Below, piece after piece: positions 1 through 64,000 of a stretch of DNA of 64,000 nucleotides. The notes under the pieces are model-generated. The model searched no databases. It saw only the letters and a program-made list of their open reading frames with translations, and was not told where the DNA came from. Both the position numbers and the translations under genes were made by a program. This DNA is from Bacteroidales bacterium (GTDB lineage Bacteria; Bacteroidota; Bacteroidia; Bacteroidales; VadinHA17): contig JAOZPG010000001.1 in assembly GCA_029932855.1 (NCBI GenBank), positions 147,404 through 211,403 of the forward strand. The letters are read 5' to 3'. Each line of letters starts with the position of its first letter. Position 1 is the first letter of the stretch.

Positions 1-96
1 AAGTATAAAAGTTTTTTATGAAAGATGTGTATGGTTTTCATAAAAAACTTTATGTACGTTTGTTTTGTACAGATCAAAACTCCTGATAATGAAACC

Positions 97-3000
97 ATGA
101 GCGAGTCTATTCTAAATGCCCTTGTACATATGTTTGCCCTGATTGCCTCACTTAACAAGGAGGGCCTTTCAAAAAAGGGGAAAAAGATGGTTGAGGATTT
201 TCTGTCAGGGATATTGAATCAACAGCTTACAATTGATTACCTGGATATATTCCAGAATTATTTTGAATTTTATCATTCAGAACTTCACCACCTGTCTCAA
301 GATGAAAAGACTAAAACATCTGATTTACTTTCTTTCCAGGCTACAAATGTTTGCAGGCAGATAAGGGATGGCCTTAACAGGGAAGATCGAATAATTGTGT
401 ATATAGAATTATTGCAGTTTGTTAATGAAGATAATCTTGTAACAGACGAAGAGCAGGAAGTAATTAAGATAGTGGGTGATAATTTTAATATTGGGGAGGA
501 CGAGGAAAATAATCTGCAGAATTTTGTGTTTGAAACCAGGCTCGACAAAATAGAAAAGAGCCGGTTACTTATAATGGATAACAAACCGGGAGAGTGTTCA
601 GATCCTGTTTCGGGTTTCCTGAAAAAGGAAAACCCTGGCAAAGGGGAAGGATCTTATTTATATAAAGAAAACCTGAAAGGTAAATTGCTTTTTCTTTATA
701 TCCCGGTTGTACAGAAGTTTCTATTTAAATATTGTGGTAAGCAAAGCCTGTTTCTAGATGGGCATAAAATTGAATCTTCCAGGATATATTTTTTTGATTC
801 AGGCTCTATAATTAAAGGGCCTGATATAAGTCCGGTTTATTACCTGGATATTTCAAGACGCTTTTTTTTGGATCCTGCTGTTCCGGGTATTCAGCTTTCG
901 GGCCGGGATCTGCAATTTAAATTCCGGAACAGTAATAATGGTATTCAATTATTTAATTTTAGTGAGGAGTCAGGTAGCCTGGTAGGAATTCTTGGTGGCA
1001 GCGGGGTAGGAAAATCAACATTACTTCATTTACTGAATGGCAAGTTAAAGCCTGATAAAGGGAATGTTTTGATAAATGGCTTTGATCTCAATAAACATCA
1101 GTTCCATCTTAAGGGAATGATAGGCTTTGTTCCCCAGGATGATCTTTTGATTGAAGAATTAACTGTTTACCAAAACCTGTTTTTTAATGCTCAATTATGT
1201 TTTGCTGATTTTTCTGCTGGGCAGCTAAAGAAGACGGTTAATAAAATACTTATAGATCTGGATCTTGGCGATATTGCTCAATTAAAAGTAGGTAACCCGC
1301 TGAATAAATATATAAGCGGGGGACAGAGGAAAAGGTTGAATATAGGGCTGGAATTGATGAGAGAGCCCTATATTCTTATACTTGACGAACCAACCTCCGG
1401 TCTCTCATCCAGCGATTCGGAAAAGATCATACAATTACTTAAGGATCAGACAAGAAATGGAAGACTTGTAATAGCAACAATCCATCAGCCTTCCTCTGAA
1501 ATATATAAAATGCTCGATAGGCTCTGGATATTAGATAAAGGAGGTTACCCTGTTTATTCCGGTAATCCTGCTGATGCAATTGTTTATTTTAAGAAAATTG
1601 ATGCTCAGGTTGATGCAGCCGAAAGTGAATGTCCGCAATGTGGCAATATAAATACCGAACAAATATTAAAGATTATTGAATCAAAACGCCTTGATGATTT
1701 TGGATCTCCTACCGGTGAGAGGAAAATATTACCAGGGCAATGGTTTAAATATTATAAAGAACAAATAGAGGCAAGACTTGAAAGGAAAGAGCCCAATAAA
1801 GAAATACCTGATAATAATTTTAAGATACCCTCGCCAAATAAACAATTTATCACTTTTAGTATAAGGAATATATTGACTAAGTTAGTTAATACCCAGTATC
1901 TTATAATTAATTTACTTGAAGCGCCACTGCTGGCAGTTATACTGGGATATTTCACTAAATATGCAAATGGGGATGAATACTTATTTATTAACAATAAGAA
2001 CTTTCCTGTATTCCTGTTTATGTCAATCGTGGTGGCATTGTTTATGGGTCTTACAATTAGTGCGGAGGAAATTGTAAAAGACAGAAAAATACTTGAAAGA
2101 GAGTCTTTTCTTAATTTAAGCTGGCCGGCATACCTGGGATCTAAAATTGCTTTTCTTTTTGCTTTATCGGCTTTTCAAACATTTAGTTTTGTTTTGATTG
2201 GGGACTGGATACTTGATTTTAACGGAATGTTCCTGGTATACTGGCTTGTATTATTTTCGACAGCAGCAGCTGGTAATTTAATTGGTTTAAATATTTCTTC
2301 GGGACTTGATTCTGTAGTAGCAATATACGTTCTTATACCACTCATACTGGTTCCGCAGCTTCTACTTGGCGGGGCCATGATCCCCTTTGATGATCTTAAT
2401 GAAAAACTCAGCAATAAAAAATATGTTCCGCTTATAGGAGATATGATGATAACAAGATGGTCCTTTGAAGCCCTGATTGTTGAGCAGTTCATGAAAAATG
2501 ATTTTGACAGGCAATTTTATGACTTAGATCAAAAAATCAGCACAGCTAATTATTATAACACCTTTCTTATACCCGATCTACAGCTTAAGTTAGAAGCTTC
2601 ACAGAGAATGATTGCCGGGGAAAGCGCAGACAGCATGTTAATGAAAAAAAACATGATCATTGTACAGAGAGAATTTCAAAAACTTGCAGATTTTCATAAT
2701 ATACCCCCTTTTGATCGTGAGGACCAGTTAAGTGATCTGCCGGTTGACCAGGATATTATTGAAGAATCGTTTGGTTATCTCGGCTACCTGAAATTATTAT
2801 TTACAGATATTGAGACAGAGAACATTACAGAAAAAGACAGGGTATATCAATTTATGGTTGACAGCCTTGGGGAATACAATATGCGTGAACTCCGGCAGAA
2901 ATTTCATAATAATAAACTTGCAGCTCTTGCACTGAACAGAAATGTAGTACAGAAAATTTATGAGGCTGATGATGAGCTGGTACGAAAACTTGATCCTGTT

Positions 3001-3207
3001 TATATTTATCCCCATAACCGCTATGGCCGCACACAGTTTTTTTCTCCCTATAAGCTGATAGGCTACCAGATGGTAGAAACGCTGTGGTTTAATCTGGTTG
3101 TTTTATGGCTTGTAACAACAATAATGTATTTCCTCCTGGTCTTTGATATACTGAGAAAGATAATTCTTTATTTCCGGAATATTCAAAAAGCCAGACTTAG
3201 CTCCTGA
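97..3207 (+). CDS. ABCG-like ABC transporter, ATPase fused to permease, with TerB-like N-terminal region
   Basis: Half-transporter with nucleotide-binding and membrane domains in one chain of about 1036 residues, expected in the inner membrane. Visible parts: an acidic helical N-terminal region (about 1-150) resembling TerB-like domains; a beta-rich FHA-like stretch (about 190-280); Walker A GGSGVGKST near residue 300; signature ISGGQRKR near 405; Walker B ILILDEP near 430; a CPQCGN pair near 515; then about six hydrophobic segments, five clustered between about 600 and 790 and one near the C terminus, with a long soluble loop between the last two. The ATPase-first order and the signature are those of the ABCG/White subfamily. 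I chose the ATG at 97 because the sequence from the next in-frame upstream ATGs is low-complexity and carries no domain. The substrate cannot be read from sequence. The next gene is convergent. Confidence 0.85.
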   Translation: MSESILNALVHMFALIASLNKEGLSKKGKKMVEDFLSGILNQQLTIDYLDIFQNYFEFYHSELHHLSQDEKTKTSDLLSFQATNVCRQIRDGLNREDRIIVYIELLQFVNEDNLVTDEEQEVIKIVGDNFNIGEDEENNLQNFVFETRLDKIEKSRLLIMDNKPGECSDPVSGFLKKENPGKGEGSYLYKENLKGKLLFLYIPVVQKFLFKYCGKQSLFLDGHKIESSRIYFFDSGSIIKGPDISPVYYLDISRRFFLDPAVPGIQLSGRDLQFKFRNSNNGIQLFNFSEESGSLVGILGGSGVGKSTLLHLLNGKLKPDKGNVLINGFDLNKHQFHLKGMIGFVPQDDLLIEELTVYQNLFFNAQLCFADFSAGQLKKTVNKILIDLDLGDIAQLKVGNPLNKYISGGQRKRLNIGLELMREPYILILDEPTSGLSSSDSEKIIQLLKDQTRNGRLVIATIHQPSSEIYKMLDRLWILDKGGYPVYSGNPADAIVYFKKIDAQVDAAESECPQCGNINTEQILKIIESKRLDDFGSPTGERKILPGQWFKYYKEQIEARLERKEPNKEIPDNNFKIPSPNKQFITFSIRNILTKLVNTQYLIINLLEAPLLAVILGYFTKYANGDEYLFINNKNFPVFLFMSIVVALFMGLTISAEEIVKDRKILERESFLNLSWPAYLGSKIAFLFALSAFQTFSFVLIGDWILDFNGMFLVYWLVLFSTAAAGNLIGLNISSGLDSVVAIYVLIPLILVPQLLLGGAMIPFDDLNEKLSNKKYVPLIGDMMITRWSFEALIVEQFMKNDFDRQFYDLDQKISTANYYNTFLIPDLQLKLEASQRMIAGESADSMLMKKNMIIVQREFQKLADFHNIPPFDREDQLSDLPVDQDIIEESFGYLGYLKLLFTDIETENITEKDRVYQFMVDSLGEYNMRELRQKFHNNKLAALALNRNVVQKIYEADDELVRKLDPVYIYPHNRYGRTQFFSPYKLIGYQMVETLWFNLVVLWLVTTIMYFLLVFDILRKIILYFRNIQKARLSS

Positions 3208-3212
3208 GAGTG

Positions 3213-3632
3213 CTAAAAAACCGGTGTCTTTTTTGAATGATAAACTTTATTATATTCCTCTTCATTATTGTAATCTATAAAGTCCTGGTGGTGAAGGGGC
3301 GGGACGAAGTTTTCATTTTCATAATGTTTAATGGCGCACCAGTAATTTTCAGTTTCTCCAAATATCTTAACCCAGTATTGTAACACACCGTTTGCATAGC
3401 CACAGTATATACAATACAATTTTTGAAGGAGATTAAGGTATGAGAGCTTATGCCTGTCTATGCGAATATAAGTTCCCCGTTTTACATATTTAATCCCATA
3501 GAACGGGAAACTAAACCTGTGGTATATTTCCACATACAAATCCATCATTAATATTGGTATGAGTGCGAGATATATAAAAGGGATTGTTAAAAAATGCCTG
3601 GGGAGGCGATGTTTGGTAGTAAGGTATTTCAT
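3213..3632 (-). CDS. Conserved hypothetical protein with one N-terminal membrane segment
   Basis: A 139-residue protein of unknown function. A hydrophobic segment (about residues 14-33) follows a basic N terminus, so it is probably anchored with the N terminus inside. The rest is rich in Tyr, His and Lys, with one CIYCGY-type Cys pair near residue 75 and an acidic tail. It is convergent with the ABC transporter gene (5 nt between stops). Coding likelihood rests on an uninterrupted frame, an ATG start and typical composition; I do not recognise the family. Confidence 0.6.
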   Translation of the reverse strand: MKYLTTKHRLPRHFLTIPFIYLALIPILMMDLYVEIYHRFSFPFYGIKYVKRGTYIRIDRHKLSYLNLLQKLYCIYCGYANGVLQYWVKIFGETENYWCAIKHYENENFVPPLHHQDFIDYNNEEEYNKVYHSKKTPVF

Positions 3633-3708
3633 CAGTTTACAATTTTTATAATTGTTAAGTTAAAAATAAAAATGATTTTAAAATATTAAATTTGTTCTGC
3701 TTAAAGAA

Positions 3709-3716
3709 TATTTTTG
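3709..3716 (+). promoter_or_regulatory. Promoter -7 box (TATTTTTG) of tRNA-Val
   Basis: Exact match to the Bacteroidota -7 consensus TAnnTTTG. It ends 12 nt before the tRNA 5' end, which suits a start site about 7 nt upstream of the mature tRNA. A TTTG lies at 3691-3694, but the spacing (14 nt) is shorter than the usual 19-21, so the -33 element is uncertain. Confidence 0.5.
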
Positions 3717-3728
3717 CCGGGAAATAAG

Positions 3729-3806
3729 GGGGTGTTAGCTCAGTTGGTTCAGAGCGCATGCTTGACAGGCATGAGGTCACTGGTTCGATTCCAGTACATC
3801 CCACCA
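3729..3806 (+). tRNA. tRNA-Val (anticodon GAC), CCA encoded
   Basis: Cloverleaf read by eye: acceptor GGGGTGT pairs with ACATCCC (one G-T pair), D-arm begins AGCTCAGTTGGTT, anticodon stem CATGC/GCATG encloses loop TTGACAG with GAC at 3764-3766, T-arm contains GGTTCGATTCC, discriminator A, and CCA at 3804-3806. Anticodon GAC decodes GUC/GUU valine. A short frame overlapping this gene is not coding. Confidence 0.93.
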
Positions 3807-3865
3807 GTGATAGCAGGATTAGTGATACAGGCTAATACCAGTAATGTCACTTTCCGCAAAGACAA

Positions 3866-4732
3866 TTATTTAACTATTTCTATCATCAGTCTTGCAGGAT
3901 CCTTAAAAATCTTATTTGCCAGTTTGTCTGTAAGCTGCCAGAACTTAAAAGGAAATTTTTGTGTAAGCAGGTGAAACCTAAGCTTTAAGAGGCTTTTATT
4001 CATAAATGTTTCAAAATGCCAGGCCTGTATATCTTCAGGTATCAGGCTTTTAATATTATTTTCATTAAAAGAATGCAGGTGTCCGTTAGCCGGTGTAGGC
4101 CTGTTACAGTGTACGCACAGATACATTGGAATTTTCTCGTTATAGGGAGTTGTAATTATCAGCTTACCGCCTTTTTTTAACGGTGCTATCAGTTTTTTCA
4201 AAAACTTTGATGGATGGGGCACATGCTCCATTACTTCAGAGGCCACTATACAATCTAATGAATTATCTGCCAGTGGCAGATGAAAAGCATCGGCCACTAT
4301 TGCTTTATGATTTCTATGTGGTTGATTTTCCAGAGCTTTCCTGGCATTGATCAATGAAATATCCATAGAGATTACAGTGTTAGAATCATTCTGTACTGTC
4401 TGGCTAAGCCATCCGTTTCCACAGCCCAGGTCTAAGATGATCTTTGAATCTTTGGGAATATGTTTTACAATTTTTTGATTAAGTCTGTTTATTTCATTCC
4501 TTGTAACAGCACTGTTAAATTCTTCATGGTAATCAAAAACCATGGCATCTTTTTGATAATGATCCACATAATTCATTTTCTCATCAACAGAGCGGGGAAG
4601 GATAAGGGCTATATTATCCTCAATTTTTCCGATAAATTTATCTGTATCCAGGTTTAAGATTTTTCCTGACTTCCTGTCAAGTGATATCTTTTGTTTGGAT
4701 CCGGGATCAATTAATATATCTTCTATATTCAT
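3866..4732 (-). CDS. Class I SAM-dependent methyltransferase (Methyltransf_11 type)
   Basis: A 288-residue cytosolic enzyme that should transfer a methyl group from SAM to an unknown acceptor. The glycine-rich SAM motif LDLGCGNG lies near residue 100, an acidic Asp ends strand 2 (VISMDIS), and the post-motif IVASEVMEHVPHP is typical of UbiE/BioC-like enzymes. The first 45 residues look like a degenerate Trm112-like segment without the zinc cysteines. A CVHC pair (about residue 205) sits in the insertion before the last strands. It starts 3 nt after the OsmC stop, so the two are probably one operon with the membrane methyltransferase upstream. Confidence 0.82.
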   Translation of the reverse strand: MNIEDILIDPGSKQKISLDRKSGKILNLDTDKFIGKIEDNIALILPRSVDEKMNYVDHYQKDAMVFDYHEEFNSAVTRNEINRLNQKIVKHIPKDSKIILDLGCGNGWLSQTVQNDSNTVISMDISLINARKALENQPHRNHKAIVADAFHLPLADNSLDCIVASEVMEHVPHPSKFLKKLIAPLKKGGKLIITTPYNEKIPMYLCVHCNRPTPANGHLHSFNENNIKSLIPEDIQAWHFETFMNKSLLKLRFHLLTQKFPFKFWQLTDKLANKIFKDPARLMIEIVK

Positions 4733-4735
4733 TTT

Positions 4736-5161
4736 TTATTCCAGACTGGCATTCAGGACAATATCAGCTGTTCCACCGGAGTATAATCTTGAAACGGGGC
4801 ATCCTTCTTTTGCTGCCTGTGCCAGTTCATTAAATTTCTTACTGTCAAGACCCTTACAGCTTACACTGCATTCAAGTAATATCTTTGAGATAATGGGTCC
4901 TTTGTCATCATTGCCCAGTGTAACACTTGCCGTAGTTTCAATTTTTTGGCTGCTAAATCCTTCGTTGCTGATAAGTGCGGACAGGAACATTGAATAGCAG
5001 CCTGCATGAGCAGCACCAATTAATTCCTCGGGATTGGTTCCCTTCCCTTCCTCAAATCGCGACATAAAACTGAATGGACCGCTGTAATTATTGAAACTCA
5101 TGGATCCTTCACCTTCTTTAAGTGTTCCCTTCCAAATAGCTTTTGCTTTTCGTGTACTCAT
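4736..5161 (-). CDS. osmC: OsmC family peroxide reductase
   Basis: A 141-residue thiol-dependent organic hydroperoxide reductase of the OsmC branch. It carries the redox cysteine in AAHAGCYSM (near residue 54) and the second cysteine in GCPVSRL (near 118). The motif NPEELIGAAHAG is diagnostic of OsmC/Ohr proteins, and the length is normal. The dimer acts in the cytosol against organic hydroperoxides. It is flanked closely by two methyltransferase-type genes on the same strand. Telling OsmC from Ohr needs alignment, but the long N-terminal beta segment with GTL followed by SFNNYSGPFSF favours OsmC. Confidence 0.9.
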   Translation of the reverse strand: MSTRKAKAIWKGTLKEGEGSMSFNNYSGPFSFMSRFEEGKGTNPEELIGAAHAGCYSMFLSALISNEGFSSQKIETTASVTLGNDDKGPIISKILLECSVSCKGLDSKKFNELAQAAKEGCPVSRLYSGGTADIVLNASLE

Positions 5162-5185
5162 GATTAATAATATTTAGCTTAATAA

Positions 5186-5938
5186 TTATCTTCCCTTTTC
5201 TTTTAATAGGGATGTTCTTTTTTTCAGGATCTTTAGTATAAAATACAACAGCCCGCTTATTGCCATGGCCCAGAACCAGAAATTAAATTCAATTGTGACA
5301 TGTTTATACAGCAGGAACTGACCGGCTTCCCGGAAAAGAAAAATAATGAGAAATACCGCAAAGAAGCCGTTCTTTTCTTTCTTAAGTATTTTTTTCCAGC
5401 TAAAAGGCAGTGAGGGTTTTTTAAAATTCTTGAAGCCCGGTATAAAAGCGGGGGTTACTTCAGCCCATTTAAGGTAGCTGTCCCCGAATTTTTTTCTGAG
5501 AAACTGTTCTTCGGCAAACATTATCCTTTCGTAATATACCCAGTAAATAAATATAAAAGCAATTATGAACCAGGTGTTTTGTGTGAGTATTCCAATCCCC
5601 AGCCACATAAAGAAATTACCAACATAAAGGGGATGCCTTACCATGGAATAAATGCCTGATGAATTCAATTCTTCAGCAAGCTGGCCTTTGGTATTTCTGC
5701 CGGATGTGTTTTTAGGAGTATGTCCTACGGTATATATTCTTATCAAAAGTCCAAACAGGCAAACAGCTAATCCGGCTATTTCATAAATCACGGTTACTTT
5801 ACTTCTGTAATCTATTATGCCATTACTTACCGCAAGCAGGTATATGACCAAACCAACAGCAAGTATTAACAGAGGCAGCCAGCTTCTGTATTTAAAGAGG
5901 AAATTACCCTGTTTTTCCATTTCTTCCTGAAGTGCCAT
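5186..5938 (-). CDS. Integral membrane methyltransferase, ICMT/PEMT-like
   Basis: A protein of about 250 residues with five or six hydrophobic segments. The family motif YSMVRHPLYVGNFF (RHP...Y..N) and a later YYERIMFAEEQFL...FG..Y segment form the SAM site of isoprenylcysteine/phospholipid methyltransferases. The acceptor is unknown. The frame extends upstream only through a TTG at 5968; the ATG at 5938 gives a normal N terminus (MALQEEMEKQ) and is preferred. A second hydrophobic pair after residue 190 extends beyond the core family. It is first in a three-gene minus-strand group with osmC and a soluble methyltransferase. Confidence 0.8.
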   Translation of the reverse strand: MALQEEMEKQGNFLFKYRSWLPLLILAVGLVIYLLAVSNGIIDYRSKVTVIYEIAGLAVCLFGLLIRIYTVGHTPKNTSGRNTKGQLAEELNSSGIYSMVRHPLYVGNFFMWLGIGILTQNTWFIIAFIFIYWVYYERIMFAEEQFLRKKFGDSYLKWAEVTPAFIPGFKNFKKPSLPFSWKKILKKEKNGFFAVFLIIFLFREAGQFLLYKHVTIEFNFWFWAMAISGLLYFILKILKKRTSLLKEKGR

Positions 5939-6075
5939 AGTTTTTTCTAAGTTATTATTAACTAACAAACCTACATATTGTTAACTATTAATACAATTCA
6001 AAGCTTTAATAAATAACTACCTGGGCCATGCAAAAGTTAATATATCAGGTAGTAGCAAATTTTATAGAATAGTTT

Positions 6076-6966
6076 TTAATTGAAGTTAAATATAACCGCC
6101 AGCCTGAGAGATGTATATGCAAAATCATTGAGGCCTTGCTGAAATCCCAGTTCATAATTAAGACCTGGCTTTAACCGGTTTGCCAGGCTTGCGCGGTAAA
6201 TTACCGGTTTATCGCCATTTCCGATATAGCCAATATATCCGCTAATAGTATTACGGAATTCTATTTTTTGAAATTCCAGATCTATGCCTAATCCATATAG
6301 AAAAGCATCATTTTGATAATAAGTATCCTGATGAGTCTGCCATACATAAAATCCCACCATAGCATGAGGTCTGACAGATTTTAATATATCGCTGTTTAAA
6401 TTAATCTTCCTTCCAAATGAAAGGTCGAAATAATATGCAGGTGTATCGGTAAACCTGGCAGCATCAAAATCAGAACCCGATGCAGTCTTCAGTCCAACAG
6501 TCAGCATAATATCCGGCAGTTTCTCATGGTTTTTGATAAGTTGGATATAAGTGCTAAAATACAAGTCGCCCACACTGAATCCTTTTCCATCCTTATTCCT
6601 GGACATTCTTTGAATATTAGTTATTGAATCCATCCTGTAATATTCAACCGGAACAATTGCAATTTTTATTCCTGCCCGGTCCGGGGCCAGGGGGATGAAC
6701 AGTTCGGTGAAAAGATTATTTGTTATGTCTCCTTTGCTGAAATGATTATCTATGGCAAACTCAAAGCGGGTCTTACCGGGCATCATACCCCGGCCGGATT
6801 CGGGAACAGGCAAAGCATTGGGTCCCATATAAGCCGGGGAAACGATCATATAATCTGTCCAGTGGGTATAGCCATCCCAGTTATGCGCTTCATTCCACCA
6901 GCTGTAATCCTGGGGGAAGACATTTAAACACAGAAGAATTAAAGCCGTAAGGGAAAAAGTCCTCAT
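6076..6966 (-). CDS. Predicted outer-membrane beta-barrel protein, unknown function
   Basis: A 296-residue exported protein. A signal peptide (basic start, hydrophobic core LTALILLCLN, likely cleavage near residue 19) is followed by alternating beta-strand-like segments with many aromatics, ending in VIFNFN as outer-membrane barrels often do. A few phrases (VGLKTASGSDFDAARFTDTPAYYFD) resemble transporter-like barrels of the Bacteroidota, but I cannot assign a function. It starts 21 nt after asd and is probably co-transcribed with it. Confidence 0.7.
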   Translation of the reverse strand: MRTFSLTALILLCLNVFPQDYSWWNEAHNWDGYTHWTDYMIVSPAYMGPNALPVPESGRGMMPGKTRFEFAIDNHFSKGDITNNLFTELFIPLAPDRAGIKIAIVPVEYYRMDSITNIQRMSRNKDGKGFSVGDLYFSTYIQLIKNHEKLPDIMLTVGLKTASGSDFDAARFTDTPAYYFDLSFGRKINLNSDILKSVRPHAMVGFYVWQTHQDTYYQNDAFLYGLGIDLEFQKIEFRNTISGYIGYIGNGDKPVIYRASLANRLKPGLNYELGFQQGLNDFAYTSLRLAVIFNFN

Positions 6967-6987
6967 ATCCTTATCGTTTTCCTGAAG

Positions 6988-8082
6988 CTATTGATTTATA
7001 AGTCCTTTTCTATAAAGCAGCTCGGCATTTAAAATGCTCCCTCCAGCGGCGCCCCTGAGTGTGTTATGTGACAGGCCCACACATTTCCATCCAAGCACAG
7101 TATCCTTACGTAGTCTTCCCGCACTTATACCCATTCCGCCGGACAGCTCCCTGTCAATATATGTTTGCGGCCTGTCTTCCTTTTCAAAGTATGTTATGAA
7201 CCTGTCAGGAGCAGAAGGCAGGTCCAGTCCTTTCAATGGATTTACATAATTCTCCAGGGCATCTGTAAGCTGTTCTTTTGTTACTTCTTCTTTGAATTTA
7301 ATATTTATTGCTGCCATATGACCGTCTGAGACAGGTACCCTCAGGCAACTGGCAGAGATAATTACTGATGTGGAAGGAGAGAAATTCCCATTTATAATAT
7401 CTCCGAGTATTTTTCCCGGCTCCAGCTCTGATTTTTCTTCTTCCCCTGCAATGTATGGGATTACATTGTCGCGCATTTCCGGCCATGTGTCAAAAGTCTT
7501 ACCCGCACCCGATATGGCCTGGTATGTTGACACTATTACTTTATCAGGCCTGAATTTCTCCCATGCTTTTATAAGGGGGACATAAGATTGTATGGAGCAG
7601 TTTGGCTTTGTAATAATAAATCCCCGGTTCCAGTTACGGTTTTTCTGCTGTATTGGAATAATGTCAAGATGATGAGGATTGATTTCCGGAATGATCATTG
7701 GCACGTCACTGGTCCAGCGATGTGCAGAATTATTTGATACAACAGGTATCCCTGCCGAGGCAAAGCTTTCTTCAATATCTCTTATGTTTTCTTTTTCAGC
7801 ACTTATCGCCGAAAACACAAAACTCACGGTATTTTTTATTATCCGAACATCCTCAGCCACATTATAAACTTGTAATGAAGCCGTCTTATAAGGTATATCT
7901 CCTTCCTGGGCCCATCTCTTACCAAGGGCTTCCTTATAAGACCTGCCGGCTGAGTTTTTTGATGCTGCCACACAGGCCACCTCAAACCATGGATGATCTT
8001 CCAGCAACATTATTAGTTTCTGGCCAACCATCCCGGTTGCCCCGAGAATCCCCACAGGTATTTTATTGTTTTGCTTATCCAT
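6988..8082 (-). CDS. asd: Aspartate-semialdehyde dehydrogenase
   Basis: Reduces aspartyl phosphate to aspartate semialdehyde with NADPH, the second step of the aspartate pathway to Lys, Thr and Met. The 364-residue chain has the nucleotide motif GATGMVGQ at residues 14-21, the catalytic cysteine in PNCSIQS (Cys162), and the dimerisation/catalytic stretch SDGHMA near residue 255. Length and the PEINPHH segment point to the archaeal/fungal subclass rather than the enterobacterial one. It supplies the step missing from the methionine operon near 41-51 kb. The start is the first ATG, with the Rossmann motif close behind. Confidence 0.93.
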   Translation of the reverse strand: MDKQNNKIPVGILGATGMVGQKLIMLLEDHPWFEVACVAASKNSAGRSYKEALGKRWAQEGDIPYKTASLQVYNVAEDVRIIKNTVSFVFSAISAEKENIRDIEESFASAGIPVVSNNSAHRWTSDVPMIIPEINPHHLDIIPIQQKNRNWNRGFIITKPNCSIQSYVPLIKAWEKFRPDKVIVSTYQAISGAGKTFDTWPEMRDNVIPYIAGEEEKSELEPGKILGDIINGNFSPSTSVIISASCLRVPVSDGHMAAINIKFKEEVTKEQLTDALENYVNPLKGLDLPSAPDRFITYFEKEDRPQTYIDRELSGGMGISAGRLRKDTVLGWKCVGLSHNTLRGAAGGSILNAELLYRKGLINQ

Positions 8083-8347
8083 ACTGGTTTACAAATTTAT
8101 TCTAAAAAATTTAATATATATCAGATTTTTGAAGCATTGTCGGAGTACTTTCCATATAGTAAATTCCTGTCTTGCAAAGCACTATCTCCGGATTAATGGT
8201 TCAACATATCAGGGATTTGTAATAATTACAGGATTCAGTTTTTTTTAAATTATAGGGCCTGTATGTATAATATTAATTTGTGGGAACCGCTATGTTTAAC
8301 AGGAAAGCAGGATTATTAGTCCGTAATGACCCGAAATTGCAGCGGGA

Positions 8348-9238
8348 TCATTTTCTTATTGAGTGTAGCTCTTTAACTATCCTGCGTATATGTTCTGGTG
8401 TTGTGCCACAGCATCCTCCTATAATGTTTGCACCTTCAAGAACAAGCTCCTTAACAAAACCGGCAGTGATGTCAGGAGATTCATTATATTCAATTTTACC
8501 ATTATTATATTGAGGCATACCTGCATTCCCCTGTATTAACACAGCTATGTCCGGATCTGCTTTCCTTATTTCCTTAAGCACAGGAATCATTTCTTTAGTT
8601 CCGTTACCACAGTTGGACCCCAGGATTGAAGCTCCTGCTTCTTTAAGTACGTCAACCATATCTGCCGGTGAAATGCCCATCACTGTACGAATCCCTCCTG
8701 CAGGAGTATTATCAAAAGTCATTGAGCTTACAATATCCAGCCCGGTATTTTCTCTTGCAGCCTTTGTGGCAATCCTGGCTTCTTCAAGATCTGTCATGGT
8801 CTCAATTATCAGGGCATCTGCACCTCCTTCTTCAAGGGCAATGGCCTGTTGCTTAAAGGCATCATACATCTCTTCCGGAGTAATATCTCCCATCATCAGT
8901 ATTTTCCCGGTAGGTCCCATTGAGCCAAGTACAATCTTGGTATCCCCACAGGCCTCTCTGCTGATTTCTGCTGCTGCACGGTTGATTTCATAAACCCTGT
9001 CTTCCAGTCCGAAATTTGCCAGTGTAAACTGGTTCCCGCCAAAGGAGTTTGTTTCTACCATATCAGCTCCTGCCTCAACATATGACCTTGCTATATCCAA
9101 AACATCCTTTCTTCTCTCAATATTCCAGATTTCCGGGCACTCTCCTGCTTTTAAGCCTTTCTCCTGCAGCTGTGTTCCCCAGGCGCCATCTGATGCAACT
9201 ATTTTTCCTTTAGCAATTTTATTGAGTAGTTTCCCCAT
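8348..9238 (-). CDS. Single-domain homocysteine S-methyltransferase
   Basis: A 296-residue protein equal to the first module of MetH. DGAWGTQL near the N terminus, ETNSFGGN, the zinc cysteine in GSNCGNGT (near residue 205) and the pair in GGCCGTTPEH (near 277) provide a complete zinc-thiolate site for homocysteine. It lacks the folate, cobalamin and reactivation modules of the MetH at 46-50 kb. By family, such stand-alone enzymes take methyl groups from S-methylmethionine, SAM, betaine-like compounds or a separate corrinoid protein; no corrinoid protein lies next to it. It is a single gene with clear gaps on both sides. Confidence 0.88.
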   Translation of the reverse strand: MGKLLNKIAKGKIVASDGAWGTQLQEKGLKAGECPEIWNIERRKDVLDIARSYVEAGADMVETNSFGGNQFTLANFGLEDRVYEINRAAAEISREACGDTKIVLGSMGPTGKILMMGDITPEEMYDAFKQQAIALEEGGADALIIETMTDLEEARIATKAARENTGLDIVSSMTFDNTPAGGIRTVMGISPADMVDVLKEAGASILGSNCGNGTKEMIPVLKEIRKADPDIAVLIQGNAGMPQYNNGKIEYNESPDITAGFVKELVLEGANIIGGCCGTTPEHIRRIVKELHSIRK

Positions 9239-9443
9239 TACTTAAGTCTTGTTTAGTTTAATTGTATAAAGCTACAAATGAATGACTAATTACGATTATC
9301 TTATGATTAATATTTAATTGATTTCAGTTATATGAGGTAGTAAAGCAAATTTTTCTGAAATTTACAGACAGAAAATATAATAATTTCTGGCGGAAAAAAT
9401 AATTATAAACTCAGCACTCTGAATTTTATACTCAATACTAATT

Positions 9444-10097
9444 ATGTCACAGTTGCGTAGATTTACGGTTGGAGAGGAAATTTCGAATTCAATATCACAT
9501 GGAATAGCCTTCTTTCTTAGTATTGCCGGACTAATTATATTATTAGTAATGGGGCACAAGAACGGAACAACATGGAATATGGTGGCTTATTCCATATATG
9601 GTTCAACTATGATATTGTTGTTCCTTTCATCAACCATTAATCATTCTTTGCGCTTTGGTGCCAGGGCAAAAGATATATTTCATAATATAGACCAGGTAGC
9701 CATTTACCTTTTTATAGCCGGGACTTATACAGCAATAGCGCTTACTTCTCTAAGAGGACACGGTGGCTGGGTCATATTCGGGGTAGAGTGGGGATTGGCA
9801 ATAGCCGGACTTGTGGTTAAATTTATTATCCCGAATAAGTTCGAACAGGGAGTAAACCTGTTTTATATAGCATCATTTGTAATAATGGGCTGGCTGCTTA
9901 TGTTCTATATCAGACCAATTATTGATGAAATGTCAATAACAGCACTTGTCCTGCTACTATCAGGAGGTGCCTGTTATACCCTGGGTATTATTTTCTACAG
10001 GGTAAAAAAACTCCCATATTCGCATCTCCTCTGGCATCTTTTTGTTGTGGGAGGCAGTTTCCTGCATTGGTGGGCAGTATTTAAATATACTCTTTGA
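9444..10097 (+). CDS. Hemolysin III / PAQR family membrane protein
   Basis: A 217-residue protein with seven predicted membrane segments. Family signatures: SISHGIAFF at the start, HSLRFGARAKDIFHNIDQVAIYLFIAGTYT in the middle (family Ser/His and Asp) and HLLWHLFVVGGSFLHW at the end, giving the conserved histidines of the HlyIII/adiponectin-receptor metal site. Most bacterial members have no proven hemolytic role and may be membrane hydrolases. The ATG at 9444 starts directly before the conserved region. The esterase gene follows after 30 nt on the same strand. Confidence 0.9.
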   Translation: MSQLRRFTVGEEISNSISHGIAFFLSIAGLIILLVMGHKNGTTWNMVAYSIYGSTMILLFLSSTINHSLRFGARAKDIFHNIDQVAIYLFIAGTYTAIALTSLRGHGGWVIFGVEWGLAIAGLVVKFIIPNKFEQGVNLFYIASFVIMGWLLMFYIRPIIDEMSITALVLLLSGGACYTLGIIFYRVKKLPYSHLLWHLFVVGGSFLHWWAVFKYTL

Positions 10098-10127
10098 TAC
10101 CTCAGGGGTTTTTATAAATTTTGTAGA

Positions 10128-11213
10128 ATGAAAAAATTTAAAATATTTCTTCCACTCTTATTCCTGTTATTAATTTCATGCAGTAACGAAAATAGTTTTA
10201 TTGCATATGATAATGAAAATATCAGCTATATGGGCAGGCTGAGTATGAAGCCGGAAGCTTATGCGGAAATATACTGGCCGGGGACCTCAATAAAGGTGAA
10301 TTTTGAGGGAACAGGGATTAAGGCTCTATTGAAAGATGAACATGGAGATAATTATTTCAATATAATAATTGATGATGACAGTATCTGTATCTTAAGACCC
10401 GATACGCTACAAAATATTTATACTCTTGCCTCAGGACTTTCACCGGGAACACATAGTGTGGAATTATTTAAGCGTAATGGATGGGAGAAGGGCAAGACCT
10501 GGTTTTATGGTTTCAGGACCACAGGGGGAACAACTATACTGCCAGCCGGCCAGGAGAAAGATCGCAGGATAGAGTTTTACGGTAATTCTATAACAGTTGG
10601 TTACTCAATAGAGGATTATTCAGGAAAAGACAGACATGACAGTACCTATACAAATAATTACCTTTCTTATGCTGCAATAACAGCCAGGCATTTTAATGCT
10701 GAATATTCATGTATTGCCAGGGGAGGAATCGGAGTTATGGTTAGCTGGTATCCCCTTATTATGCCTGAAATGTATGATCGCCTGGATCCTTTTGATGAAA
10801 ACAGCCATTGGGATTTTTCAAAATATGTTCCGCAGCTTGTTATTGTAAATCTTTTTCAGAATGATTCATGGATAGTGAACAGGGAGGATACGGATTATTT
10901 TAAGTATAGATTTAACAATGGGCCACCAGACGAGGAATATATAATAAAAGCCTATTCAGACTTTATTAGCACAATAAGAAAAAAATACCCTGAAAGTCAT
11001 ATTATTTGTATGCTTGGAAATATGGATATTACCCGTGATGACTCTCCCTGGCCTGGATATGTTAAAAAAGCAGTTACCGGGATGGATGACAGTAAGATTT
11101 ACACTCTTGTGGTTCCTTTTAAGAATACACCAGGTCATCCCCGGGTAGAAGAACAGCAAATACTGGCTGACAGTCTTATAGGATTTATAACAAGGAATAT
11201 TGAGGACTATTAA
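10128..11213 (+). CDS. SGNH-hydrolase lipoprotein, carbohydrate esterase family 2-like
   Basis: A 361-residue surface or periplasmic lipoprotein. The signal peptide ends in a lipobox LLISC (Cys18). An N-terminal jelly-roll (about 30-140) precedes an SGNH domain: the nucleophile block FYGNSITVGYS has Ser near residue 154, ARGGIG supplies the oxyanion Gly, NLFQND the Asn, and the tail NTPGHPR supplies the His. The two-domain order matches CE2 acetylxylan/acetyl esterases. It probably deacetylates plant or algal glycans. Neighbours are HlyIII and an acyl-CoA ligase, so there is no polysaccharide operon around it. Confidence 0.85.
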   Translation: MKKFKIFLPLLFLLLISCSNENSFIAYDNENISYMGRLSMKPEAYAEIYWPGTSIKVNFEGTGIKALLKDEHGDNYFNIIIDDDSICILRPDTLQNIYTLASGLSPGTHSVELFKRNGWEKGKTWFYGFRTTGGTTILPAGQEKDRRIEFYGNSITVGYSIEDYSGKDRHDSTYTNNYLSYAAITARHFNAEYSCIARGGIGVMVSWYPLIMPEMYDRLDPFDENSHWDFSKYVPQLVIVNLFQNDSWIVNREDTDYFKYRFNNGPPDEEYIIKAYSDFISTIRKKYPESHIICMLGNMDITRDDSPWPGYVKKAVTGMDDSKIYTLVVPFKNTPGHPRVEEQQILADSLIGFITRNIEDY

Positions 11214-11235
11214 TATTTAAATAAATTATATTATT

Positions 11236-13023
11236 ATGATCTCCAGAACTTTTGATCTTCTTGATCGTTATGCCAGCCATTTTATGCATGATAATGTATT
11301 AAACGGAAAAGTAAACGGGAAATGGAAAGGGTATAGCGCAAAAGAATATATTGATCTTTCACATGCTTTTGCATACGGCTTAATGGCCCTGGATATTAAA
11401 AAGGGTGATAAGATAATCAGTATTTCCAATAACCGGCCCGAGTGGAATTTTGCAGATATGGGAATGGCCATGTGCGGAATAATACATGTGCCTGTTTTCC
11501 CTTCATTAAATACAGAAGAGTATAAATTTATTATCAAGCATTCTGATGTAAAACTGCTTATCATTTCAGACAGAAGTATCTTTAATAAGATTGAAGGAAT
11601 AGTTAATAAGGAACGGACGTCTGTTATAAATGTTTATTCTTTCGACCACTTAGAGGGAGTAAAAAACTGGAAGGAGATAGTGGAACTGGGAAATAGCAGG
11701 AAGGATGAGTTCAGGGAAAAGCTGGAAGATATTAAGACGGGGATTAATGAGGAGGATTTTGCTTCTTTGATCTATACTTCAGGAACTACCGGCCGGCCAA
11801 AGGGAGTTATGCTTTCACATAAAAATATGATAAAAAATGCCTTAGCTGCGGCAGAAGTATTCGGGCTGGGGCCTGACGACAAATACCTGAGCATTCTTCC
11901 ACTGTGTCATGTTGGTGGAAGAATGGGTAATTACCAGACACAATATTCGGGAAGCAGGATTTATTATGTTGAAAATATGGGGACAATTGCCTCTGACATG
12001 AAAGAGATCAGGCCGCAGGGATTTGATACTGTGCCACGGATACTTGAAAAGATTTTCGATAATGTAATAGCTAAAGGGAATAAATTAAAAGGAATAAAAA
12101 GATCAATATTTTTCTGGGCTGTACGCCTGGGTTTACGCTATAAGCTGCCTGAAGACAGCAGTTGGTTTTACAGGAAAAAGCTGGCCATTGCCGATAAATT
12201 GATTTTTTCTAAATGGCGTGAGGCACTTGGCGGTAATATTCAGGTTGCCGGTTGTGGCGGGGCCAGCCTCCAGCCAAGGCTGGAACGTGTTTTTTGGGCC
12301 AGCGGTATACAGATAATAAACATGTATGGACTTACTGAGACATCGCCAATAATTACTATTAACAGGCGCACAAAGCCCCTGCTTAAATTAGGGACCCTTG
12401 GAGCATTAATTGACGGGGTGGAAGTTAAGATTGCTGAAGACGGAGAAATACTCTGCAAAGGACATAATGTGATGCTTGGTTATTATAAGGATGAGAAATT
12501 AACCGGTCAGGCCATTGATAAAGACGGGTGGTTTCATACAGGAGATATTGGCAACTTAACCGCTGACAACTTCCTTGAAATTACTGACAGGAAAAAAGAA
12601 ATATTTAAATTATCAAGTGGGAAATTCATAGCTCCGCAACTAATAGAGGGGAAACTTAAAGAATCTGTCTTTATTGAGCAGACAATGGTAGTTGGGGAAG
12701 GGGAAAAATTTGCAAGCGCCATTATTACGGCAAATTACGATTATCTCTCTGACTGGTGTAAGACCCAGGGATTACCGCTTAGTGGGACAGATAAAAGTAA
12801 AATATATGAGCATCCGAAAGTGAAAGACAGGTTTAACCAGGAGCTTAAGCATATAAATAAGAATCTGAATCCGCACGAGAACATTTTGCGTTTTAGCCTG
12901 GTTCCTGACAGCTGGAGTCCTGATTCCGGTGAACTTTCTCCAACCCTTAAGTTAAGAAGGAAGTTTATCCTTGATAAATATTCAAATGAAATTATGAAGA
13001 TATACAGTAAGCAGGTAATATAG
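11236..13023 (+). CDS. Long-chain fatty-acid/acyl-CoA ligase (AMP-forming)
   Basis: A 595-residue ANL-superfamily enzyme that should activate a fatty or aromatic acid through an acyl-adenylate. Motifs: the P-loop-like LIYTSGTTGRPKG (about 178-190), YGLTETSP (about 365), GWFHTGDIG (about 432) and DRKKEIFKLSSGK (about 451, with the hinge). Length and the KLSSGK hinge are those of FACL (FadD15-like) ligases. It is followed after 12 nt by a GNAT-like gene and then by a desaturase-like oxidoreductase, which suggests a common lipid or pigment pathway. The actual acid is unknown. Confidence 0.9.
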   Translation: MISRTFDLLDRYASHFMHDNVLNGKVNGKWKGYSAKEYIDLSHAFAYGLMALDIKKGDKIISISNNRPEWNFADMGMAMCGIIHVPVFPSLNTEEYKFIIKHSDVKLLIISDRSIFNKIEGIVNKERTSVINVYSFDHLEGVKNWKEIVELGNSRKDEFREKLEDIKTGINEEDFASLIYTSGTTGRPKGVMLSHKNMIKNALAAAEVFGLGPDDKYLSILPLCHVGGRMGNYQTQYSGSRIYYVENMGTIASDMKEIRPQGFDTVPRILEKIFDNVIAKGNKLKGIKRSIFFWAVRLGLRYKLPEDSSWFYRKKLAIADKLIFSKWREALGGNIQVAGCGGASLQPRLERVFWASGIQIINMYGLTETSPIITINRRTKPLLKLGTLGALIDGVEVKIAEDGEILCKGHNVMLGYYKDEKLTGQAIDKDGWFHTGDIGNLTADNFLEITDRKKEIFKLSSGKFIAPQLIEGKLKESVFIEQTMVVGEGEKFASAIITANYDYLSDWCKTQGLPLSGTDKSKIYEHPKVKDRFNQELKHINKNLNPHENILRFSLVPDSWSPDSGELSPTLKLRRKFILDKYSNEIMKIYSKQVI

Positions 13024-13035
13024 TAGTTATAAGGG

Positions 13036-14202
13036 ATGGAAATAGTAATTGTAAATAATAAAAAGACAAGGGGCGATTTTATTAAAGTGCCTAAAATATT
13101 ATACAGGAACGATCCGGTATGGGTTTGTCCTCTTGATAAAGATATTAATGCAATTTTCGATCCAGGACAGAATGTATATTTTAAACATGGAGAAGCAAAC
13201 AGGTGGATACTCACAGATGATCACGGAAGGCTTATTGGCAGGATAGCTGCTTTTATTGATTTTAATACCTCGGCTGTGGAAGATCAGCCTACCGGGGGGC
13301 TAGGTTTTTTTGAATGTATTGAAGACCAGCAGGCGGCTGATATCCTGTTCGATACAGCAAGAACATGGCTTAAAGACAAGGGGATGGAAGCAATGGACGG
13401 GCCCATAAATTTTGGTGAAAGAGACAGTTATTGGGGCCTCCTGGTAAAGGGTTTTACACATCCCTCGTATGAGGTTGCCTATAATCCACCCTATTATCAG
13501 CAGCTGTTTGAGAACTATGGATTTAAAACATATTTTAAACAGGAAGGCTTTCACCTGGATGTAACTAAAGAGCTGCCTGAGCGTTTTATGAAGATTGCCG
13601 AATGGATATTAAAGAAGCCTGAGTATCAGTTCAGGCATTTTAAATGGACAGAAAAAGAGAAATTTTTAGCTGATTTTGTAATAGTTTTTAATGAAGCATG
13701 GAAATCATTTAAACTGAATTTCGAGCCACTTACAAAAGAATATATCATGGAAGTGCTGAAAAAGGCAAAGGCTATTATTGAAGAGGAGTTTATTTGGATC
13801 GCATACAGGCAAGATCAGCCAATTGCTATTTATTTAATGTACCCTGATATTAATCAGATACTGAAATACTTAGACGGACGATTAAGCTTATGGAATAAGA
13901 TCAGGTTTCTGTATTTGAAAAGAAAAAATACGATTAACAGGGCACGGGGAGTATTGATGGGGGTAATTCCAAAATACCAGGGACTTGGAATTGAATCGGC
14001 TTTTATATATCAGTTGGTTCAGGTGTTTAAAAGAAAAAGTCATTACCGTGAGATAGAATTTTCATGGGTGGGTGATTTTAATCCTAAGATGAGAAAGATA
14101 TTTGTGTCTGTAGGAAGCAAATCGGCTAAACATTATATTACCTACAGGTATTTGTTTGACAGGGATAAGGAGTTTAAAAGATATCCTGTAGATAAAGCTT
14201 AA
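13036..14202 (+). CDS. GNAT-like acyltransferase family protein
   Basis: A 388-residue cytosolic protein, conserved in kind among environmental bacteria. The N-terminal part (WILTDDHGRLIGRIAAFIDFN) and the C-terminal part (ARGVLMGVIPKYQGLGIESAF) resemble beta-4/alpha-3 of GNAT acyltransferases; the second carries the Q/R-x-x-G-x-G/A type acetyl-CoA loop. The middle GPINFGERDSYWGLLV is typical of a duplicated-GNAT family often labelled hypothetical. An aagggATGG context supports the start. It lies 12 nt after the acyl-CoA ligase, which could provide its acyl donor; this link is inference. Confidence 0.65.
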   Translation: MEIVIVNNKKTRGDFIKVPKILYRNDPVWVCPLDKDINAIFDPGQNVYFKHGEANRWILTDDHGRLIGRIAAFIDFNTSAVEDQPTGGLGFFECIEDQQAADILFDTARTWLKDKGMEAMDGPINFGERDSYWGLLVKGFTHPSYEVAYNPPYYQQLFENYGFKTYFKQEGFHLDVTKELPERFMKIAEWILKKPEYQFRHFKWTEKEKFLADFVIVFNEAWKSFKLNFEPLTKEYIMEVLKKAKAIIEEEFIWIAYRQDQPIAIYLMYPDINQILKYLDGRLSLWNKIRFLYLKRKNTINRARGVLMGVIPKYQGLGIESAFIYQLVQVFKRKSHYREIEFSWVGDFNPKMRKIFVSVGSKSAKHYITYRYLFDRDKEFKRYPVDKA

Positions 14203-14234
14203 GATAAAGATTCATTTTTTTAGTTTAATTAAAT

Positions 14235-15686
14235 ATGGACAGGATGAATTATGAAGTAATTGTTATTGGGGCCGGGCTCGGCGGACTTACTGCAGGTGCA
14301 AAGCTGGCAAAAGAAGGTAAAAAAGTGCTCTTGCTTGAACAACATGACCAGCCAGGAGGATGTGCCACAACTTTCAAACGGAAAGAGTTTACCATGGAGG
14401 TGGGCCTGCACGAGATGGATGGACTGCATGCCACGGACATGAAGACCAGGATCTTTCGAGACCTGGGAGTGATGGATGCAGTTAAGTTTCTTAAAGTGCC
14501 AGAGTTTTACCGTTTTGTAAATCCGCATTTTGATATAACAATTTCTCATGATCCGGAAGATGTTCAGGAAAGACTTATTAAGCTATTCCCGGGGGAGAAA
14601 GAAGGAATACAGGCATATTTCCACAGACTGATGAATATCAGAAAAATTATGAAGCAGGAGGCTGGTCAACCTGAAAGGACGATAGGAGAGTATATGGATT
14701 CTATAATTGGGGATGATAATCTAAAGCTTATTCTGCTTGGGAACCTTGGCTATTTTCATGATGACCCATATAGCCTTTCTCTAAATTATTATTCCATGGC
14801 ACAATCAAGCTATTACCAGGGAGGGGGAAATTTTATTAAAGGTGGCTCTCAGGTTTTATCAGATTACCTTATGAAGCTAATTACTGATAATGGAGGTACA
14901 GTATTGCTTAAGCATCTTGTTGAAGAAATAATTATTGAGAATGAAACTGCTGTTGGGGTTCGTTACAGATCAACCAACAAGGAAGATGAAAAACCAAAAC
15001 ATGCAAGAGCAGATATAATAATTGCCAATGCTTCAATTCCCCAGCTTGCCAACCGGCTTTTGCCTGAGGCTTATGGCAAGAAGATCATTACTGAAATGGA
15101 AGGGCTGGAACCGGGGGCTTCATTGCTTACTGTATATTTTGGCTTTAATAAGAAACTCAGGGATATAGCTAATAAGCATTATTCAACATTTATATATGAT
15201 GAGTCTGTAAAAAAACTTGCGGATATTTATTCCAATAATCATGCAGACTTTAATAAGCGTAGTTTCACCTTTGTCGATTATTCACAGGTAGATTCAAACC
15301 TTGCTCCTGAAAATAAAGCAGTTGGATCGGTATGTTGTATTGACTATACAGCAGACTGGGATTCTTTAGACAGGGATAGTTATAAGAAAAGAAAAGAAGA
15401 TGCCGCTCAGTATTTTATTGACCGGCTTGATAAGTTGCTTCCTGGTTTTCGTGAGGCTGTAGAGTATTACGAGGTAGGAACAGCAAGCTCTGTTGAGGAT
15501 TATACTCTTAATCCGCAAGGTGCAGTATATGGATTTGCCCAAACTCCACTGAGGGTGAAAACCCGGATTCAGAGCCCGGTCGGCAAACTGTATTTTGCAT
15601 CTGCATGGACAAATACAGGAGGTGGCTTTTCAGGAGCTATTTACAGCGGGTATTTATGTGCTATGGATGTTATGCGAAACAGCTAA
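14235..15686 (+). CDS. FAD-dependent oxidoreductase, phytoene desaturase / retinol saturase-like
   Basis: A 483-residue flavoprotein. The dinucleotide motif VIVIGAGLGGLTAGAKLAKEG starts at about residue 6, followed by LLEQHDQPGGCATTF, the second FAD signature of the CrtI/amine-oxidase fold. The C-terminal SPVGKLYFASAWTNTGGGFSGAI closes the FAD site. Family members desaturate, isomerise or saturate polyenes (CrtI, CrtISO, RetSat). No phytoene synthase is in the window, so carotenoid synthesis cannot be claimed. It forms a plus-strand group with the ligase and GNAT genes and converges on a second member of the same superfamily. Confidence 0.85.
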   Translation: MDRMNYEVIVIGAGLGGLTAGAKLAKEGKKVLLLEQHDQPGGCATTFKRKEFTMEVGLHEMDGLHATDMKTRIFRDLGVMDAVKFLKVPEFYRFVNPHFDITISHDPEDVQERLIKLFPGEKEGIQAYFHRLMNIRKIMKQEAGQPERTIGEYMDSIIGDDNLKLILLGNLGYFHDDPYSLSLNYYSMAQSSYYQGGGNFIKGGSQVLSDYLMKLITDNGGTVLLKHLVEEIIIENETAVGVRYRSTNKEDEKPKHARADIIIANASIPQLANRLLPEAYGKKIITEMEGLEPGASLLTVYFGFNKKLRDIANKHYSTFIYDESVKKLADIYSNNHADFNKRSFTFVDYSQVDSNLAPENKAVGSVCCIDYTADWDSLDRDSYKKRKEDAAQYFIDRLDKLLPGFREAVEYYEVGTASSVEDYTLNPQGAVYGFAQTPLRVKTRIQSPVGKLYFASAWTNTGGGFSGAIYSGYLCAMDVMRNS

Positions 15687-15719
15687 TAAAGGCCTGAAAA
15701 TCACATATCTGTCATTTTA

Positions 15720-17306
15720 TTATTTTCTTGGATTAAAAAGGGAATTGCCATCGTTGAATTTCCTGTCGAGAAGCATATCCACCATCTGAACGCCATTCAT
15801 CATGCCCCCGTATAATCCATGGGCAAATTTTGGCTGATAAAGATTTTTGACCGGAGTTTTAAATGGAAGGCGCTTAGGCCCGAACTGACTTACCACGGAT
15901 GCCATATCATAGATGCTTCCTGTTGGAGACCCGGAGTATCTTGAAAATGTAGCCGGGGTGGCAATATCCTTAACAACAATATGCTTGCTTAAGCCCGGAA
16001 TAAAATATTCTTCGGCAATAGCTATGAAAAAATCTCCCCATTTTTCTTTTTCTGCTTTATATTTTTCCCTGTCGTTCTTTCGCCATTCATTCCAGTTGCC
16101 CATTCCAAAGGGTGTACATCGTATGGTAATTGTATTTTTCGAACCTGTTGTAAGCGATGGACATATAATAGCAGCATGAAAACAATCCTCTGAAAAAGCA
16201 TTGTTCCCTGCCATAAATGCATCAAAAAGCTTTTCAGCGGTTCCGAGCCCGGTTGACACCACATTATAAGGGTAGTCAAGATCCATCCCTGCCAGGTCTA
16301 TTTTATCATCCAGTCCCAGGGCAATGTTTATTGATGAGGTTGACATAATGGTATTATCCAGTCGCTTTACATATTCCCCGGGCAGATTATCCTCTCCTAC
16401 CAGTTGCCTCATTGCTACCATAGTATCGATAGTCGTTATTATTGTATCTGCTTCTATTATTTTATCTTCGCCCCTGATTTTTATCCCCTTTGCCTCTCCA
16501 TTATCAACTATGATCTTTTCAACCTCTGCTTTAAGCCGCAGCTCACCACCTCTTTCCTGGAATAGTTTAGTCATGTTTGCAGGAAACTCATCAAAATAGC
16601 CGTATGGCCTGAAAGTCCTTGTCATAGAAGAAAGCATGGCTCCGGTAGCATAGATTGAAGAAGCCCTGCCGGAGGGGACACCAGAGAAGGAGGTAAATGT
16701 TTCAAGCACTTCCCTTAATTTAGGGTTTGTAATTTCAAACTTATCAAGTAAAGCTGAATATGTGCGATTAAGATTTGCCAGTACTTTGGGTGCCTTAAAT
16801 GGTGTAACAAGGGTATCTTTCAGTGTAGGAATGACTTTCAGCTTTCGCACCTGTGAAAACATGGAGATGGAATAATCCATTAATTTTTCAATCTTTCCGG
16901 CATCTTCCGGAAAATTATTTTTTAGATAATTTTTAAAATTTTCAGGACCGGAAGGAATTTTATATTCATCGACCCTGTCTCCGTTTACAACGATTCGCCG
17001 CATAAAATCCTTTTCATATCTCTTTAGTTTTAATTCCACACCGAGATATTCCATTATGTTAATAATATCGGGGAAAAGCTGTGTTGTCTCAAATATATAA
17101 TCACCTTTTCTGAAGGAAGTGCTATAACCCCCTGTATAACTGTTTTTCTCGACGATAAGTGTTTTTTTACCCTCAGTGTTTTTTTGCCACAAAAGCCCGG
17201 TGGCCAGGCCGCTGATACCGCCACCAATTATTATCAGATCGTAATGATCAGATAATGAATAATTTGATTGGATGTCTTCTTTTGCCAGTTTAGTTTTGTT
17301 TGCCAT
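15720..17306 (-). CDS. FAD-dependent oxidoreductase, phytoene desaturase-like (second copy)
   Basis: A 528-residue flavoprotein with LIIIGGGISGLATGLLWQ near residue 25 and VEKNSYTGGYSTSF behind it, the CrtI-type FAD signatures. The tail NLYQPKFAHGLYGGMMNGVQMVD replaces the usual GGG..GA closing motif with a variant. It diverges clearly from the neighbouring copy in length and sequence, so the two are not a recent duplication. The start ATG at 17306 leaves about 20 residues before the fold. It lies 36 nt downstream of the BaiN-type gene on the same strand. Substrate unknown. Confidence 0.82.
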   Translation of the reverse strand: MANKTKLAKEDIQSNYSLSDHYDLIIIGGGISGLATGLLWQKNTEGKKTLIVEKNSYTGGYSTSFRKGDYIFETTQLFPDIINIMEYLGVELKLKRYEKDFMRRIVVNGDRVDEYKIPSGPENFKNYLKNNFPEDAGKIEKLMDYSISMFSQVRKLKVIPTLKDTLVTPFKAPKVLANLNRTYSALLDKFEITNPKLREVLETFTSFSGVPSGRASSIYATGAMLSSMTRTFRPYGYFDEFPANMTKLFQERGGELRLKAEVEKIIVDNGEAKGIKIRGEDKIIEADTIITTIDTMVAMRQLVGEDNLPGEYVKRLDNTIMSTSSINIALGLDDKIDLAGMDLDYPYNVVSTGLGTAEKLFDAFMAGNNAFSEDCFHAAIICPSLTTGSKNTITIRCTPFGMGNWNEWRKNDREKYKAEKEKWGDFFIAIAEEYFIPGLSKHIVVKDIATPATFSRYSGSPTGSIYDMASVVSQFGPKRLPFKTPVKNLYQPKFAHGLYGGMMNGVQMVDMLLDRKFNDGNSLFNPRK

Positions 17307-17342
17307 TGGGTGTTATATTTTATGATTAAGAAAGGAATATTT

Positions 17343-18581
17343 TTAGTTTGTGATTGAGTTGCCGGCCATCCAGCCTGTGGAATAGGCGATTTGCAGGTTA
17401 TATCCGCCTGTTTTTGCATCAAGGTCTAATATCTCACCGGCAAAATATAGGCCATTAACAAGTTTAGATTCCATGGTTTTGGGGGTTATTTCTTTTGTTG
17501 ATATACCACCAGCAGTAATAATGGCTTCTTTAAAGGAACGATAGCCGTTAATTGTGAAAGGAAGGTTTTTAAGAAGATATAGTATTTTCTGTCTCTCTTT
17601 TGATGATACCTGGTGGCATTCTTTTTCCGGATCAATTCCAAGAAGATCTATAAAAACCGGGATCATGGTTTTTGGCAGCCAGTAAGAAAAAATATTGCCT
17701 GCTTTTTTCTTACCGTGTTCATTCAGATCACGTTGCAGCCGCTTATCAAGCTTTTGCTCATCCAGGGCAGGCTTCAGATCGATAGTGATCTCCACCTTAT
17801 TATTCTTATTTAGCTCATCAACTACAAACCCGCTTATGGTAAGGATGATCGGTCCCGACAGGCCAAAGTGTGTAAATATCATTTCTCCGAATTCTTCACC
17901 GGCCTTTTTGCCATTTACCCATATTGTTACATTTACATTTTTCAGGCTGAGTCCCTGAAGCCTTTGTGCCTGGTTTCCGGCAGTTTCCAGGGGTACAAGT
18001 GAAGGCCTCAGTTTTACTATGGAGTGTCCCAGCTGACGGGCAAGCTCATAGCCTTCGCCGTTTGAGCCTGTTGCAGGATATGATTTTCCGCCTGTTGCCA
18101 GTATAACATTCCCTGTTTGAAAGATTTGTCCATTTGCCCGGATACCCTGAATAGCACCATCCTTAGCTATAAGTTTTTCAGCACGCTGTCCGCAACGTAT
18201 TTCTACCTTTAGTTCTTTGGTCCATCTCAATAAGGCTTTTAACACGCTGGCAGCATTATTGTTTGTGGGAAAGTACCTGCCACCTCGTTCCAGGCTTATT
18301 TCTGTCCCGTATTTTGTTAACAGATCAATAATTTCTTTTGAAAAAAATTGCGAGAAGGAATTTCGAAGAAAGCGGCCATCCGGTTTTACCTGGGATATAA
18401 AATCATCTATTGTTGCGTTGTTGGTAATGTTGCAACGCCCTTTACCCGTTATTAATAATTTGCGGCCTTCAGTCTTCATTTTTTCTAAAATCAGCACTTT
18501 ATAACCACGCTCTGCAGCCCTGCCGGCTGCCAGTAAACCTGCCGGGCCTGCGCCAATAATTATTAGATCATAGTTCCTCAT
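17343..18581 (-). CDS. BaiN/HI0933-family flavoprotein
   Basis: A 412-residue FAD-dependent oxidoreductase. LIIIGAGPAGLLAAGRAAERG lies at the N terminus, then GRKLLITGKGRCNITNN, the hallmark of the HI0933/BaiN family, and the C-terminal GGISTKEI...FAGEILDLDAKTGGYNLQIAYSTG closing block. The family includes BaiN, but most members have no proven substrate. The frame runs 12 codons further up (to 18617), but the ATG at 18581 sits right before the Rossmann strand and is preferred. Confidence 0.88.
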   Translation of the reverse strand: MRNYDLIIIGAGPAGLLAAGRAAERGYKVLILEKMKTEGRKLLITGKGRCNITNNATIDDFISQVKPDGRFLRNSFSQFFSKEIIDLLTKYGTEISLERGGRYFPTNNNAASVLKALLRWTKELKVEIRCGQRAEKLIAKDGAIQGIRANGQIFQTGNVILATGGKSYPATGSNGEGYELARQLGHSIVKLRPSLVPLETAGNQAQRLQGLSLKNVNVTIWVNGKKAGEEFGEMIFTHFGLSGPIILTISGFVVDELNKNNKVEITIDLKPALDEQKLDKRLQRDLNEHGKKKAGNIFSYWLPKTMIPVFIDLLGIDPEKECHQVSSKERQKILYLLKNLPFTINGYRSFKEAIITAGGISTKEITPKTMESKLVNGLYFAGEILDLDAKTGGYNLQIAYSTGWMAGNSITN

Positions 18582-18669
18582 TTGCTGTAAAGTTACTTTT
18601 TCCCGGCTTATTCTCAATAGCTGCTTATTATTGCAGGTGGCTTAATAATCTTTTTTTCAAAGTATTATT

Positions 18670-18704
18670 AGGGTAAAAGACTTATAGTTCGGATAGTAAT
18701 TAAG
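18670..18704 (+). promoter_or_regulatory. Putative ECF-sigma promoter before the sigma/fecR/receptor operon
   Basis: Gapless element AGGGTAA-N12-TCGG-N5-AATTAAG, repeated at 22668-22702 with 23 of 35 positions identical although the surroundings differ. AGGGTAA fits a -35 and TCGG(A/T)TA a -10 of an extracytoplasmic-function sigma factor, at about 15-16 nt core spacing. It lies about 110 nt before the sigma start codon, which suggests autoregulation by the sigma factor encoded here. Confidence 0.5.
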
Positions 18705-18706
18705 GG

Positions 18707-18722
18707 AGGAATAATTATTCCT
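18707..18722. repeat. Perfect 16-bp palindrome AGGAATAATTATTCCT
   Basis: Self-complementary sequence directly downstream of the putative ECF promoter and about 90 nt before the sigma start codon. It could be an operator for a dimeric regulator or a short hairpin in the 5' leader. It contains no coding sequence and has no counterpart after the second promoter copy at 22668. Confidence 0.4.
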
Positions 18723-18813
18723 AACATGAAAATTTCATAATAAGGTATAATTTTTTAACTCGCTCTTTTACATTTATTAAATTAGCAAGCTGAAACACAT
18801 TGAATAAACAGCA

Positions 18814-19299
18814 TTGACCAGGGAAGATTTTAAAGAAGTGTTTGACAGCTACTTCGATTCTGTAAGGAGTTATATTTATTATCGTTGTGGTGATACTGAG
18901 CTTGCTACTGATATTGCACAGGATGCTTTTATGAAGTTGTGGGAGAAAGATTTTCATTTTGACCTGAAGCAAAATAAAGGTCTTTTATATAAGATAGCAG
19001 GGGATTTGTTTGTAAGTCATTACAGGAAACAAAATGTAGCCAGGAGGTATGAAAAGGAATTATCCCTGGATATGGCAGTGGAAGAAACGGCAAATCAGAT
19101 ACAATACAAGGAATTGAAGAGCATGTATAAAAATGCCCTTTCAAAATTGCCGGAAAAACAAAGAGTGGTGTTCCTGATGAACCGGCAGGAGGGGTTTACG
19201 TACAATGAAATTGCAGAAAGGCTTGGTTTGAGTGTAAAAGCAGTGGAAAAAAGAATGAATCTGGCATTAAGATATTTAAGGGAAGCATTAATAGTATAA
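18814..19299 (+). CDS. ECF-type RNA polymerase sigma factor (FecI-like)
   Basis: A 161-residue sigma factor. Region 2 (about 8-70) has ATDIAQDAFMKLWE and region 4 (about 105-155) has LPEKQRVVFLMNRQEGFTYNEIAERLGLSVKAVEKRM, a clear helix-turn-helix. It directs RNA polymerase to promoters of a surface-signalling regulon. The start must be TTG at 18814: an in-frame TAA lies at 18805-18807 and no ATG precedes the conserved region. The stop TAA abuts the ATG of fecR (TAAATG), so sigma and anti-sigma are translated together. The shared elements at 18670 and 22668 are its likely target promoters. Confidence 0.88.
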   Translation: MTREDFKEVFDSYFDSVRSYIYYRCGDTELATDIAQDAFMKLWEKDFHFDLKQNKGLLYKIAGDLFVSHYRKQNVARRYEKELSLDMAVEETANQIQYKELKSMYKNALSKLPEKQRVVFLMNRQEGFTYNEIAERLGLSVKAVEKRMNLALRYLREALIV

Positions 19300-20181
19300 A
19301 TGGGGACTGAAAAACATATAGAAGACAGGGGATTTAACGATATCCTTCCGGGGGGACTGGAAAGGGATTTTATTATTCCGTGGAAGAAATCCGGTGATGA
19401 GGTGTGGGATGAATTAAACCTGAAGATAGAGGATGATACAAGTCTAAGTACTGTTACTGTCAGGTCTTTATGGCCCTGGGTCCTTGTTGCAGCCAGCCTT
19501 ATGGTTTTACTTGGCATTGCGGGGGTGATGAGGTTTTATAAGATAGAGCTTGAATGTTTACCGGGTGATCATTTAAGCCTGGTCTTGCCCGGAGGTTCGG
19601 AAATTGAACTGAATGCAGACTCGCAGTTATCATATTTCCCTTACTGGTGGAAGATCTCAAGACATGTAAATCTTGAAGGGGAGGCCTTTTTTAAAGTTAA
19701 AAAGGGGAACAGCTTTAAGGTTATTTCTCAAAGAGGAGAAACCCATGTGCTGGGTACCAGCTTTAATATTATTTCCAGGGATGATCAGTACCTGGTTGAA
19801 TGTATAAGTGGTAATGTAAAGGTTGTTTCAAGAGAAAATAAAAGCTCGGTTGAGATAAAACATGACCAGCAGGCGGTTTTAAATAAATCAGGTGAGTTAA
19901 GAGTTGAAGAAAAAACTGAAAGCAATAATACATTCAGCCTCAGGAAGAACAGTTTTATTTTTACCACTGCTCCGCTGGCCGGGGTGTTACAGGAAATAGA
20001 AAAACAATACCATATTGTAATTAGTGTTCCTGAGTCATTTGATTACTCATACACGGGAAATTTTAATAGATTTGAATCTGTTGACCAGGTTTTGAGCCTT
20101 GTTTGTAAACCATTCGGACTGATTTTTGTAAGAGAATCTGAGGATCAATACAGAATTGAGAAAGAACAGATTGAGAATTAA
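19300..20181 (+). CDS. FecR-type anti-sigma factor
   Basis: A 293-residue inner-membrane regulator. About 55 cytosolic residues bind the sigma factor, one membrane helix follows (PWVLVAASLMVLLGIAGVM, about 58-77), then the periplasmic FecR domain (VLPGGSEIELNADSQLSY to ECISGNVKVV) and a C-terminal DUF4974-like domain (TTAPLAGVLQEIEKQYHI), the standard Bacteroidota arrangement. It transmits the signal from the TonB-dependent receptor to the sigma factor. It abuts the sigma gene and overlaps the receptor gene by 26 nt. The N-terminal domain is short compared with many FecR proteins. Confidence 0.9.
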   Translation: MGTEKHIEDRGFNDILPGGLERDFIIPWKKSGDEVWDELNLKIEDDTSLSTVTVRSLWPWVLVAASLMVLLGIAGVMRFYKIELECLPGDHLSLVLPGGSEIELNADSQLSYFPYWWKISRHVNLEGEAFFKVKKGNSFKVISQRGETHVLGTSFNIISRDDQYLVECISGNVKVVSRENKSSVEIKHDQQAVLNKSGELRVEEKTESNNTFSLRKNSFIFTTAPLAGVLQEIEKQYHIVISVPESFDYSYTGNFNRFESVDQVLSLVCKPFGLIFVRESEDQYRIEKEQIEN

Positions 20182-22657
20182 AATCTATACAATAATATTT
20201 GTACTCTTGTTTGGGGGGCTGAATGCTTATTCTCAAAGCATTAGCATTGAGGCAGAGAATGAGCCATTAAATAAAGTGCTTATACAGCTTCGTGATTCCT
20301 ATAATATGCAGTTCTCTTTTAACGACCGCCAGTTATCGGGGTACAGGATTAGTCTATCAGGATCATTCTCCACTCCTGAACAGGCCCTTGATCGTCTCCT
20401 GAAAGATATCCCCTTTAAGTATGAAAGATCGGAAGATGTATATATTATTTACAATATTAAAGCCAAGGCAAAGAAAAAAAAATACCTGGTTTCGGGCCAG
20501 GTGCTTGATAAGAACTCATTAGAAACTCTTCCATACTCACATATTTTAATAAACGGCAAAGGGATGGTTACAAATATGAAAGGTAATTTTTCTTACCTGT
20601 CTGAGGAGGATAGTATTTTCCGGGTAAAGGTTTCATACCTGGGATATTTTATCCTTGATACTATCCTTATGCCCGGCAAGGCTCACAGCTTATATTTAAG
20701 GTCATCAGTTATAGGGCTGAAGGAGGTAAGGATAGAAGGTGAGATAATTGAGCATTCCGGGCAGATCGGGGAGTCTCCCGGACTTATAAGGCTTAATAAT
20801 AAAATAGCCAGGCGTGTTCCCGGCAACGGGGATAATTCCATATTTAACTACCTGCGTTTACAACCCGGGATACTTGCTGCAGGGGAACAGTCGAGCAATC
20901 TGATTATCTGGGGAGGATATGAGGGACACAGCAAGGTCCTTTTCGATGGCTTTACAATTTTCGGACTAAAGAATTTTAATGATAATATAAGTGCCGTAAA
21001 CCCTTATATGGCAAAAGATATTGTAGTACTGAAAGGGGGATATGAATCTAAATACGGGGAGAGGGTAAGCGGAATAGTTGATATTTCAGGTATTGAGGGC
21101 AGTTTCCTGGAGCCCACACTTGATTTTACGATAAATAATATGACCATAAGCGGAAAAGCCAGTCTCCCGCTTTTTGAGAGATCATCGCTTGTATTTGCTT
21201 TTCGTCAGACATATTATAATTTATATGATTCAGATGATATAGAATTATTAAAGAACCCTTCGGCCACCTTAACAGATATGGAGGTGATACCGGATTATGT
21301 ATTCAGGGATTATAATTTTAAATATTCAGGATCCGCCAGAGGAAGCGATAATTATTATTTCAGCCTGTATCAGGGGAGGGACAGGTTCTTCTATAATATT
21401 GATGAGGATCTGAAGAAGATTAACATAGACAGGAGATCGGAAGAAAAAAGCCGACAGAGGGGGGGGAGCTTCTTTTATGATAAACACTGGAAGAGTGGGA
21501 TACAGTCTAACATGCTTTTAAGTTATTCGGTACTTAACAAGAATTTGTTACTTGACCAGGATATAACAACATTGTTTAATGATTCGCTGATTTCCGAAAG
21601 AAATGAGCTGACTGAAAACACCATGCAGGAGATAATGTTTAAGAATCAGAACAGTTTTGTGGTGTCGGACCGTCACCAGCTTGAGACAGGCTTCGGATTT
21701 GTTTTCAACCAGGTTGATTTAACAAAATGGGCTTTTGATATTGTTGAGAGCGAAAAACTAAAGGCAGGGAGGCGATTGCATGCTTATGTACAGGATGAAT
21801 TTGTTGTTTTAAACAGGATAAGCTTTAAACCGGGACTAAGAATTGATTATCCTTTGGAAATATCAAAATTCTATATCCAGCCAAGGATGCAGCTTTCGCT
21901 TAAAATAGATGAATATTTTAAAATTTACGGGGCATGGGGTATTTACAAGCAATTTGTAAGCCTGGCATCTGAGGTGGATGATTATGGTAATTACAGTTAT
22001 TTTTGGACTGTTTGTGACGGGGATGATATCCCGGTACTTAGTTCGCAGCATTGGGTGGGAGGGATGATCTTCCACAAAAAGGGATTTACTGCAAGTATGG
22101 AAACCTACAGAAAGACAATACAGGGAATTACTCGTTACATAAACACTAACAGGTATTTCGAAAGAGGAGTGTATGAAGGATCCGGTTATTCATACGGGCT
22201 TGATCTTTACCTGCAGAAGAGGATAAAAAAACATGAGTTCTGGATATCTTATTCTCTTGGTAAAACCATGGAAAGCTTTCCTTTTTATATTACCAGGGTA
22301 TATTTTTATGCACCCCAGGACCAAAGACATGAGGTAAAATTTGCAGGCTTAATGGATTTTCATCCCTTTTATTTCTCAGCAAACTATGTTTACGGATCTG
22401 GTTTTGTAGATCTTTTCAGATCTGCAGATCCTGACGACAGGTACCCTTACAACAGGCTGGATGTCTCTTTAATTTACAGGTATGATAAGAGGAGATATCA
22501 TATGGAAATGGGAGTGTCAATACTGAATCTGTTAAATACAAAGAATATTAAGTATTCAAATTTCATAAGGGTTCCGGCAAACCAGTCCAATACAATAAAT
22601 ATTAATGCCGAGGCGGTCCCTTTTACACCCACTGTTTACCTTAATTTCTCATTTTAG
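20156..22657 (+). CDS. TonB-dependent receptor/transducer with STN signalling domain
   Basis: An 833-residue outer-membrane protein. Order: signal peptide (to about residue 26, AYSQ), STN secretin/TonB domain (about 28-95) that contacts FecR, a carboxypeptidase-like beta domain (about 108-190), plug (about 205-315, with RVPGNGDNSIFNYLRLQPGI), and a barrel to the C terminus, which ends in aromatic Phe (NLNFSF-type). The frame has no ATG near its 5' end; TTG at 20156, inside fecR, is the only start that gives a full signal peptide. There is no SusD gene after it, so this is a transducer/transporter of the FecA type rather than a glycan SusC. Ligand unknown. Confidence 0.85.
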   Translation: MRKNRLRIKIYTIIFVLLFGGLNAYSQSISIEAENEPLNKVLIQLRDSYNMQFSFNDRQLSGYRISLSGSFSTPEQALDRLLKDIPFKYERSEDVYIIYNIKAKAKKKKYLVSGQVLDKNSLETLPYSHILINGKGMVTNMKGNFSYLSEEDSIFRVKVSYLGYFILDTILMPGKAHSLYLRSSVIGLKEVRIEGEIIEHSGQIGESPGLIRLNNKIARRVPGNGDNSIFNYLRLQPGILAAGEQSSNLIIWGGYEGHSKVLFDGFTIFGLKNFNDNISAVNPYMAKDIVVLKGGYESKYGERVSGIVDISGIEGSFLEPTLDFTINNMTISGKASLPLFERSSLVFAFRQTYYNLYDSDDIELLKNPSATLTDMEVIPDYVFRDYNFKYSGSARGSDNYYFSLYQGRDRFFYNIDEDLKKINIDRRSEEKSRQRGGSFFYDKHWKSGIQSNMLLSYSVLNKNLLLDQDITTLFNDSLISERNELTENTMQEIMFKNQNSFVVSDRHQLETGFGFVFNQVDLTKWAFDIVESEKLKAGRRLHAYVQDEFVVLNRISFKPGLRIDYPLEISKFYIQPRMQLSLKIDEYFKIYGAWGIYKQFVSLASEVDDYGNYSYFWTVCDGDDIPVLSSQHWVGGMIFHKKGFTASMETYRKTIQGITRYINTNRYFERGVYEGSGYSYGLDLYLQKRIKKHEFWISYSLGKTMESFPFYITRVYFYAPQDQRHEVKFAGLMDFHPFYFSANYVYGSGFVDLFRSADPDDRYPYNRLDVSLIYRYDKRRYHMEMGVSILNLLNTKNIKYSNFIRVPANQSNTININAEAVPFTPTVYLNFSF

Positions 22658-22667
22658 AAAAAAAAGT

Positions 22668-22702
22668 AGGGTAAGCAGTTATAAGATCGGTTAACAATTA
22701 AG
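22668..22702 (+). promoter_or_regulatory. Second copy of the putative ECF-sigma promoter
   Basis: AGGGTAA-N12-TCGG-N5-AATTAAG, same length and spacing as 18670-18704. It begins 11 nt after the receptor stop codon and about 70 nt before the lipoprotein start. The identical blocks sit at the -35, -10 and start-site positions while the spacers differ, as expected for two promoters read by one sigma factor. Confidence 0.5.
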
Positions 22703-22772
22703 CAGGATCAATTAATGGCCTGTAACAAAAAGAAAGAAATTAATGTATAATAGAACACTAAAAACTGAAGTC

Positions 22773-23684
22773 ATGAAATTTAATAAATGGAGTTTATTTT
22801 TTACTACCATAGTAGCAGGAGCGTTTATGTTTAGTTCATGTGAAATGGACAAAACCGCAATAATGGAAGATGATCTTATATTTGCCGAGGAAGATGCTCT
22901 TTCAGAAGTTGTTTTTGACGATGCAATGGAGTCTGTGGATGATGCTGTTATTTTAACTGAAGGCCAGTTTACAGGAGGCCTGAAGTCTATGCCCCAGATG
23001 GCAGATTGCCGTGAAATAACAGTTGACAAGCCCGATTCTGCACGCTGGCCCAAGGAAATTACCATTGACTGGGGAGAAGAAGGATGTACAGGACCTAACG
23101 GACAGACACGCAGTGGTAAGATTAAAATTACCATTGACGGGTGGATGTTTGTGCCGGGTTCGTCAAGATCGGTAGAATTTATTGACTACTATATTAATGA
23201 TATTAAGGTTGAAGGGACCAGGACAACTACAAATGAAGGAAGAAATGATGATGGCAACCTGGTTTTCCGCTCTGAACTTGAAAACGGGAAACTGATAATT
23301 CCAAGAATTGACAGTAGCTCAACAAATTCCGCTGTAAATTATATTGAGATATCAAAAGAATTTACAAGGTTCAGGGAATGGGTTGAAGGAGAACTCACAA
23401 GAAACCCCTGGGATAATGTATTTTACATTACAGGGCATGCAGAAGGTACAAACTTCAGGCAGGAAGCATATACAAGAACTATTACTTACAGGCTTGAGAA
23501 GAACATGAGTTGCAGGTTTATTGTTAGCGGTACAGTTGAGATATCAGTTGAAGAAAGACCTGTTATAACACTTGATTATGGTAATGGAGAATGTGATAAT
23601 AAGGCTACTGTTACTATAGATGGTGAAACGAAGGAAATATTGCTTAGGCACTGGCACAGGTTTCAGTTTAAAAATCGTCCCTAA
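22773..23684 (+). CDS. Secreted lipoprotein of unknown function in the ECF regulon
   Basis: A protein of about 303 residues starting at the ATG at 22773 (the frame opens 10 codons earlier without a signal peptide). The lipobox FSSC gives a lipid-anchored Cys near residue 23. A very acidic linker (about 30-65) follows, as in surface-exposed lipoproteins. The rest is beta-rich with two CxGPNG/GNGEC-like stretches and four further cysteines. I recognise no family. A candidate promoter shared with the sigma operon and a strong terminator frame the gene as its own unit, so it may be the cargo or effector controlled by the sigma factor. Confidence 0.75.
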   Translation: MKFNKWSLFFTTIVAGAFMFSSCEMDKTAIMEDDLIFAEEDALSEVVFDDAMESVDDAVILTEGQFTGGLKSMPQMADCREITVDKPDSARWPKEITIDWGEEGCTGPNGQTRSGKIKITIDGWMFVPGSSRSVEFIDYYINDIKVEGTRTTTNEGRNDDGNLVFRSELENGKLIIPRIDSSSTNSAVNYIEISKEFTRFREWVEGELTRNPWDNVFYITGHAEGTNFRQEAYTRTITYRLEKNMSCRFIVSGTVEISVEERPVITLDYGNGECDNKATVTIDGETKEILLRHWHRFQFKNRP

Positions 23685-23722
23685 ATACAGGTATGATAAC
23701 TAATCTGTAATTAGCAGATATT

Positions 23723-23760
23723 AAAAAACCCTTCAAGCTATTAAGTTTGAAGGGTTTTTT
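23723..23760. terminator. Bidirectional rho-independent terminator
   Basis: A perfect 14-bp inverted repeat (23723-23736 with 23747-23760, core ACCCTTCAA/TTGAAGGGT) with a 10-nt loop. It has a T run on the plus strand and a T run on the minus strand, serving the lipoprotein gene from the left and the tRNA from the right. Confidence 0.85.
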
Positions 23761-23761
23761 G

Positions 23762-23835
23762 TGGGCCCAGCTGGGCTCGAACCAGCGACCCCCTGATTAT
23801 GAGTCAGGTGCTCTAACCAGCTGAGCTATGGGCCC
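23762..23835 (-). tRNA. tRNA with CAT anticodon (elongator Met, or Ile2 if lysidine-modified)
   Basis: Acceptor GGGCCCA/TGGGCCC, D-arm AGCTCAGCTGGTTAGAGC, anticodon stem CCTGA/TCAGG with loop CTCATAA, T-arm GGTTCGAGCC, discriminator A. CCA is not encoded. The loop and D-arm are shared by elongator tRNA-Met and tRNA-Ile(CAU); an initiator is excluded because position 1-72 pairs and the anticodon stem lacks the three G-C pairs. Confidence 0.9.
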
Positions 23836-23854
23836 TGTTCTCAAAATGAGCGGA

Positions 23855-23886
23855 CAAATTTACAAAAACGAAATGCAATAATCAAA
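23855..23886 (-). promoter_or_regulatory. Promoter of the CAT tRNA (TTTG-N20-TAAATTTG)
   Basis: Read on the minus strand: a -33 TTTG (complement of 23883-23886), 20 nt, then TAAATTTG (complement of 23855-23862), an exact Bacteroidota housekeeping promoter. The tRNA 5' end lies 20 nt downstream. The -33 box falls just beyond the stop codon of the DUF2490 gene. Confidence 0.65.
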
Positions 23887-23890
23887 GCCT

Positions 23891-24595
23891 CTATTGATTT
23901 TTCTGAAAAATAGTGAATCTAAGCCTTATGATATGAGTGTCAAAAACTGCATTATCAATAATGACATCCATATTGTTTATGCATAAATAAGCAAGATCAA
24001 TTTTATATCTGCCGAAAACATCATACTCCAGACCAAGAGTTATCCTGTAACGGTCGGCCAATGTCTCATGTTTGGCTTTATCTATATCAAAGAATAATTC
24101 AACAGCAGGAGTAAAGCTTAAAAGATTTCCTGATTTTTTGAGTTCGGCAATAGGAATAGTGGTTTTTAACTGATATCTGAACCGGAAATCTATAGTTGCC
24201 GGGAAATTACCAAACTTTATTCTTTCCTCAATCCTGAAGTAGTGATTAAGCAAATAAGGAAAGATTTTCAGAAACCTGAGCTTATAGCCCTGGAAAGGTC
24301 TTATTTCATGGATATTAGGGTAATCATATTCCTGAACCCTGTAATAAGAAATTCCGCCTACCAATGAATTGTCATAATTCAGGAAATACCTGGATGTGAA
24401 CCTGATATAATCCTGTTCCCAAAACTCAGGCGCCCAGGCAAGCCTTATGCCTCCGTCGAATCCATAATTCATCTGCTGGCTTTGCAGTAATTTGTATTCA
24501 AGGGTGGACCAGTATTGTTTTGATTGCCCAATACTATTTTCGGCAGTAACAATCAGTAGCAGAGGAATTAAAAAATATTTCACCAGCTTTATCAC
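23891..24595 (-). CDS. DUF2490-like outer-membrane protein
   Basis: A 234-residue exported protein. The signal peptide is KYFLIPLLLIVTAENSIGQ, followed by amphipathic strands rich in Tyr/Phe/Arg with the pattern ERIKFG...FRFRYQLK and a closing LRFTIF. This matches small barrel proteins of the DUF2490 type in the Bacteroidota; the role is unknown. The start is GTG at 24595 (a second GTG lies 4 codons on); no ATG is available. It lies 17 nt after mtnP and may be co-transcribed with the salvage genes, though a functional link is not evident. Confidence 0.65.
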   Translation of the reverse strand: MIKLVKYFLIPLLLIVTAENSIGQSKQYWSTLEYKLLQSQQMNYGFDGGIRLAWAPEFWEQDYIRFTSRYFLNYDNSLVGGISYYRVQEYDYPNIHEIRPFQGYKLRFLKIFPYLLNHYFRIEERIKFGNFPATIDFRFRYQLKTTIPIAELKKSGNLLSFTPAVELFFDIDKAKHETLADRYRITLGLEYDVFGRYKIDLAYLCINNMDVIIDNAVFDTHIIRLRFTIFQKNQ

Positions 24596-24612
24596 GCTGC
24601 CAAAGATATTAT

Positions 24613-25362
24613 TTATTTCATTCTTAGGATAGATTGAAATATAAGATTAGTCACATTTGAAATATTTTCTTCAAAGACTTTTAATACTCCCTCCCAGCTT
24701 ACCGGATCCTTATTGTCGTGCCATGAATCATAATCGGTGCTCATGGCAATAGCCGCATAGGGAATCCCTGCTTCATTGGCAAGGATCAGCTCTGGTGCAG
24801 TTGACATATTAATAATATCTGCTCCCCAATGACGAAACATTTTTGATTCTGCCCGGCTGGAAAATCTGGGGCCTTCAATAGTTATTATAGTAGCTTTATT
24901 ATGATAGCTGAACTCAAGCTTCTTAGCGCTTTCTGCCAGGACAGATCTCAACTCTTCAGAGAAAGGGTCAGCCATAGGGCTGTGCTTAAGCTTGCCTTCT
25001 TCAAAACTGTTGTAAAAAGTATTTTTTCTGAAGCGGGTAAAATCAATAAACTGATCGGGAAAAACCAGATCGCCTGGTTTTATCTCTTCCCTCAGACTGC
25101 CGCAGGCAGTGGTAGCAAGTATATGTGTACATCCAAGTTCCTTCAGGGCATAGATATTGGCTTTGTTATTTACCTGTGTAGGTGGAATAGTATGTTTGCG
25201 GCCATGCCTTGAAAGAATAAATATTTCTGTACCATGTATATTACCCGGGATAATTGCAGAAGCAGGTTTCCCATAAGGGGTATTTATATTAATTTTTTTT
25301 GATTTATCGAAGAATACTGGATCTTCAAATCCCGTGCCCCCTATAATTGCTATCTTATTCAT
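24613..25362 (-). CDS. mtnP: S-methyl-5'-thioadenosine phosphorylase
   Basis: A 249-residue member of the MTAP branch of the nucleoside phosphorylases. IAIIGGTGF at the N terminus, LSRHGRKHTIPPTQVNNKANIYAL (phosphate and sugar contacts), TTACGSL and the base-site EGPRFSSRAE followed by NMSTAPE are typical. It cleaves methylthioadenosine, the by-product of polyamine and homoserine-lactone chemistry, to adenine and 5-methylthioribose-1-phosphate, the substrate of the neighbouring mtnA product. Some close relatives prefer other purine nucleosides, but the mtnA neighbour supports MTA. Confidence 0.88.
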   Translation of the reverse strand: MNKIAIIGGTGFEDPVFFDKSKKININTPYGKPASAIIPGNIHGTEIFILSRHGRKHTIPPTQVNNKANIYALKELGCTHILATTACGSLREEIKPGDLVFPDQFIDFTRFRKNTFYNSFEEGKLKHSPMADPFSEELRSVLAESAKKLEFSYHNKATIITIEGPRFSSRAESKMFRHWGADIINMSTAPELILANEAGIPYAAIAMSTDYDSWHDNKDPVSWEGVLKVFEENISNVTNLIFQSILRMK

Positions 25363-25401
25363 CCTTTTTAAATTTTATAATAATTGTTGCCGGAACAGGC
25401 T

Positions 25402-26511
25402 TTAATCCATTTCAGGAAACAAAGAAATAATATCTTTTCGTGAAGCATTAATAATTCCTTTTTCAGTTATTAGTCCGCTGATAAGTCCGGCAGGCGTAAT
25501 ATCAAAAGCATAGTTCAGGGCTTTGCTGCCGGGGGGACTTGTTCTTATTTTGCATATTTTTCCTTCAGGAGATAAGCCTTCAATATAATGTATTTCATTT
25601 TCATTCCTTATCTCTACGGGTATTGATCTTACTCCTTCTTCCAGGGATGTATCTATGGAAGACAGCGGCAGGGCAACATAAAAGGGAATGTTATTATCAC
25701 TTGCAGCAAGGGCTTTCAGGTAAGTACCTGTCTTATTAGCCGTATCACCATTCAGGGCGGTCCTGTCACTTCCGGTAATAAGCATGTCTACCATCCCCTT
25801 CTGCATCAGGTGTCCGCCGGTATTGTCTGCAATAATTGTACAGGGAATGTCATGCTGCTCCAGTTCCCATGCTGTGAGGCGGGATCCCTGGTTACGGGGC
25901 CTGGTCTCATCCACCCATACATGTACGGGGATGCCCTTATCATGGGCAAGATATATGGGAGCTGTAGCTGTTCCATATTCAACCGTTGCCAGCCAGCCGG
26001 CATTACAGTGAGTCATTATTTGAACCGGCTCCCCTTTCTTTTCTGAATATATCTTTTCAATGACTGGTAAGCCATTTTCACCTATTCTTTTGCATGCATC
26101 TACCTCCTGGTTCATAAAGTTAACGGCTGTTGAAAATGTAAGCTCAATTATCTCCATGGGATTCTCTTTGCCTTCCAGTCTTTCCATGACCATGTCTACA
26201 GCCATTGCAAGATTTATGGCAGTTGGCCTGCTTGATTTTAGTTGTAATGAATATTTCTGAAGGCGGATTTGAAGATCGGGAGATTGTTTTTCCTTAAGGG
26301 CAGCAAGGTAGATCCCAAAAGCTGCGGTAACACCGATCAGGGGAGCTCCCCTGACCTGCATTTCAGAGATAGCATATATTATTTCTTCAGGATATCTTAA
26401 TTCACATATTTTCAATTCAAAAGGAAGGTATCGCTGATCAATGATATTTATGATTTCAGGCTTATCCTTATTTACCCAGATAGATCTCCGGCTTGTAGCA
26501 TTTGTCTTCAT
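25402..26511 (-). CDS. mtnA: S-methyl-5-thioribose-1-phosphate isomerase
   Basis: Converts 5-methylthioribose-1-phosphate to methylthioribulose-1-phosphate in methionine salvage. The 369-residue chain has QVRGAPLIGVTAAFG (phosphate loop, near 52), MTHCNAGWLAT (catalytic Cys, near 168), DETRPRNQGSRLTAWEL and LITGSDRTALNGDTANKTGTY (catalytic Asp, near 246), all hallmarks of MtnA as opposed to eIF2B subunits. It is upstream of mtnP with 39 nt between them. Later salvage genes (mtnB, mtnC, mtnD) are not in this window, so the route may be partial or finished elsewhere. Confidence 0.93.
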   Translation of the reverse strand: MKTNATSRRSIWVNKDKPEIINIIDQRYLPFELKICELRYPEEIIYAISEMQVRGAPLIGVTAAFGIYLAALKEKQSPDLQIRLQKYSLQLKSSRPTAINLAMAVDMVMERLEGKENPMEIIELTFSTAVNFMNQEVDACKRIGENGLPVIEKIYSEKKGEPVQIMTHCNAGWLATVEYGTATAPIYLAHDKGIPVHVWVDETRPRNQGSRLTAWELEQHDIPCTIIADNTGGHLMQKGMVDMLITGSDRTALNGDTANKTGTYLKALAASDNNIPFYVALPLSSIDTSLEEGVRSIPVEIRNENEIHYIEGLSPEGKICKIRTSPPGSKALNYAFDITPAGLISGLITEKGIINASRKDIISLFPEMD

Positions 26512-26549
26512 GGGATTTTTATTATGGAATTAATTCTGCTTTCTATTAT

Positions 26550-26557
26550 TAACTTTG
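26550..26557 (+). promoter_or_regulatory. Possible -7 box TAACTTTG of the HAD gene
   Basis: Exact TAnnTTTG match 27 nt before the ATG of the HAD gene in the divergent gap with mtnA. I find no TTTG at the expected distance upstream, so only half of the promoter is supported. Confidence 0.35.
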
Positions 26558-26583
26558 GAAGTTAAAATTACTAATAATAACTT

Positions 26584-27219
26584 ATGACAACAGATAAAAA
26601 ACCTATACGAAATATCATTTTTGATCTTGGCGGTGTTATTATGGATATAGATATTGACAAAACAGTCAGGGCTTTTATGGCAATGGGTTATACCAGAGAA
26701 CAGCTTTTGTCAACAAATGCTTATATGCCGATATTTATAAATTTTGAAACAGGCAGCTTATCGCCGGAGGACTTTGTTAAACAACTTAAAGAACAACTAG
26801 GAGATAATATAGAGGATAAGGATATAAAAGAGGCCTGGAACGGAATGATAGTTGGGATTAAAAAAGAAAAAATTGATTTTTTGCGGGATCTTAAGTCAGA
26901 TTACAGGCTATACCTGTTAAGTAATACCAATGTTTTTCATGAGGAAGTATATTCAAAGATGTTAAAGGATAATTTTGGCCTGGTGATAGCTGAACTGTTT
27001 GAAAAGTATTATTATTCACATCTGATAGGCATGGCAAAGCCCGATCCCGAAATATTTAGTTATGTCCTGCAGGATAGCAGCCTGGACCCCGGGGAAACAC
27101 TTTTTGTGGATGACAATAAAGACAATATAATAAGTGCCGAAAAGCTGGGACTCAGGTGTTTACATTTTCAGGAAAATGGTGATTTGAAACAAGTTCAGGA
27201 TTTTCTTAAGGAGTTCTAA
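26584..27219 (+). CDS. HAD-superfamily phosphatase (YihX-like)
   Basis: A 211-residue hydrolase. Motif I is NIIFDLGGVIMDIDI (Asp nucleophile near residue 13; the usual acid Asp two residues on is Gly here, as in the YihX/sEH-N group), motif II LLSNTN, motif III Lys in GMAKPDPEIF, motif IV FVDDNKDNI. It should hydrolyse a small phosphorylated metabolite such as glucose-1-phosphate. It is divergent from mtnA/mtnP; a role on a salvage-pathway phosphate is possible but unproven. Confidence 0.85.
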   Translation: MTTDKKPIRNIIFDLGGVIMDIDIDKTVRAFMAMGYTREQLLSTNAYMPIFINFETGSLSPEDFVKQLKEQLGDNIEDKDIKEAWNGMIVGIKKEKIDFLRDLKSDYRLYLLSNTNVFHEEVYSKMLKDNFGLVIAELFEKYYYSHLIGMAKPDPEIFSYVLQDSSLDPGETLFVDDNKDNIISAEKLGLRCLHFQENGDLKQVQDFLKEF

Positions 27220-27248
27220 TAAGCAGCTATAAGGCTTACAGTTTAGCT

Positions 27249-29090
27249 TCAGTCCTTTTTCCAGTCACCATATTCTTTTATAAGCTTTACAAGTTCCTCC
27301 ACCGCAATACCGGCAGGAATATTTTTCTTTATTACTTCCTTATTACGATAAAGGGTGATCTTTCCCGGCCCTGAGCCTACATAACCATAATCGGCATCAG
27401 CCATCTCTCCCGGTCCGTTTACTATACAACCCATAATAGCTATCTTCAGTCCTTTAAGATGAATGGTTTTTTCCCGTATTTTTGCTGCTACTTCCTGAAT
27501 ATTAAAAAGTGTTCTCCCACATGAGGGGCATGATATATACTCTGTTTTTGTAGTTCTCACCCTGGCAGCCTGCAATATCCCGAAAGAAAGGGACAGTTGT
27601 TGGCCCGGAGTAATAAGTCCTTTACTGTCCAGCCATATACCATCACCCAGCCCGTCTATTAAAAGACCTCCCAGTTCTGCAGAGCTGATCAGGCTAAGTT
27701 CTTCGGCATTATTAGCGGGGAATGATCTTTTAAGTATAACCGGCACATTGTTTCCCTTAAGGATCAGCTGAGACAGGACATATCTTTGTTCATAAAAGGA
27801 ATTCCTGTTATCACCCTCAAGAATTAATGCCAGCTTATTGTCGTTTATTACTTTATAGAGTTCATCAAAATTATTATCAGCTGTGTTCCAGAGGAGGAAG
27901 TTTATTTTCCCTGAGCGTGCAGAGGAGCTTTTGTAATCAGCCGGGCTGAAAAGAGGAAAAATATTTTCATTGTCCAGTTCCCTGGTCCAGGAAGCCGAAT
28001 CAACGATCCCGGAACATCCGCCAGGGAGCCTCAACCTGTACGGTTCATTAGCCAGGTACAGAAAATCTGCAGGCTGCTCTCCTCCGGTGGCACTTTCAGC
28101 TATTACTACGGGCTTATTATCTCCGCCTATGAAATTCAGATCCCGGGTTTGTCTTTTTTTATAATCGAAGGGGTTTACGGGGAAAACAGGTTTTTCCTTA
28201 AGTTCAATTCCAACGCCCTGTTTCTGAAAATATGATGCCAGCTTTTTGCCAACAGGAATTTCCCTTTCAGGATCTTCAGTAAGTGAAACCCTCAGGGTGT
28301 CTCCTATGCCATCAGCCAGCAGGCTCCCGATTCCCACAGCCGATTTAATTCTTCCATCCTCTCCCTCGCCGGCTTCAGTAACTCCCAGGTGTATAGGATA
28401 TGAAAGCCCTCTTTTTAGGAATTCATGTACCAGCAGGCGGTTGGCCTGGATCATTACTATTGTATTACTCGACTTAAGGGAAAAAACCAGTTCATGAAAA
28501 TTTTGTTCGATACAAATATCCATATACTCAAGGGCAGACTCAACCATTCCTTTGGGGGTATCTCCGTATTTCTCAAGCATTCTTTGTGAGAGGGATCCAT
28601 GGTTTACACCAATTCGTATTGCGGTATTATTTTCCCTGCATAATTCAAGCAGCGGGATAAGCATTTCGCGTATTGCTTGTCGGGCATCTGTACTTTCTGC
28701 CGCGGATTTAATGAAATTCCCAGGGTTTATTCTTACTTTATCAGCTACAGATGCTGCTTCATAGGCCACTCTGGGATTAAAATGAACATCGGCTACAAGG
28801 GGGATATCAATATTCATTTCAGCAAGTCCCTTCTTTATATCAATCAGGCTTCTGGCTTCTTTGACATCAATTGTTGTGAGCCTTATAATATCGGCTCCTT
28901 CTGCCGCTATTTTCCGGCATTGTTCAATTGACCCGGGAATGTCTTTGGTTGATGTATTGGTCATGGACTGAACCCTTAGGGGATTGTTCCCTCCAAGTAT
29001 CACATTAGCTACCTTTACTTCCCGTGTGGGAAACATGGAAAGCCGAAAACTATCATTACAATATATATTTTCCTGTCTTTTTTTCGACAT
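27249..29090 (-). CDS. ispG: (E)-4-hydroxy-3-methylbut-2-enyl diphosphate synthase, large type
   Basis: An enzyme of about 613 residues in the MEP isoprenoid pathway, converting ME-cPP to HMBPP with a 4Fe-4S cluster. The N-terminal TIM barrel has VQSMTNTSTKD and RINPGNF; a central insert (about 330-500) separates it from the cluster domain with CPSCGRTLFN and GCIVNGPGEMADADYGYVG, which supply the three cluster cysteines. The insert is characteristic of the plant/Chlamydiae/Bacteroidota form. The frame extends 20 codons upstream, but the ATG at 29090 begins a normal N terminus. It is convergent with the HAD gene. Confidence 0.93.
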   Translation of the reverse strand: MSKKRQENIYCNDSFRLSMFPTREVKVANVILGGNNPLRVQSMTNTSTKDIPGSIEQCRKIAAEGADIIRLTTIDVKEARSLIDIKKGLAEMNIDIPLVADVHFNPRVAYEAASVADKVRINPGNFIKSAAESTDARQAIREMLIPLLELCRENNTAIRIGVNHGSLSQRMLEKYGDTPKGMVESALEYMDICIEQNFHELVFSLKSSNTIVMIQANRLLVHEFLKRGLSYPIHLGVTEAGEGEDGRIKSAVGIGSLLADGIGDTLRVSLTEDPEREIPVGKKLASYFQKQGVGIELKEKPVFPVNPFDYKKRQTRDLNFIGGDNKPVVIAESATGGEQPADFLYLANEPYRLRLPGGCSGIVDSASWTRELDNENIFPLFSPADYKSSSARSGKINFLLWNTADNNFDELYKVINDNKLALILEGDNRNSFYEQRYVLSQLILKGNNVPVILKRSFPANNAEELSLISSAELGGLLIDGLGDGIWLDSKGLITPGQQLSLSFGILQAARVRTTKTEYISCPSCGRTLFNIQEVAAKIREKTIHLKGLKIAIMGCIVNGPGEMADADYGYVGSGPGKITLYRNKEVIKKNIPAGIAVEELVKLIKEYGDWKKD

Positions 29091-29105
29091 AGAAAGATAA
29101 TGAGT

Positions 29106-29113
29106 TAAATTTG
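29106..29113 (+). promoter_or_regulatory. -7 box TAAATTTG before the transglutaminase gene
   Basis: Exact TAnnTTTG, 27 nt before the ATG at 29141, in the 50-nt divergent gap to ispG. The expected -33 position reads TTTC rather than TTTG. Confidence 0.45.
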
Positions 29114-29140
29114 TTAGAAAATCACCATAAAGATATAGCA

Positions 29141-30712
29141 ATGAAAACATTTATTGTACTGTTTTTTCTCAGTTTACTTGTAACATCCTGTGCAGATATA
29201 AACAGGGGTATTCCTGAAGATGTAATAGAAATCATGGAGAAAGCCGGAGATAACAGGAAAGAACTGGAGAAGTTTATAAACAACTATGCTTCTGCGGGGG
29301 ATGAAGAAAAATTAAAAGCAGCGTATTTTTTAATTGCCAACATGAAAGATAAAACTTATGCTGGTTTTGAAGTTTCGGATTCCAATAATAATATTATCGG
29401 CTTCTCTACATTAAATTACTCAGACTATAATTCTATGACAAGGGCCTGGGATTCTATTGTTGAATTTCGGGGGAAGCTGCACCAGCAAAGGGTTGAATTA
29501 ATATATGATTACGAGATTATTTCTGCTGATTACCTGATAAATAATATTGATAAAGCCTTTTATGCCTGGAAAAATTATAGCTGGGCGAAAAATTTGAATT
29601 TCAAGGAGTTTTGTGAATATATACTACCATACCGCAGTACAAATGAGCCCCTGGAAGAATGGAGGGATTATTTTATCGACAAATATTCCTGGCTGAATGA
29701 TTCAGTAGTAAATAAAAATGATCCTGTTGAAGTATGTAAATGGATCAATAACGATATTAGATCCTGGTTTAGTTTTGATCCGCGCTTTTATGAACATGCA
29801 ACTGACCTGGGATTTACCGATATGGTGGAAATGAAAATGGGTAGATGTGAAGACATGACCAATCTTGCCATCTATGCAATGAGGGCAAACGGGGTTCCGG
29901 TAATGAGTGATTTTACTCCTTACTGGGCAAAATCGGGGAATAATCATGCATGGAATGCAGTATTGGGAGCTGACGGTAAAATTGTAATCTTTATGGGAGG
30001 AGGAGCAAATCCCGGTGAATATAAATTAAACCAGGCCAAGGCAAAAGTCTATAGAAAAACATTTTCGCTTCAACCAGGGTCTCTTGCAGAAATCAAAAAG
30101 GAATGGGAAAAAGCTCCTCCATATATAAACAGGAATGGACTTGTGGATGTTACACGTGATTATGTTCCCGTTTCGGATGTTGAACTTCAGTTAGGCGCGG
30201 AAATACCTGACAGCACTCGTTTTGCATATATCTGTGTATTTAATACGGGTGAATGGAAAGCTATTCACTGGAGTTTTATCGATGATAAAGGAAATGTAAG
30301 ATATACGGACATGGGAACAGACATAGCATATCTTCCTGCTTTTTTTATTAATGAGGAGATCGTACCTGCAGGAGATCAGTTTATTTTAACACAGGAAGGT
30401 GAGATTAAAACAAACAGGCCTGATACTATAAACCGGATAGAGCTGAAATTAATTTCAACCACAAGAAAAGTTACAAAGGAAACGACAGATTTTGTGGAAA
30501 AGGTATTTTTGAAAGAAGGAGAAAATTATGAATTGTTTTACTGGGATAACAAATGGATATCCCTGGGAGAGGAAGAAGCTATGGGAAAGCCCCTGGTATT
30601 TAGTGATGTCCCCTCGGGAGCCATGTACTGGCTGATAAATACTACTCCGACAAAAGACAGGCCGGAAAGAATTTTTACAGTAAATCAAGAGGGAAACATA
30701 ATCTGGTGGTAA
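29141..30712 (+). CDS. Transglutaminase-like lipoprotein
   Basis: A protein of about 523 residues. The frame opens at a TTG 10 codons upstream, but the ATG at 29141 gives a proper lipoprotein signal (LLVTSC, Cys near 17). The transglutaminase/protease-like core has the Cys in GRCEDMT (near 235), the His in NNHAWN (near 269) and an Asp eight residues later (GADGK), a complete triad. The N-terminal domain (about 50-180) is helical; beta-rich domains follow. Such proteins may cleave or modify peptides at the cell surface; the substrate is unknown. The sensor phosphatase gene starts 24 nt after its stop, so the two are probably one unit. Confidence 0.8.
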   Translation: MKTFIVLFFLSLLVTSCADINRGIPEDVIEIMEKAGDNRKELEKFINNYASAGDEEKLKAAYFLIANMKDKTYAGFEVSDSNNNIIGFSTLNYSDYNSMTRAWDSIVEFRGKLHQQRVELIYDYEIISADYLINNIDKAFYAWKNYSWAKNLNFKEFCEYILPYRSTNEPLEEWRDYFIDKYSWLNDSVVNKNDPVEVCKWINNDIRSWFSFDPRFYEHATDLGFTDMVEMKMGRCEDMTNLAIYAMRANGVPVMSDFTPYWAKSGNNHAWNAVLGADGKIVIFMGGGANPGEYKLNQAKAKVYRKTFSLQPGSLAEIKKEWEKAPPYINRNGLVDVTRDYVPVSDVELQLGAEIPDSTRFAYICVFNTGEWKAIHWSFIDDKGNVRYTDMGTDIAYLPAFFINEEIVPAGDQFILTQEGEIKTNRPDTINRIELKLISTTRKVTKETTDFVEKVFLKEGENYELFYWDNKWISLGEEEAMGKPLVFSDVPSGAMYWLINTTPTKDRPERIFTVNQEGNIIWW

Positions 30713-30736
30713 TAATTTTCATTAAAATATTTCAAC

Positions 30737-33700
30737 ATGTCACCATTTCGCAACTTTATATCTTTCCTGGTATTCCTTGTTTTATCTTGTCAGCTATCTT
30801 ATTCAAGGCCGCTTGATGAAATAAAGAAAAGCGGGAAGCTGAAAATTGCTTTCGACCCGGCCGATATTAATACAATAAATTATCCACTGGCTTACGAGTT
30901 TGCAAATTTTCTCGACCTGGAAGTGGAAGAAGTAATAATTGACTGGGATGAGGTTTTTAGCAATAACGGGATAACTCCTGAAGACCTTACTACGAATCCT
31001 GATTATAATTATACTCCCGATGCTTTAAAAAAAGCCGATATCATTTGCAGTACATTTACAATCCTGGAATGGAGAAAGAAACTTTTTGATTTTGCTGAAA
31101 CGCTGATCTCTGCTGAGTTGCTGATTGTTCCTGCCGACTCAGATCCACCCGATGATGTGGAAGGTATGAAAGGAATGAAAATTGCCATGATGGGTGGTAC
31201 CTCTTATGTTATACATATTAAGCAGATAAATGAGAAGATAGGCGGGGGGATTGAAATAATTGAAACATCTAGCTCACAGGAATCAAGAGACTTGCTGAAG
31301 GCAGGAAAGGTTGACGGCATAATACTGGATGCCGATGAAGCTCTTTCATTCAGAAAATCAAACAATATGGAGTTCGACCTGGCCTTCCCGGTTAACCAGA
31401 TAAGTAAATCTGCCTGGGCAATAGAAAAGGGGAATTCGCTGGGGGGAGAGGTAGAGGATTTTTTTAAAGCCATAGAGAATAATAACAGGCTGGATAATAT
31501 TTTTGAAGAAAAATTCGGGGAAAAATATTCGCTTTTTATTGAAAGTATAGATCCCCATTCACCTGTCCAGCCTCTTAAAAGGGATCTTAAAGAGATACTT
31601 GCTTCAAGAAAGATAGTTATTGCCTTGCGCGAGAGGGATTTTGTATATCACAAGGGGGCTGAAAAGGAGTTTATGCATGCCCTGGCAGAAGAATTTGCCG
31701 ATTACCTGGGGGTAAAAATGGAATATGTGCTGATCCCGATGTTTAGTAAATACTGGGAAGATAGCAACAGGAAAACCCGGAAAGACAGTACCTATACACC
31801 GGAGATATTTAATTATTTTGATATTGCAGCCGATCTTATTGCTCCCCTGGAATGGAGAAAACAAAAAGTTGACCTGGTGCCGGTTTATCATACGGAGTAT
31901 TCTGTTCTGGCAAGACCCGAAACAGAAATTAATTCAATTGAAGACCTGAAGAAATATAAAGGAATAACGGGCAAGGCCACCATATATGAAGAATTGTTGC
32001 TTAGAAACGGTATTGACAGTCTTATATATGGTAAAGTAAATGAGTTTGTTGATGCCGTGGTAAATAAAAAGGCTGATTATACGATTATTTACAATGCATT
32101 TTTATATCCACAACTGGAAGCAAAAATATCACTTGGGGGATTGGATGTAAATTGGGCACTTAGAAAAGACCAGCCCGGGCTGAAACAAATAACAGAACGC
32201 TTTATAAAGGAATCAACAGACAAGGGATTGCTTAATGCCTTAAACCGGGTTCAGGAAGGCAAGGCTTTTCTTAGTCCCGAAGAGTTCATAAAAGATTATT
32301 ACGAGAAATTTCAGACAGGAAACCTCCCTTATATACTGTATGGAGCAGAAGACGGTTTACCACAGGAAGATGTTTCTTCTATTTTGCAGGATAGTAAGGG
32401 TTATATGTGGTTTGGTACAAATTCAGGAGTGGTACGCTATAATGGCCGCGACATGAATGTCTTTGATACCAGAAAGGGAATGAGTGCCAACTCTACTTCA
32501 GATATTAAGGAAGATGCAAAGGGCAATATTTATTTTGCCACTTCAAAGGGAATAAGTATTTATAATAATGATTCTATTACAAATATCCTTTTTCCGGAGA
32601 TCTCGTTTAATTCCATATTTATTGATAACGCCAATAACAAATGGTTCCTTAGTAACGATGGGATATATATGCTTGATAACAAAGGGGTACAAAAACTGGT
32701 GAGTCATGATCTGCCACAACTGCCAAAAAATATAAATGCCATATCACAAGACACATCCGGTTTAAGGAAATATTTTGCCACCAATGAAGGCTTGTTTTTC
32801 CAGCTTGGCAACAGCAGGCCGGAGAAGATACTGAATGATCATTGTTATACGGTATTTGTTGATGAATCAAACAGTGTATGGTTGTCAACCACAACGGGTT
32901 TTTACAATGTGTCGCACGGGCAAATAATAAAAGGAAGCAAAGGGGAAGCACTTAATTCCCGCTTTAATATTCCTTTTTCGGTAATAAAAAAAATAAGCCA
33001 GAGCAAGTCGGGATCGATCTGGTTTATGAATGATTCACATTTATACCAGCTTGTATCTATGGATCAGCCGGCAAGGATATTTAAATCGGGAACAGACCTG
33101 ATGAATAATACCGTGCTTTCATACTGGGAGGATAATGAAGAAAATTTATGGATTGGTTTTTCCGGTGGCTTGCAACGTATAATAAACAATAAGAATTTAA
33201 GAAACTTTTATCCCGAGCGGCTTGACAATTATATATATTCTGTAAACCAGGACAGTTATGGAAGGATATGGATAGGAACCAACGATGGAGTATTTTATTT
33301 CCAGGGAAAGCTTAAAGACTTTTCCGGCAAATTACCCGGGAGTGGCGGTAAGTCGCTGGTTAAAATGCTGCCGGACGGGAATATTCTAATAGCAACAATG
33401 GACGGACTGTTTGAGTATAATGTTCATAATTTAAAGCTTGTAAGACAAAACAGGAAGCAGGTGCTGGACGGGCTGGAAAGTATTTTTATTTCAAGTGAAG
33501 GGGAGCTTTTTATATTAACAGGAAAGAAAGGGGTGATATATTATTATCCTGACAGGAATTCAAAGCCATTGATATATCAAAGTAAACAAACGGCTAGTGT
33601 TTATCAGATGGTTGAGTATGAGGGTAAGCTTATAGGGGGAAGCAGCAAGGGTCTTGTTCAGTTTAACGGGAATAAATTTTACACTTATCTCGATCTGGAA

Positions 33701-35362
33701 AGGTCGGTATGGTCTATGTTTGTGAATGAGGGGATATTATGGCTTGGTACAGACAGGGGAATTGGCTACATGGATAATGATAGATTTATACAGCTTGGTT
33801 TCCAGAAAGATCTTCAACAGGATCATAATGTTATTAAAACAATTATTCCGGCCATCAGCAGGAACCATTTATGGATTGGCACTAACTCGGGCCTGGCATA
33901 TTTTAATAAGGATAACCATAAGGTGGAATTTAAGATTGACTCAAAAGAAGGATTGTCGGGTGATGAGATAACAACCAACGGTTTATTTATTGATGAAAAC
34001 GGTTTATTGTGGATAGGTACATATCATGGTATATCAAACTTTAATATAAAGGTAAAAAAGGAAGAAGTTTATTCTCCCCGCGTATATCTCGAGAACATTA
34101 TGATGAATGGTAAAAAGATAGATATCAGCAGTGACAGGAAATTCAGGTATAATGAAAATAATTTTGTGTTCGAGGTATCTGGTCTTTTCTTTTCTGATGA
34201 AAGATCGATAGAATATGAGTTTTTCCTGAGAGGTATGAAAGATGATTACAGGCCTATTCGCAGGAGTAACGAATTTAAGGCTTACTATAATAATAATCCA
34301 CCCGGGAAATATTCATTTGTTTACAGGGCCAGAGGCAGTGACAATGTATGGAGTTATACACAGAGTTATTCATTCGAAATCAGGAAGCCTTTTTGGGAAA
34401 CATGGTGGTTCAGGATACTGGCAGTAGTAGTCCTGATATTGATAATAAATCTTATCTATAAGCTCAGAACACAACAAATTCAAAAACAAAAACGCTTGTT
34501 GGAAATACAGGTTAAAGAAAGAACAATTGAGCTTGAAAAGGCAAATAAGCAGATACAGAAACAAAGAGACCTGGCCAGGGAACAGCGGGACCAGATAGGG
34601 GTTCAGAAGAAAGAGATAACCGACAGCATACATTATGCCGAAAGGATACAAAGATCATTGTTGCCTGCATTGAAAAAGGTAAAACAAGAGCTTGCAGATT
34701 ATTTTATCCTGTTTAAACCAAGGGATATAGTAAGTGGCGACTTTTACTGGTTTACAAGGATAGATCGCAGGCTTATACTGGTTGCTGCAGATTGTACCGG
34801 TCATGGTGTTCCCGGGGCATTCATGAGCATGCTGGGGATATCATTTCTTAATGAGATAGTAAATAAGAACCATATACATGATGCCGACGGGATATTGAAT
34901 AATCTGAGGGATCATGTTATAGAGGCACTGCAGCAAAAGGGACAGGAAGGAGAGGCAAGGGACGGGATGGATATGGTGGTCTGTGTGATGAATGAGGAAA
35001 ATAACACACTACAATTTGCCGGGGCAAATAATCCTTTGTATTTTATAAGAAATAGTAAGCTTGAACATATCAGGGGAGATAAGATGCCTGTGGCCATACA
35101 TCCTACAATGCCCGATTTTACGAAGCATGAGATAGAATACAGAAAAGGAGATACATTCTATATTTTTTCGGATGGTTTTGCCGACCAGTTCGGAGGGCCA
35201 AAAGGAAAGAAATTTATGTATAAACCATTCAAGAATCTGCTTCTTGACATACATGATAAGCCAATGGATGAACAGGAGAAAATTCTCGATAAGGTTTTTG
35301 AGGACTGGAAAGGAGAGCAGGAACAGGTTGATGATGTGGTTATCCTGGGTTTCAGGATTTAA
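30737..35362 (+). CDS. Giant sensor: tandem solute-binding domains, beta-propeller, Y_Y_Y, coiled coil and SpoIIE/PP2C phosphatase
   Basis: A single-pass signalling protein of 1541 residues. Signal peptide (1-24); two successive solute-binding domains of the amino-acid-binding type (about 30-270 and 285-530) that share landmarks (YTPD/E, then LEWRK) and so look duplicated; a two-component-type propeller (about 535-1110, repeats like GYMWFGTNSGVVRYNG and LWIGTYHGISNFN); a Y_Y_Y domain (about 1113-1215); a membrane helix (WFRILAVVVLILIINLIY, about 1224-1241); a coiled coil rich in Gln/Lys; and a SpoIIE-type phosphatase with GDFYW, ADCTGHGVPGAFMSM and FSDGFADQFGG, retaining the metal Asp residues. 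It should link a periplasmic ligand to dephosphorylation of a cytosolic anti-anti-sigma-like partner, which is not encoded nearby. Confidence 0.88.
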   Translation: MSPFRNFISFLVFLVLSCQLSYSRPLDEIKKSGKLKIAFDPADINTINYPLAYEFANFLDLEVEEVIIDWDEVFSNNGITPEDLTTNPDYNYTPDALKKADIICSTFTILEWRKKLFDFAETLISAELLIVPADSDPPDDVEGMKGMKIAMMGGTSYVIHIKQINEKIGGGIEIIETSSSQESRDLLKAGKVDGIILDADEALSFRKSNNMEFDLAFPVNQISKSAWAIEKGNSLGGEVEDFFKAIENNNRLDNIFEEKFGEKYSLFIESIDPHSPVQPLKRDLKEILASRKIVIALRERDFVYHKGAEKEFMHALAEEFADYLGVKMEYVLIPMFSKYWEDSNRKTRKDSTYTPEIFNYFDIAADLIAPLEWRKQKVDLVPVYHTEYSVLARPETEINSIEDLKKYKGITGKATIYEELLLRNGIDSLIYGKVNEFVDAVVNKKADYTIIYNAFLYPQLEAKISLGGLDVNWALRKDQPGLKQITERFIKESTDKGLLNALNRVQEGKAFLSPEEFIKDYYEKFQTGNLPYILYGAEDGLPQEDVSSILQDSKGYMWFGTNSGVVRYNGRDMNVFDTRKGMSANSTSDIKEDAKGNIYFATSKGISIYNNDSITNILFPEISFNSIFIDNANNKWFLSNDGIYMLDNKGVQKLVSHDLPQLPKNINAISQDTSGLRKYFATNEGLFFQLGNSRPEKILNDHCYTVFVDESNSVWLSTTTGFYNVSHGQIIKGSKGEALNSRFNIPFSVIKKISQSKSGSIWFMNDSHLYQLVSMDQPARIFKSGTDLMNNTVLSYWEDNEENLWIGFSGGLQRIINNKNLRNFYPERLDNYIYSVNQDSYGRIWIGTNDGVFYFQGKLKDFSGKLPGSGGKSLVKMLPDGNILIATMDGLFEYNVHNLKLVRQNRKQVLDGLESIFISSEGELFILTGKKGVIYYYPDRNSKPLIYQSKQTASVYQMVEYEGKLIGGSSKGLVQFNGNKFYTYLDLERSVWSMFVNEGILWLGTDRGIGYMDNDRFIQLGFQKDLQQDHNVIKTIIPAISRNHLWIGTNSGLAYFNKDNHKVEFKIDSKEGLSGDEITTNGLFIDENGLLWIGTYHGISNFNIKVKKEEVYSPRVYLENIMMNGKKIDISSDRKFRYNENNFVFEVSGLFFSDERSIEYEFFLRGMKDDYRPIRRSNEFKAYYNNNPPGKYSFVYRARGSDNVWSYTQSYSFEIRKPFWETWWFRILAVVVLILIINLIYKLRTQQIQKQKRLLEIQVKERTIELEKANKQIQKQRDLAREQRDQIGVQKKEITDSIHYAERIQRSLLPALKKVKQELADYFILFKPRDIVSGDFYWFTRIDRRLILVAADCTGHGVPGAFMSMLGISFLNEIVNKNHIHDADGILNNLRDHVIEALQQKGQEGEARDGMDMVVCVMNEENNTLQFAGANNPLYFIRNSKLEHIRGDKMPVAIHPTMPDFTKHEIEYRKGDTFYIFSDGFADQFGGPKGKKFMYKPFKNLLLDIHDKPMDEQEKILDKVFEDWKGEQEQVDDVVILGFRI

Positions 35363-35382
35363 GCAGTCTTCCCGGCTTGCTA

Positions 35383-36846
35383 TTACCTGATCTCCCAGTC
35401 AGAACCATCTTTCTTGTCCTTAATTTCTATTCCAAGTGCGCTTAAGGCATCCCTTATCCTGTCGGATGTTTCAAAATCTTTGTTCTGTTTGGCCTCAAGA
35501 CGAAGCCTCAGTATTGTATCAATAAGTTCAGATGTAAGTCCCGATCCTTCTTCTTTTTTCTCTTTTGTAAGACCAAGGATATTAATTACAAAATCATGAT
35601 ACAGCTTTTTCAGTTCTTCCAGGTTTTTATCATCTATACTTATCTTTCCCTCTTTAAGCTGGTTGATCTGCTTTAAGCCGTCAAACAAATGAGATATAAG
35701 CACAGGCGTGTTAAGGTCATCATTAAGGGCCTTATAAAGTTTTTGTTTAAGCTGTTCAGCCTTATAACCATCTTGTGTGGCCCTGATCTTTTCAAGTGTA
35801 TCCATTCCCCTGAACAGTCTTTCCAGTCCTTTCTCGGCAGATATCAAGGCTTCATTCGAGAAATCGAGTGTTCCCCGGTAGTGTGCCTGCAGAATGAAAA
35901 ACCTTATTGTCATGGCTGAATATGGCTGTGCCAGCAGTTTGTGATCGCCACTAAAGAAATTATCCAGTGAGACAGCATTACCAAGCGACTTACCCATTTT
36001 CTGACCGTTGAGAGTGATCATGTTATTATGCATCCAGTATCTTACGGCAGACTTTCCGTTAGCAGCTGTTGACTGGGCAATTTCACACTCATGGTGAGGG
36101 AAAAGCAGGTCCATTCCTCCACCGTGAATATCGAACTCATCACCCAGGTATTTTGTACCCATAGTGGAGCATTCCAGGTGCCAGCCCGGAAATCCTTCGC
36201 TCCATTTCGACGGCCAGTGCATAAGGTGCTGAGGACTTGCTTTTTTCCAGAGTGCAAAGTCGAATGGATTTTTCTTTTCATCCTGCCCGTCGAGTGTCCG
36301 TGTATTAGCCTGAAGATCTTCAAGAACCCTTCCTGAAAGGATACCGTATTTGTATTTCTTATTGTATTTCTCAACATCAAAGTAAACCGAGCCGTTCTTT
36401 TCGTAAGCATAGCCATTCTCAAAGATCTTATCTATAAAGGCTTGCTGCTCTATAATATGGCCGGATGCATGAGGCTCTATGCTGGGGTCGAGAACATTCA
36501 ATTGTCGCATAGAACGGTGATAGCTGTTTGTATAATACTGAACAACCTCCATTGGTTCAAGACTTTCCAGCCTTGCTTTTTTCAAAATCTTATCCTCCCC
36601 TTCATCCTGGTCATTCTCAAGATGACCCACATCGGTTATATTTCGCACATATCTAACCTTATATCCCAGGTGCTGCAGGTAACGAAACAGTATATCGAAA
36701 GTAATTGCAGGCCGGGCATGACCCAGGTGCGCCTCACCATAAACAGTAGGTCCGCATACATACATTCCGACATGGGGGGGATTTAAAGCTTTAAACTCTT
36801 CTTTCTTCCGTGTAAGGGAATTGTATATAAACAATTGATTGTCCAT
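35383..36846 (-). CDS. cysS: Cysteinyl-tRNA synthetase
   Basis: A 487-residue class I aminoacyl-tRNA synthetase. [16 protein letters not shown] (zinc Cys and HIGH motif as HLGH) near residue 30-45, GWHLECS and HHECE supplying zinc ligands, and the KMSKS loop as [10 protein letters not shown] near 270. The C-terminal helical anticodon-binding domain is present ([21 protein letters not shown]). The length is normal. It is convergent with the sensor gene (20 nt between stops). Confidence 0.96.
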
Positions 36847-36961
36847 TGATAATTAGAAATGTAGCAGATTCTTAGAAGCTGTAAAATTAATAATAATAAT
36901 CGAAGACTATTAACTAAAGCCTATAGCTTCTGTAAAATTATGATCCTGTAGGCCAAAAGCC

Positions 36962-38923
36962 TTAAAAAGCTTTCAGTATCAAAGCAAAACCTCCCCCTTT
37001 TGCCAGGTGAATGATTTTATTATATTTATTATCCACAGTGATTTCCGATCGTTTGTAATCTATGGCAATCCTGTTTGCATTAAGACCATCCCGAAACAAT
37101 GTCATTTGGTATTTCCTGCCTTCAGGAAGAAAGGAAAGCTTTAATTCAAGATCTCTTTCATCCCCGTCTGTCATAGCAGCTATATACCAGTTGTCACCTT
37201 TTCTTCGTGCCAGCATTATATAATCAGATACTGCTGCCTTCAATACCTTTGTTTCATCCCATATCGTGGGTATCCTGGAAATAAAATTTACAGATTCCTG
37301 TTCCCTGTAGTAAACAGAAGGTGATTCACACATCATTTGCAAAGGGGCTTCATACACAATATACATTGCCAGCTGGTGGCATCGTGTACCCATACTCATG
37401 GGCCTTTCAAATATTATTCTGAAATTCTTGCTATTGCTGTTAATCATTGATCCGGGCGTATAATCCATAGGCCCTGCCGCCATCCTGATAAAGGGAATTG
37501 TAAGGTTGTGCTCAGGTGTGATGTCCTTGCTCCACTTATTGTTTTCATTCCCTTTCACACCTTCATAATTGAGTATATTGGGCCAGAGCCTTTCAATCCC
37601 TGCAGGCTTAAATGCTCCATGAAAATCAACAAGCAATTTATAATCTGCTGCAATCTTTGCTATTTGTTCATAAGACTTAACCATATACTGGTCGTTTCTC
37701 TGCATAAAATCTACTTTAATACCGCTGGCGCCCCATTCACTGTAAAGTTTTAATATCTCATTCATATTTTCATTAAGCGGTTTCCATAATACCCATAATA
37801 TTATTCCAACATTTTTTGATCCGGCATATTTAATCAGTCCGGGCACATCAATCTGATCATTATCCTCCATGATCTCTGTGGTTGACCTGGTCCAGCCCTC
37901 ATCAAGGATAACATATTCAATATTGTTTTCAGAGGCAAAATCTATATAGTACTTATAAGTATCAGTATTTATGCCTGACTTAAAATCCACCCCGTAAATA
38001 TTATTGGCATTATACCAGTCCCATGCTACCTTGCCGGGCTTTATCCAGCCGGTATCCTTTATTTTTGACAATCCCGATAACTTTGTTACCAGGTTACTTT
38101 CCACAAACTGCCTGTCATCATCACTTATCATAAAAACACGCCAGGGATAAGACCTGGCACCCTGCACACTGGCAATATATCCGGCCTCTTCAACAATAAG
38201 CTGGTTCCTGTCGGGAGAGTGTTCTTCATTTGGAATGGTTTTAATAACATATTTGGGAAAAACAGCAGTGAGAGAATTAGTATCATCTTTTTTAAGAAAC
38301 ATTCCCGGATAATTAATAAGGGAGGCCTCTGTAAAAAGCAGCTTGGCATATCCGGTATTAAACATAACCGGAAGGCTGCAAAAATCTCCGGTCTTTATTT
38401 CCGGCAATGAACGTTTTAAATAGATTCGTTCATTATGCGAATACATTGATTCTTCCCTGGGAAACCAGGAAGAAGTGTTTGCAGGAAAGCCAAGGGTCAG
38501 TTTTTCATTAAATATTCTTTCGGTTTTTTTGTTCTTATCAATAAAACGGTATGCCACTCCATCATTATAAGCCCTGAAGATGAGCTGGTAATTGTCGCGG
38601 AAATTCAAATTTAGCTGATTGTATATATCATCTATCCTGGCATCCTTATAAGGGACAGGAGGGGTAATTTCTCCTTTATGAGCAAGAGTTGTACTGTTCT
38701 TGAGTTTTGCGTTTTTCCCTGCTATTCTGTCTTTTCCCATATCCAGGGCTATCACCGCATTTTCAACAATTACTTTTTTATCCAGGCTAAGAGAAAATGA
38801 GACCTGATTGTCAATGCTGACAAGCATACTTATTCTTCCATCGGGAGAATTAAGAGTCAGATCCTGTGCATTCAGGCAGATTTGAAAGAAGAATAAGACC
38901 AAGGAAATACTTAATATGCGCAT
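36962..38923 (-). CDS. Glycoside hydrolase family 97 enzyme, retaining type
   Basis: A 653-residue exported alpha-glycosidase. A signal peptide (to about residue 19, LNAQ) precedes an N-terminal beta-sandwich, a TIM barrel (about 290-550) with YVILDEGW, GIILWVLWKP, GIKVDFMQRNDQ and LLVDFHGAFKP, and a C-terminal sheet. These blocks identify GH97. The Asp in KVDFMQR (near 404) sits where retaining GH97 alpha-galactosidases have their nucleophile; inverting SusB-type alpha-glucosidases lack it. Galactose specificity is therefore inferred, not shown. It follows the next enzyme gene by 45 nt on the same strand. Confidence 0.88.
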   Translation of the reverse strand: MRILSISLVLFFFQICLNAQDLTLNSPDGRISMLVSIDNQVSFSLSLDKKVIVENAVIALDMGKDRIAGKNAKLKNSTTLAHKGEITPPVPYKDARIDDIYNQLNLNFRDNYQLIFRAYNDGVAYRFIDKNKKTERIFNEKLTLGFPANTSSWFPREESMYSHNERIYLKRSLPEIKTGDFCSLPVMFNTGYAKLLFTEASLINYPGMFLKKDDTNSLTAVFPKYVIKTIPNEEHSPDRNQLIVEEAGYIASVQGARSYPWRVFMISDDDRQFVESNLVTKLSGLSKIKDTGWIKPGKVAWDWYNANNIYGVDFKSGINTDTYKYYIDFASENNIEYVILDEGWTRSTTEIMEDNDQIDVPGLIKYAGSKNVGIILWVLWKPLNENMNEILKLYSEWGASGIKVDFMQRNDQYMVKSYEQIAKIAADYKLLVDFHGAFKPAGIERLWPNILNYEGVKGNENNKWSKDITPEHNLTIPFIRMAAGPMDYTPGSMINSNSKNFRIIFERPMSMGTRCHQLAMYIVYEAPLQMMCESPSVYYREQESVNFISRIPTIWDETKVLKAAVSDYIMLARRKGDNWYIAAMTDGDERDLELKLSFLPEGRKYQMTLFRDGLNANRIAIDYKRSEITVDNKYNKIIHLAKGGGFALILKAF

Positions 38924-38968
38924 AAGGGAGAGGTATTAATATATAGAATAATTATTAGCGGACAGCTA

Positions 38969-40963
38969 TTATTTTAACTGAACTTCTATTAGTTCACCGG
39001 CTTTTGCCAGGGTCTCTAAAAATAATTTATTATTGTTAAATACTTTTATCAACAAGTTTTCTTTTTCTCTTTTCACTTCAATATCAAAGTTTTGATTAAA
39101 AGATTTAATATTTCTCAGTGCCATTGAATCCCATTCTTTAGCTAGTTCGGGTCTGATGGAAAAAGAACTTAATCCTGTTGGTCGTATGCCAAATATCCCT
39201 TCAGTTACCACCCTGCAATAGAGTGCACTCTCAGCTGACAGTTGCCTCTGATTCCCTTCGGGATAAGCTTCAACGGGGTATGGGACATGTTCCCCCAGCA
39301 GGCGCCTTTTGGAATAATAATTAAAAAAATCCATTGCGCGCTCAGTTTCTCCGGCTGCAAATACTCCTCTTAAAGCATATAAGGTGGCCCTGTCCCAGAA
39401 AGTAGTATTCCCTGCTTCGGAAGCCAGTCCGTCGGAGGTCCATAGTTTATCTGAAAACAGGGCGTCAATAGTTCCCTGGCTTCTTGTAAAAATATTTACT
39501 GTAAGAGGAGTACATATCCATGCCCTTAAAGTATTGTTACCCTCGTAATATCTGTATGTTTCATAGCCGGATACATTATGGCCGAAAAACTTCTCAATTG
39601 ATTTTTCCAGTTCTTGTGCCTGCTTGCTGTATTTTTCCAGTACAGATGATTCAATGTTTAATTCCCTTCCCAGCATTACGGCCGAAATCAAAGCATCGTA
39701 ATACAGTGAAGAGGTGTTCAGGTTGGCATTACCTGCAGGAAAGCGACCTTCAAGCTCGTCACTGTCAGAGCTGACAACGCCATTATTATTAAGCTTTCTC
39801 CTGGAATATTCAAGGCACCATTCAATTAAGGGCCATAAGTCCCTTGCTGTATTTTTATCACCATAAGCCAGGGCAAAACGGCTGGCCCCATATGCAATCA
39901 TTGCCATATCTCCTCTGTCTCCTGCCCCGTTCCAGAAATCTGTTCCTTCTGCAATGATTGAACTGGGAATAGGCTTGTAGTCGGGGTTAACATACTCTGC
40001 AAACAGGCGAAATGAATTTATTGCCGATTCATTTCCTTCGGGGTTGCCCAAAAAGGGGAAGAACGGATTTGCATATTCGGCCTGGTCATTTGCCCATATA
40101 GCGGCATAATATCTTCCGCCTCCCGGGCCATGCATTAATCCACCTTTTGTTTCATAAATGCTTTCCGTTGCTCTTAATTTGGCAAATGAGAAACTGGTGT
40201 TAATAATCTTGTCAGGCGATTCAAAGATCAGGTCAGAAAAAATCTCATCTATCACTTTTTCACGTTTTTTAAGCTCGTAATCGGGAGAAATATATATTTC
40301 TTCTGTTCCTGTCTTACATCCTGAATATATTAGATTATATTCTAAAAACTCCTGGCTGTTAAGTTTATAAGTCCCGTATTTATCTGATACTGTTTTAATG
40401 GTATAAGAACCATAAACTCCTTTATCCGCTTCAGTAACATAGGAAAGATCAATCTTTGGGAGTTTAACAATAACCGGTCGGTCTGTTGGATTGATTATCC
40501 TGAGCTTATCAATAAATATTGCTTTATCCACAGATGGATATAAAAGATGTATGAACTGTATTCCCTCATCAGTTTCAGACCTGTAGCTTAAGATGCCTTT
40601 AATAAAGAAACTGGTGGGTTTTTCAATTACAGCCTTTCCGTTAATCTTAACAGGTGTCAGTTCGTTATTGTCTGTTTCATGCATCAGGCTGGCATGTGTA
40701 TCATTTGGTATCGTCCTGAGCATGGGAAAAATCAACTGGACCCTTTGTTTCAGCCCGGCTTGCTGTACGCCATAATGAACAATAACAGAAATATTTAAAC
40801 CACTCATTTCAATATGATCCATATGTGAATCATTTTTCTTAAGCTGCCATTCTATGCCTCCGTCATCTGTTAAATGCCACCGGGAAACATCCTGAGATTT
40901 TAAATTGCCGCCCGTGAATATAAAAAGTACCAGCAGTAATAATATTTTGTATTGCTTGTTCAT
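38969..40963 (-). CDS. Exported six-hairpin (alpha/alpha)6 glycosidase-like protein
   Basis: A 664-residue exported protein with signal peptide LLLLVLFIFTGGNLKSQD. About 270 residues of beta-sandwich precede a helical barrel with conserved patches GGRYYAAIWANDQAEYANPF, EGTDFWNGAGDRGDMAMIAYGASRFAL and SAESALYCRVVTEGIFGIRP, typical of six-hairpin glycosidases (GH65/78/95/127-like). The acidic residues in WANDQAE and EGTDFW are candidate catalytic positions. I cannot name the family. It is upstream of the GH97 gene, and the pair probably trims the same oligosaccharide. No SusC/D pair lies next to them. Confidence 0.72.
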   Translation of the reverse strand: MNKQYKILLLLVLFIFTGGNLKSQDVSRWHLTDDGGIEWQLKKNDSHMDHIEMSGLNISVIVHYGVQQAGLKQRVQLIFPMLRTIPNDTHASLMHETDNNELTPVKINGKAVIEKPTSFFIKGILSYRSETDEGIQFIHLLYPSVDKAIFIDKLRIINPTDRPVIVKLPKIDLSYVTEADKGVYGSYTIKTVSDKYGTYKLNSQEFLEYNLIYSGCKTGTEEIYISPDYELKKREKVIDEIFSDLIFESPDKIINTSFSFAKLRATESIYETKGGLMHGPGGGRYYAAIWANDQAEYANPFFPFLGNPEGNESAINSFRLFAEYVNPDYKPIPSSIIAEGTDFWNGAGDRGDMAMIAYGASRFALAYGDKNTARDLWPLIEWCLEYSRRKLNNNGVVSSDSDELEGRFPAGNANLNTSSLYYDALISAVMLGRELNIESSVLEKYSKQAQELEKSIEKFFGHNVSGYETYRYYEGNNTLRAWICTPLTVNIFTRSQGTIDALFSDKLWTSDGLASEAGNTTFWDRATLYALRGVFAAGETERAMDFFNYYSKRRLLGEHVPYPVEAYPEGNQRQLSAESALYCRVVTEGIFGIRPTGLSSFSIRPELAKEWDSMALRNIKSFNQNFDIEVKREKENLLIKVFNNNKLFLETLAKAGELIEVQLK

Positions 40964-41051
40964 TCCTTAATTGCTTATGATTTCTAAAAGGAATAAAGTT
41001 ATAAAAAAGAGCATTTACCGGGCCCCGTAATTATATTTTTAAATACTGTGT

Positions 41052-41082
41052 TTTGAAAATTTAAAAGAATAGAGTACTTTTG
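41052..41082 (+). promoter_or_regulatory. Promoter of the methionine operon (TTTG-N19-TACTTTTG)
   Basis: TTTG at 41052-41055, 19 nt, then TACTTTTG at 41075-41082: an exact Bacteroidota housekeeping promoter with ideal spacing. The expected start near 41088 lies about 30 nt before the riboswitch, so the aptamer is transcribed first. Confidence 0.78.
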
Positions 41083-41118
41083 GAAGCTCTTATTCAAATA
41101 TTCTTTTCATAGAAGAGT

Positions 41119-41236
41119 GTTTGATTTATTAAGAAGAGGGGAGAGATTAGGCTCTGTGAACCTCTAGCAACCATTTCGGAAAAAGCTGAAAAAGGTGCTA
41201 AAACCTAATCCCGGCAACGGGAGATAATAAATAAAC
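41119..41236 (+). promoter_or_regulatory. SAM-I (S-box) riboswitch
   Basis: P1 is formed by GTTTGATTTATTA and TAATAAATAAAC (one bulge). P2 starts AGAGG and closes with CCTCT before the conserved GCAACC. The P2 loop ATTAGG (41146-41151) is complementary to CCTAAT (41204-41209), the pseudoknot of S-box aptamers. P3 is ACCATTTC/GAAAAAGGT followed by GTGCTAAA, and P4 is CCCGGCAACGGG. SAM binding should lower expression of the genes after it. I see no terminator with a T run directly behind, so the expression platform is not resolved. Confidence 0.9.
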
Positions 41237-41245
41237 ACATTTATC

Positions 41246-41317
41246 ATGAAAACGCAAATTACAGTTCTCGGAATTTCTTCCTTAAAAATACTGCACATGC
41301 CTATGCGCATGTGCTAA
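41246..41317 (+). CDS. Putative 23-residue leader peptide ending HMPMRMC
   Basis: An ATG 10 nt after the riboswitch opens a frame of 23 codons beginning MKTQITVLG and ending HMPMRMC-stop. Three Met codons and one Cys codon lie within the last six. The Met codons lie inside a perfect 8-bp hairpin (GCACATGC/GCATGTGC). Its placement between a SAM riboswitch and aspartokinase suggests a translational attenuator that senses charged tRNA-Met. There is no Shine-Dalgarno sequence, which is common in this phylum. It could also be chance. Confidence 0.45.
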   Translation: MKTQITVLGISSLKILHMPMRMC

Positions 41318-41377
41318 ACTTCAGGCTGAAAGCTTTGAAGTTGATATAGTAAGAAGGCAGTAAATTTCTGTTCTTAC
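41293..41377 (+). other. Three consecutive RNA hairpins in the methionine leader
   Basis: Hairpin 1: 41293-41300 with 41307-41314, 8 bp, overlapping the Met codons of the putative leader peptide. Hairpin 2: 41317-41322 with 41337-41342, plus inner GGCT/AGCT and a GAA loop. Hairpin 3: 41349-41355 with 41371-41377, plus inner CAG/CTG. None is followed by a proper T run, so they may act on ribosome loading or on a distal pause rather than as simple terminators. Confidence 0.55.
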
Positions 41378-41413
41378 CGAGGAATAATATACTTTTTAAA
41401 ACGAAATATAAAG

Positions 41414-44139
<2,726 letters not shown>

Positions 44140-44143
44140 TATT

Positions 44144-44151
44144 AAAGGAGG
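44144..44151 (+). promoter_or_regulatory. Strong ribosome binding site of metX (AAAGGAGG)
   Basis: A near-perfect Shine-Dalgarno 5 nt before the ATG at 44156, unusual in this window. It fixes the metX start after the metY stop and rejects the longer frame that begins 42 nt earlier inside metY. Confidence 0.8.
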
Positions 44152-44155
44152 ATTA

Positions 44156-45175
44156 ATGTCGTACGGTATATATAAATATGATAAGGAATTAAGGCTTGAG
44201 AGCGGAGAAGAACTGACGGGCCTGGAGATAGCATACCATAGTTATGGAAAGCTTAACCGGGCAAAAGACAATGTGGTATGGATATGTCATGCCTTTACTG
44301 CCAACTCAGATGCCCGTGACTGGTGGCCGGGCATGATAGGCGAATCATTACTGTTTGATCCGGGAGACAAGTTTATTGTATGTGCCAATATTCTTGGTTC
44401 CTGTTACGGAACAACAGGACCCTTATCAATTAATAAAAAGACCGGAAAGCCTTATTATCGTGATTTCCCCGATATCAGTATAAGAGACCTTGTGGAAGCA
44501 CATGAGTTATTAAGAGTTCATCTGGGGATTACGAGGATACATACCCTTACAGGAGGTTCAATAGGGGGGCAACAGGCACTGGAATATGCAATAATGTACC
44601 CCGGGCTGATAGAAAATCTAATATTTATTGCATCAAATGCATCATATGCACCATGGGGAATAGCCTTTAGTGAATCTCAGCGCCTGGCCATTGAAGCAGA
44701 TGCTTCTTTCTTTGAGGACAGGCCGGACGGGGGACTGAAAGGGATGAAGGCGGCAAGGTCGGTTGCGCTGTTAAGCTACAGGAACGACAGGATATATAAT
44801 AAGACACAGGCTGAGGAAAGCGATGAAAAAACAGATAATTTCAAAGCTTCTTCATACCAGAATTACCAGGGTGAAAAACTGGTAAAACGATTTAATGCCT
44901 ATTCTTATTATTGTTTACTCGAACTGGCTGATACACATAATGTTGGAAGAGGGAGGGGTGGAAAGAAGAATGCTCTTAAAAGGATAAAAGCAAAGACCCT
45001 TTCCATAGGCATTTCTTCAGACCTCCTGTTCCCGGTTTATGAGCAGAAATTTGTTGCTGATAATATTGAGGGAGCAAGCTATACAGAGATAGAATCTCTC
45101 TATGGTCATGATGGGTTTCTTGTTGAGACAGAGATAATATCAACTATTATAAGAAATTTTTATAATAATAAATAG
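44156..45175 (+). CDS. metX: Homoserine O-acetyltransferase
   Basis: An alpha/beta-hydrolase-fold enzyme of about 339 residues that activates homoserine with acetyl-CoA. Nucleophile elbow GGSIGGQQALE (Ser135), C-terminal Asp in SISSDLLFPV-like context and His in GHDGFLVE form the triad. ICHAFTANSDA and GSCYGTTGP are further family blocks; MetX proteins of this fold use acetyl- or succinyl-CoA, but the MetY neighbour supports acetyl. It sits in the middle of the SAM-riboswitch operon, with the next gene within about 30 nt. Confidence 0.93.
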   Translation: MSYGIYKYDKELRLESGEELTGLEIAYHSYGKLNRAKDNVVWICHAFTANSDARDWWPGMIGESLLFDPGDKFIVCANILGSCYGTTGPLSINKKTGKPYYRDFPDISIRDLVEAHELLRVHLGITRIHTLTGGSIGGQQALEYAIMYPGLIENLIFIASNASYAPWGIAFSESQRLAIEADASFFEDRPDGGLKGMKAARSVALLSYRNDRIYNKTQAEESDEKTDNFKASSYQNYQGEKLVKRFNAYSYYCLLELADTHNVGRGRGGKKNALKRIKAKTLSIGISSDLLFPVYEQKFVADNIEGASYTEIESLYGHDGFLVETEIISTIIRNFYNNK

Positions 45176-45206
45176 TGAAAGCAAAATGAGCCGGAAGGGA
45201 CATAAA

Positions 45207-46385
45207 ATGAAAATAGCTGTTTATGGCTATGGGACGGTTGCCAGGGGATTTATTGATATCCTGAAATCTTATTCCGGGGGGAACTTTGAGCTGCTTAAGA
45301 TAGTGGTGAAGGACAGGGATAAAAAAAGAGATATTAAGCCTCCCTTGCTGTGTTTTGAAAAAGATGACATTCTCAGGGATAAAGACATAAACCTGGTTAT
45401 TGAACTTATAGATGATGCAGATGATGCTTATGATATTGTTGTATCTGCTATGAGGGCAGGCAAGAATGTAATAAGTGCCAATAAAAAAATGATAGCCGGG
45501 AAGCAGGAAGAGCTTATTAAGATTTCTGAAAATAATAATGTTTCATTTTTATATGATGCTTCTGTGGGTGGTGGTATAGCTATAATAAGGAATCTTGAAG
45601 ATAGTTATAGCGACGAAAACATAAAACAGCTGGGCGGTATCTTAAATGCTTCATCAAATTATATCCTTTCACAGATGCATAATACAGGCGTGGAGTATTC
45701 TGAAGCGCTAAAAGTAGCTACCGAAAAAGGATTTGCCGAATCCAACCCGGCACTCGATGTTGAAGGTATTGATTCAAAATATAAGCTGGTAATTTTAGTC
45801 CTGCATGCATTTGGACTGCCGGTTGACCCTGATGATATATTTACCTGGGGGATTAGTAATATTATAAAGCAGGATATCCGGTTTGCAAAGAAAAAGGGGA
45901 GTAAAATAAAACTTATAGCCAGTGCAGAGATCAATCAGTCCGGGAAACTGGTTTTATCGGTAATGCCCCACTTTATCACACTATCCAGCCTGCTGTATAG
46001 TGTGGAAGATGAGTCTAACGGGATAATTGGCAGGTCGGTTTTCCTTGGAGAACAATTTTTTTATGGCAAAGGTGCCGGAGGCTATCCAACGGGGGCCTCA
46101 GTTTTTACCGACCTGGATGCCATATCTAACGGACATGTTTACAAATATAAAAAATACAGGAAAGGAAATTTCCCGGACTATACAAAAGACCATCTGTTGG
46201 AGGTTTACCTCAGGTCTCCTGCCGGTTCAAAGAAAGTAATGATTAAATTTATATCAGTTTCAGAATCATGGTCTGATAATGAATATGATTATATAATAGC
46301 TGTGACAAATCTTAAAGATCTTTATAATAAGCGGGAAGAGCTGAAAGAAAAAGAATATTTCCTGGCGGTAACATCACAAGTTTAA
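45207..46385 (+). CDS. hom: Homoserine dehydrogenase
   Basis: Reduces aspartate semialdehyde to homoserine. A protein of about 392 residues: IAVYGYGTVARGF (NAD(P) motif), VISANKKMIAGK, YDASVGGGIAIIRNL, GILNASSNYILSQM, FAESNPALDVEGIDSKYKLVIL (catalytic Lys). The final 70 residues do not show a clear ACT pattern and may be a diverged regulatory tail. An ATG lies at 45186, but I prefer 45207: GGAAGGGA precedes it and the chain begins MKIAVYG like family members. The stop overlaps the metH start by 1 nt (TAATG), which suggests translational coupling. Confidence 0.9.
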   Translation: MKIAVYGYGTVARGFIDILKSYSGGNFELLKIVVKDRDKKRDIKPPLLCFEKDDILRDKDINLVIELIDDADDAYDIVVSAMRAGKNVISANKKMIAGKQEELIKISENNNVSFLYDASVGGGIAIIRNLEDSYSDENIKQLGGILNASSNYILSQMHNTGVEYSEALKVATEKGFAESNPALDVEGIDSKYKLVILVLHAFGLPVDPDDIFTWGISNIIKQDIRFAKKKGSKIKLIASAEINQSGKLVLSVMPHFITLSSLLYSVEDESNGIIGRSVFLGEQFFYGKGAGGYPTGASVFTDLDAISNGHVYKYKKYRKGNFPDYTKDHLLEVYLRSPAGSKKVMIKFISVSESWSDNEYDYIIAVTNLKDLYNKREELKEKEYFLAVTSQV

Positions 46386-49300
46386 TGAAGAAGGACATAA
46401 ATAAGGAAATAAGAGAACGTGTATTGGTGCTGGACGGAGCCATGGGCACCTTAATACAGGCATACGGTCTTACAGAGGAAGATTTCAGGGGTGATGAGTT
46501 CAGGGATCATAGCTACGAGCTAAAGGGAAACAACGACCTGCTTTCGATAAGCAAGCCTGAACTAATAAGAAGTATTCACGACAGTTACCTTGAGGCCGGG
46601 GCAGATATAATTGAGACAAACAGCTTTAACTCTAACAGGATATCTTTAAAAGATTACCACCTGGAACATATAGCATATCGCCTGAACAAAGCTGCTGCGA
46701 AAATAGCCAGGCAGAGTGTGGATGATTATATGAAGAATAACCCCGCTGAGGCAAAATATGTTGCCGGCTCAATGGGCCCCACAAGTAAAACGGCATCTAT
46801 CTCCCCAAGGGTGGAGGAACCGGGATACCGGGAAGTGGATTTTAATGACCTGAAAGAAGCATATGGGGAACAGGCTGCTGGACTGATTGACGGGGGGGTG
46901 GATATTCTGTTACTGGAAACGGTTTTTGACACTCTTAATGCCAAGGCAGGATTATATGCCATTCGAGAGGAGATGGATAAAAGGAATCTTGATTTGCCGG
47001 TTATGATATCAGGAACCCTCAGCGACTCGAGTGGAAGAACCCTTTCGGGACAAACCCTTGAGGCATTCCTGAACTCCGTGTCAACACTCAATGTGTTCAG
47101 CGTGGGACTGAATTGCTCGATGGGGGCAAAGGAGCTGAAGCCTTATGTTAAACAGATATCCCGGCTGTCCGGGCTTCCGGTAAGTGTTCATCCCAATGCA
47201 GGACTGCCAAACCAGTTTGGGGAATATGATGAAAGTCCTGAGGATATGAGTGTTTATATTAAGGATTTTCTCGATAACAGGCAGGTAAATATTATTGGAG
47301 GATGTTGCGGAACCACGCCGGAGCATATCAAAAAATTTTCAGTGCTTGCAAGAAAGGCAAAGCCGAGGGAAGTTAAAAAAGTAAATAAAGATCTCAGGTT
47401 AAGCGGACTGGAATCCCTGGTTCATTTCCCGGGAAGTAATTTTATTAATATAGGTGAGAGGACAAATGTTGCCGGTTCGAGGAAATTTGCAAGGTTGATA
47501 CGGGAGAAAGACTATGAACAAGCCATGCATATTGCCAGGCAACAGGTAGAAAACGGAGCCCAGATTATTGATGTAAACCTTGATGATCCCATGCTTGATG
47601 CCAAGGAAGAAATGGTGAAGTTCCTTTCGATGATTGCTTCCGATCCGGAGGTTGCCAGGGTGCCGGTAATGATAGACTCTTCAAAATGGGAAGTTCTTGA
47701 AGCTGGTCTGCAGTGTCTGCAGGGGAAGGGAATAGTTAATTCCATATCATTAAAAGAGGGGGAGGAAGAGTTTATAAAAAGGGCCAAAATAATAATGAAC
47801 TATGGAGCGGCGGCAGTGATAATGGCATTTGATGAACAGGGGCAGGCAACAGATATTAAGAGAAGGATAGAAATAACATCCAGGGCCTACCGTCTTCTGA
47901 CTGAGGCAGGCTTTCCACCTGAGGATATCATTTTCGATCCCAATGTGCTGACCGTGGCCACAGGAATGGAGGAACATGATAATTATGCTCTTGGTTTTAT
48001 AGAAGCAACACGATGGATAAAGAAAAATCTTAAATATGTCAGGGTGAGTGGGGGCATAAGTAATCTTTCTTTTTCTTACAGGGGGAATAATACTGTCAGG
48101 GAGGCTATGCATGCAGTGTTTCTTTATCATTCTATAAAGGCCGGGCTGGATATGGCTATAGTAAATGCAGGTAACCTGCCGGTTTATGATGATATCCCCA
48201 AACCACTACTTACTATGGTGGAGGATGTTGTATTAAATCGCAGGTCCGATGCTACTGAAAGGCTTACCGAATATGCACAGGGCTTAAGTCAGCAGGATAC
48301 AAATAAAGAGAAGAAACAGGAAGAGTGGAGGGCTTTTCCTCTTGAAAAAAGAATAGAATATTCACTGCTAAAGGGTAATCACGACTATATTGAGGAAGAC
48401 ATGAAGGAGGCAGTTGAGAAATATAGTTCTTCGCTCGAGATAATTGAAAAACCCCTGATGCAGGGAATGGATATCGTAGGGGATTATTTTGGTGAGGGAA
48501 AGATGTTCCTTCCCCAGGTAATACGAAGTGCAAGGGTGATGAAAAAAGCGGTTACTTTTTTGAGTCCCTATATTGAGAAAGAAAAATCTTCTGCCGGCCT
48601 GCCGTCTTCGGCAGGAAAAGTCTTACTGGCAACTGTGAAGGGAGATGTTCATGATATTGGAAAGAATATTGTTGCACTTGTACTGGCCTGTAATAATTAT
48701 GAGATCATTGATCTGGGAGTTATGGTTTCGGCCGAAGAGATACTTAAGGAGGCAGCAGCACAAGATGTTGATATCATAGGTTTAAGCGGACTTATTACGC
48801 CTTCGCTTGAAGAAATGATAAATATTGCCCGTGAGATGAATAAAAAAGGCTTTAATATACCACTGCTGGTTGGAGGAGCTACTACATCGGTATTACATAC
48901 GGCAGTAAAGATATCTAAGGAGTATAACAGGGGAGTAGTGCATGTTAAAGATGCTTCAAAAAGTGTACAGGCAATATCAAAGCTGCTTTCGCATAAACAA
49001 AAAAAGGGATTCCTGGCAGAAACAGAGAAAAATTATTCTCAGTTACGGAAAAGCAATAAGACAGTTAAAAGAAAAATAATAAGTATTGAACAGGCACGAA
49101 GAAACAGTTTTAAGACCGACTGGGATAAATATAAACCGGTAAGACCGGCACAAACAGGAATACAAGAAATAATAGTCAGGGACCTGGAAGAAATAAGCAG
49201 ATATATTGACTGGACTTTTTTCTTTCATGTATGGGGATTAAAAGGTCATTTTCCGGAAATACTTGAGCATCCGCAGAGGGGAAAAACAGCAAAAAAGATT

Positions 49301-50056
49301 TTTGCAGAAGGGAAAGAACTGCTTAAGAAAATCATAAAGAAAAAGATCATAAGAGTAGAAGCGGTAACGGGTATTTTCCCGGCAAACTCCGAGGGGGATG
49401 ATATTGTTCTTTATACCGGGGAGGACAGAAAAAATGAATTTGCAAGGTTGCCCCAGTTAAGGCAGCAGACCGAAAGAGAAGAGGGGAAAGCAAATATTTG
49501 CCTGTCAGACTATATTGCCCCTGCCGGTTCGGGTATAGCAGATTATCATGCATTATTTGCTATAACTGCGGGGCTGGGAATGGAAGAATTTATGAAGAAA
49601 GTGCTTCCTGACGATGATGGATATTGCGAGATAATGCTTAAAGCTTTATGCGACCGTCTTGCTGAGGCTGCTGCCGAATGGTTGCATCTGAAGATCAGGA
49701 AAGAACTGTGGGGATTCGCTGTGGATGAGAAGCTTGATCTAGTTGAATTACTGAGAGCAGATTACCAGGGTATCAGGCCAGCATTTGGTTATCCTGCATG
49801 TCCCGATCATTCTGAGAAGAGAAGGGTATTCGATATTATGGATGTTGAGAAGCGTATAGGGATGAGTTTAACGGAAAGCTATTCGATGTACCCGGTAGCT
49901 TCAGTAAGTGCTCATGTTTTTGCTCATCCTTATTCGGCATATTTCGATGTGGGAAGGATTGAGAAAGACCAGATGACAGATTATGCCGCAAGGAAGAAGA
50001 TGACAATTACGGATATTGAAAAGATACTTAAGCCAAATTTAAATTATAATAGCTGA
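46385..50056 (+). CDS. metH: Cobalamin-dependent methionine synthase, full length
   Basis: A 1223-residue enzyme that transfers the methyl group of 5-methyltetrahydrofolate to homocysteine through cobalamin. Modules in order: homocysteine domain (about 1-325; VLDGAMGTLIQ, zinc Cys in GLNCSMG near 242 and GGCCGTTPEH near 305), pterin domain (about 350-610; INIGERTNVAGSRKF), cap (about 640-735), cobalamin domain (DVHDIGKN, ligand His near 757) and reactivation domain (about 890-1223; RPAFGYPACPDH). All modules are complete. It follows hom by a 1-nt overlap and precedes metF by 8 nt, so methyl-folate supply and use are co-expressed under SAM control. Confidence 0.97.
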   Translation: MKKDINKEIRERVLVLDGAMGTLIQAYGLTEEDFRGDEFRDHSYELKGNNDLLSISKPELIRSIHDSYLEAGADIIETNSFNSNRISLKDYHLEHIAYRLNKAAAKIARQSVDDYMKNNPAEAKYVAGSMGPTSKTASISPRVEEPGYREVDFNDLKEAYGEQAAGLIDGGVDILLLETVFDTLNAKAGLYAIREEMDKRNLDLPVMISGTLSDSSGRTLSGQTLEAFLNSVSTLNVFSVGLNCSMGAKELKPYVKQISRLSGLPVSVHPNAGLPNQFGEYDESPEDMSVYIKDFLDNRQVNIIGGCCGTTPEHIKKFSVLARKAKPREVKKVNKDLRLSGLESLVHFPGSNFINIGERTNVAGSRKFARLIREKDYEQAMHIARQQVENGAQIIDVNLDDPMLDAKEEMVKFLSMIASDPEVARVPVMIDSSKWEVLEAGLQCLQGKGIVNSISLKEGEEEFIKRAKIIMNYGAAAVIMAFDEQGQATDIKRRIEITSRAYRLLTEAGFPPEDIIFDPNVLTVATGMEEHDNYALGFIEATRWIKKNLKYVRVSGGISNLSFSYRGNNTVREAMHAVFLYHSIKAGLDMAIVNAGNLPVYDDIPKPLLTMVEDVVLNRRSDATERLTEYAQGLSQQDTNKEKKQEEWRAFPLEKRIEYSLLKGNHDYIEEDMKEAVEKYSSSLEIIEKPLMQGMDIVGDYFGEGKMFLPQVIRSARVMKKAVTFLSPYIEKEKSSAGLPSSAGKVLLATVKGDVHDIGKNIVALVLACNNYEIIDLGVMVSAEEILKEAAAQDVDIIGLSGLITPSLEEMINIAREMNKKGFNIPLLVGGATTSVLHTAVKISKEYNRGVVHVKDASKSVQAISKLLSHKQKKGFLAETEKNYSQLRKSNKTVKRKIISIEQARRNSFKTDWDKYKPVRPAQTGIQEIIVRDLEEISRYIDWTFFFHVWGLKGHFPEILEHPQRGKTAKKIFAEGKELLKKIIKKKIIRVEAVTGIFPANSEGDDIVLYTGEDRKNEFARLPQLRQQTEREEGKANICLSDYIAPAGSGIADYHALFAITAGLGMEEFMKKVLPDDDGYCEIMLKALCDRLAEAAAEWLHLKIRKELWGFAVDEKLDLVELLRADYQGIRPAFGYPACPDHSEKRRVFDIMDVEKRIGMSLTESYSMYPVASVSAHVFAHPYSAYFDVGRIEKDQMTDYAARKKMTITDIEKILKPNLNYNS

Positions 50057-50064
50057 AAAAAATT

Positions 50065-51024
50065 ATGGGTGTTAAAATAATAGATCTTTTAAAAGATACA
50101 GATAAGACATTATTTTCATTTGAACTTCTTCCTCCGCTGAAAGGTCAGGATATTGAGTCAATTTATGAAACCATAGATCCCCTGATGGAGTTCAAGCCTC
50201 CTTATATTAATGTTACATACCATCAGGAAGAGCTTGTTTACAGGAAGGTAAAAGAAAACCTTCTTGAGAGAAAGAGAATATGGAAACGTCCGGGGACAGT
50301 TGCCCTGTCAGCAGCTATTAAATATAAATATAAGGTGGTGGTTGTGCCCCATATAATATGTGGTGGTTTTACCAGGGAGGAAACAGAAAATGCCCTTATT
50401 GATCTTAACTTCCTGGGAATGAATAATGTGCTTGCTGTAAGGGGGGATGCACCGGAGGATACAAAAATCTTTGTTCCCGAAGAGGGGGGACATAAACATG
50501 CTGTAGATATTGTTAAACAGATCATGGACCTGAATAAGGGGATATATCTTGATGAAGAGCTAATACACAAAAGGCCTACTGACTTTTCTGTGGGGGTTGC
50601 CGGCTATCCTGAGAAACATTCCGAATCGCCAAATATGGATTCTGACATACATTTCTTAAAAAAGAAGGTTGATGCGGGTGCAGACTATATTGTTACCCAG
50701 ATGTTTTTCGATAACGTGAAATATTTCAGTTTTGTTGATAAATGCAGGAAAGCGGGAATAAAAGTGCCGATTATTCCCGGGCTTAAGCCCATTTCTGCAT
50801 ATAATCATTTGCAATATTTATCAAAAACCTTTAGTATTGATATACCCGATCCCCTGGTTAGAGAGGTTATTAAATGCAAGGATAATAATCAGGTGAGGGA
50901 AGTTGGGGTGGAATGGGCTGTTCAGCAATCCAGGGAACTAATTAAGGCAGGCGTTCCGGTATTACATTTTTATTCCATGGGAAAGCCTGATAATATTAAG
51001 AAAATTGCTAAACAAATTTTTTAA
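50065..51024 (+). CDS. metF: Methylenetetrahydrofolate reductase
   Basis: A flavoprotein of 319 residues that reduces 5,10-methylene- to 5-methyltetrahydrofolate, the methyl donor for MetH. FSFELLPPLKGQD (active Glu), YINVTYHQEE, VPHIICGGFTREET, NVLAVRGDAP, VGVAGYPEKH and DYIVTQMFFD are family blocks. The length is normal for the bacterial single-domain form. It is the last clear methionine gene of the operon; rnr starts 15 nt after its stop. Confidence 0.95.
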   Translation: MGVKIIDLLKDTDKTLFSFELLPPLKGQDIESIYETIDPLMEFKPPYINVTYHQEELVYRKVKENLLERKRIWKRPGTVALSAAIKYKYKVVVVPHIICGGFTREETENALIDLNFLGMNNVLAVRGDAPEDTKIFVPEEGGHKHAVDIVKQIMDLNKGIYLDEELIHKRPTDFSVGVAGYPEKHSESPNMDSDIHFLKKKVDAGADYIVTQMFFDNVKYFSFVDKCRKAGIKVPIIPGLKPISAYNHLQYLSKTFSIDIPDPLVREVIKCKDNNQVREVGVEWAVQQSRELIKAGVPVLHFYSMGKPDNIKKIAKQIF

Positions 51025-51039
51025 GCAAAAGAGAAACAG

Positions 51040-53199
51040 ATGTCAAAAAAACAAAAAATAAATAAAGGTAGTAGCTACAAGAAAACTGAATTAAAGAAGA
51101 AGATACTTGGCGTTTTTGCTAATAATCCTACAAGGACTTTTAATTATAAACAACTATCAGCAAAGTTGAATATTAAAGATACGGGTACAAGGAGGATGGT
51201 GGTTGCAATGCTGGACGAGCTCAGGGAAAGCGATAATCTCAATGAGCAATACAGGGGAAAATACAAACTTAAAAGAAAAGGCGGTTTTGTAATAGGGACG
51301 ATAGATCTTACTGCATATGGTTCTGCATATGTTATGGTGGATTCTCTAAGTGAAGATATATTTATTGCCCAGGTTAACCTGAACAGGGCTCTGCAGGGAG
51401 ATACGGTTAAGGTATTTCTCTATGCACAAAAGAAAGCCAGGAGACCTGAAGGAGAGGTTGTTGAGGTATTGAAAAGGTCAAAGAAAAGCTTTGTAGGTAT
51501 TATACAGCTAAGCGGGAACTTTGCGTTTGTGCTTTCAGAAAAAAAACGAATGCCCTATGATATTTATATATCACAGGATAAGCTGAAAGGAGCAAAGAAC
51601 GGAGAGAAGGTTATTGTGAAAATATGCGACTGGCCTGAGAATGTTAAGAATCCTTTTGGAGAAGTAGTGGAAGTACTGGGAAAGCCCGGAGAACATGAGG
51701 TGGAAATGCATGCCATACTTGCTGAGTTTGAACTTCCCTACAGATTTCCCAAAGAGATATTGGATGCTGCAAAGAAGATACCTTCAGAGTTCTCAAAAGC
51801 AGAAGTAAACAAAAGACGGGATTTCAGGCAGATCTGCACATTTACCATAGACCCGGAAGATGCAAAAGATTTTGATGATGCACTATCTGTAAAGAAGCTG
51901 CCGGATAATAACTGGGAGGTGGGAGTGCATATTGCAGATGTTACTCATTATATCGAAAAGGATTGCCTGCTCGACAGGGAAGCCTACGAAAGGGCAACAT
52001 CTGTTTACCTGGTTGACAGGGTGGTTCCCATGCTGCCTGAACGTTTATCAAATGATTTGTGTTCTTTACGCCCACATGAAGATAAACTATGTTTTTCGGC
52101 TGTATTTAAGATGGATGAGAATGCACAGGTACTGGACAGGTGGTTTGGCCGGGGCATAATAAATTCAGACAGGCGTTTTACATATGACGAGGCACAGGGA
52201 CTGATCGAAGGAGCTAAGGGAGAATTTAAGGCCGAAGTATTACAGCTACATAAACTTGCACAGGCTCTCAGAAAAAAGCGGTTCGGGAAAGGCTCATTCG
52301 AGTTTGAAAGGACAGAGGTGAAATTCCGCATTGATGAAAAGGGACGCCCTTTGGGTGTTTTTTTCAAGCAGAATAAGGAATCTAACCAACTTGTTGAGGA
52401 GTTTATGTTGCTTGCCAATAAAGAAGTTGCTGAATTATTTGCTACAAAAGGGAAAAGGGGAAACGTTGACCATAAAAAAGCCAGGCCATTTGTTTACAGG
52501 ATACATGATAAGCCTGATCCTGAAAAGCTGGAATCTTTTGCACGTATAGCTTCCCGGTTCGGACACAGAATGACTACTCAGGGGGTTCAGAACATTTCGG
52601 GGGAAATAAACAAGATACTGAAAGATGTACAGGGAAAGAGAGAGCAGAATATTATTGAAACACTTGCTGTCAGATCTATGGCAAAGGCTGTTTATTCACC
52701 TTATAATATAGGGCATTACGGATTGTCATTTAAGTATTATACTCATTTCACTTCTCCTATACGCCGGTATCCGGATATGATGGTTCACAGGATGCTTGCT
52801 GAGAGGATTGATGGCGAAAAATCAATGAGCGAAAAGAAACTGGAAAAAGCATGCCTGCACAGTTCGGATATGGAGAAAAAAGCATCTAATGCCGAAAGAG
52901 CCTCGATAAAATATAAACAAGTTGAATTTCTGGCAGATAAGATAGGTGAACACTTTTCAGGAATAATATCAGGTGTTGCCGAATGGGGGCTCTATATTGA
53001 GATAGATGAGAACAAATGTGAGGGTATGGTGCCTATTCGTGACCTGGATGATGATTATTATGAGTTTGATGAGGATAATTTCAGCTTGAGGGGAAAAAGG
53101 ACCGGTAAACAATACCAGTTGGGAGATTCTGTAAATATTGAAATAGCCAGGGCCAACCTGGCAAAAAAACAGCTTGATCTGTTTATTGTGGAATTATGA
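51040..53199 (+). CDS. rnr: Ribonuclease R
   Basis: A 3'-5' exoribonuclease of 719 residues that degrades structured RNA. N-terminal winged-helix (about 25-85), two cold-shock-like domains, the RNB catalytic domain with TIDPEDAKDFDDALSV (metal-binding Asp cluster near 275-285) and HFTSPIRRYPDMMVHR, and a C-terminal S1 domain (FSGIISGVAEWGLYIEI). The ATG context is good, 15 nt after metF, so it may be transcribed from the riboswitch-controlled promoter unless a promoter lies inside metF. Confidence 0.95.
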   Translation: MSKKQKINKGSSYKKTELKKKILGVFANNPTRTFNYKQLSAKLNIKDTGTRRMVVAMLDELRESDNLNEQYRGKYKLKRKGGFVIGTIDLTAYGSAYVMVDSLSEDIFIAQVNLNRALQGDTVKVFLYAQKKARRPEGEVVEVLKRSKKSFVGIIQLSGNFAFVLSEKKRMPYDIYISQDKLKGAKNGEKVIVKICDWPENVKNPFGEVVEVLGKPGEHEVEMHAILAEFELPYRFPKEILDAAKKIPSEFSKAEVNKRRDFRQICTFTIDPEDAKDFDDALSVKKLPDNNWEVGVHIADVTHYIEKDCLLDREAYERATSVYLVDRVVPMLPERLSNDLCSLRPHEDKLCFSAVFKMDENAQVLDRWFGRGIINSDRRFTYDEAQGLIEGAKGEFKAEVLQLHKLAQALRKKRFGKGSFEFERTEVKFRIDEKGRPLGVFFKQNKESNQLVEEFMLLANKEVAELFATKGKRGNVDHKKARPFVYRIHDKPDPEKLESFARIASRFGHRMTTQGVQNISGEINKILKDVQGKREQNIIETLAVRSMAKAVYSPYNIGHYGLSFKYYTHFTSPIRRYPDMMVHRMLAERIDGEKSMSEKKLEKACLHSSDMEKKASNAERASIKYKQVEFLADKIGEHFSGIISGVAEWGLYIEIDENKCEGMVPIRDLDDDYYEFDEDNFSLRGKRTGKQYQLGDSVNIEIARANLAKKQLDLFIVEL

Positions 53200-53323
53200 A
53201 ACGAACATTAATAAATTTAATCAATTACTTTTAAGCAGATATGGTTTAAATTATTAATGTGAGAGCAAGTGTAACAACCGGAGAGCCTGGTGATGAGCTT
53301 ATGAGCGACTTAATGTTGTGAAT

Positions 53324-53352
53324 AACGGCTTACGCCAGTTTGTGATTTTTTA
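53324..53352 (+). terminator. Possible terminator after rnr
   Basis: The hairpin AACGGC-TTAC-GCC(A)GTT is followed by TGTGATTTTTTAATT. The stem is short and the T run starts five nt later, so termination is uncertain. It lies 125 nt after the rnr stop and 35 nt before the TetR gene. Confidence 0.35.
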
Positions 53353-53385
53353 ATTAATGAACAGTAATTATAAAAATTCAAACGA

Positions 53386-53970
53386 GTGAAAGACAAGAAA
53401 AAAGTCAGAAAGGCAATAATTGAAGTAGCTTCTTCTATCTTCTCAAGATATGGATACCGAAAAACTTCTATGGATGATATTGCCAGGGCTTTTGGAATGG
53501 GTAAGAGCTCATTATATTACTACTTTTCAAGCAAAGAAAACATATTTGAAGCAGTTGTTATTCATGAGGCTGATATTTTAAAGAACTCATTATTCGAGGT
53601 GCTTGGAAAATCACAGGATCCCAGGATAAAACTCAAGAACTACATACTTGTAAGAATGAATAGCTTCAGGAAGCTTTCCAACTATTATAATGCCATATTC
53701 AGTGAGGACCTGTCGCATTTTGAGTTTATTGAGAAAATTCGTGAGAGCTACGACAGGGAAGAGATACAAACAATTGACCGGATACTAAGGGAGGGAGCCA
53801 GGAATAAGACCTTTAAGGTGGAAAATACCGAACTTGCATCTGTAGCTATATGTACAGCCATGAAAGGCCTTGAGATTCCGTTGTTCTGGAAAAACAGGGA
53901 TCAGGGGATGGAGTCGCGATTAAATGATATACTGGATATGTTGTTTTATGGTATAGTGGATAAAAAGTAG
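53386..53970 (+). CDS. TetR-family transcriptional regulator
   Basis: A DNA-binding regulator of 194 residues. Residues 8-55 form the TetR helix-turn-helix: SIFSRYGYRKTSMDDIARAFGMGKSSLYYYF. The C-terminal ligand domain is helical and not recognisable. The start is GTG (53386), the only codon before the HTH. It precedes a DUF2147 gene by 120 nt on the same strand; the controlled genes and ligand are unknown. Confidence 0.88.
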   Translation: MKDKKKVRKAIIEVASSIFSRYGYRKTSMDDIARAFGMGKSSLYYYFSSKENIFEAVVIHEADILKNSLFEVLGKSQDPRIKLKNYILVRMNSFRKLSNYYNAIFSEDLSHFEFIEKIRESYDREEIQTIDRILREGARNKTFKVENTELASVAICTAMKGLEIPLFWKNRDQGMESRLNDILDMLFYGIVDKK

Positions 53971-54092
53971 TTAGAGTTTCATAATTCGTTGAAAAAACTA
54001 TCTTTATATCTCAAATCGATCATGATATTTCATTTTCGAATCTTTTTTTTATAAATTTTTATAACAAAAGCCGAATTAAAAACTAAAAAATT

Positions 54093-54533
54093 ATGAAAGC
54101 ATTAAGTACTATTGTGGGTCTTTTTATTGTCACTCTTGCATTTTCTCAATCTGTTAGCGATAAGGTACTGGGCAAATGGTATACCGATGATAAGGAAACG
54201 ATTATTGAGATCTATAAAAACGGAGGTAAGTATTTTGGAAAGATAGTATGGCTGAAAGAGCCAAATGAAGATGATGGAACCGCAAAGGTTGATGATGATA
54301 ATCCTGATCCCAAACTGCAGAAGAGGCCTATAATGGGTCTTAACCTGTTAAAAGGATTCTCATACGACAGTAAGGATAAGGAATGGAATAACGGAACAAT
54401 TTATGATCCCAAGAACGGCAAGACATACGATTGTTATATGTGGATGGAGAAAGAGGGGGCACTGGAGATAAAAGGCTTTGTTTTGGGAATGCGTTTTATT
54501 GGCCGCACAACTACCTGGACTGCTGTGAAATAA
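54093..54533 (+). CDS. DUF2147 family exported protein
   Basis: A small secreted protein of 146 residues with signal peptide (LSTIVGLFIVTLAFSQ). GKWYTDDKETIIEIYKNGGKYFGKIVW and GMNLLKGF-type plus NGTIYDPKNGKTYDCYMW segments form the lipocalin-like DUF2147 fold. The biochemical role is unknown; relatives may bind small lipids. It stands between the TetR gene and the SusC/SusD pair without a close link. Confidence 0.85.
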   Translation: MKALSTIVGLFIVTLAFSQSVSDKVLGKWYTDDKETIIEIYKNGGKYFGKIVWLKEPNEDDGTAKVDDDNPDPKLQKRPIMGLNLLKGFSYDSKDKEWNNGTIYDPKNGKTYDCYMWMEKEGALEIKGFVLGMRFIGRTTTWTAVK

Positions 54534-54718
54534 AGTCCAGACTTAATATTATTATGGTCCAATCGGATTATTTTTTGTCAAAAAAATATTGTTATTTATA
54601 CATTACTTGAGTAAATTGCTTTTTCACTAAATTAATTGCTTATGGAAAAAACCTAAAACAACGAAAAATCTTAAAACCTATTGTAAAAAATTCATTATTC
54701 TCTAAACATTAAATAACT

Positions 54719-57700
54719 ATGAAAATAAACCTAAAACATTTAAAGGTGCTTTTTCAGGCCTTTTGGCATTCAAAAGCATTTTTAACCAGTAAAATCGCAT
54801 TGTTTTTACTGATTTTCGGAGCTGTTCAGGTGATGGCGCAAGGAGGTGTTGTCACCGGTACGGTTACTGATGAAAACGGTGAATCTTTACCTGGTGCCAC
54901 TATCAGTATTAAAGGGACCAGTCTTGGGACCATCTCTGATCTGGATGGTCATTACACTATTACTACAGATGATCCTGCTGCAATACTTGTGTTTTCGTTT
55001 GTTGGAATGATAACACAGGAAATTACGGTTGGTTCTTCGGTTGAAATTAATGTTACACTGCTTGTAGATAGCGAATCACTTGAAGAAGTTGTGGTGGTTG
55101 GTTATGGCGTTCAGAAGAAAGCAAACCTTACTGGTGCTGTTGCTTCTGTTGACGTTGCCAAGACACTTGAAGCAAAACCTGTGGCTGATGTTGGTAAAAG
55201 CCTGCAGGGTGTTGTATCAGGTGTTACAATTATCTATCCTAATGGTAACCTGAACCAGGAACCAAATATCAAATTAAGGGGTTACGGTTCTGTGAATGGT
55301 AGTAGTAACCCTCTGGTACTTATCGACGGAGTGGAAGGGCTATTGTCTGATGTTAACCCTGAGGCAATTGCTAATATTTCTGTTCTGAAAGATGCTGCTT
55401 CATCTTCAATATACGGAGCCAGGGCTGCCTTTGGTGTTATACTTGTAACTACCAAGGAAGGGCAGGCAGGGAAAACAGTTGTAAATTACTCAAACAATTT
55501 CTCTATTAATAAACCCATGTGGGATATCCAGCATGCACATATGTCCCCCCTGATGGATGCTATTCATGTTGCAAAAGACAGGAATAACGGAGGATCTCCC
55601 TTTGCATTCGGTATGGGTGGTACTGACTGGAGAAATAAGAGTATTGCATGGGAAGAGGAATATGGATACCTGGGAAGCAAGCTGTCGGATGAGACAATGG
55701 TCGAAGGACGCGACTTTGAAGTAATTGGCGGGCAGTTTTATTCATACAGGTCATGGGATGTTTTTGGCCAGATGCTTCAGGATGATGCATTTGCTCAAAC
55801 ACATAACTTATCGGTTAACGGTGGCTCAGAGACAGTGAAATACAGCCTGTCATACGCATATAATGCTAAAGAAGGTGCTTATAAGGTAAACACACAGACT
55901 ATGGATAAGCATAACATAAATCTTAACCTTTCAGCAGACATCTGTGATTGGGCAACGGTGAACTTCCGTTCAATGTATACCAAGAAAACATATGAGGAAC
56001 CATTCAATTACAGGTCCGGTGCTTATGGATACCTTTTCTATGCTACCAGGTGGATATCTAATTTCCCTTATGGCGTTTCTGACGGTACAGTTTATGGTGC
56101 CCCGGAAGGATCCAGCTTTATTGGTCCCATTGGTTTTCTCAGGGAAGCAAACAGGAACCATCTTGAAAGGGAATATTCAAGAAATACTGTTGAAACAATA
56201 TTTGATGTTTTTACAAGGGAAGACCAGGATTTGAATTTTACAGCTAACTTTTCATATTCTCACTGGAATGAGGTAAACCATGAAAAAGGAGGTGCTGTGC
56301 CACTAATAAATTGGTGGAGTCAGGGTAATCCCCCCCAATATGATCCTCTTTATTATTCAACCTCTACTGCCAGGAACCAGACAACATATGAGACCAGGAA
56401 CAATGAGTTGTATACATTCAATGCATTTGCGAACTATACAAATACTTCTTTTGAAGGACATACTATCACCGCTCTGGGTGGTGTAAACATTGAGAAGAAC
56501 GAGTATGGATATATATATTCCAAGAGGCCTTTCCTCTTAGATCCGGGTATGCCTGAGCTTGCACTTGCCACAGGTGATCCTGAGACAAATAATTCAAAAG
56601 CGGACTGGGGTGTTCTTGGTTTCTTTGGAAGGATAAACTATAATTTTAATAATAAGATCCTGCTTGAATTTAATGGAAGGATGGATGGCTCTTCAAGGTT
56701 CCCGGCAGGAGACAGATTTGCTTTCTTCCCTTCAATGTCGGCTGGGTATAAGATCTCTGAGGAAGATTTTGCTTCAGGCCTGGGAAATATTGGGATTAAC
56801 AATCTTAAGTTAAGAGCTTCATGGGGATCGATCGGATACCAGGATGTAGGACAATATGCTTTTATTCCCACAATAAGTGATACAGAGGCTGACTGGATAG
56901 TTGCTTCTGCCCGTGAGAAAACTTTTGGTAATCCGGCAGCTGTTTCCCCGTCACTGACATGGGAGACCATTAAGACTCTTGACTTTGGTCTTGACATGGG
57001 ATTATTTGGCAATAAGATAGAAGTTATCTTTGACTGGTACCAGAGGACCAATGAAGATATGCTTGGACCCGGTTCCCAGCTACCTGTAACTTTTGGGGCT
57101 TCTGTTCCAAGGGTAAATGCAGGTGAAATGCAGACAAGGGGATGGGAATTGACAATTAATGGAAAGCACAGGTTTAGCGATGATTTCAATGTATATGCAA
57201 CTTTTGTGTTATCTGATGCTACTGCCAAGATCACCAAGTGGAGTAACGAATCAGGTATTTTATCAGATTACTATGAAGGCAAAGTGCTTGGAGAGATATG
57301 GGGATTTGAAACAGACAGGCTATTCCAGGCAGAGGATTTTGATGGCACAGGTGCATTATTAGCCGATATTCCTGTTCAGGATCCTAATATGTATTCAGGG
57401 GCATTTAATATTGGCCCCGGAGATGTAAAATATGTGGATCTGAATGGTGACGGATTAATAAATAAAGGTGCATATACCCTGGAAGATCATGGAGACATGA
57501 AAGTAATTGGTAATATAACCCCCAAGTATGAGTACAGTATGAGATTGGGTGCCGGCTTCAAAGGTATTGATTTCAGCGCCCTGTTGCAGGGTGTAGGTAA
57601 GAGAGACTACTGGGCAATGGGTAATGTGGCCCTGGCCAATTACCACTATGATGTATTATATGAACATCAGACAGACTACTGGAGAGAGGATAATACAGAT

Positions 57701-58084
57701 GCCTTTTATCCAAGGCCTTTTGCATCAAACCATGGAAATTATTTTGCAGACCAGAAGAACCTGGGTGTGCTTACCAAATATGGTTATATGCGTATGTATG
57801 GCAGGAACAACTATGTTCCTCAGACAAAATATCTGCAGAATATTGCGTACCTGCGTCTTAAGGAGCTGACTCTGGGATATACTTTACCAGACAATTTAGT
57901 AGAAAGAGTAAAAATTGAAAAAATGAGAGTTTACTTTTCTGCATATAATGTTCTGGAATGGAGTGGGTCATGGATACCTGTAGATCCTGAAACTACTTCC
58001 AATGTAAGTAGCTGGTATGATTTCTATGGTAACAGCATGCCACAGTCAAGAAGTTTTTCAATTGGATTACAAGTAACACTTTAG
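54719..58084 (+). CDS. SusC-like TonB-dependent outer-membrane transporter
   Basis: The larger half of a SusCD glycan-import complex, 1121 residues. A long basic-then-hydrophobic signal region (cleavage near MAQG, residue 41), carboxypeptidase-D-like domain (VTGTVTDENGESLPGAT, about 44-120), TonB box-like EVVVVGYGVQKKANLTGAV, plug with LRGYGSVNGSSNPLVLIDGVEG, and a 22-strand barrel ending in IGLQVTL. It lacks an STN domain, so it is a transporter rather than a signal transducer. SusD follows by 4 nt. The 185-nt upstream region has no exact TAnnTTTG promoter that I can see. Confidence 0.95.
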   Translation: MKINLKHLKVLFQAFWHSKAFLTSKIALFLLIFGAVQVMAQGGVVTGTVTDENGESLPGATISIKGTSLGTISDLDGHYTITTDDPAAILVFSFVGMITQEITVGSSVEINVTLLVDSESLEEVVVVGYGVQKKANLTGAVASVDVAKTLEAKPVADVGKSLQGVVSGVTIIYPNGNLNQEPNIKLRGYGSVNGSSNPLVLIDGVEGLLSDVNPEAIANISVLKDAASSSIYGARAAFGVILVTTKEGQAGKTVVNYSNNFSINKPMWDIQHAHMSPLMDAIHVAKDRNNGGSPFAFGMGGTDWRNKSIAWEEEYGYLGSKLSDETMVEGRDFEVIGGQFYSYRSWDVFGQMLQDDAFAQTHNLSVNGGSETVKYSLSYAYNAKEGAYKVNTQTMDKHNINLNLSADICDWATVNFRSMYTKKTYEEPFNYRSGAYGYLFYATRWISNFPYGVSDGTVYGAPEGSSFIGPIGFLREANRNHLEREYSRNTVETIFDVFTREDQDLNFTANFSYSHWNEVNHEKGGAVPLINWWSQGNPPQYDPLYYSTSTARNQTTYETRNNELYTFNAFANYTNTSFEGHTITALGGVNIEKNEYGYIYSKRPFLLDPGMPELALATGDPETNNSKADWGVLGFFGRINYNFNNKILLEFNGRMDGSSRFPAGDRFAFFPSMSAGYKISEEDFASGLGNIGINNLKLRASWGSIGYQDVGQYAFIPTISDTEADWIVASAREKTFGNPAAVSPSLTWETIKTLDFGLDMGLFGNKIEVIFDWYQRTNEDMLGPGSQLPVTFGASVPRVNAGEMQTRGWELTINGKHRFSDDFNVYATFVLSDATAKITKWSNESGILSDYYEGKVLGEIWGFETDRLFQAEDFDGTGALLADIPVQDPNMYSGAFNIGPGDVKYVDLNGDGLINKGAYTLEDHGDMKVIGNITPKYEYSMRLGAGFKGIDFSALLQGVGKRDYWAMGNVALANYHYDVLYEHQTDYWREDNTDAFYPRPFASNHGNYFADQKNLGVLTKYGYMRMYGRNNYVPQTKYLQNIAYLRLKELTLGYTLPDNLVERVKIEKMRVYFSAYNVLEWSGSWIPVDPETTSNVSSWYDFYGNSMPQSRSFSIGLQVTL

Positions 58085-58088
58085 AATT

Positions 58089-59765
58089 ATGAAAAAAATA
58101 ATATTTATACTGACCGTCCTTTTAGTTTTCACTTCATGTGAAGATTTCCTGGACATTCAGCCTGAAACAAAATTCACTGATGATAACTTTTGGACCAGTG
58201 AGGGGAATCTAAGATCGTTCTCTTTTGGTTTATACGGAGTATTCTATGGTTATGGTGACGGAGGTTTCTTTGGAGGAGATCATTTCTTTTCTACCCTTTC
58301 AGATGATGTGATGAGTCTTGATGAGAGGTCGGAATTTGATTTTCCAAATGTTGTTCCCGCCACTGCATCAGGGACCGATTGGTACTGGGGATATATCCGT
58401 AAAGCAAATGTTCTTATTGAGGGTGCTAAAAAAGCATCCGTTACTACCAGCATACAAGAAAAGTATATAGGTGTCGGACGATTGTTCAGAGCCATATACT
58501 ACTGGGAAAAAGTAAGGTTATACGGAGATGTTCCTTATTATAATGAGCCGATTGAAAGTACCGATACAGACGCCCTGTATAAAGCAAGGGATTCACGTAT
58601 TGTTGTAGTAGACAGTATCGTGGCTGATCTGGATTATGCTATTGCTCATCTCCCGGATGTAAATAATACCGTTGAGGTGAACATGTATACTGCTTTAGCA
58701 CTGAAATCCAGGATTTGCCTTGCGGCAGGTACGACATTTAAATATCATAATGTTGATGCCGGAAAGGCAACCGAGTTATTGCAGGCTTCTTATGATGCTT
58801 CAAAGGCTTTAATGGATGCCGGTGTATTCAGTCTGCACGATAACTATACTGAGCTCTTTGCAAGTGAAGATCTGACAGGTAATTCCGAAGCCATACTCGT
58901 GAAGCAATATAACGAGAATATGAGACACTCTATTCACAGTTTTATTTTTCATGAGCCTTTTTTCGGGTTTACTCTTGATTTTCTAAATTCATTTCTGATG
59001 ACTGATGGAACACCAATATATTCAGCACCCGGTGTCCCTCATGCAGGTTATACAGAATGGGTTTTCTCAACCCCGGATTCTATTTATACAGCTTATACTT
59101 CTTATGATGTTACTGTTGATATAACAGCAAACAGGGACAGAAGGATACCTGCTATTATTGATACAACCAGGCTTATATTCCTGTTTAACAAAGGTATTCC
59201 TATGTATTCTCCATCAAAGTATGCTACATATAAGCTTATTAAGGAGCAGCCTACACAGGGAGTACAGGCTACGACAGATGCTCCTGTTATCAGGCTGGGT
59301 GAGATACTTCTTAACTATGCTGAGGCTGCATTTGAGCTGGGAACTATATCCCAGGGAGATCTTGACAATACAATTAACCTCATAAGGGCAAGGGCAGGTG
59401 TAGCTCCTTTACTTATGGGTGTTGCTGATGCTTATGACAAAGATGCCGATGTGGATGCCCTCTTATGGGAGATAAGAAGGGAAAGAAGAATTGAGCTTGC
59501 ACTTGAGCCCTTCAGGAAATGGGATCTTATAAGGTGGCATAAAGCTGATAAATTGAATGAAGATAATGTTTTCGTTGGTGTAAAAGATGATCCAAATAAT
59601 AAGTATGAATCTACTATTGAGATTTTACGCAATGCAAATGGTTATCTTTATTCAACGGCTCCTACAGACAGAAGAGAGTTGTTTGAAGATAAAAAATATC
59701 TTTATCCAATACCGGCCGATCAGTTAACTTTGAATCCAAACCTGGTTCAAAACCCGGGATGGTAA
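58089..59765 (+). CDS. SusD-like surface glycan-binding lipoprotein
   Basis: A 558-residue lipoprotein partner of SusC. Lipobox LVFTSC (Cys near 17) followed by EDFLDIQP, then TPR-like helices (DDNFWTSEGNLRSF, GVGRLFRAIYYWEKVRLYGDVPYY) and the closing motif IRRERRIELALEPFRKWDLIRW typical of RagB/SusD. It caps the SusC barrel and binds oligosaccharides. A strong terminator follows, so later enzymes need their own promoter or read-through. Confidence 0.95.
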   Translation: MKKIIFILTVLLVFTSCEDFLDIQPETKFTDDNFWTSEGNLRSFSFGLYGVFYGYGDGGFFGGDHFFSTLSDDVMSLDERSEFDFPNVVPATASGTDWYWGYIRKANVLIEGAKKASVTTSIQEKYIGVGRLFRAIYYWEKVRLYGDVPYYNEPIESTDTDALYKARDSRIVVVDSIVADLDYAIAHLPDVNNTVEVNMYTALALKSRICLAAGTTFKYHNVDAGKATELLQASYDASKALMDAGVFSLHDNYTELFASEDLTGNSEAILVKQYNENMRHSIHSFIFHEPFFGFTLDFLNSFLMTDGTPIYSAPGVPHAGYTEWVFSTPDSIYTAYTSYDVTVDITANRDRRIPAIIDTTRLIFLFNKGIPMYSPSKYATYKLIKEQPTQGVQATTDAPVIRLGEILLNYAEAAFELGTISQGDLDNTINLIRARAGVAPLLMGVADAYDKDADVDALLWEIRRERRIELALEPFRKWDLIRWHKADKLNEDNVFVGVKDDPNNKYESTIEILRNANGYLYSTAPTDRRELFEDKKYLYPIPADQLTLNPNLVQNPGW

Positions 59766-59777
59766 AAGATGAATAAC

Positions 59778-59813
59778 AAAAAAAGAGGTTGCTACAACAA
59801 CCTCTTTTTTTTT
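59778..59813 (+). terminator. Rho-independent terminator after the SusCD pair
   Basis: Stem AGAGGTTG/CAACCTCT (flanked by an A run and a T run), loop CTACAA, T run at 59805-59813. It separates SusCD from the downstream enzymes. Confidence 0.9.
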
Positions 59814-59845
59814 CTTTAATTTACACTTTAGAATAAAGTATAGAA

Positions 59846-60679
59846 ATGAAAAAGAAATACAATTGGAAAATCATTCTGGTTGTAATCTCAATTATAATCA
59901 CTGCTTGTGGTAATAATGAAAAATTGAGTGATCAGGTAGAAGAAGCCGGGGAGGAATCAATATATTCTCTTCAGATCACAATTGACTCCCTGTTTAATAG
60001 TGCTCAGAGCATATATAAGCTGGCATTGCCTAAAAGCTCAAATGGCAGTTATACGATTAAGCTGGCTTATAATGAAGATAGCTTAATAATAACAAGCCGT
60101 TTTGCCGCAGGTAGTAATGCTATTGCTGCTATTAACGGAGGTTTTTTCAATATGGCTGAAGGAGGGAGCGCCACTTATCTTGAAATCTCTGATTCTGTTA
60201 TTGCAAGAACCAGGGATGCAGAATTAGAATATGGTATAGCAGATACCGTGATTAATGCTACCCTGATTCTTAACAGTGATGGTGATCTTAAGATTGAGCC
60301 TGCAAATTCTGAGAAATATTACGAGGATTCAGAGGGAGAAGACTTTGTATTGATATCGGGACCATTACTGATCAGTAATTCTGAATTTCAGAAGTTGCCT
60401 GATTATTCCTTTTCAAGAAACCGGCATCCCAGGACCTGTGTGGGGATTACAAATGACTCAATATTTCTTGTTGCCGTTGACGGAAGATCGGAAGTGGCCA
60501 TGGGTATGAGCCTTTATGAATTACAAAAGTATATGTATGATCTTGGCTGTACAGCTGCAATAAACTTGGATGGAGGAGGCTCAACAACAATGTGGACAAA
60601 AGACAAAGGGGTGATAAATAATCCCAGCGACAAAAATGGTGAACGGCCCGTAGCCAATGCTTTGTTAATACTTGAATAA
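59846..60679 (+). CDS. Phosphodiester glycosidase (NAGPA domain) lipoprotein
   Basis: A 277-residue lipoprotein (lipobox IITAC, Cys near 21) whose body is the NAGPA/DUF2233 fold: INGGFFN with the catalytic Asn/Gly block near 90, RHPRTCVGI, LVAVDGRSEVAMGMSLYELQ and INLDGGGSTTMW near 245. Family members uncover GlcNAc-1-phosphodiesters or cleave phosphodiester-linked sugars. It is placed after the SusCD pair and 50 nt before a TIM-barrel glycosidase, so it probably acts on the glycan taken up by this locus. Confidence 0.87.
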   Translation: MKKKYNWKIILVVISIIITACGNNEKLSDQVEEAGEESIYSLQITIDSLFNSAQSIYKLALPKSSNGSYTIKLAYNEDSLIITSRFAAGSNAIAAINGGFFNMAEGGSATYLEISDSVIARTRDAELEYGIADTVINATLILNSDGDLKIEPANSEKYYEDSEGEDFVLISGPLLISNSEFQKLPDYSFSRNRHPRTCVGITNDSIFLVAVDGRSEVAMGMSLYELQKYMYDLGCTAAINLDGGGSTTMWTKDKGVINNPSDKNGERPVANALLILE

Positions 60680-60729
60680 TAATTTTTACCTGCCAGGGTT
60701 TTAATAAAAAACAATAAATCAATAAAAAA

Positions 60730-63036
60730 ATGCATGATTTTAAAAACAGGATTTCCATTTTTGCAGTGTTGATCTTTTTTATGATCAGTCTTTCATGCTG
60801 CAATAATAATGAGGCTGATAAGACAATCACTATTGACAACGGAAGGATAGAAATGGGATTTAGCCCCGGGACAGGATCATTACTTTTTTTCCGCGATCTT
60901 CAGGATTCACAGGAACTGCTGGATACCAATATTATTCCCGCTTCCTTGTGGGAATTTGATATTATTAGTCCTTCCGGGACCGAGAAGATAGATATGGGTG
61001 CTGCCGGGGATTTCAGTTATTCAAAGAAGGGACACAATACTCTTGTTATGGAATGGAGTGCTTTTTCTTTAGCCCGGAATAAAGATCTTAAAATTGTGGC
61101 AACAGTTGGTCTTAAGGAAGACAAGGCTATGTCATATTGGAGTATATCCATGGAAGGCACTAAAGGAATGGAGATAAGCCAGCTTGCCTTCCCTATAATA
61201 AACGGAATTAAGGATATTGGTAATGAGGAAATGGCAGTTCCTTTCTGGCTGGGACAGCTCTTTCATAATCCCAGGGAAACTTTAATGGATATGCAGACTG
61301 AGTCCCTTTCACAATCTGTTGGGAAACAGGCAAGCTATAAGTTCGATTACCCTGGGCCGCTTTCACTACAGTTAGTGGCATTGTATGATCCCGATACATA
61401 CGGGCTGTATCTCTCGTGTAATGATACTGCAGCTTATACAAAAAGCTTTTTATTTGCATTAGACGAAAAACAAAACTTAACATATAAACTTATTAATTAT
61501 CCTGCTATTGATGCTGCTTCAGACACATATGCTCCTGCCTATGAGGCCATAATTGGTTCTTTTAAGGGTGATTGGATGACTGCTGCATCTATTTACAGGG
61601 ATTGGGGTGAGAACCAGTCGTGGTGTAAAAACAGCAGGCTTGCCAATGACAAAGTGCAACCCTGGCTTAAGGAAACAGGATTGTGGGTATGGAACAGGGG
61701 GAAGTCGGAAAAAGTATTGTCTCCGGCGATTGACCTGAAAAACAGGGCAGGTCTTCCGGTCAGTGTCTTCTGGCACTGGTGGCATAACTGTTCTTATGAT
61801 GATGGATTCCCGGAATATGTTCCTCCGAGGGAAGGGAAGGAATCATTTGTTGCTGCAATGAAAAAAGCCAATGAAAATGATGTAAGAGCAATAGTATATA
61901 TGAATGCCTTCCAGTGGGGAACGGAGACAAAGAGCTTTACTGAGGAGAATGCTGTTTTATATACGGTAAAAGATATAAACGGGAACTCTCGTTCTCATGT
62001 TTATAACATATTTACGGGTAAGTCGCTTACCAATATGTGTATGGGGACAGACTTCTGGAAGAATAAATACGCCTCTTTATCTGACAGTGTGGTGAATACC
62101 TATCATACAAACGGTGTATATATGGACCAGGCCTGTATGAGTCGCAGGTGTTATGATAAGACACACGGACATACAATAGGGGGTGGTAATTACTGGCTCA
62201 CTAATTATGCTAAGCTTACAGAAATGATGAGGAAAAAAACTGCAACTAAAAATATTATAATTGCAGGGGAAGGTGTAGGCGAAGCATGGCTTCCATACCT
62301 TGATGCTATGCTTACTTTAAGAGTAAGTATGGAAAGATTTGCCGGAGTGGGAAGCAGGGAACCTATACCTTTTTTCCCAATGGTTTATCATAAGTATGCT
62401 ATTATGTATGGCAATTATTCTTCCTTGCTTGTTCCTCCCTATGATGAATTGTGGCCCGAAGAATATGCTCCAAAAGATCCTGAAGCCTTGCTGAGTGAGG
62501 ACTATAATAAACAGTACTTAATGGAGCAGGCACGAACTTTTGTCTGGGGTACGCAGCCAACCCTGGCGAATTACAGGAGCTTCCTTGCAACAGAAAGAAA
62601 AGACGAGATTGACTACCTGATAGAATTGGCAAAGGTCAGGCACAAGGGATTAAAATATCTGATGTATGGCGAGATGATGCCTTCACCGGAAATAGATATT
62701 CCAGGCGAGGAAATAGATATATCTCGTTTGTCAATTTACGCAGGGAAAACAGGGAACAGTGTAACCCGGTTCAGGAAGAAGGTTCCTATTGTTTTTACAA
62801 CTACGTGGAGGTCTGATGACAGGCAGCTAGGAATAGCTATGGCAAGCATATCAGATGATTCATGTCCTGTAAAATTCAGTATTAATACTGCTGATTATGA
62901 TCTTCCTGAGGAAGGGAAGATTTATATAATTGATATCAGGGGGAGAAAAGTTCTGTCTGATTATTCCGGCGGGCAAATTGATATTGATTTTACGCTGCCG
63001 TCAAGGGGATTATGCATAGTTGAAGTAGCTCCTTAG
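60730..63036 (+). CDS. Glycosidase-like TIM-barrel lipoprotein of the DUF6259 type
   Basis: A 768-residue lipoprotein (lipobox SLSC, Cys near 23). An N-terminal beta-sandwich (about 30-300) precedes a barrel with TGLWVWNRGK, VSVFWHWWHNCSYDDGFPEY, AIVYMNAFQWG, GVYMDQACMSRRCYD (Asp as candidate nucleophile) and NIIIAGEGVGEAW (Glu as candidate acid), then a C-terminal beta domain. The arrangement resembles GH36/GH101-like clans and matches proteins labelled DUF6259; the family and specificity are not established. It is last in the locus, followed by a strong terminator. Confidence 0.75.
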   Translation: MHDFKNRISIFAVLIFFMISLSCCNNNEADKTITIDNGRIEMGFSPGTGSLLFFRDLQDSQELLDTNIIPASLWEFDIISPSGTEKIDMGAAGDFSYSKKGHNTLVMEWSAFSLARNKDLKIVATVGLKEDKAMSYWSISMEGTKGMEISQLAFPIINGIKDIGNEEMAVPFWLGQLFHNPRETLMDMQTESLSQSVGKQASYKFDYPGPLSLQLVALYDPDTYGLYLSCNDTAAYTKSFLFALDEKQNLTYKLINYPAIDAASDTYAPAYEAIIGSFKGDWMTAASIYRDWGENQSWCKNSRLANDKVQPWLKETGLWVWNRGKSEKVLSPAIDLKNRAGLPVSVFWHWWHNCSYDDGFPEYVPPREGKESFVAAMKKANENDVRAIVYMNAFQWGTETKSFTEENAVLYTVKDINGNSRSHVYNIFTGKSLTNMCMGTDFWKNKYASLSDSVVNTYHTNGVYMDQACMSRRCYDKTHGHTIGGGNYWLTNYAKLTEMMRKKTATKNIIIAGEGVGEAWLPYLDAMLTLRVSMERFAGVGSREPIPFFPMVYHKYAIMYGNYSSLLVPPYDELWPEEYAPKDPEALLSEDYNKQYLMEQARTFVWGTQPTLANYRSFLATERKDEIDYLIELAKVRHKGLKYLMYGEMMPSPEIDIPGEEIDISRLSIYAGKTGNSVTRFRKKVPIVFTTTWRSDDRQLGIAMASISDDSCPVKFSINTADYDLPEEGKIYIIDIRGRKVLSDYSGGQIDIDFTLPSRGLCIVEVAP

Positions 63037-63062
63037 CAAAGCAGATTAAATATTATTATGGC

Positions 63063-63094
63063 TAAAGTCCCGGTATCAGCCGGGACTTTATTTT
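63063..63094. terminator. Bidirectional rho-independent terminator
   Basis: A perfect 11-bp stem TAAAGTCCCGG/CCGGGACTTTA with a 6-nt loop and T runs on both strands. It ends the glycosidase gene from the left, and its right arm contains the stop codon of the convergent Nudix-like gene. Confidence 0.9.
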
Positions 63095-63822
63095 AATATT
63101 TTATCAATATACAGACGTGAATAACGGAATGCATCGAGAGTGCCCGCATTGTAATTATGAACCTCATCTGCTGTTAGACAAAGGAGTTTGTCAAACTCTC
63201 CTTCTTTGTAGAGGTTGTTAATCTTATTACTGTCAATATCAAGCAGGAGAATATAAAGAAACTCATACTTGGCATTAAACTGGTTAATTGAAAATAAATA
63301 CAAGTTCTTTTCAATTACCTGTATCATTGTTTCTTCCTCAATCTCTTTGATCATAAATTTTGTAAGATCTTTTACAGAGTTTATTTCCATTTCGTCTTGA
63401 TTGGCTGTCCCTCCAATCAATCCAATATGACCACTATCTAAGATTGTTGAGTTATTGCGAATGCCGAATACAAATTTATTATCTGTGGTTACAGTTATAC
63501 AATCGAGGGTTATATATTTCGGGAGATAAGATATTCCGTATTCTTTAATAATATTAGATCTTCCTTTCTTAATCCTGAATACTATGTCTTTATATTCACA
63601 AGTACTAAATACAAAGTATAATTTCTCCTCATCAGGCTGTAGCATTTCTTCTATAGTGTAAACAGTGCCGTTCCATATGCTTTTACCGGATTTATTTGCT
63701 TTTTCAAATTCTTGTTTCCATATGGTTTCTCTCTCTTCAAGGTATTTCCCGGACAGGGATGCAGGAGCCCGAAACCGGATCACGGCATTTTTCAGCTCTT
63801 TATCAGTAAGGTAGGAAATCAT
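63088..63822 (-). CDS. Nudix-like protein with divergent Nudix box
   Basis: A 244-residue protein. Residues 142-175 contain GLIGGTANQDE...FMIKEIEEETMI, which fits the Nudix helix-loop-helix (REUxEExGU written as KEIEEET) but with extra residues between the first Gly and the acidic helix and Thr in place of the final Gly. The preceding part (DCITVTTDNKFVFGIRNNS) is the usual Nudix beta sheet. The substrate is unknown; the longer loop suggests a sugar-nucleotide or NADH-like substrate. It is downstream of lspA on the minus strand with 58 nt between them. Confidence 0.6.
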   Translation of the reverse strand: MISYLTDKELKNAVIRFRAPASLSGKYLEERETIWKQEFEKANKSGKSIWNGTVYTIEEMLQPDEEKLYFVFSTCEYKDIVFRIKKGRSNIIKEYGISYLPKYITLDCITVTTDNKFVFGIRNNSTILDSGHIGLIGGTANQDEMEINSVKDLTKFMIKEIEEETMIQVIEKNLYLFSINQFNAKYEFLYILLLDIDSNKINNLYKEGEFDKLLCLTADEVHNYNAGTLDAFRYSRLYIDKILK

Positions 63823-63880
63823 GATTTTATTTATTTCCCTGTTGTTTTCAATGCTGCCAGGAAAGCAGGATCAGAACCTG

Positions 63881-64000
63881 TTATAATTTATAGAAACGTT
63901 TCTGAAAAATAAGTATTGATGCTACGCCAAGACTTATTGATGTGTCGGCAAGGTTAAAAACAGGCCGGAAGAAGATAAAATTATCTCCTCCAATCCAGGG
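63881..64000 (-). CDS. lspA: Lipoprotein signal peptidase (3' end, cut by the window edge)
   Basis: The last 39 codons of a frame that enters from beyond the right edge. It contains FRPVFNLADTSISLGVASIL, where NLAD.S is the conserved C-terminal box of type II signal peptidases with the second catalytic Asp. A membrane segment and a basic tail QKRFYKL-stop follow. The enzyme cleaves prolipoproteins in the inner membrane; many lipoproteins of this window would be its substrates. Confidence 0.88.
   Translation of the reverse strand, partial: PWIGGDNFIFFRPVFNLADTSISLGVASILIFQKRFYKL

Follow-up and report, generated by a model that had tools for sequence, protein, structure and literature searches.

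A candidate methionine-codon leader peptide in series with a SAM-I riboswitch upstream of a methionine operon in Bacteroidales

Introduction

Attenuation by leader peptides has been described for a number of amino acids. The attenuator specificities given in one paper are His, Leu, Thr, Trp, Ile/Val and Phe, with no Met type (PMC3766115), and leader peptides have been suspected in the Bacteroidota in general (PMC9723704, PMC7366714). In the open-licence literature searched, we found no description of a Met-specific leader, nor of a SAM riboswitch combined with a codon-sensing leader. The locus examined here, part of a 64,000-nucleotide stretch of DNA from a Bacteroidales bacterium (hereafter the window), raises the question of whether both kinds of sensor can act in series on one operon. 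An original prediction made from the letters of the window had likened this layout to trp/his-type attenuation placed in series with a SAM riboswitch and had known of no described case in the Bacteroidota, the latter in agreement with the literature searched.

Results

A Met-rich frame lies between a SAM-I aptamer and a methionine operon

The aptamer in the window (Table 1) matched positions 1–108 of the 108 positions of the RF00162 covariance model, for which the gathering score is 44.4. By this score the element belongs to the SAM-I class and is predicted to bind SAM; it is also the sole SAM riboswitch in the genome. An Rfam scan of the leader region at a relaxed threshold yielded, besides this aptamer, chance-level matches far below the gathering score. 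Upstream of the aptamer lies a TAnnTTTG box, which we take to be the Bacteroidota-type –7 element and which recurs 5′ of the aptamer in most related loci, mostly at 36–52 nt. The downstream operon (41414–51024), judged from its domain and family matches, encodes most of the pathway that leads from aspartate to methionine.

The frame in between has 23 codons and ends HMPMRMC, as originally predicted, and its start is located 12 nt 3′ of the Rfam aptamer end rather than the 10 nt first given. Its last six codons indeed comprise three Met and one Cys codon. Searching the peptide against NCBIfam returned no family at an E-value of 0.01 or better, a search in which such short queries have little power. 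Folding recovered both the perfect 8-bp hairpin around the Met codons and the two further hairpins predicted ahead of aspartokinase.

Table 1. Position of the features in the window, and loci of leaders lacking a riboswitch
Feature	Position or locus	Strand	Basis or remark
TAnnTTTG promoter box TACTTTTG	41075..41082	+	sequence; recurrence in related loci
SAM-I riboswitch aptamer	41123..41233	+	RF00162, 72 bits, complete model match
Met leader ORF MKTQITVLGISSLKILHMPMRMC*	41246..41317	+	frame; position, frame and Met codons conserved in relatives
Presumed sensing codons Met18, Met20, Met22	41297, 41303, 41309 (41297..41311)	+	codon table; Met enrichment at frame end, 31 families
Hairpin 1, perfect 8 bp, encloses Met codons	41293..41314	+	folding
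Hairpin 2, 5′ arm begins at stop codon	41317..41342	+	folding; pair conservation in relatives
Hairpin 3, no U tract 3′ of it	41349..41377	+	folding
Aspartokinase	41414..42781	+	AA_kinase and ACT domains; NCBIfam aspartate kinase
metY-type Cys/Met metabolism PLP enzyme	42838..44139	+	PF01053, E 1.9e-130
metX-like homoserine O-acyltransferase	44156..45175	+	best NCBIfam match TIGR01392, below its cut-off
Homoserine dehydrogenase	45186..46385	+	PF00742 and PF03447
metH, B12-dependent methionine synthase	46385..50056	+	all methionine synthase domains
metF, methylenetetrahydrofolate reductase	50065..51024	+	TIGR00676 above its cut-off
Riboswitch-free leader	L065		before homoserine dehydrogenase
Riboswitch-free leaders	L070, L088, L096, L111		before metY
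Riboswitch-free leaders	L101, L110, L123		before metH

The frame and its terminal Met codons are conserved across families

For the cleanest test of conservation, one frame was taken from each of 31 families of the order, leaving out the window's own family, and frames were picked by a start 8–18 nt behind the aptamer and by length, not by content. Met made up 16.5% of the last ten codons of these frames versus 1.0% of their remaining codons, and at least two Met codons were present among the last twelve in 20 of the 31. In hand-picked lineages, at least three Met codons were present in the last ten codons of 11 out of 23 frames, as compared to 0.6% of 1706 short control frames from the same loci. 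Altogether, a Met leader was found in 58 of 103 SAM loci from 24 families by a criterion with a control rate of 5%, so that a small number of the 58 could be chance matches. The leader start lay 9–16 nt behind the aptamer in 56 of these 58 loci, and the leaders were 14–60 codons long. When loci were sampled by gene rather than by motif, each of the four aspartokinase orthologues with at least 60% identity was preceded by the leader (one being cut by a contig end), while an orthologue of 45% identity (L040) was not. Across loci, the genes 3′ of Met leaders were metY, aspartokinase, metH, HcyBio, metX or homoserine dehydrogenase, all of which serve methionine or homocysteine synthesis, with none from other pathways. 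In a sample of the phylum outside the order, SAM riboswitches often carried strong terminators and almost never a Met leader.

Among 35 distinct 22-codon leaders of one subgroup, 59 of 141 single-change codons were synonymous versus 17% expected (the p value is approximate, since the count was made along a minimum spanning tree). The conservation of the frame and of its Met-rich end, on which the original prediction had staked itself, was thus found in relatives, and frames that were shifted, that lacked Met codons or that were missing next to conserved hairpins were not seen as a rule. These data bear on the possibility that the hairpins are conserved as RNA elements, with the frame and its Met codons a by-product of the CAUGCC...GGCAUG stem. 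The stem sequence of hairpin 1 is indeed almost invariant in the window's family, and the energy of this hairpin equals the minimum over all synonymous codings of LHMPMRMC (shared by 1.4% of 576 codings), making it as stable as coding permits. However, synonymous changes are enriched along the frame, frames of very unequal length remain open and in register, and the Met codons are kept in families with other stem sequences, making this explanation highly improbable. We instead consider it very probable, from these comparisons of sequence, that the frame is a real coding unit with Met codons selected at its end, forming a module separate from the riboswitch.

Within the window's family the frames ended in MPLMPMCMCR, MPFMPMCMR or VMPMGMR, among others, while endings in other families, such as SMDMRCMR, SSPMRMR, LRMGM and HCMRMRSC, had only the Met codons in common. 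In the MPMxM core the variable residue was Cys, Arg, Gly, Ser or Asp, mostly encoded by an NGC codon that closes hairpin 1. Cys as part of the signal is therefore not supported, and Cys or His sensing was rejected as the Cys and His codons vary among relatives. Since Met is also the residue most strongly enriched at frame ends, Met is likely the signal sensed. A peptide ending in M-P-[LF]-M-P-M-x-M, as in the window's family, might alternatively arrest ribosomes through its own sequence, with free Met or SAM as the trigger, in a TnaC-like manner and independent of uncharged tRNA. This would fit the Pro and Leu/Phe residues that flank Met in that family and are kept while their codons vary, but in an arrest peptide one would expect conservation beyond the Met codons shared by the other families, so that we regard nascent-chain arrest as unlikely. 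The AUG in the loop of hairpin 1 might suggest a T-box-like element, a reading that was rejected since in other families the loop does not retain this AUG.

A few loci carried related but different arrangements. In L271, a frame starting 10 nt after the aptamer and preceding metY ends SISSCCCFCCC, with Cys and without Met, and is perhaps a Cys-sensing version. In L151 (1480–1990), from another family of the class, the SAM riboswitch has a U-tract terminator of its own, and between this and metY lies a Cys/Met leader whose last residues are HMMCCCCCCMPFGA. The reverse strand of L179 (first 520 nt) carries a frame with the ending FRMCMPVNI, flanked by a SAM riboswitch and a gene whose product has a signal-peptide-like start and is possibly an outer membrane protein.

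Leader and riboswitch also occur apart

Searching with CATGCCTATGNGCATG gave matches in 20 of 99 relatives, and zero matches with the reversed control. Eight leaders were without any riboswitch according to cmscan (Table 1), indicating that the Met leader is a separate module; one of them (L096) is close to a contig end. Most of these riboswitch-free leaders start shortly 3′ of a TAnnTTTG-like box, and translation of L101, L111 and L123 would probably start at GTG or TTG.

Several SAM riboswitch loci conversely had no Met leader, including two congeners of the window (L045 and L046) in which the riboswitch precedes metX or metH. One frame in L046 ends YCLCTCNKCEF and contains four Cys. In eight further loci (L011, L014, L017, L244, L253, L263, L274 and L275), metH starts 2–20 nt behind the aptamer, too close for a terminator to fit in between, an arrangement suggestive of direct control at the level of translation. 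Helix P1 beside the AUG could be the switch in such loci, and the leader AUG occupies the same place.

The riboswitch might also be the sole sensor, with the leader acting as a translated relay that retains ribosomes close to the start of the operon or keeps Rho from loading, without any sensing of Met. The fixed spacing between aptamer and leader start would suit such a relay, as would the riboswitch-linked uORFs with positive and negative effects described for M. tuberculosis (PMC11260477). This explanation nevertheless leaves both the Met enrichment at the frame end across families and the riboswitch-free leaders unaccounted for, and we give it little credence.

In the window (41225–41248), and likewise in L007, L020, L022, L030, L048 and L050, the 3′ strand of P1 is able to pair with bases that immediately precede or overlap the start codon of the leader (GAUAA/UUAUC, AUGAU/AUCAU). 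If real, this pairing would occlude the start codon when SAM is low, which is the opposite of the model that we prefer. Pairing of the aptamer 5′ half with leader codons 12–17, seen in the fold of the window, was discarded since it had no counterpart in the relatives inspected.

Hairpins at the stop codon and the output of the leader

The region from 41236 to 41413 folded better than all of 200 dinucleotide shuffles (z –3.15). In folds of the window, masking a ribosome at Met18 or Met20 kept hairpin 2, whereas masking at Met22 shortened it and masking at the stop codon abolished it. Hairpin 2 also forms without any ribosome, so that hairpin 1 would need to mark that state as OFF. A mutually exclusive pair of folds was sought in the window and none was found: hairpins 1 and 2 do not overlap, and the OFF and ON folds are consequently not plainly exclusive.

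Among relatives, the pairs of hairpin 2 survived sequence changes in 12 leaders, with one pair changing from A-U to U-A. Across 42 representatives, a 45-nt segment spanning the stop codon and the sequence behind it folded better than dinucleotide shuffles (mean z –1.15, p 5e-4), very strongly so in L242, L268 and L273, with many single leaders being unremarkable. The Met codons of the leaders are usually enclosed in a hairpin, and there is often another one directly at the stop codon. CCGG segments compete for each other in one metY subgroup, where they lie at the stop codon and farther downstream.

Classical attenuation needs a terminator. Three types of scan revealed no intrinsic terminator with a U tract on the + strand between leader and aspartokinase in the window, and strict terminators were present in 5 of 58 leader loci versus 9 of the 37 SAM loci that lack both a leader and an adjacent gene (p 0.04). 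Of the original prediction, the conserved Met-codon leader in series with the riboswitch is supported, but a standard terminator of trp/his-type attenuation is not. Minus-strand terminator-like matches at hairpin 1 were set aside, as they need an upstream AAAAATAC that was not seen in the listed relatives.

A classical trp/his-type transcription attenuator whose terminator was missed by the scans would find some backing in the terminator-like stems with U tracts of a few leader loci (e.g. L026 and L101). It would likewise find backing in locus L006 of the window's family, where a Trp-rich leader (MNYINRNNRWWGWWTWINIRDRSTLHC; + strand, ca. 1758–1920) is followed by a stem and U7 tract before trpE. 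This element looks like a classical trp attenuator, and its sequence indicates that the window's family can use such terminators. With the window devoid of a + strand terminator and with so few strict ones among leader loci, however, a missed terminator seems improbable, and Rho or translational control become the likelier outputs. The output of the leader is then likely either Rho-dependent termination or control of aspartokinase translation, about equally so.

Discussion

The reading that we prefer, and hold to be moderately probable, is that of two sensors in series: a SAM-I riboswitch followed by a translated ORF whose Met codons would sense charged elongator tRNA-Met via the position of the ribosome. 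In a first step, the riboswitch would gate translation of the leader, with SAM closing helix P1 next to the leader start codon. Judging from this anatomy, the chances that the leader is translated only at low SAM, by way of this closing of P1, appear evenly balanced. In a second step, the ribosome would read the Met codons, and its stalling or not would decide whether hairpins 1 and 2 form. When Met-tRNA is scarce, a stall at the late Met codons would leave hairpin 1 melted and hairpin 2 free, while with ample Met a ribosome at the stop codon would block hairpin 2; taken together, the layout of codons and hairpins makes these two states fairly probable. In a third step, the state of both hairpins would alter operon expression. 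The logic that would join the SAM and Met sensors is put forward as a hypothesis.

Translation of the leader itself can begin only with charged initiator tRNA-Met, and a shortage of Met could therefore disable the very leader that signals it. We conjecture that the combination with a SAM riboswitch may get round this problem. A riboswitch with a Met leader would moreover constitute a natural two-input design, reading both the end product and its activated derivative. The eight riboswitch-free leaders and the many leader-free riboswitches make each sensor testable alone. The SAM riboswitches of this order may act on a short ORF instead of a gene, in which case an aptamer-only annotation would miss half of the control. 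More tentatively, such a dual sensor might extend across the order, with the SAM riboswitch controlling a Met-sensing leader and met operons reading SAM and tRNA-Met in series; this would be the first described Met-specific ribosome-mediated attenuator, and one without an intrinsic terminator.

Several known systems share parts of this layout. In Sinorhizobium, the met gene metA is likewise linked to a SAM riboswitch, of the SAM-II type, and shows layered control with an additional AUG upstream (PMC9373788), but the aptamer is of another class and the abstract of that report describes no Met-codon leader peptide. In the B12 riboswitch-uORFs of M. tuberculosis (metE and ppe2; PMC11260477), a riboswitch and translation of a short ORF also act together, although the ligand differs, the metE uORF lies within the aptamer and, as far as the accessible text goes, codon-specific sensing of an amino acid is not described. 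The Cys leaders of Actinobacteria (PMC1262725) similarly have end-product codons in runs close to the stop and lack an obvious terminator, yet they concern Cys rather than Met, belong to another phylum and, in the part of the source available, have no riboswitch reported. The trp, his, thr, leu, ilv and phe attenuators share the short ORF, the end-product codons near the stop, the hairpins and the biosynthetic operon on the 3′ side, whereas the present leader features Met, has no intrinsic terminator in the window and stands in series with a riboswitch. Finally, SAM-I (S-box) riboswitches (RF00162) feature the same full aptamer before methionine genes, but the first element behind the aptamer is here a Met leader ORF, in place of a terminator or of the gene.
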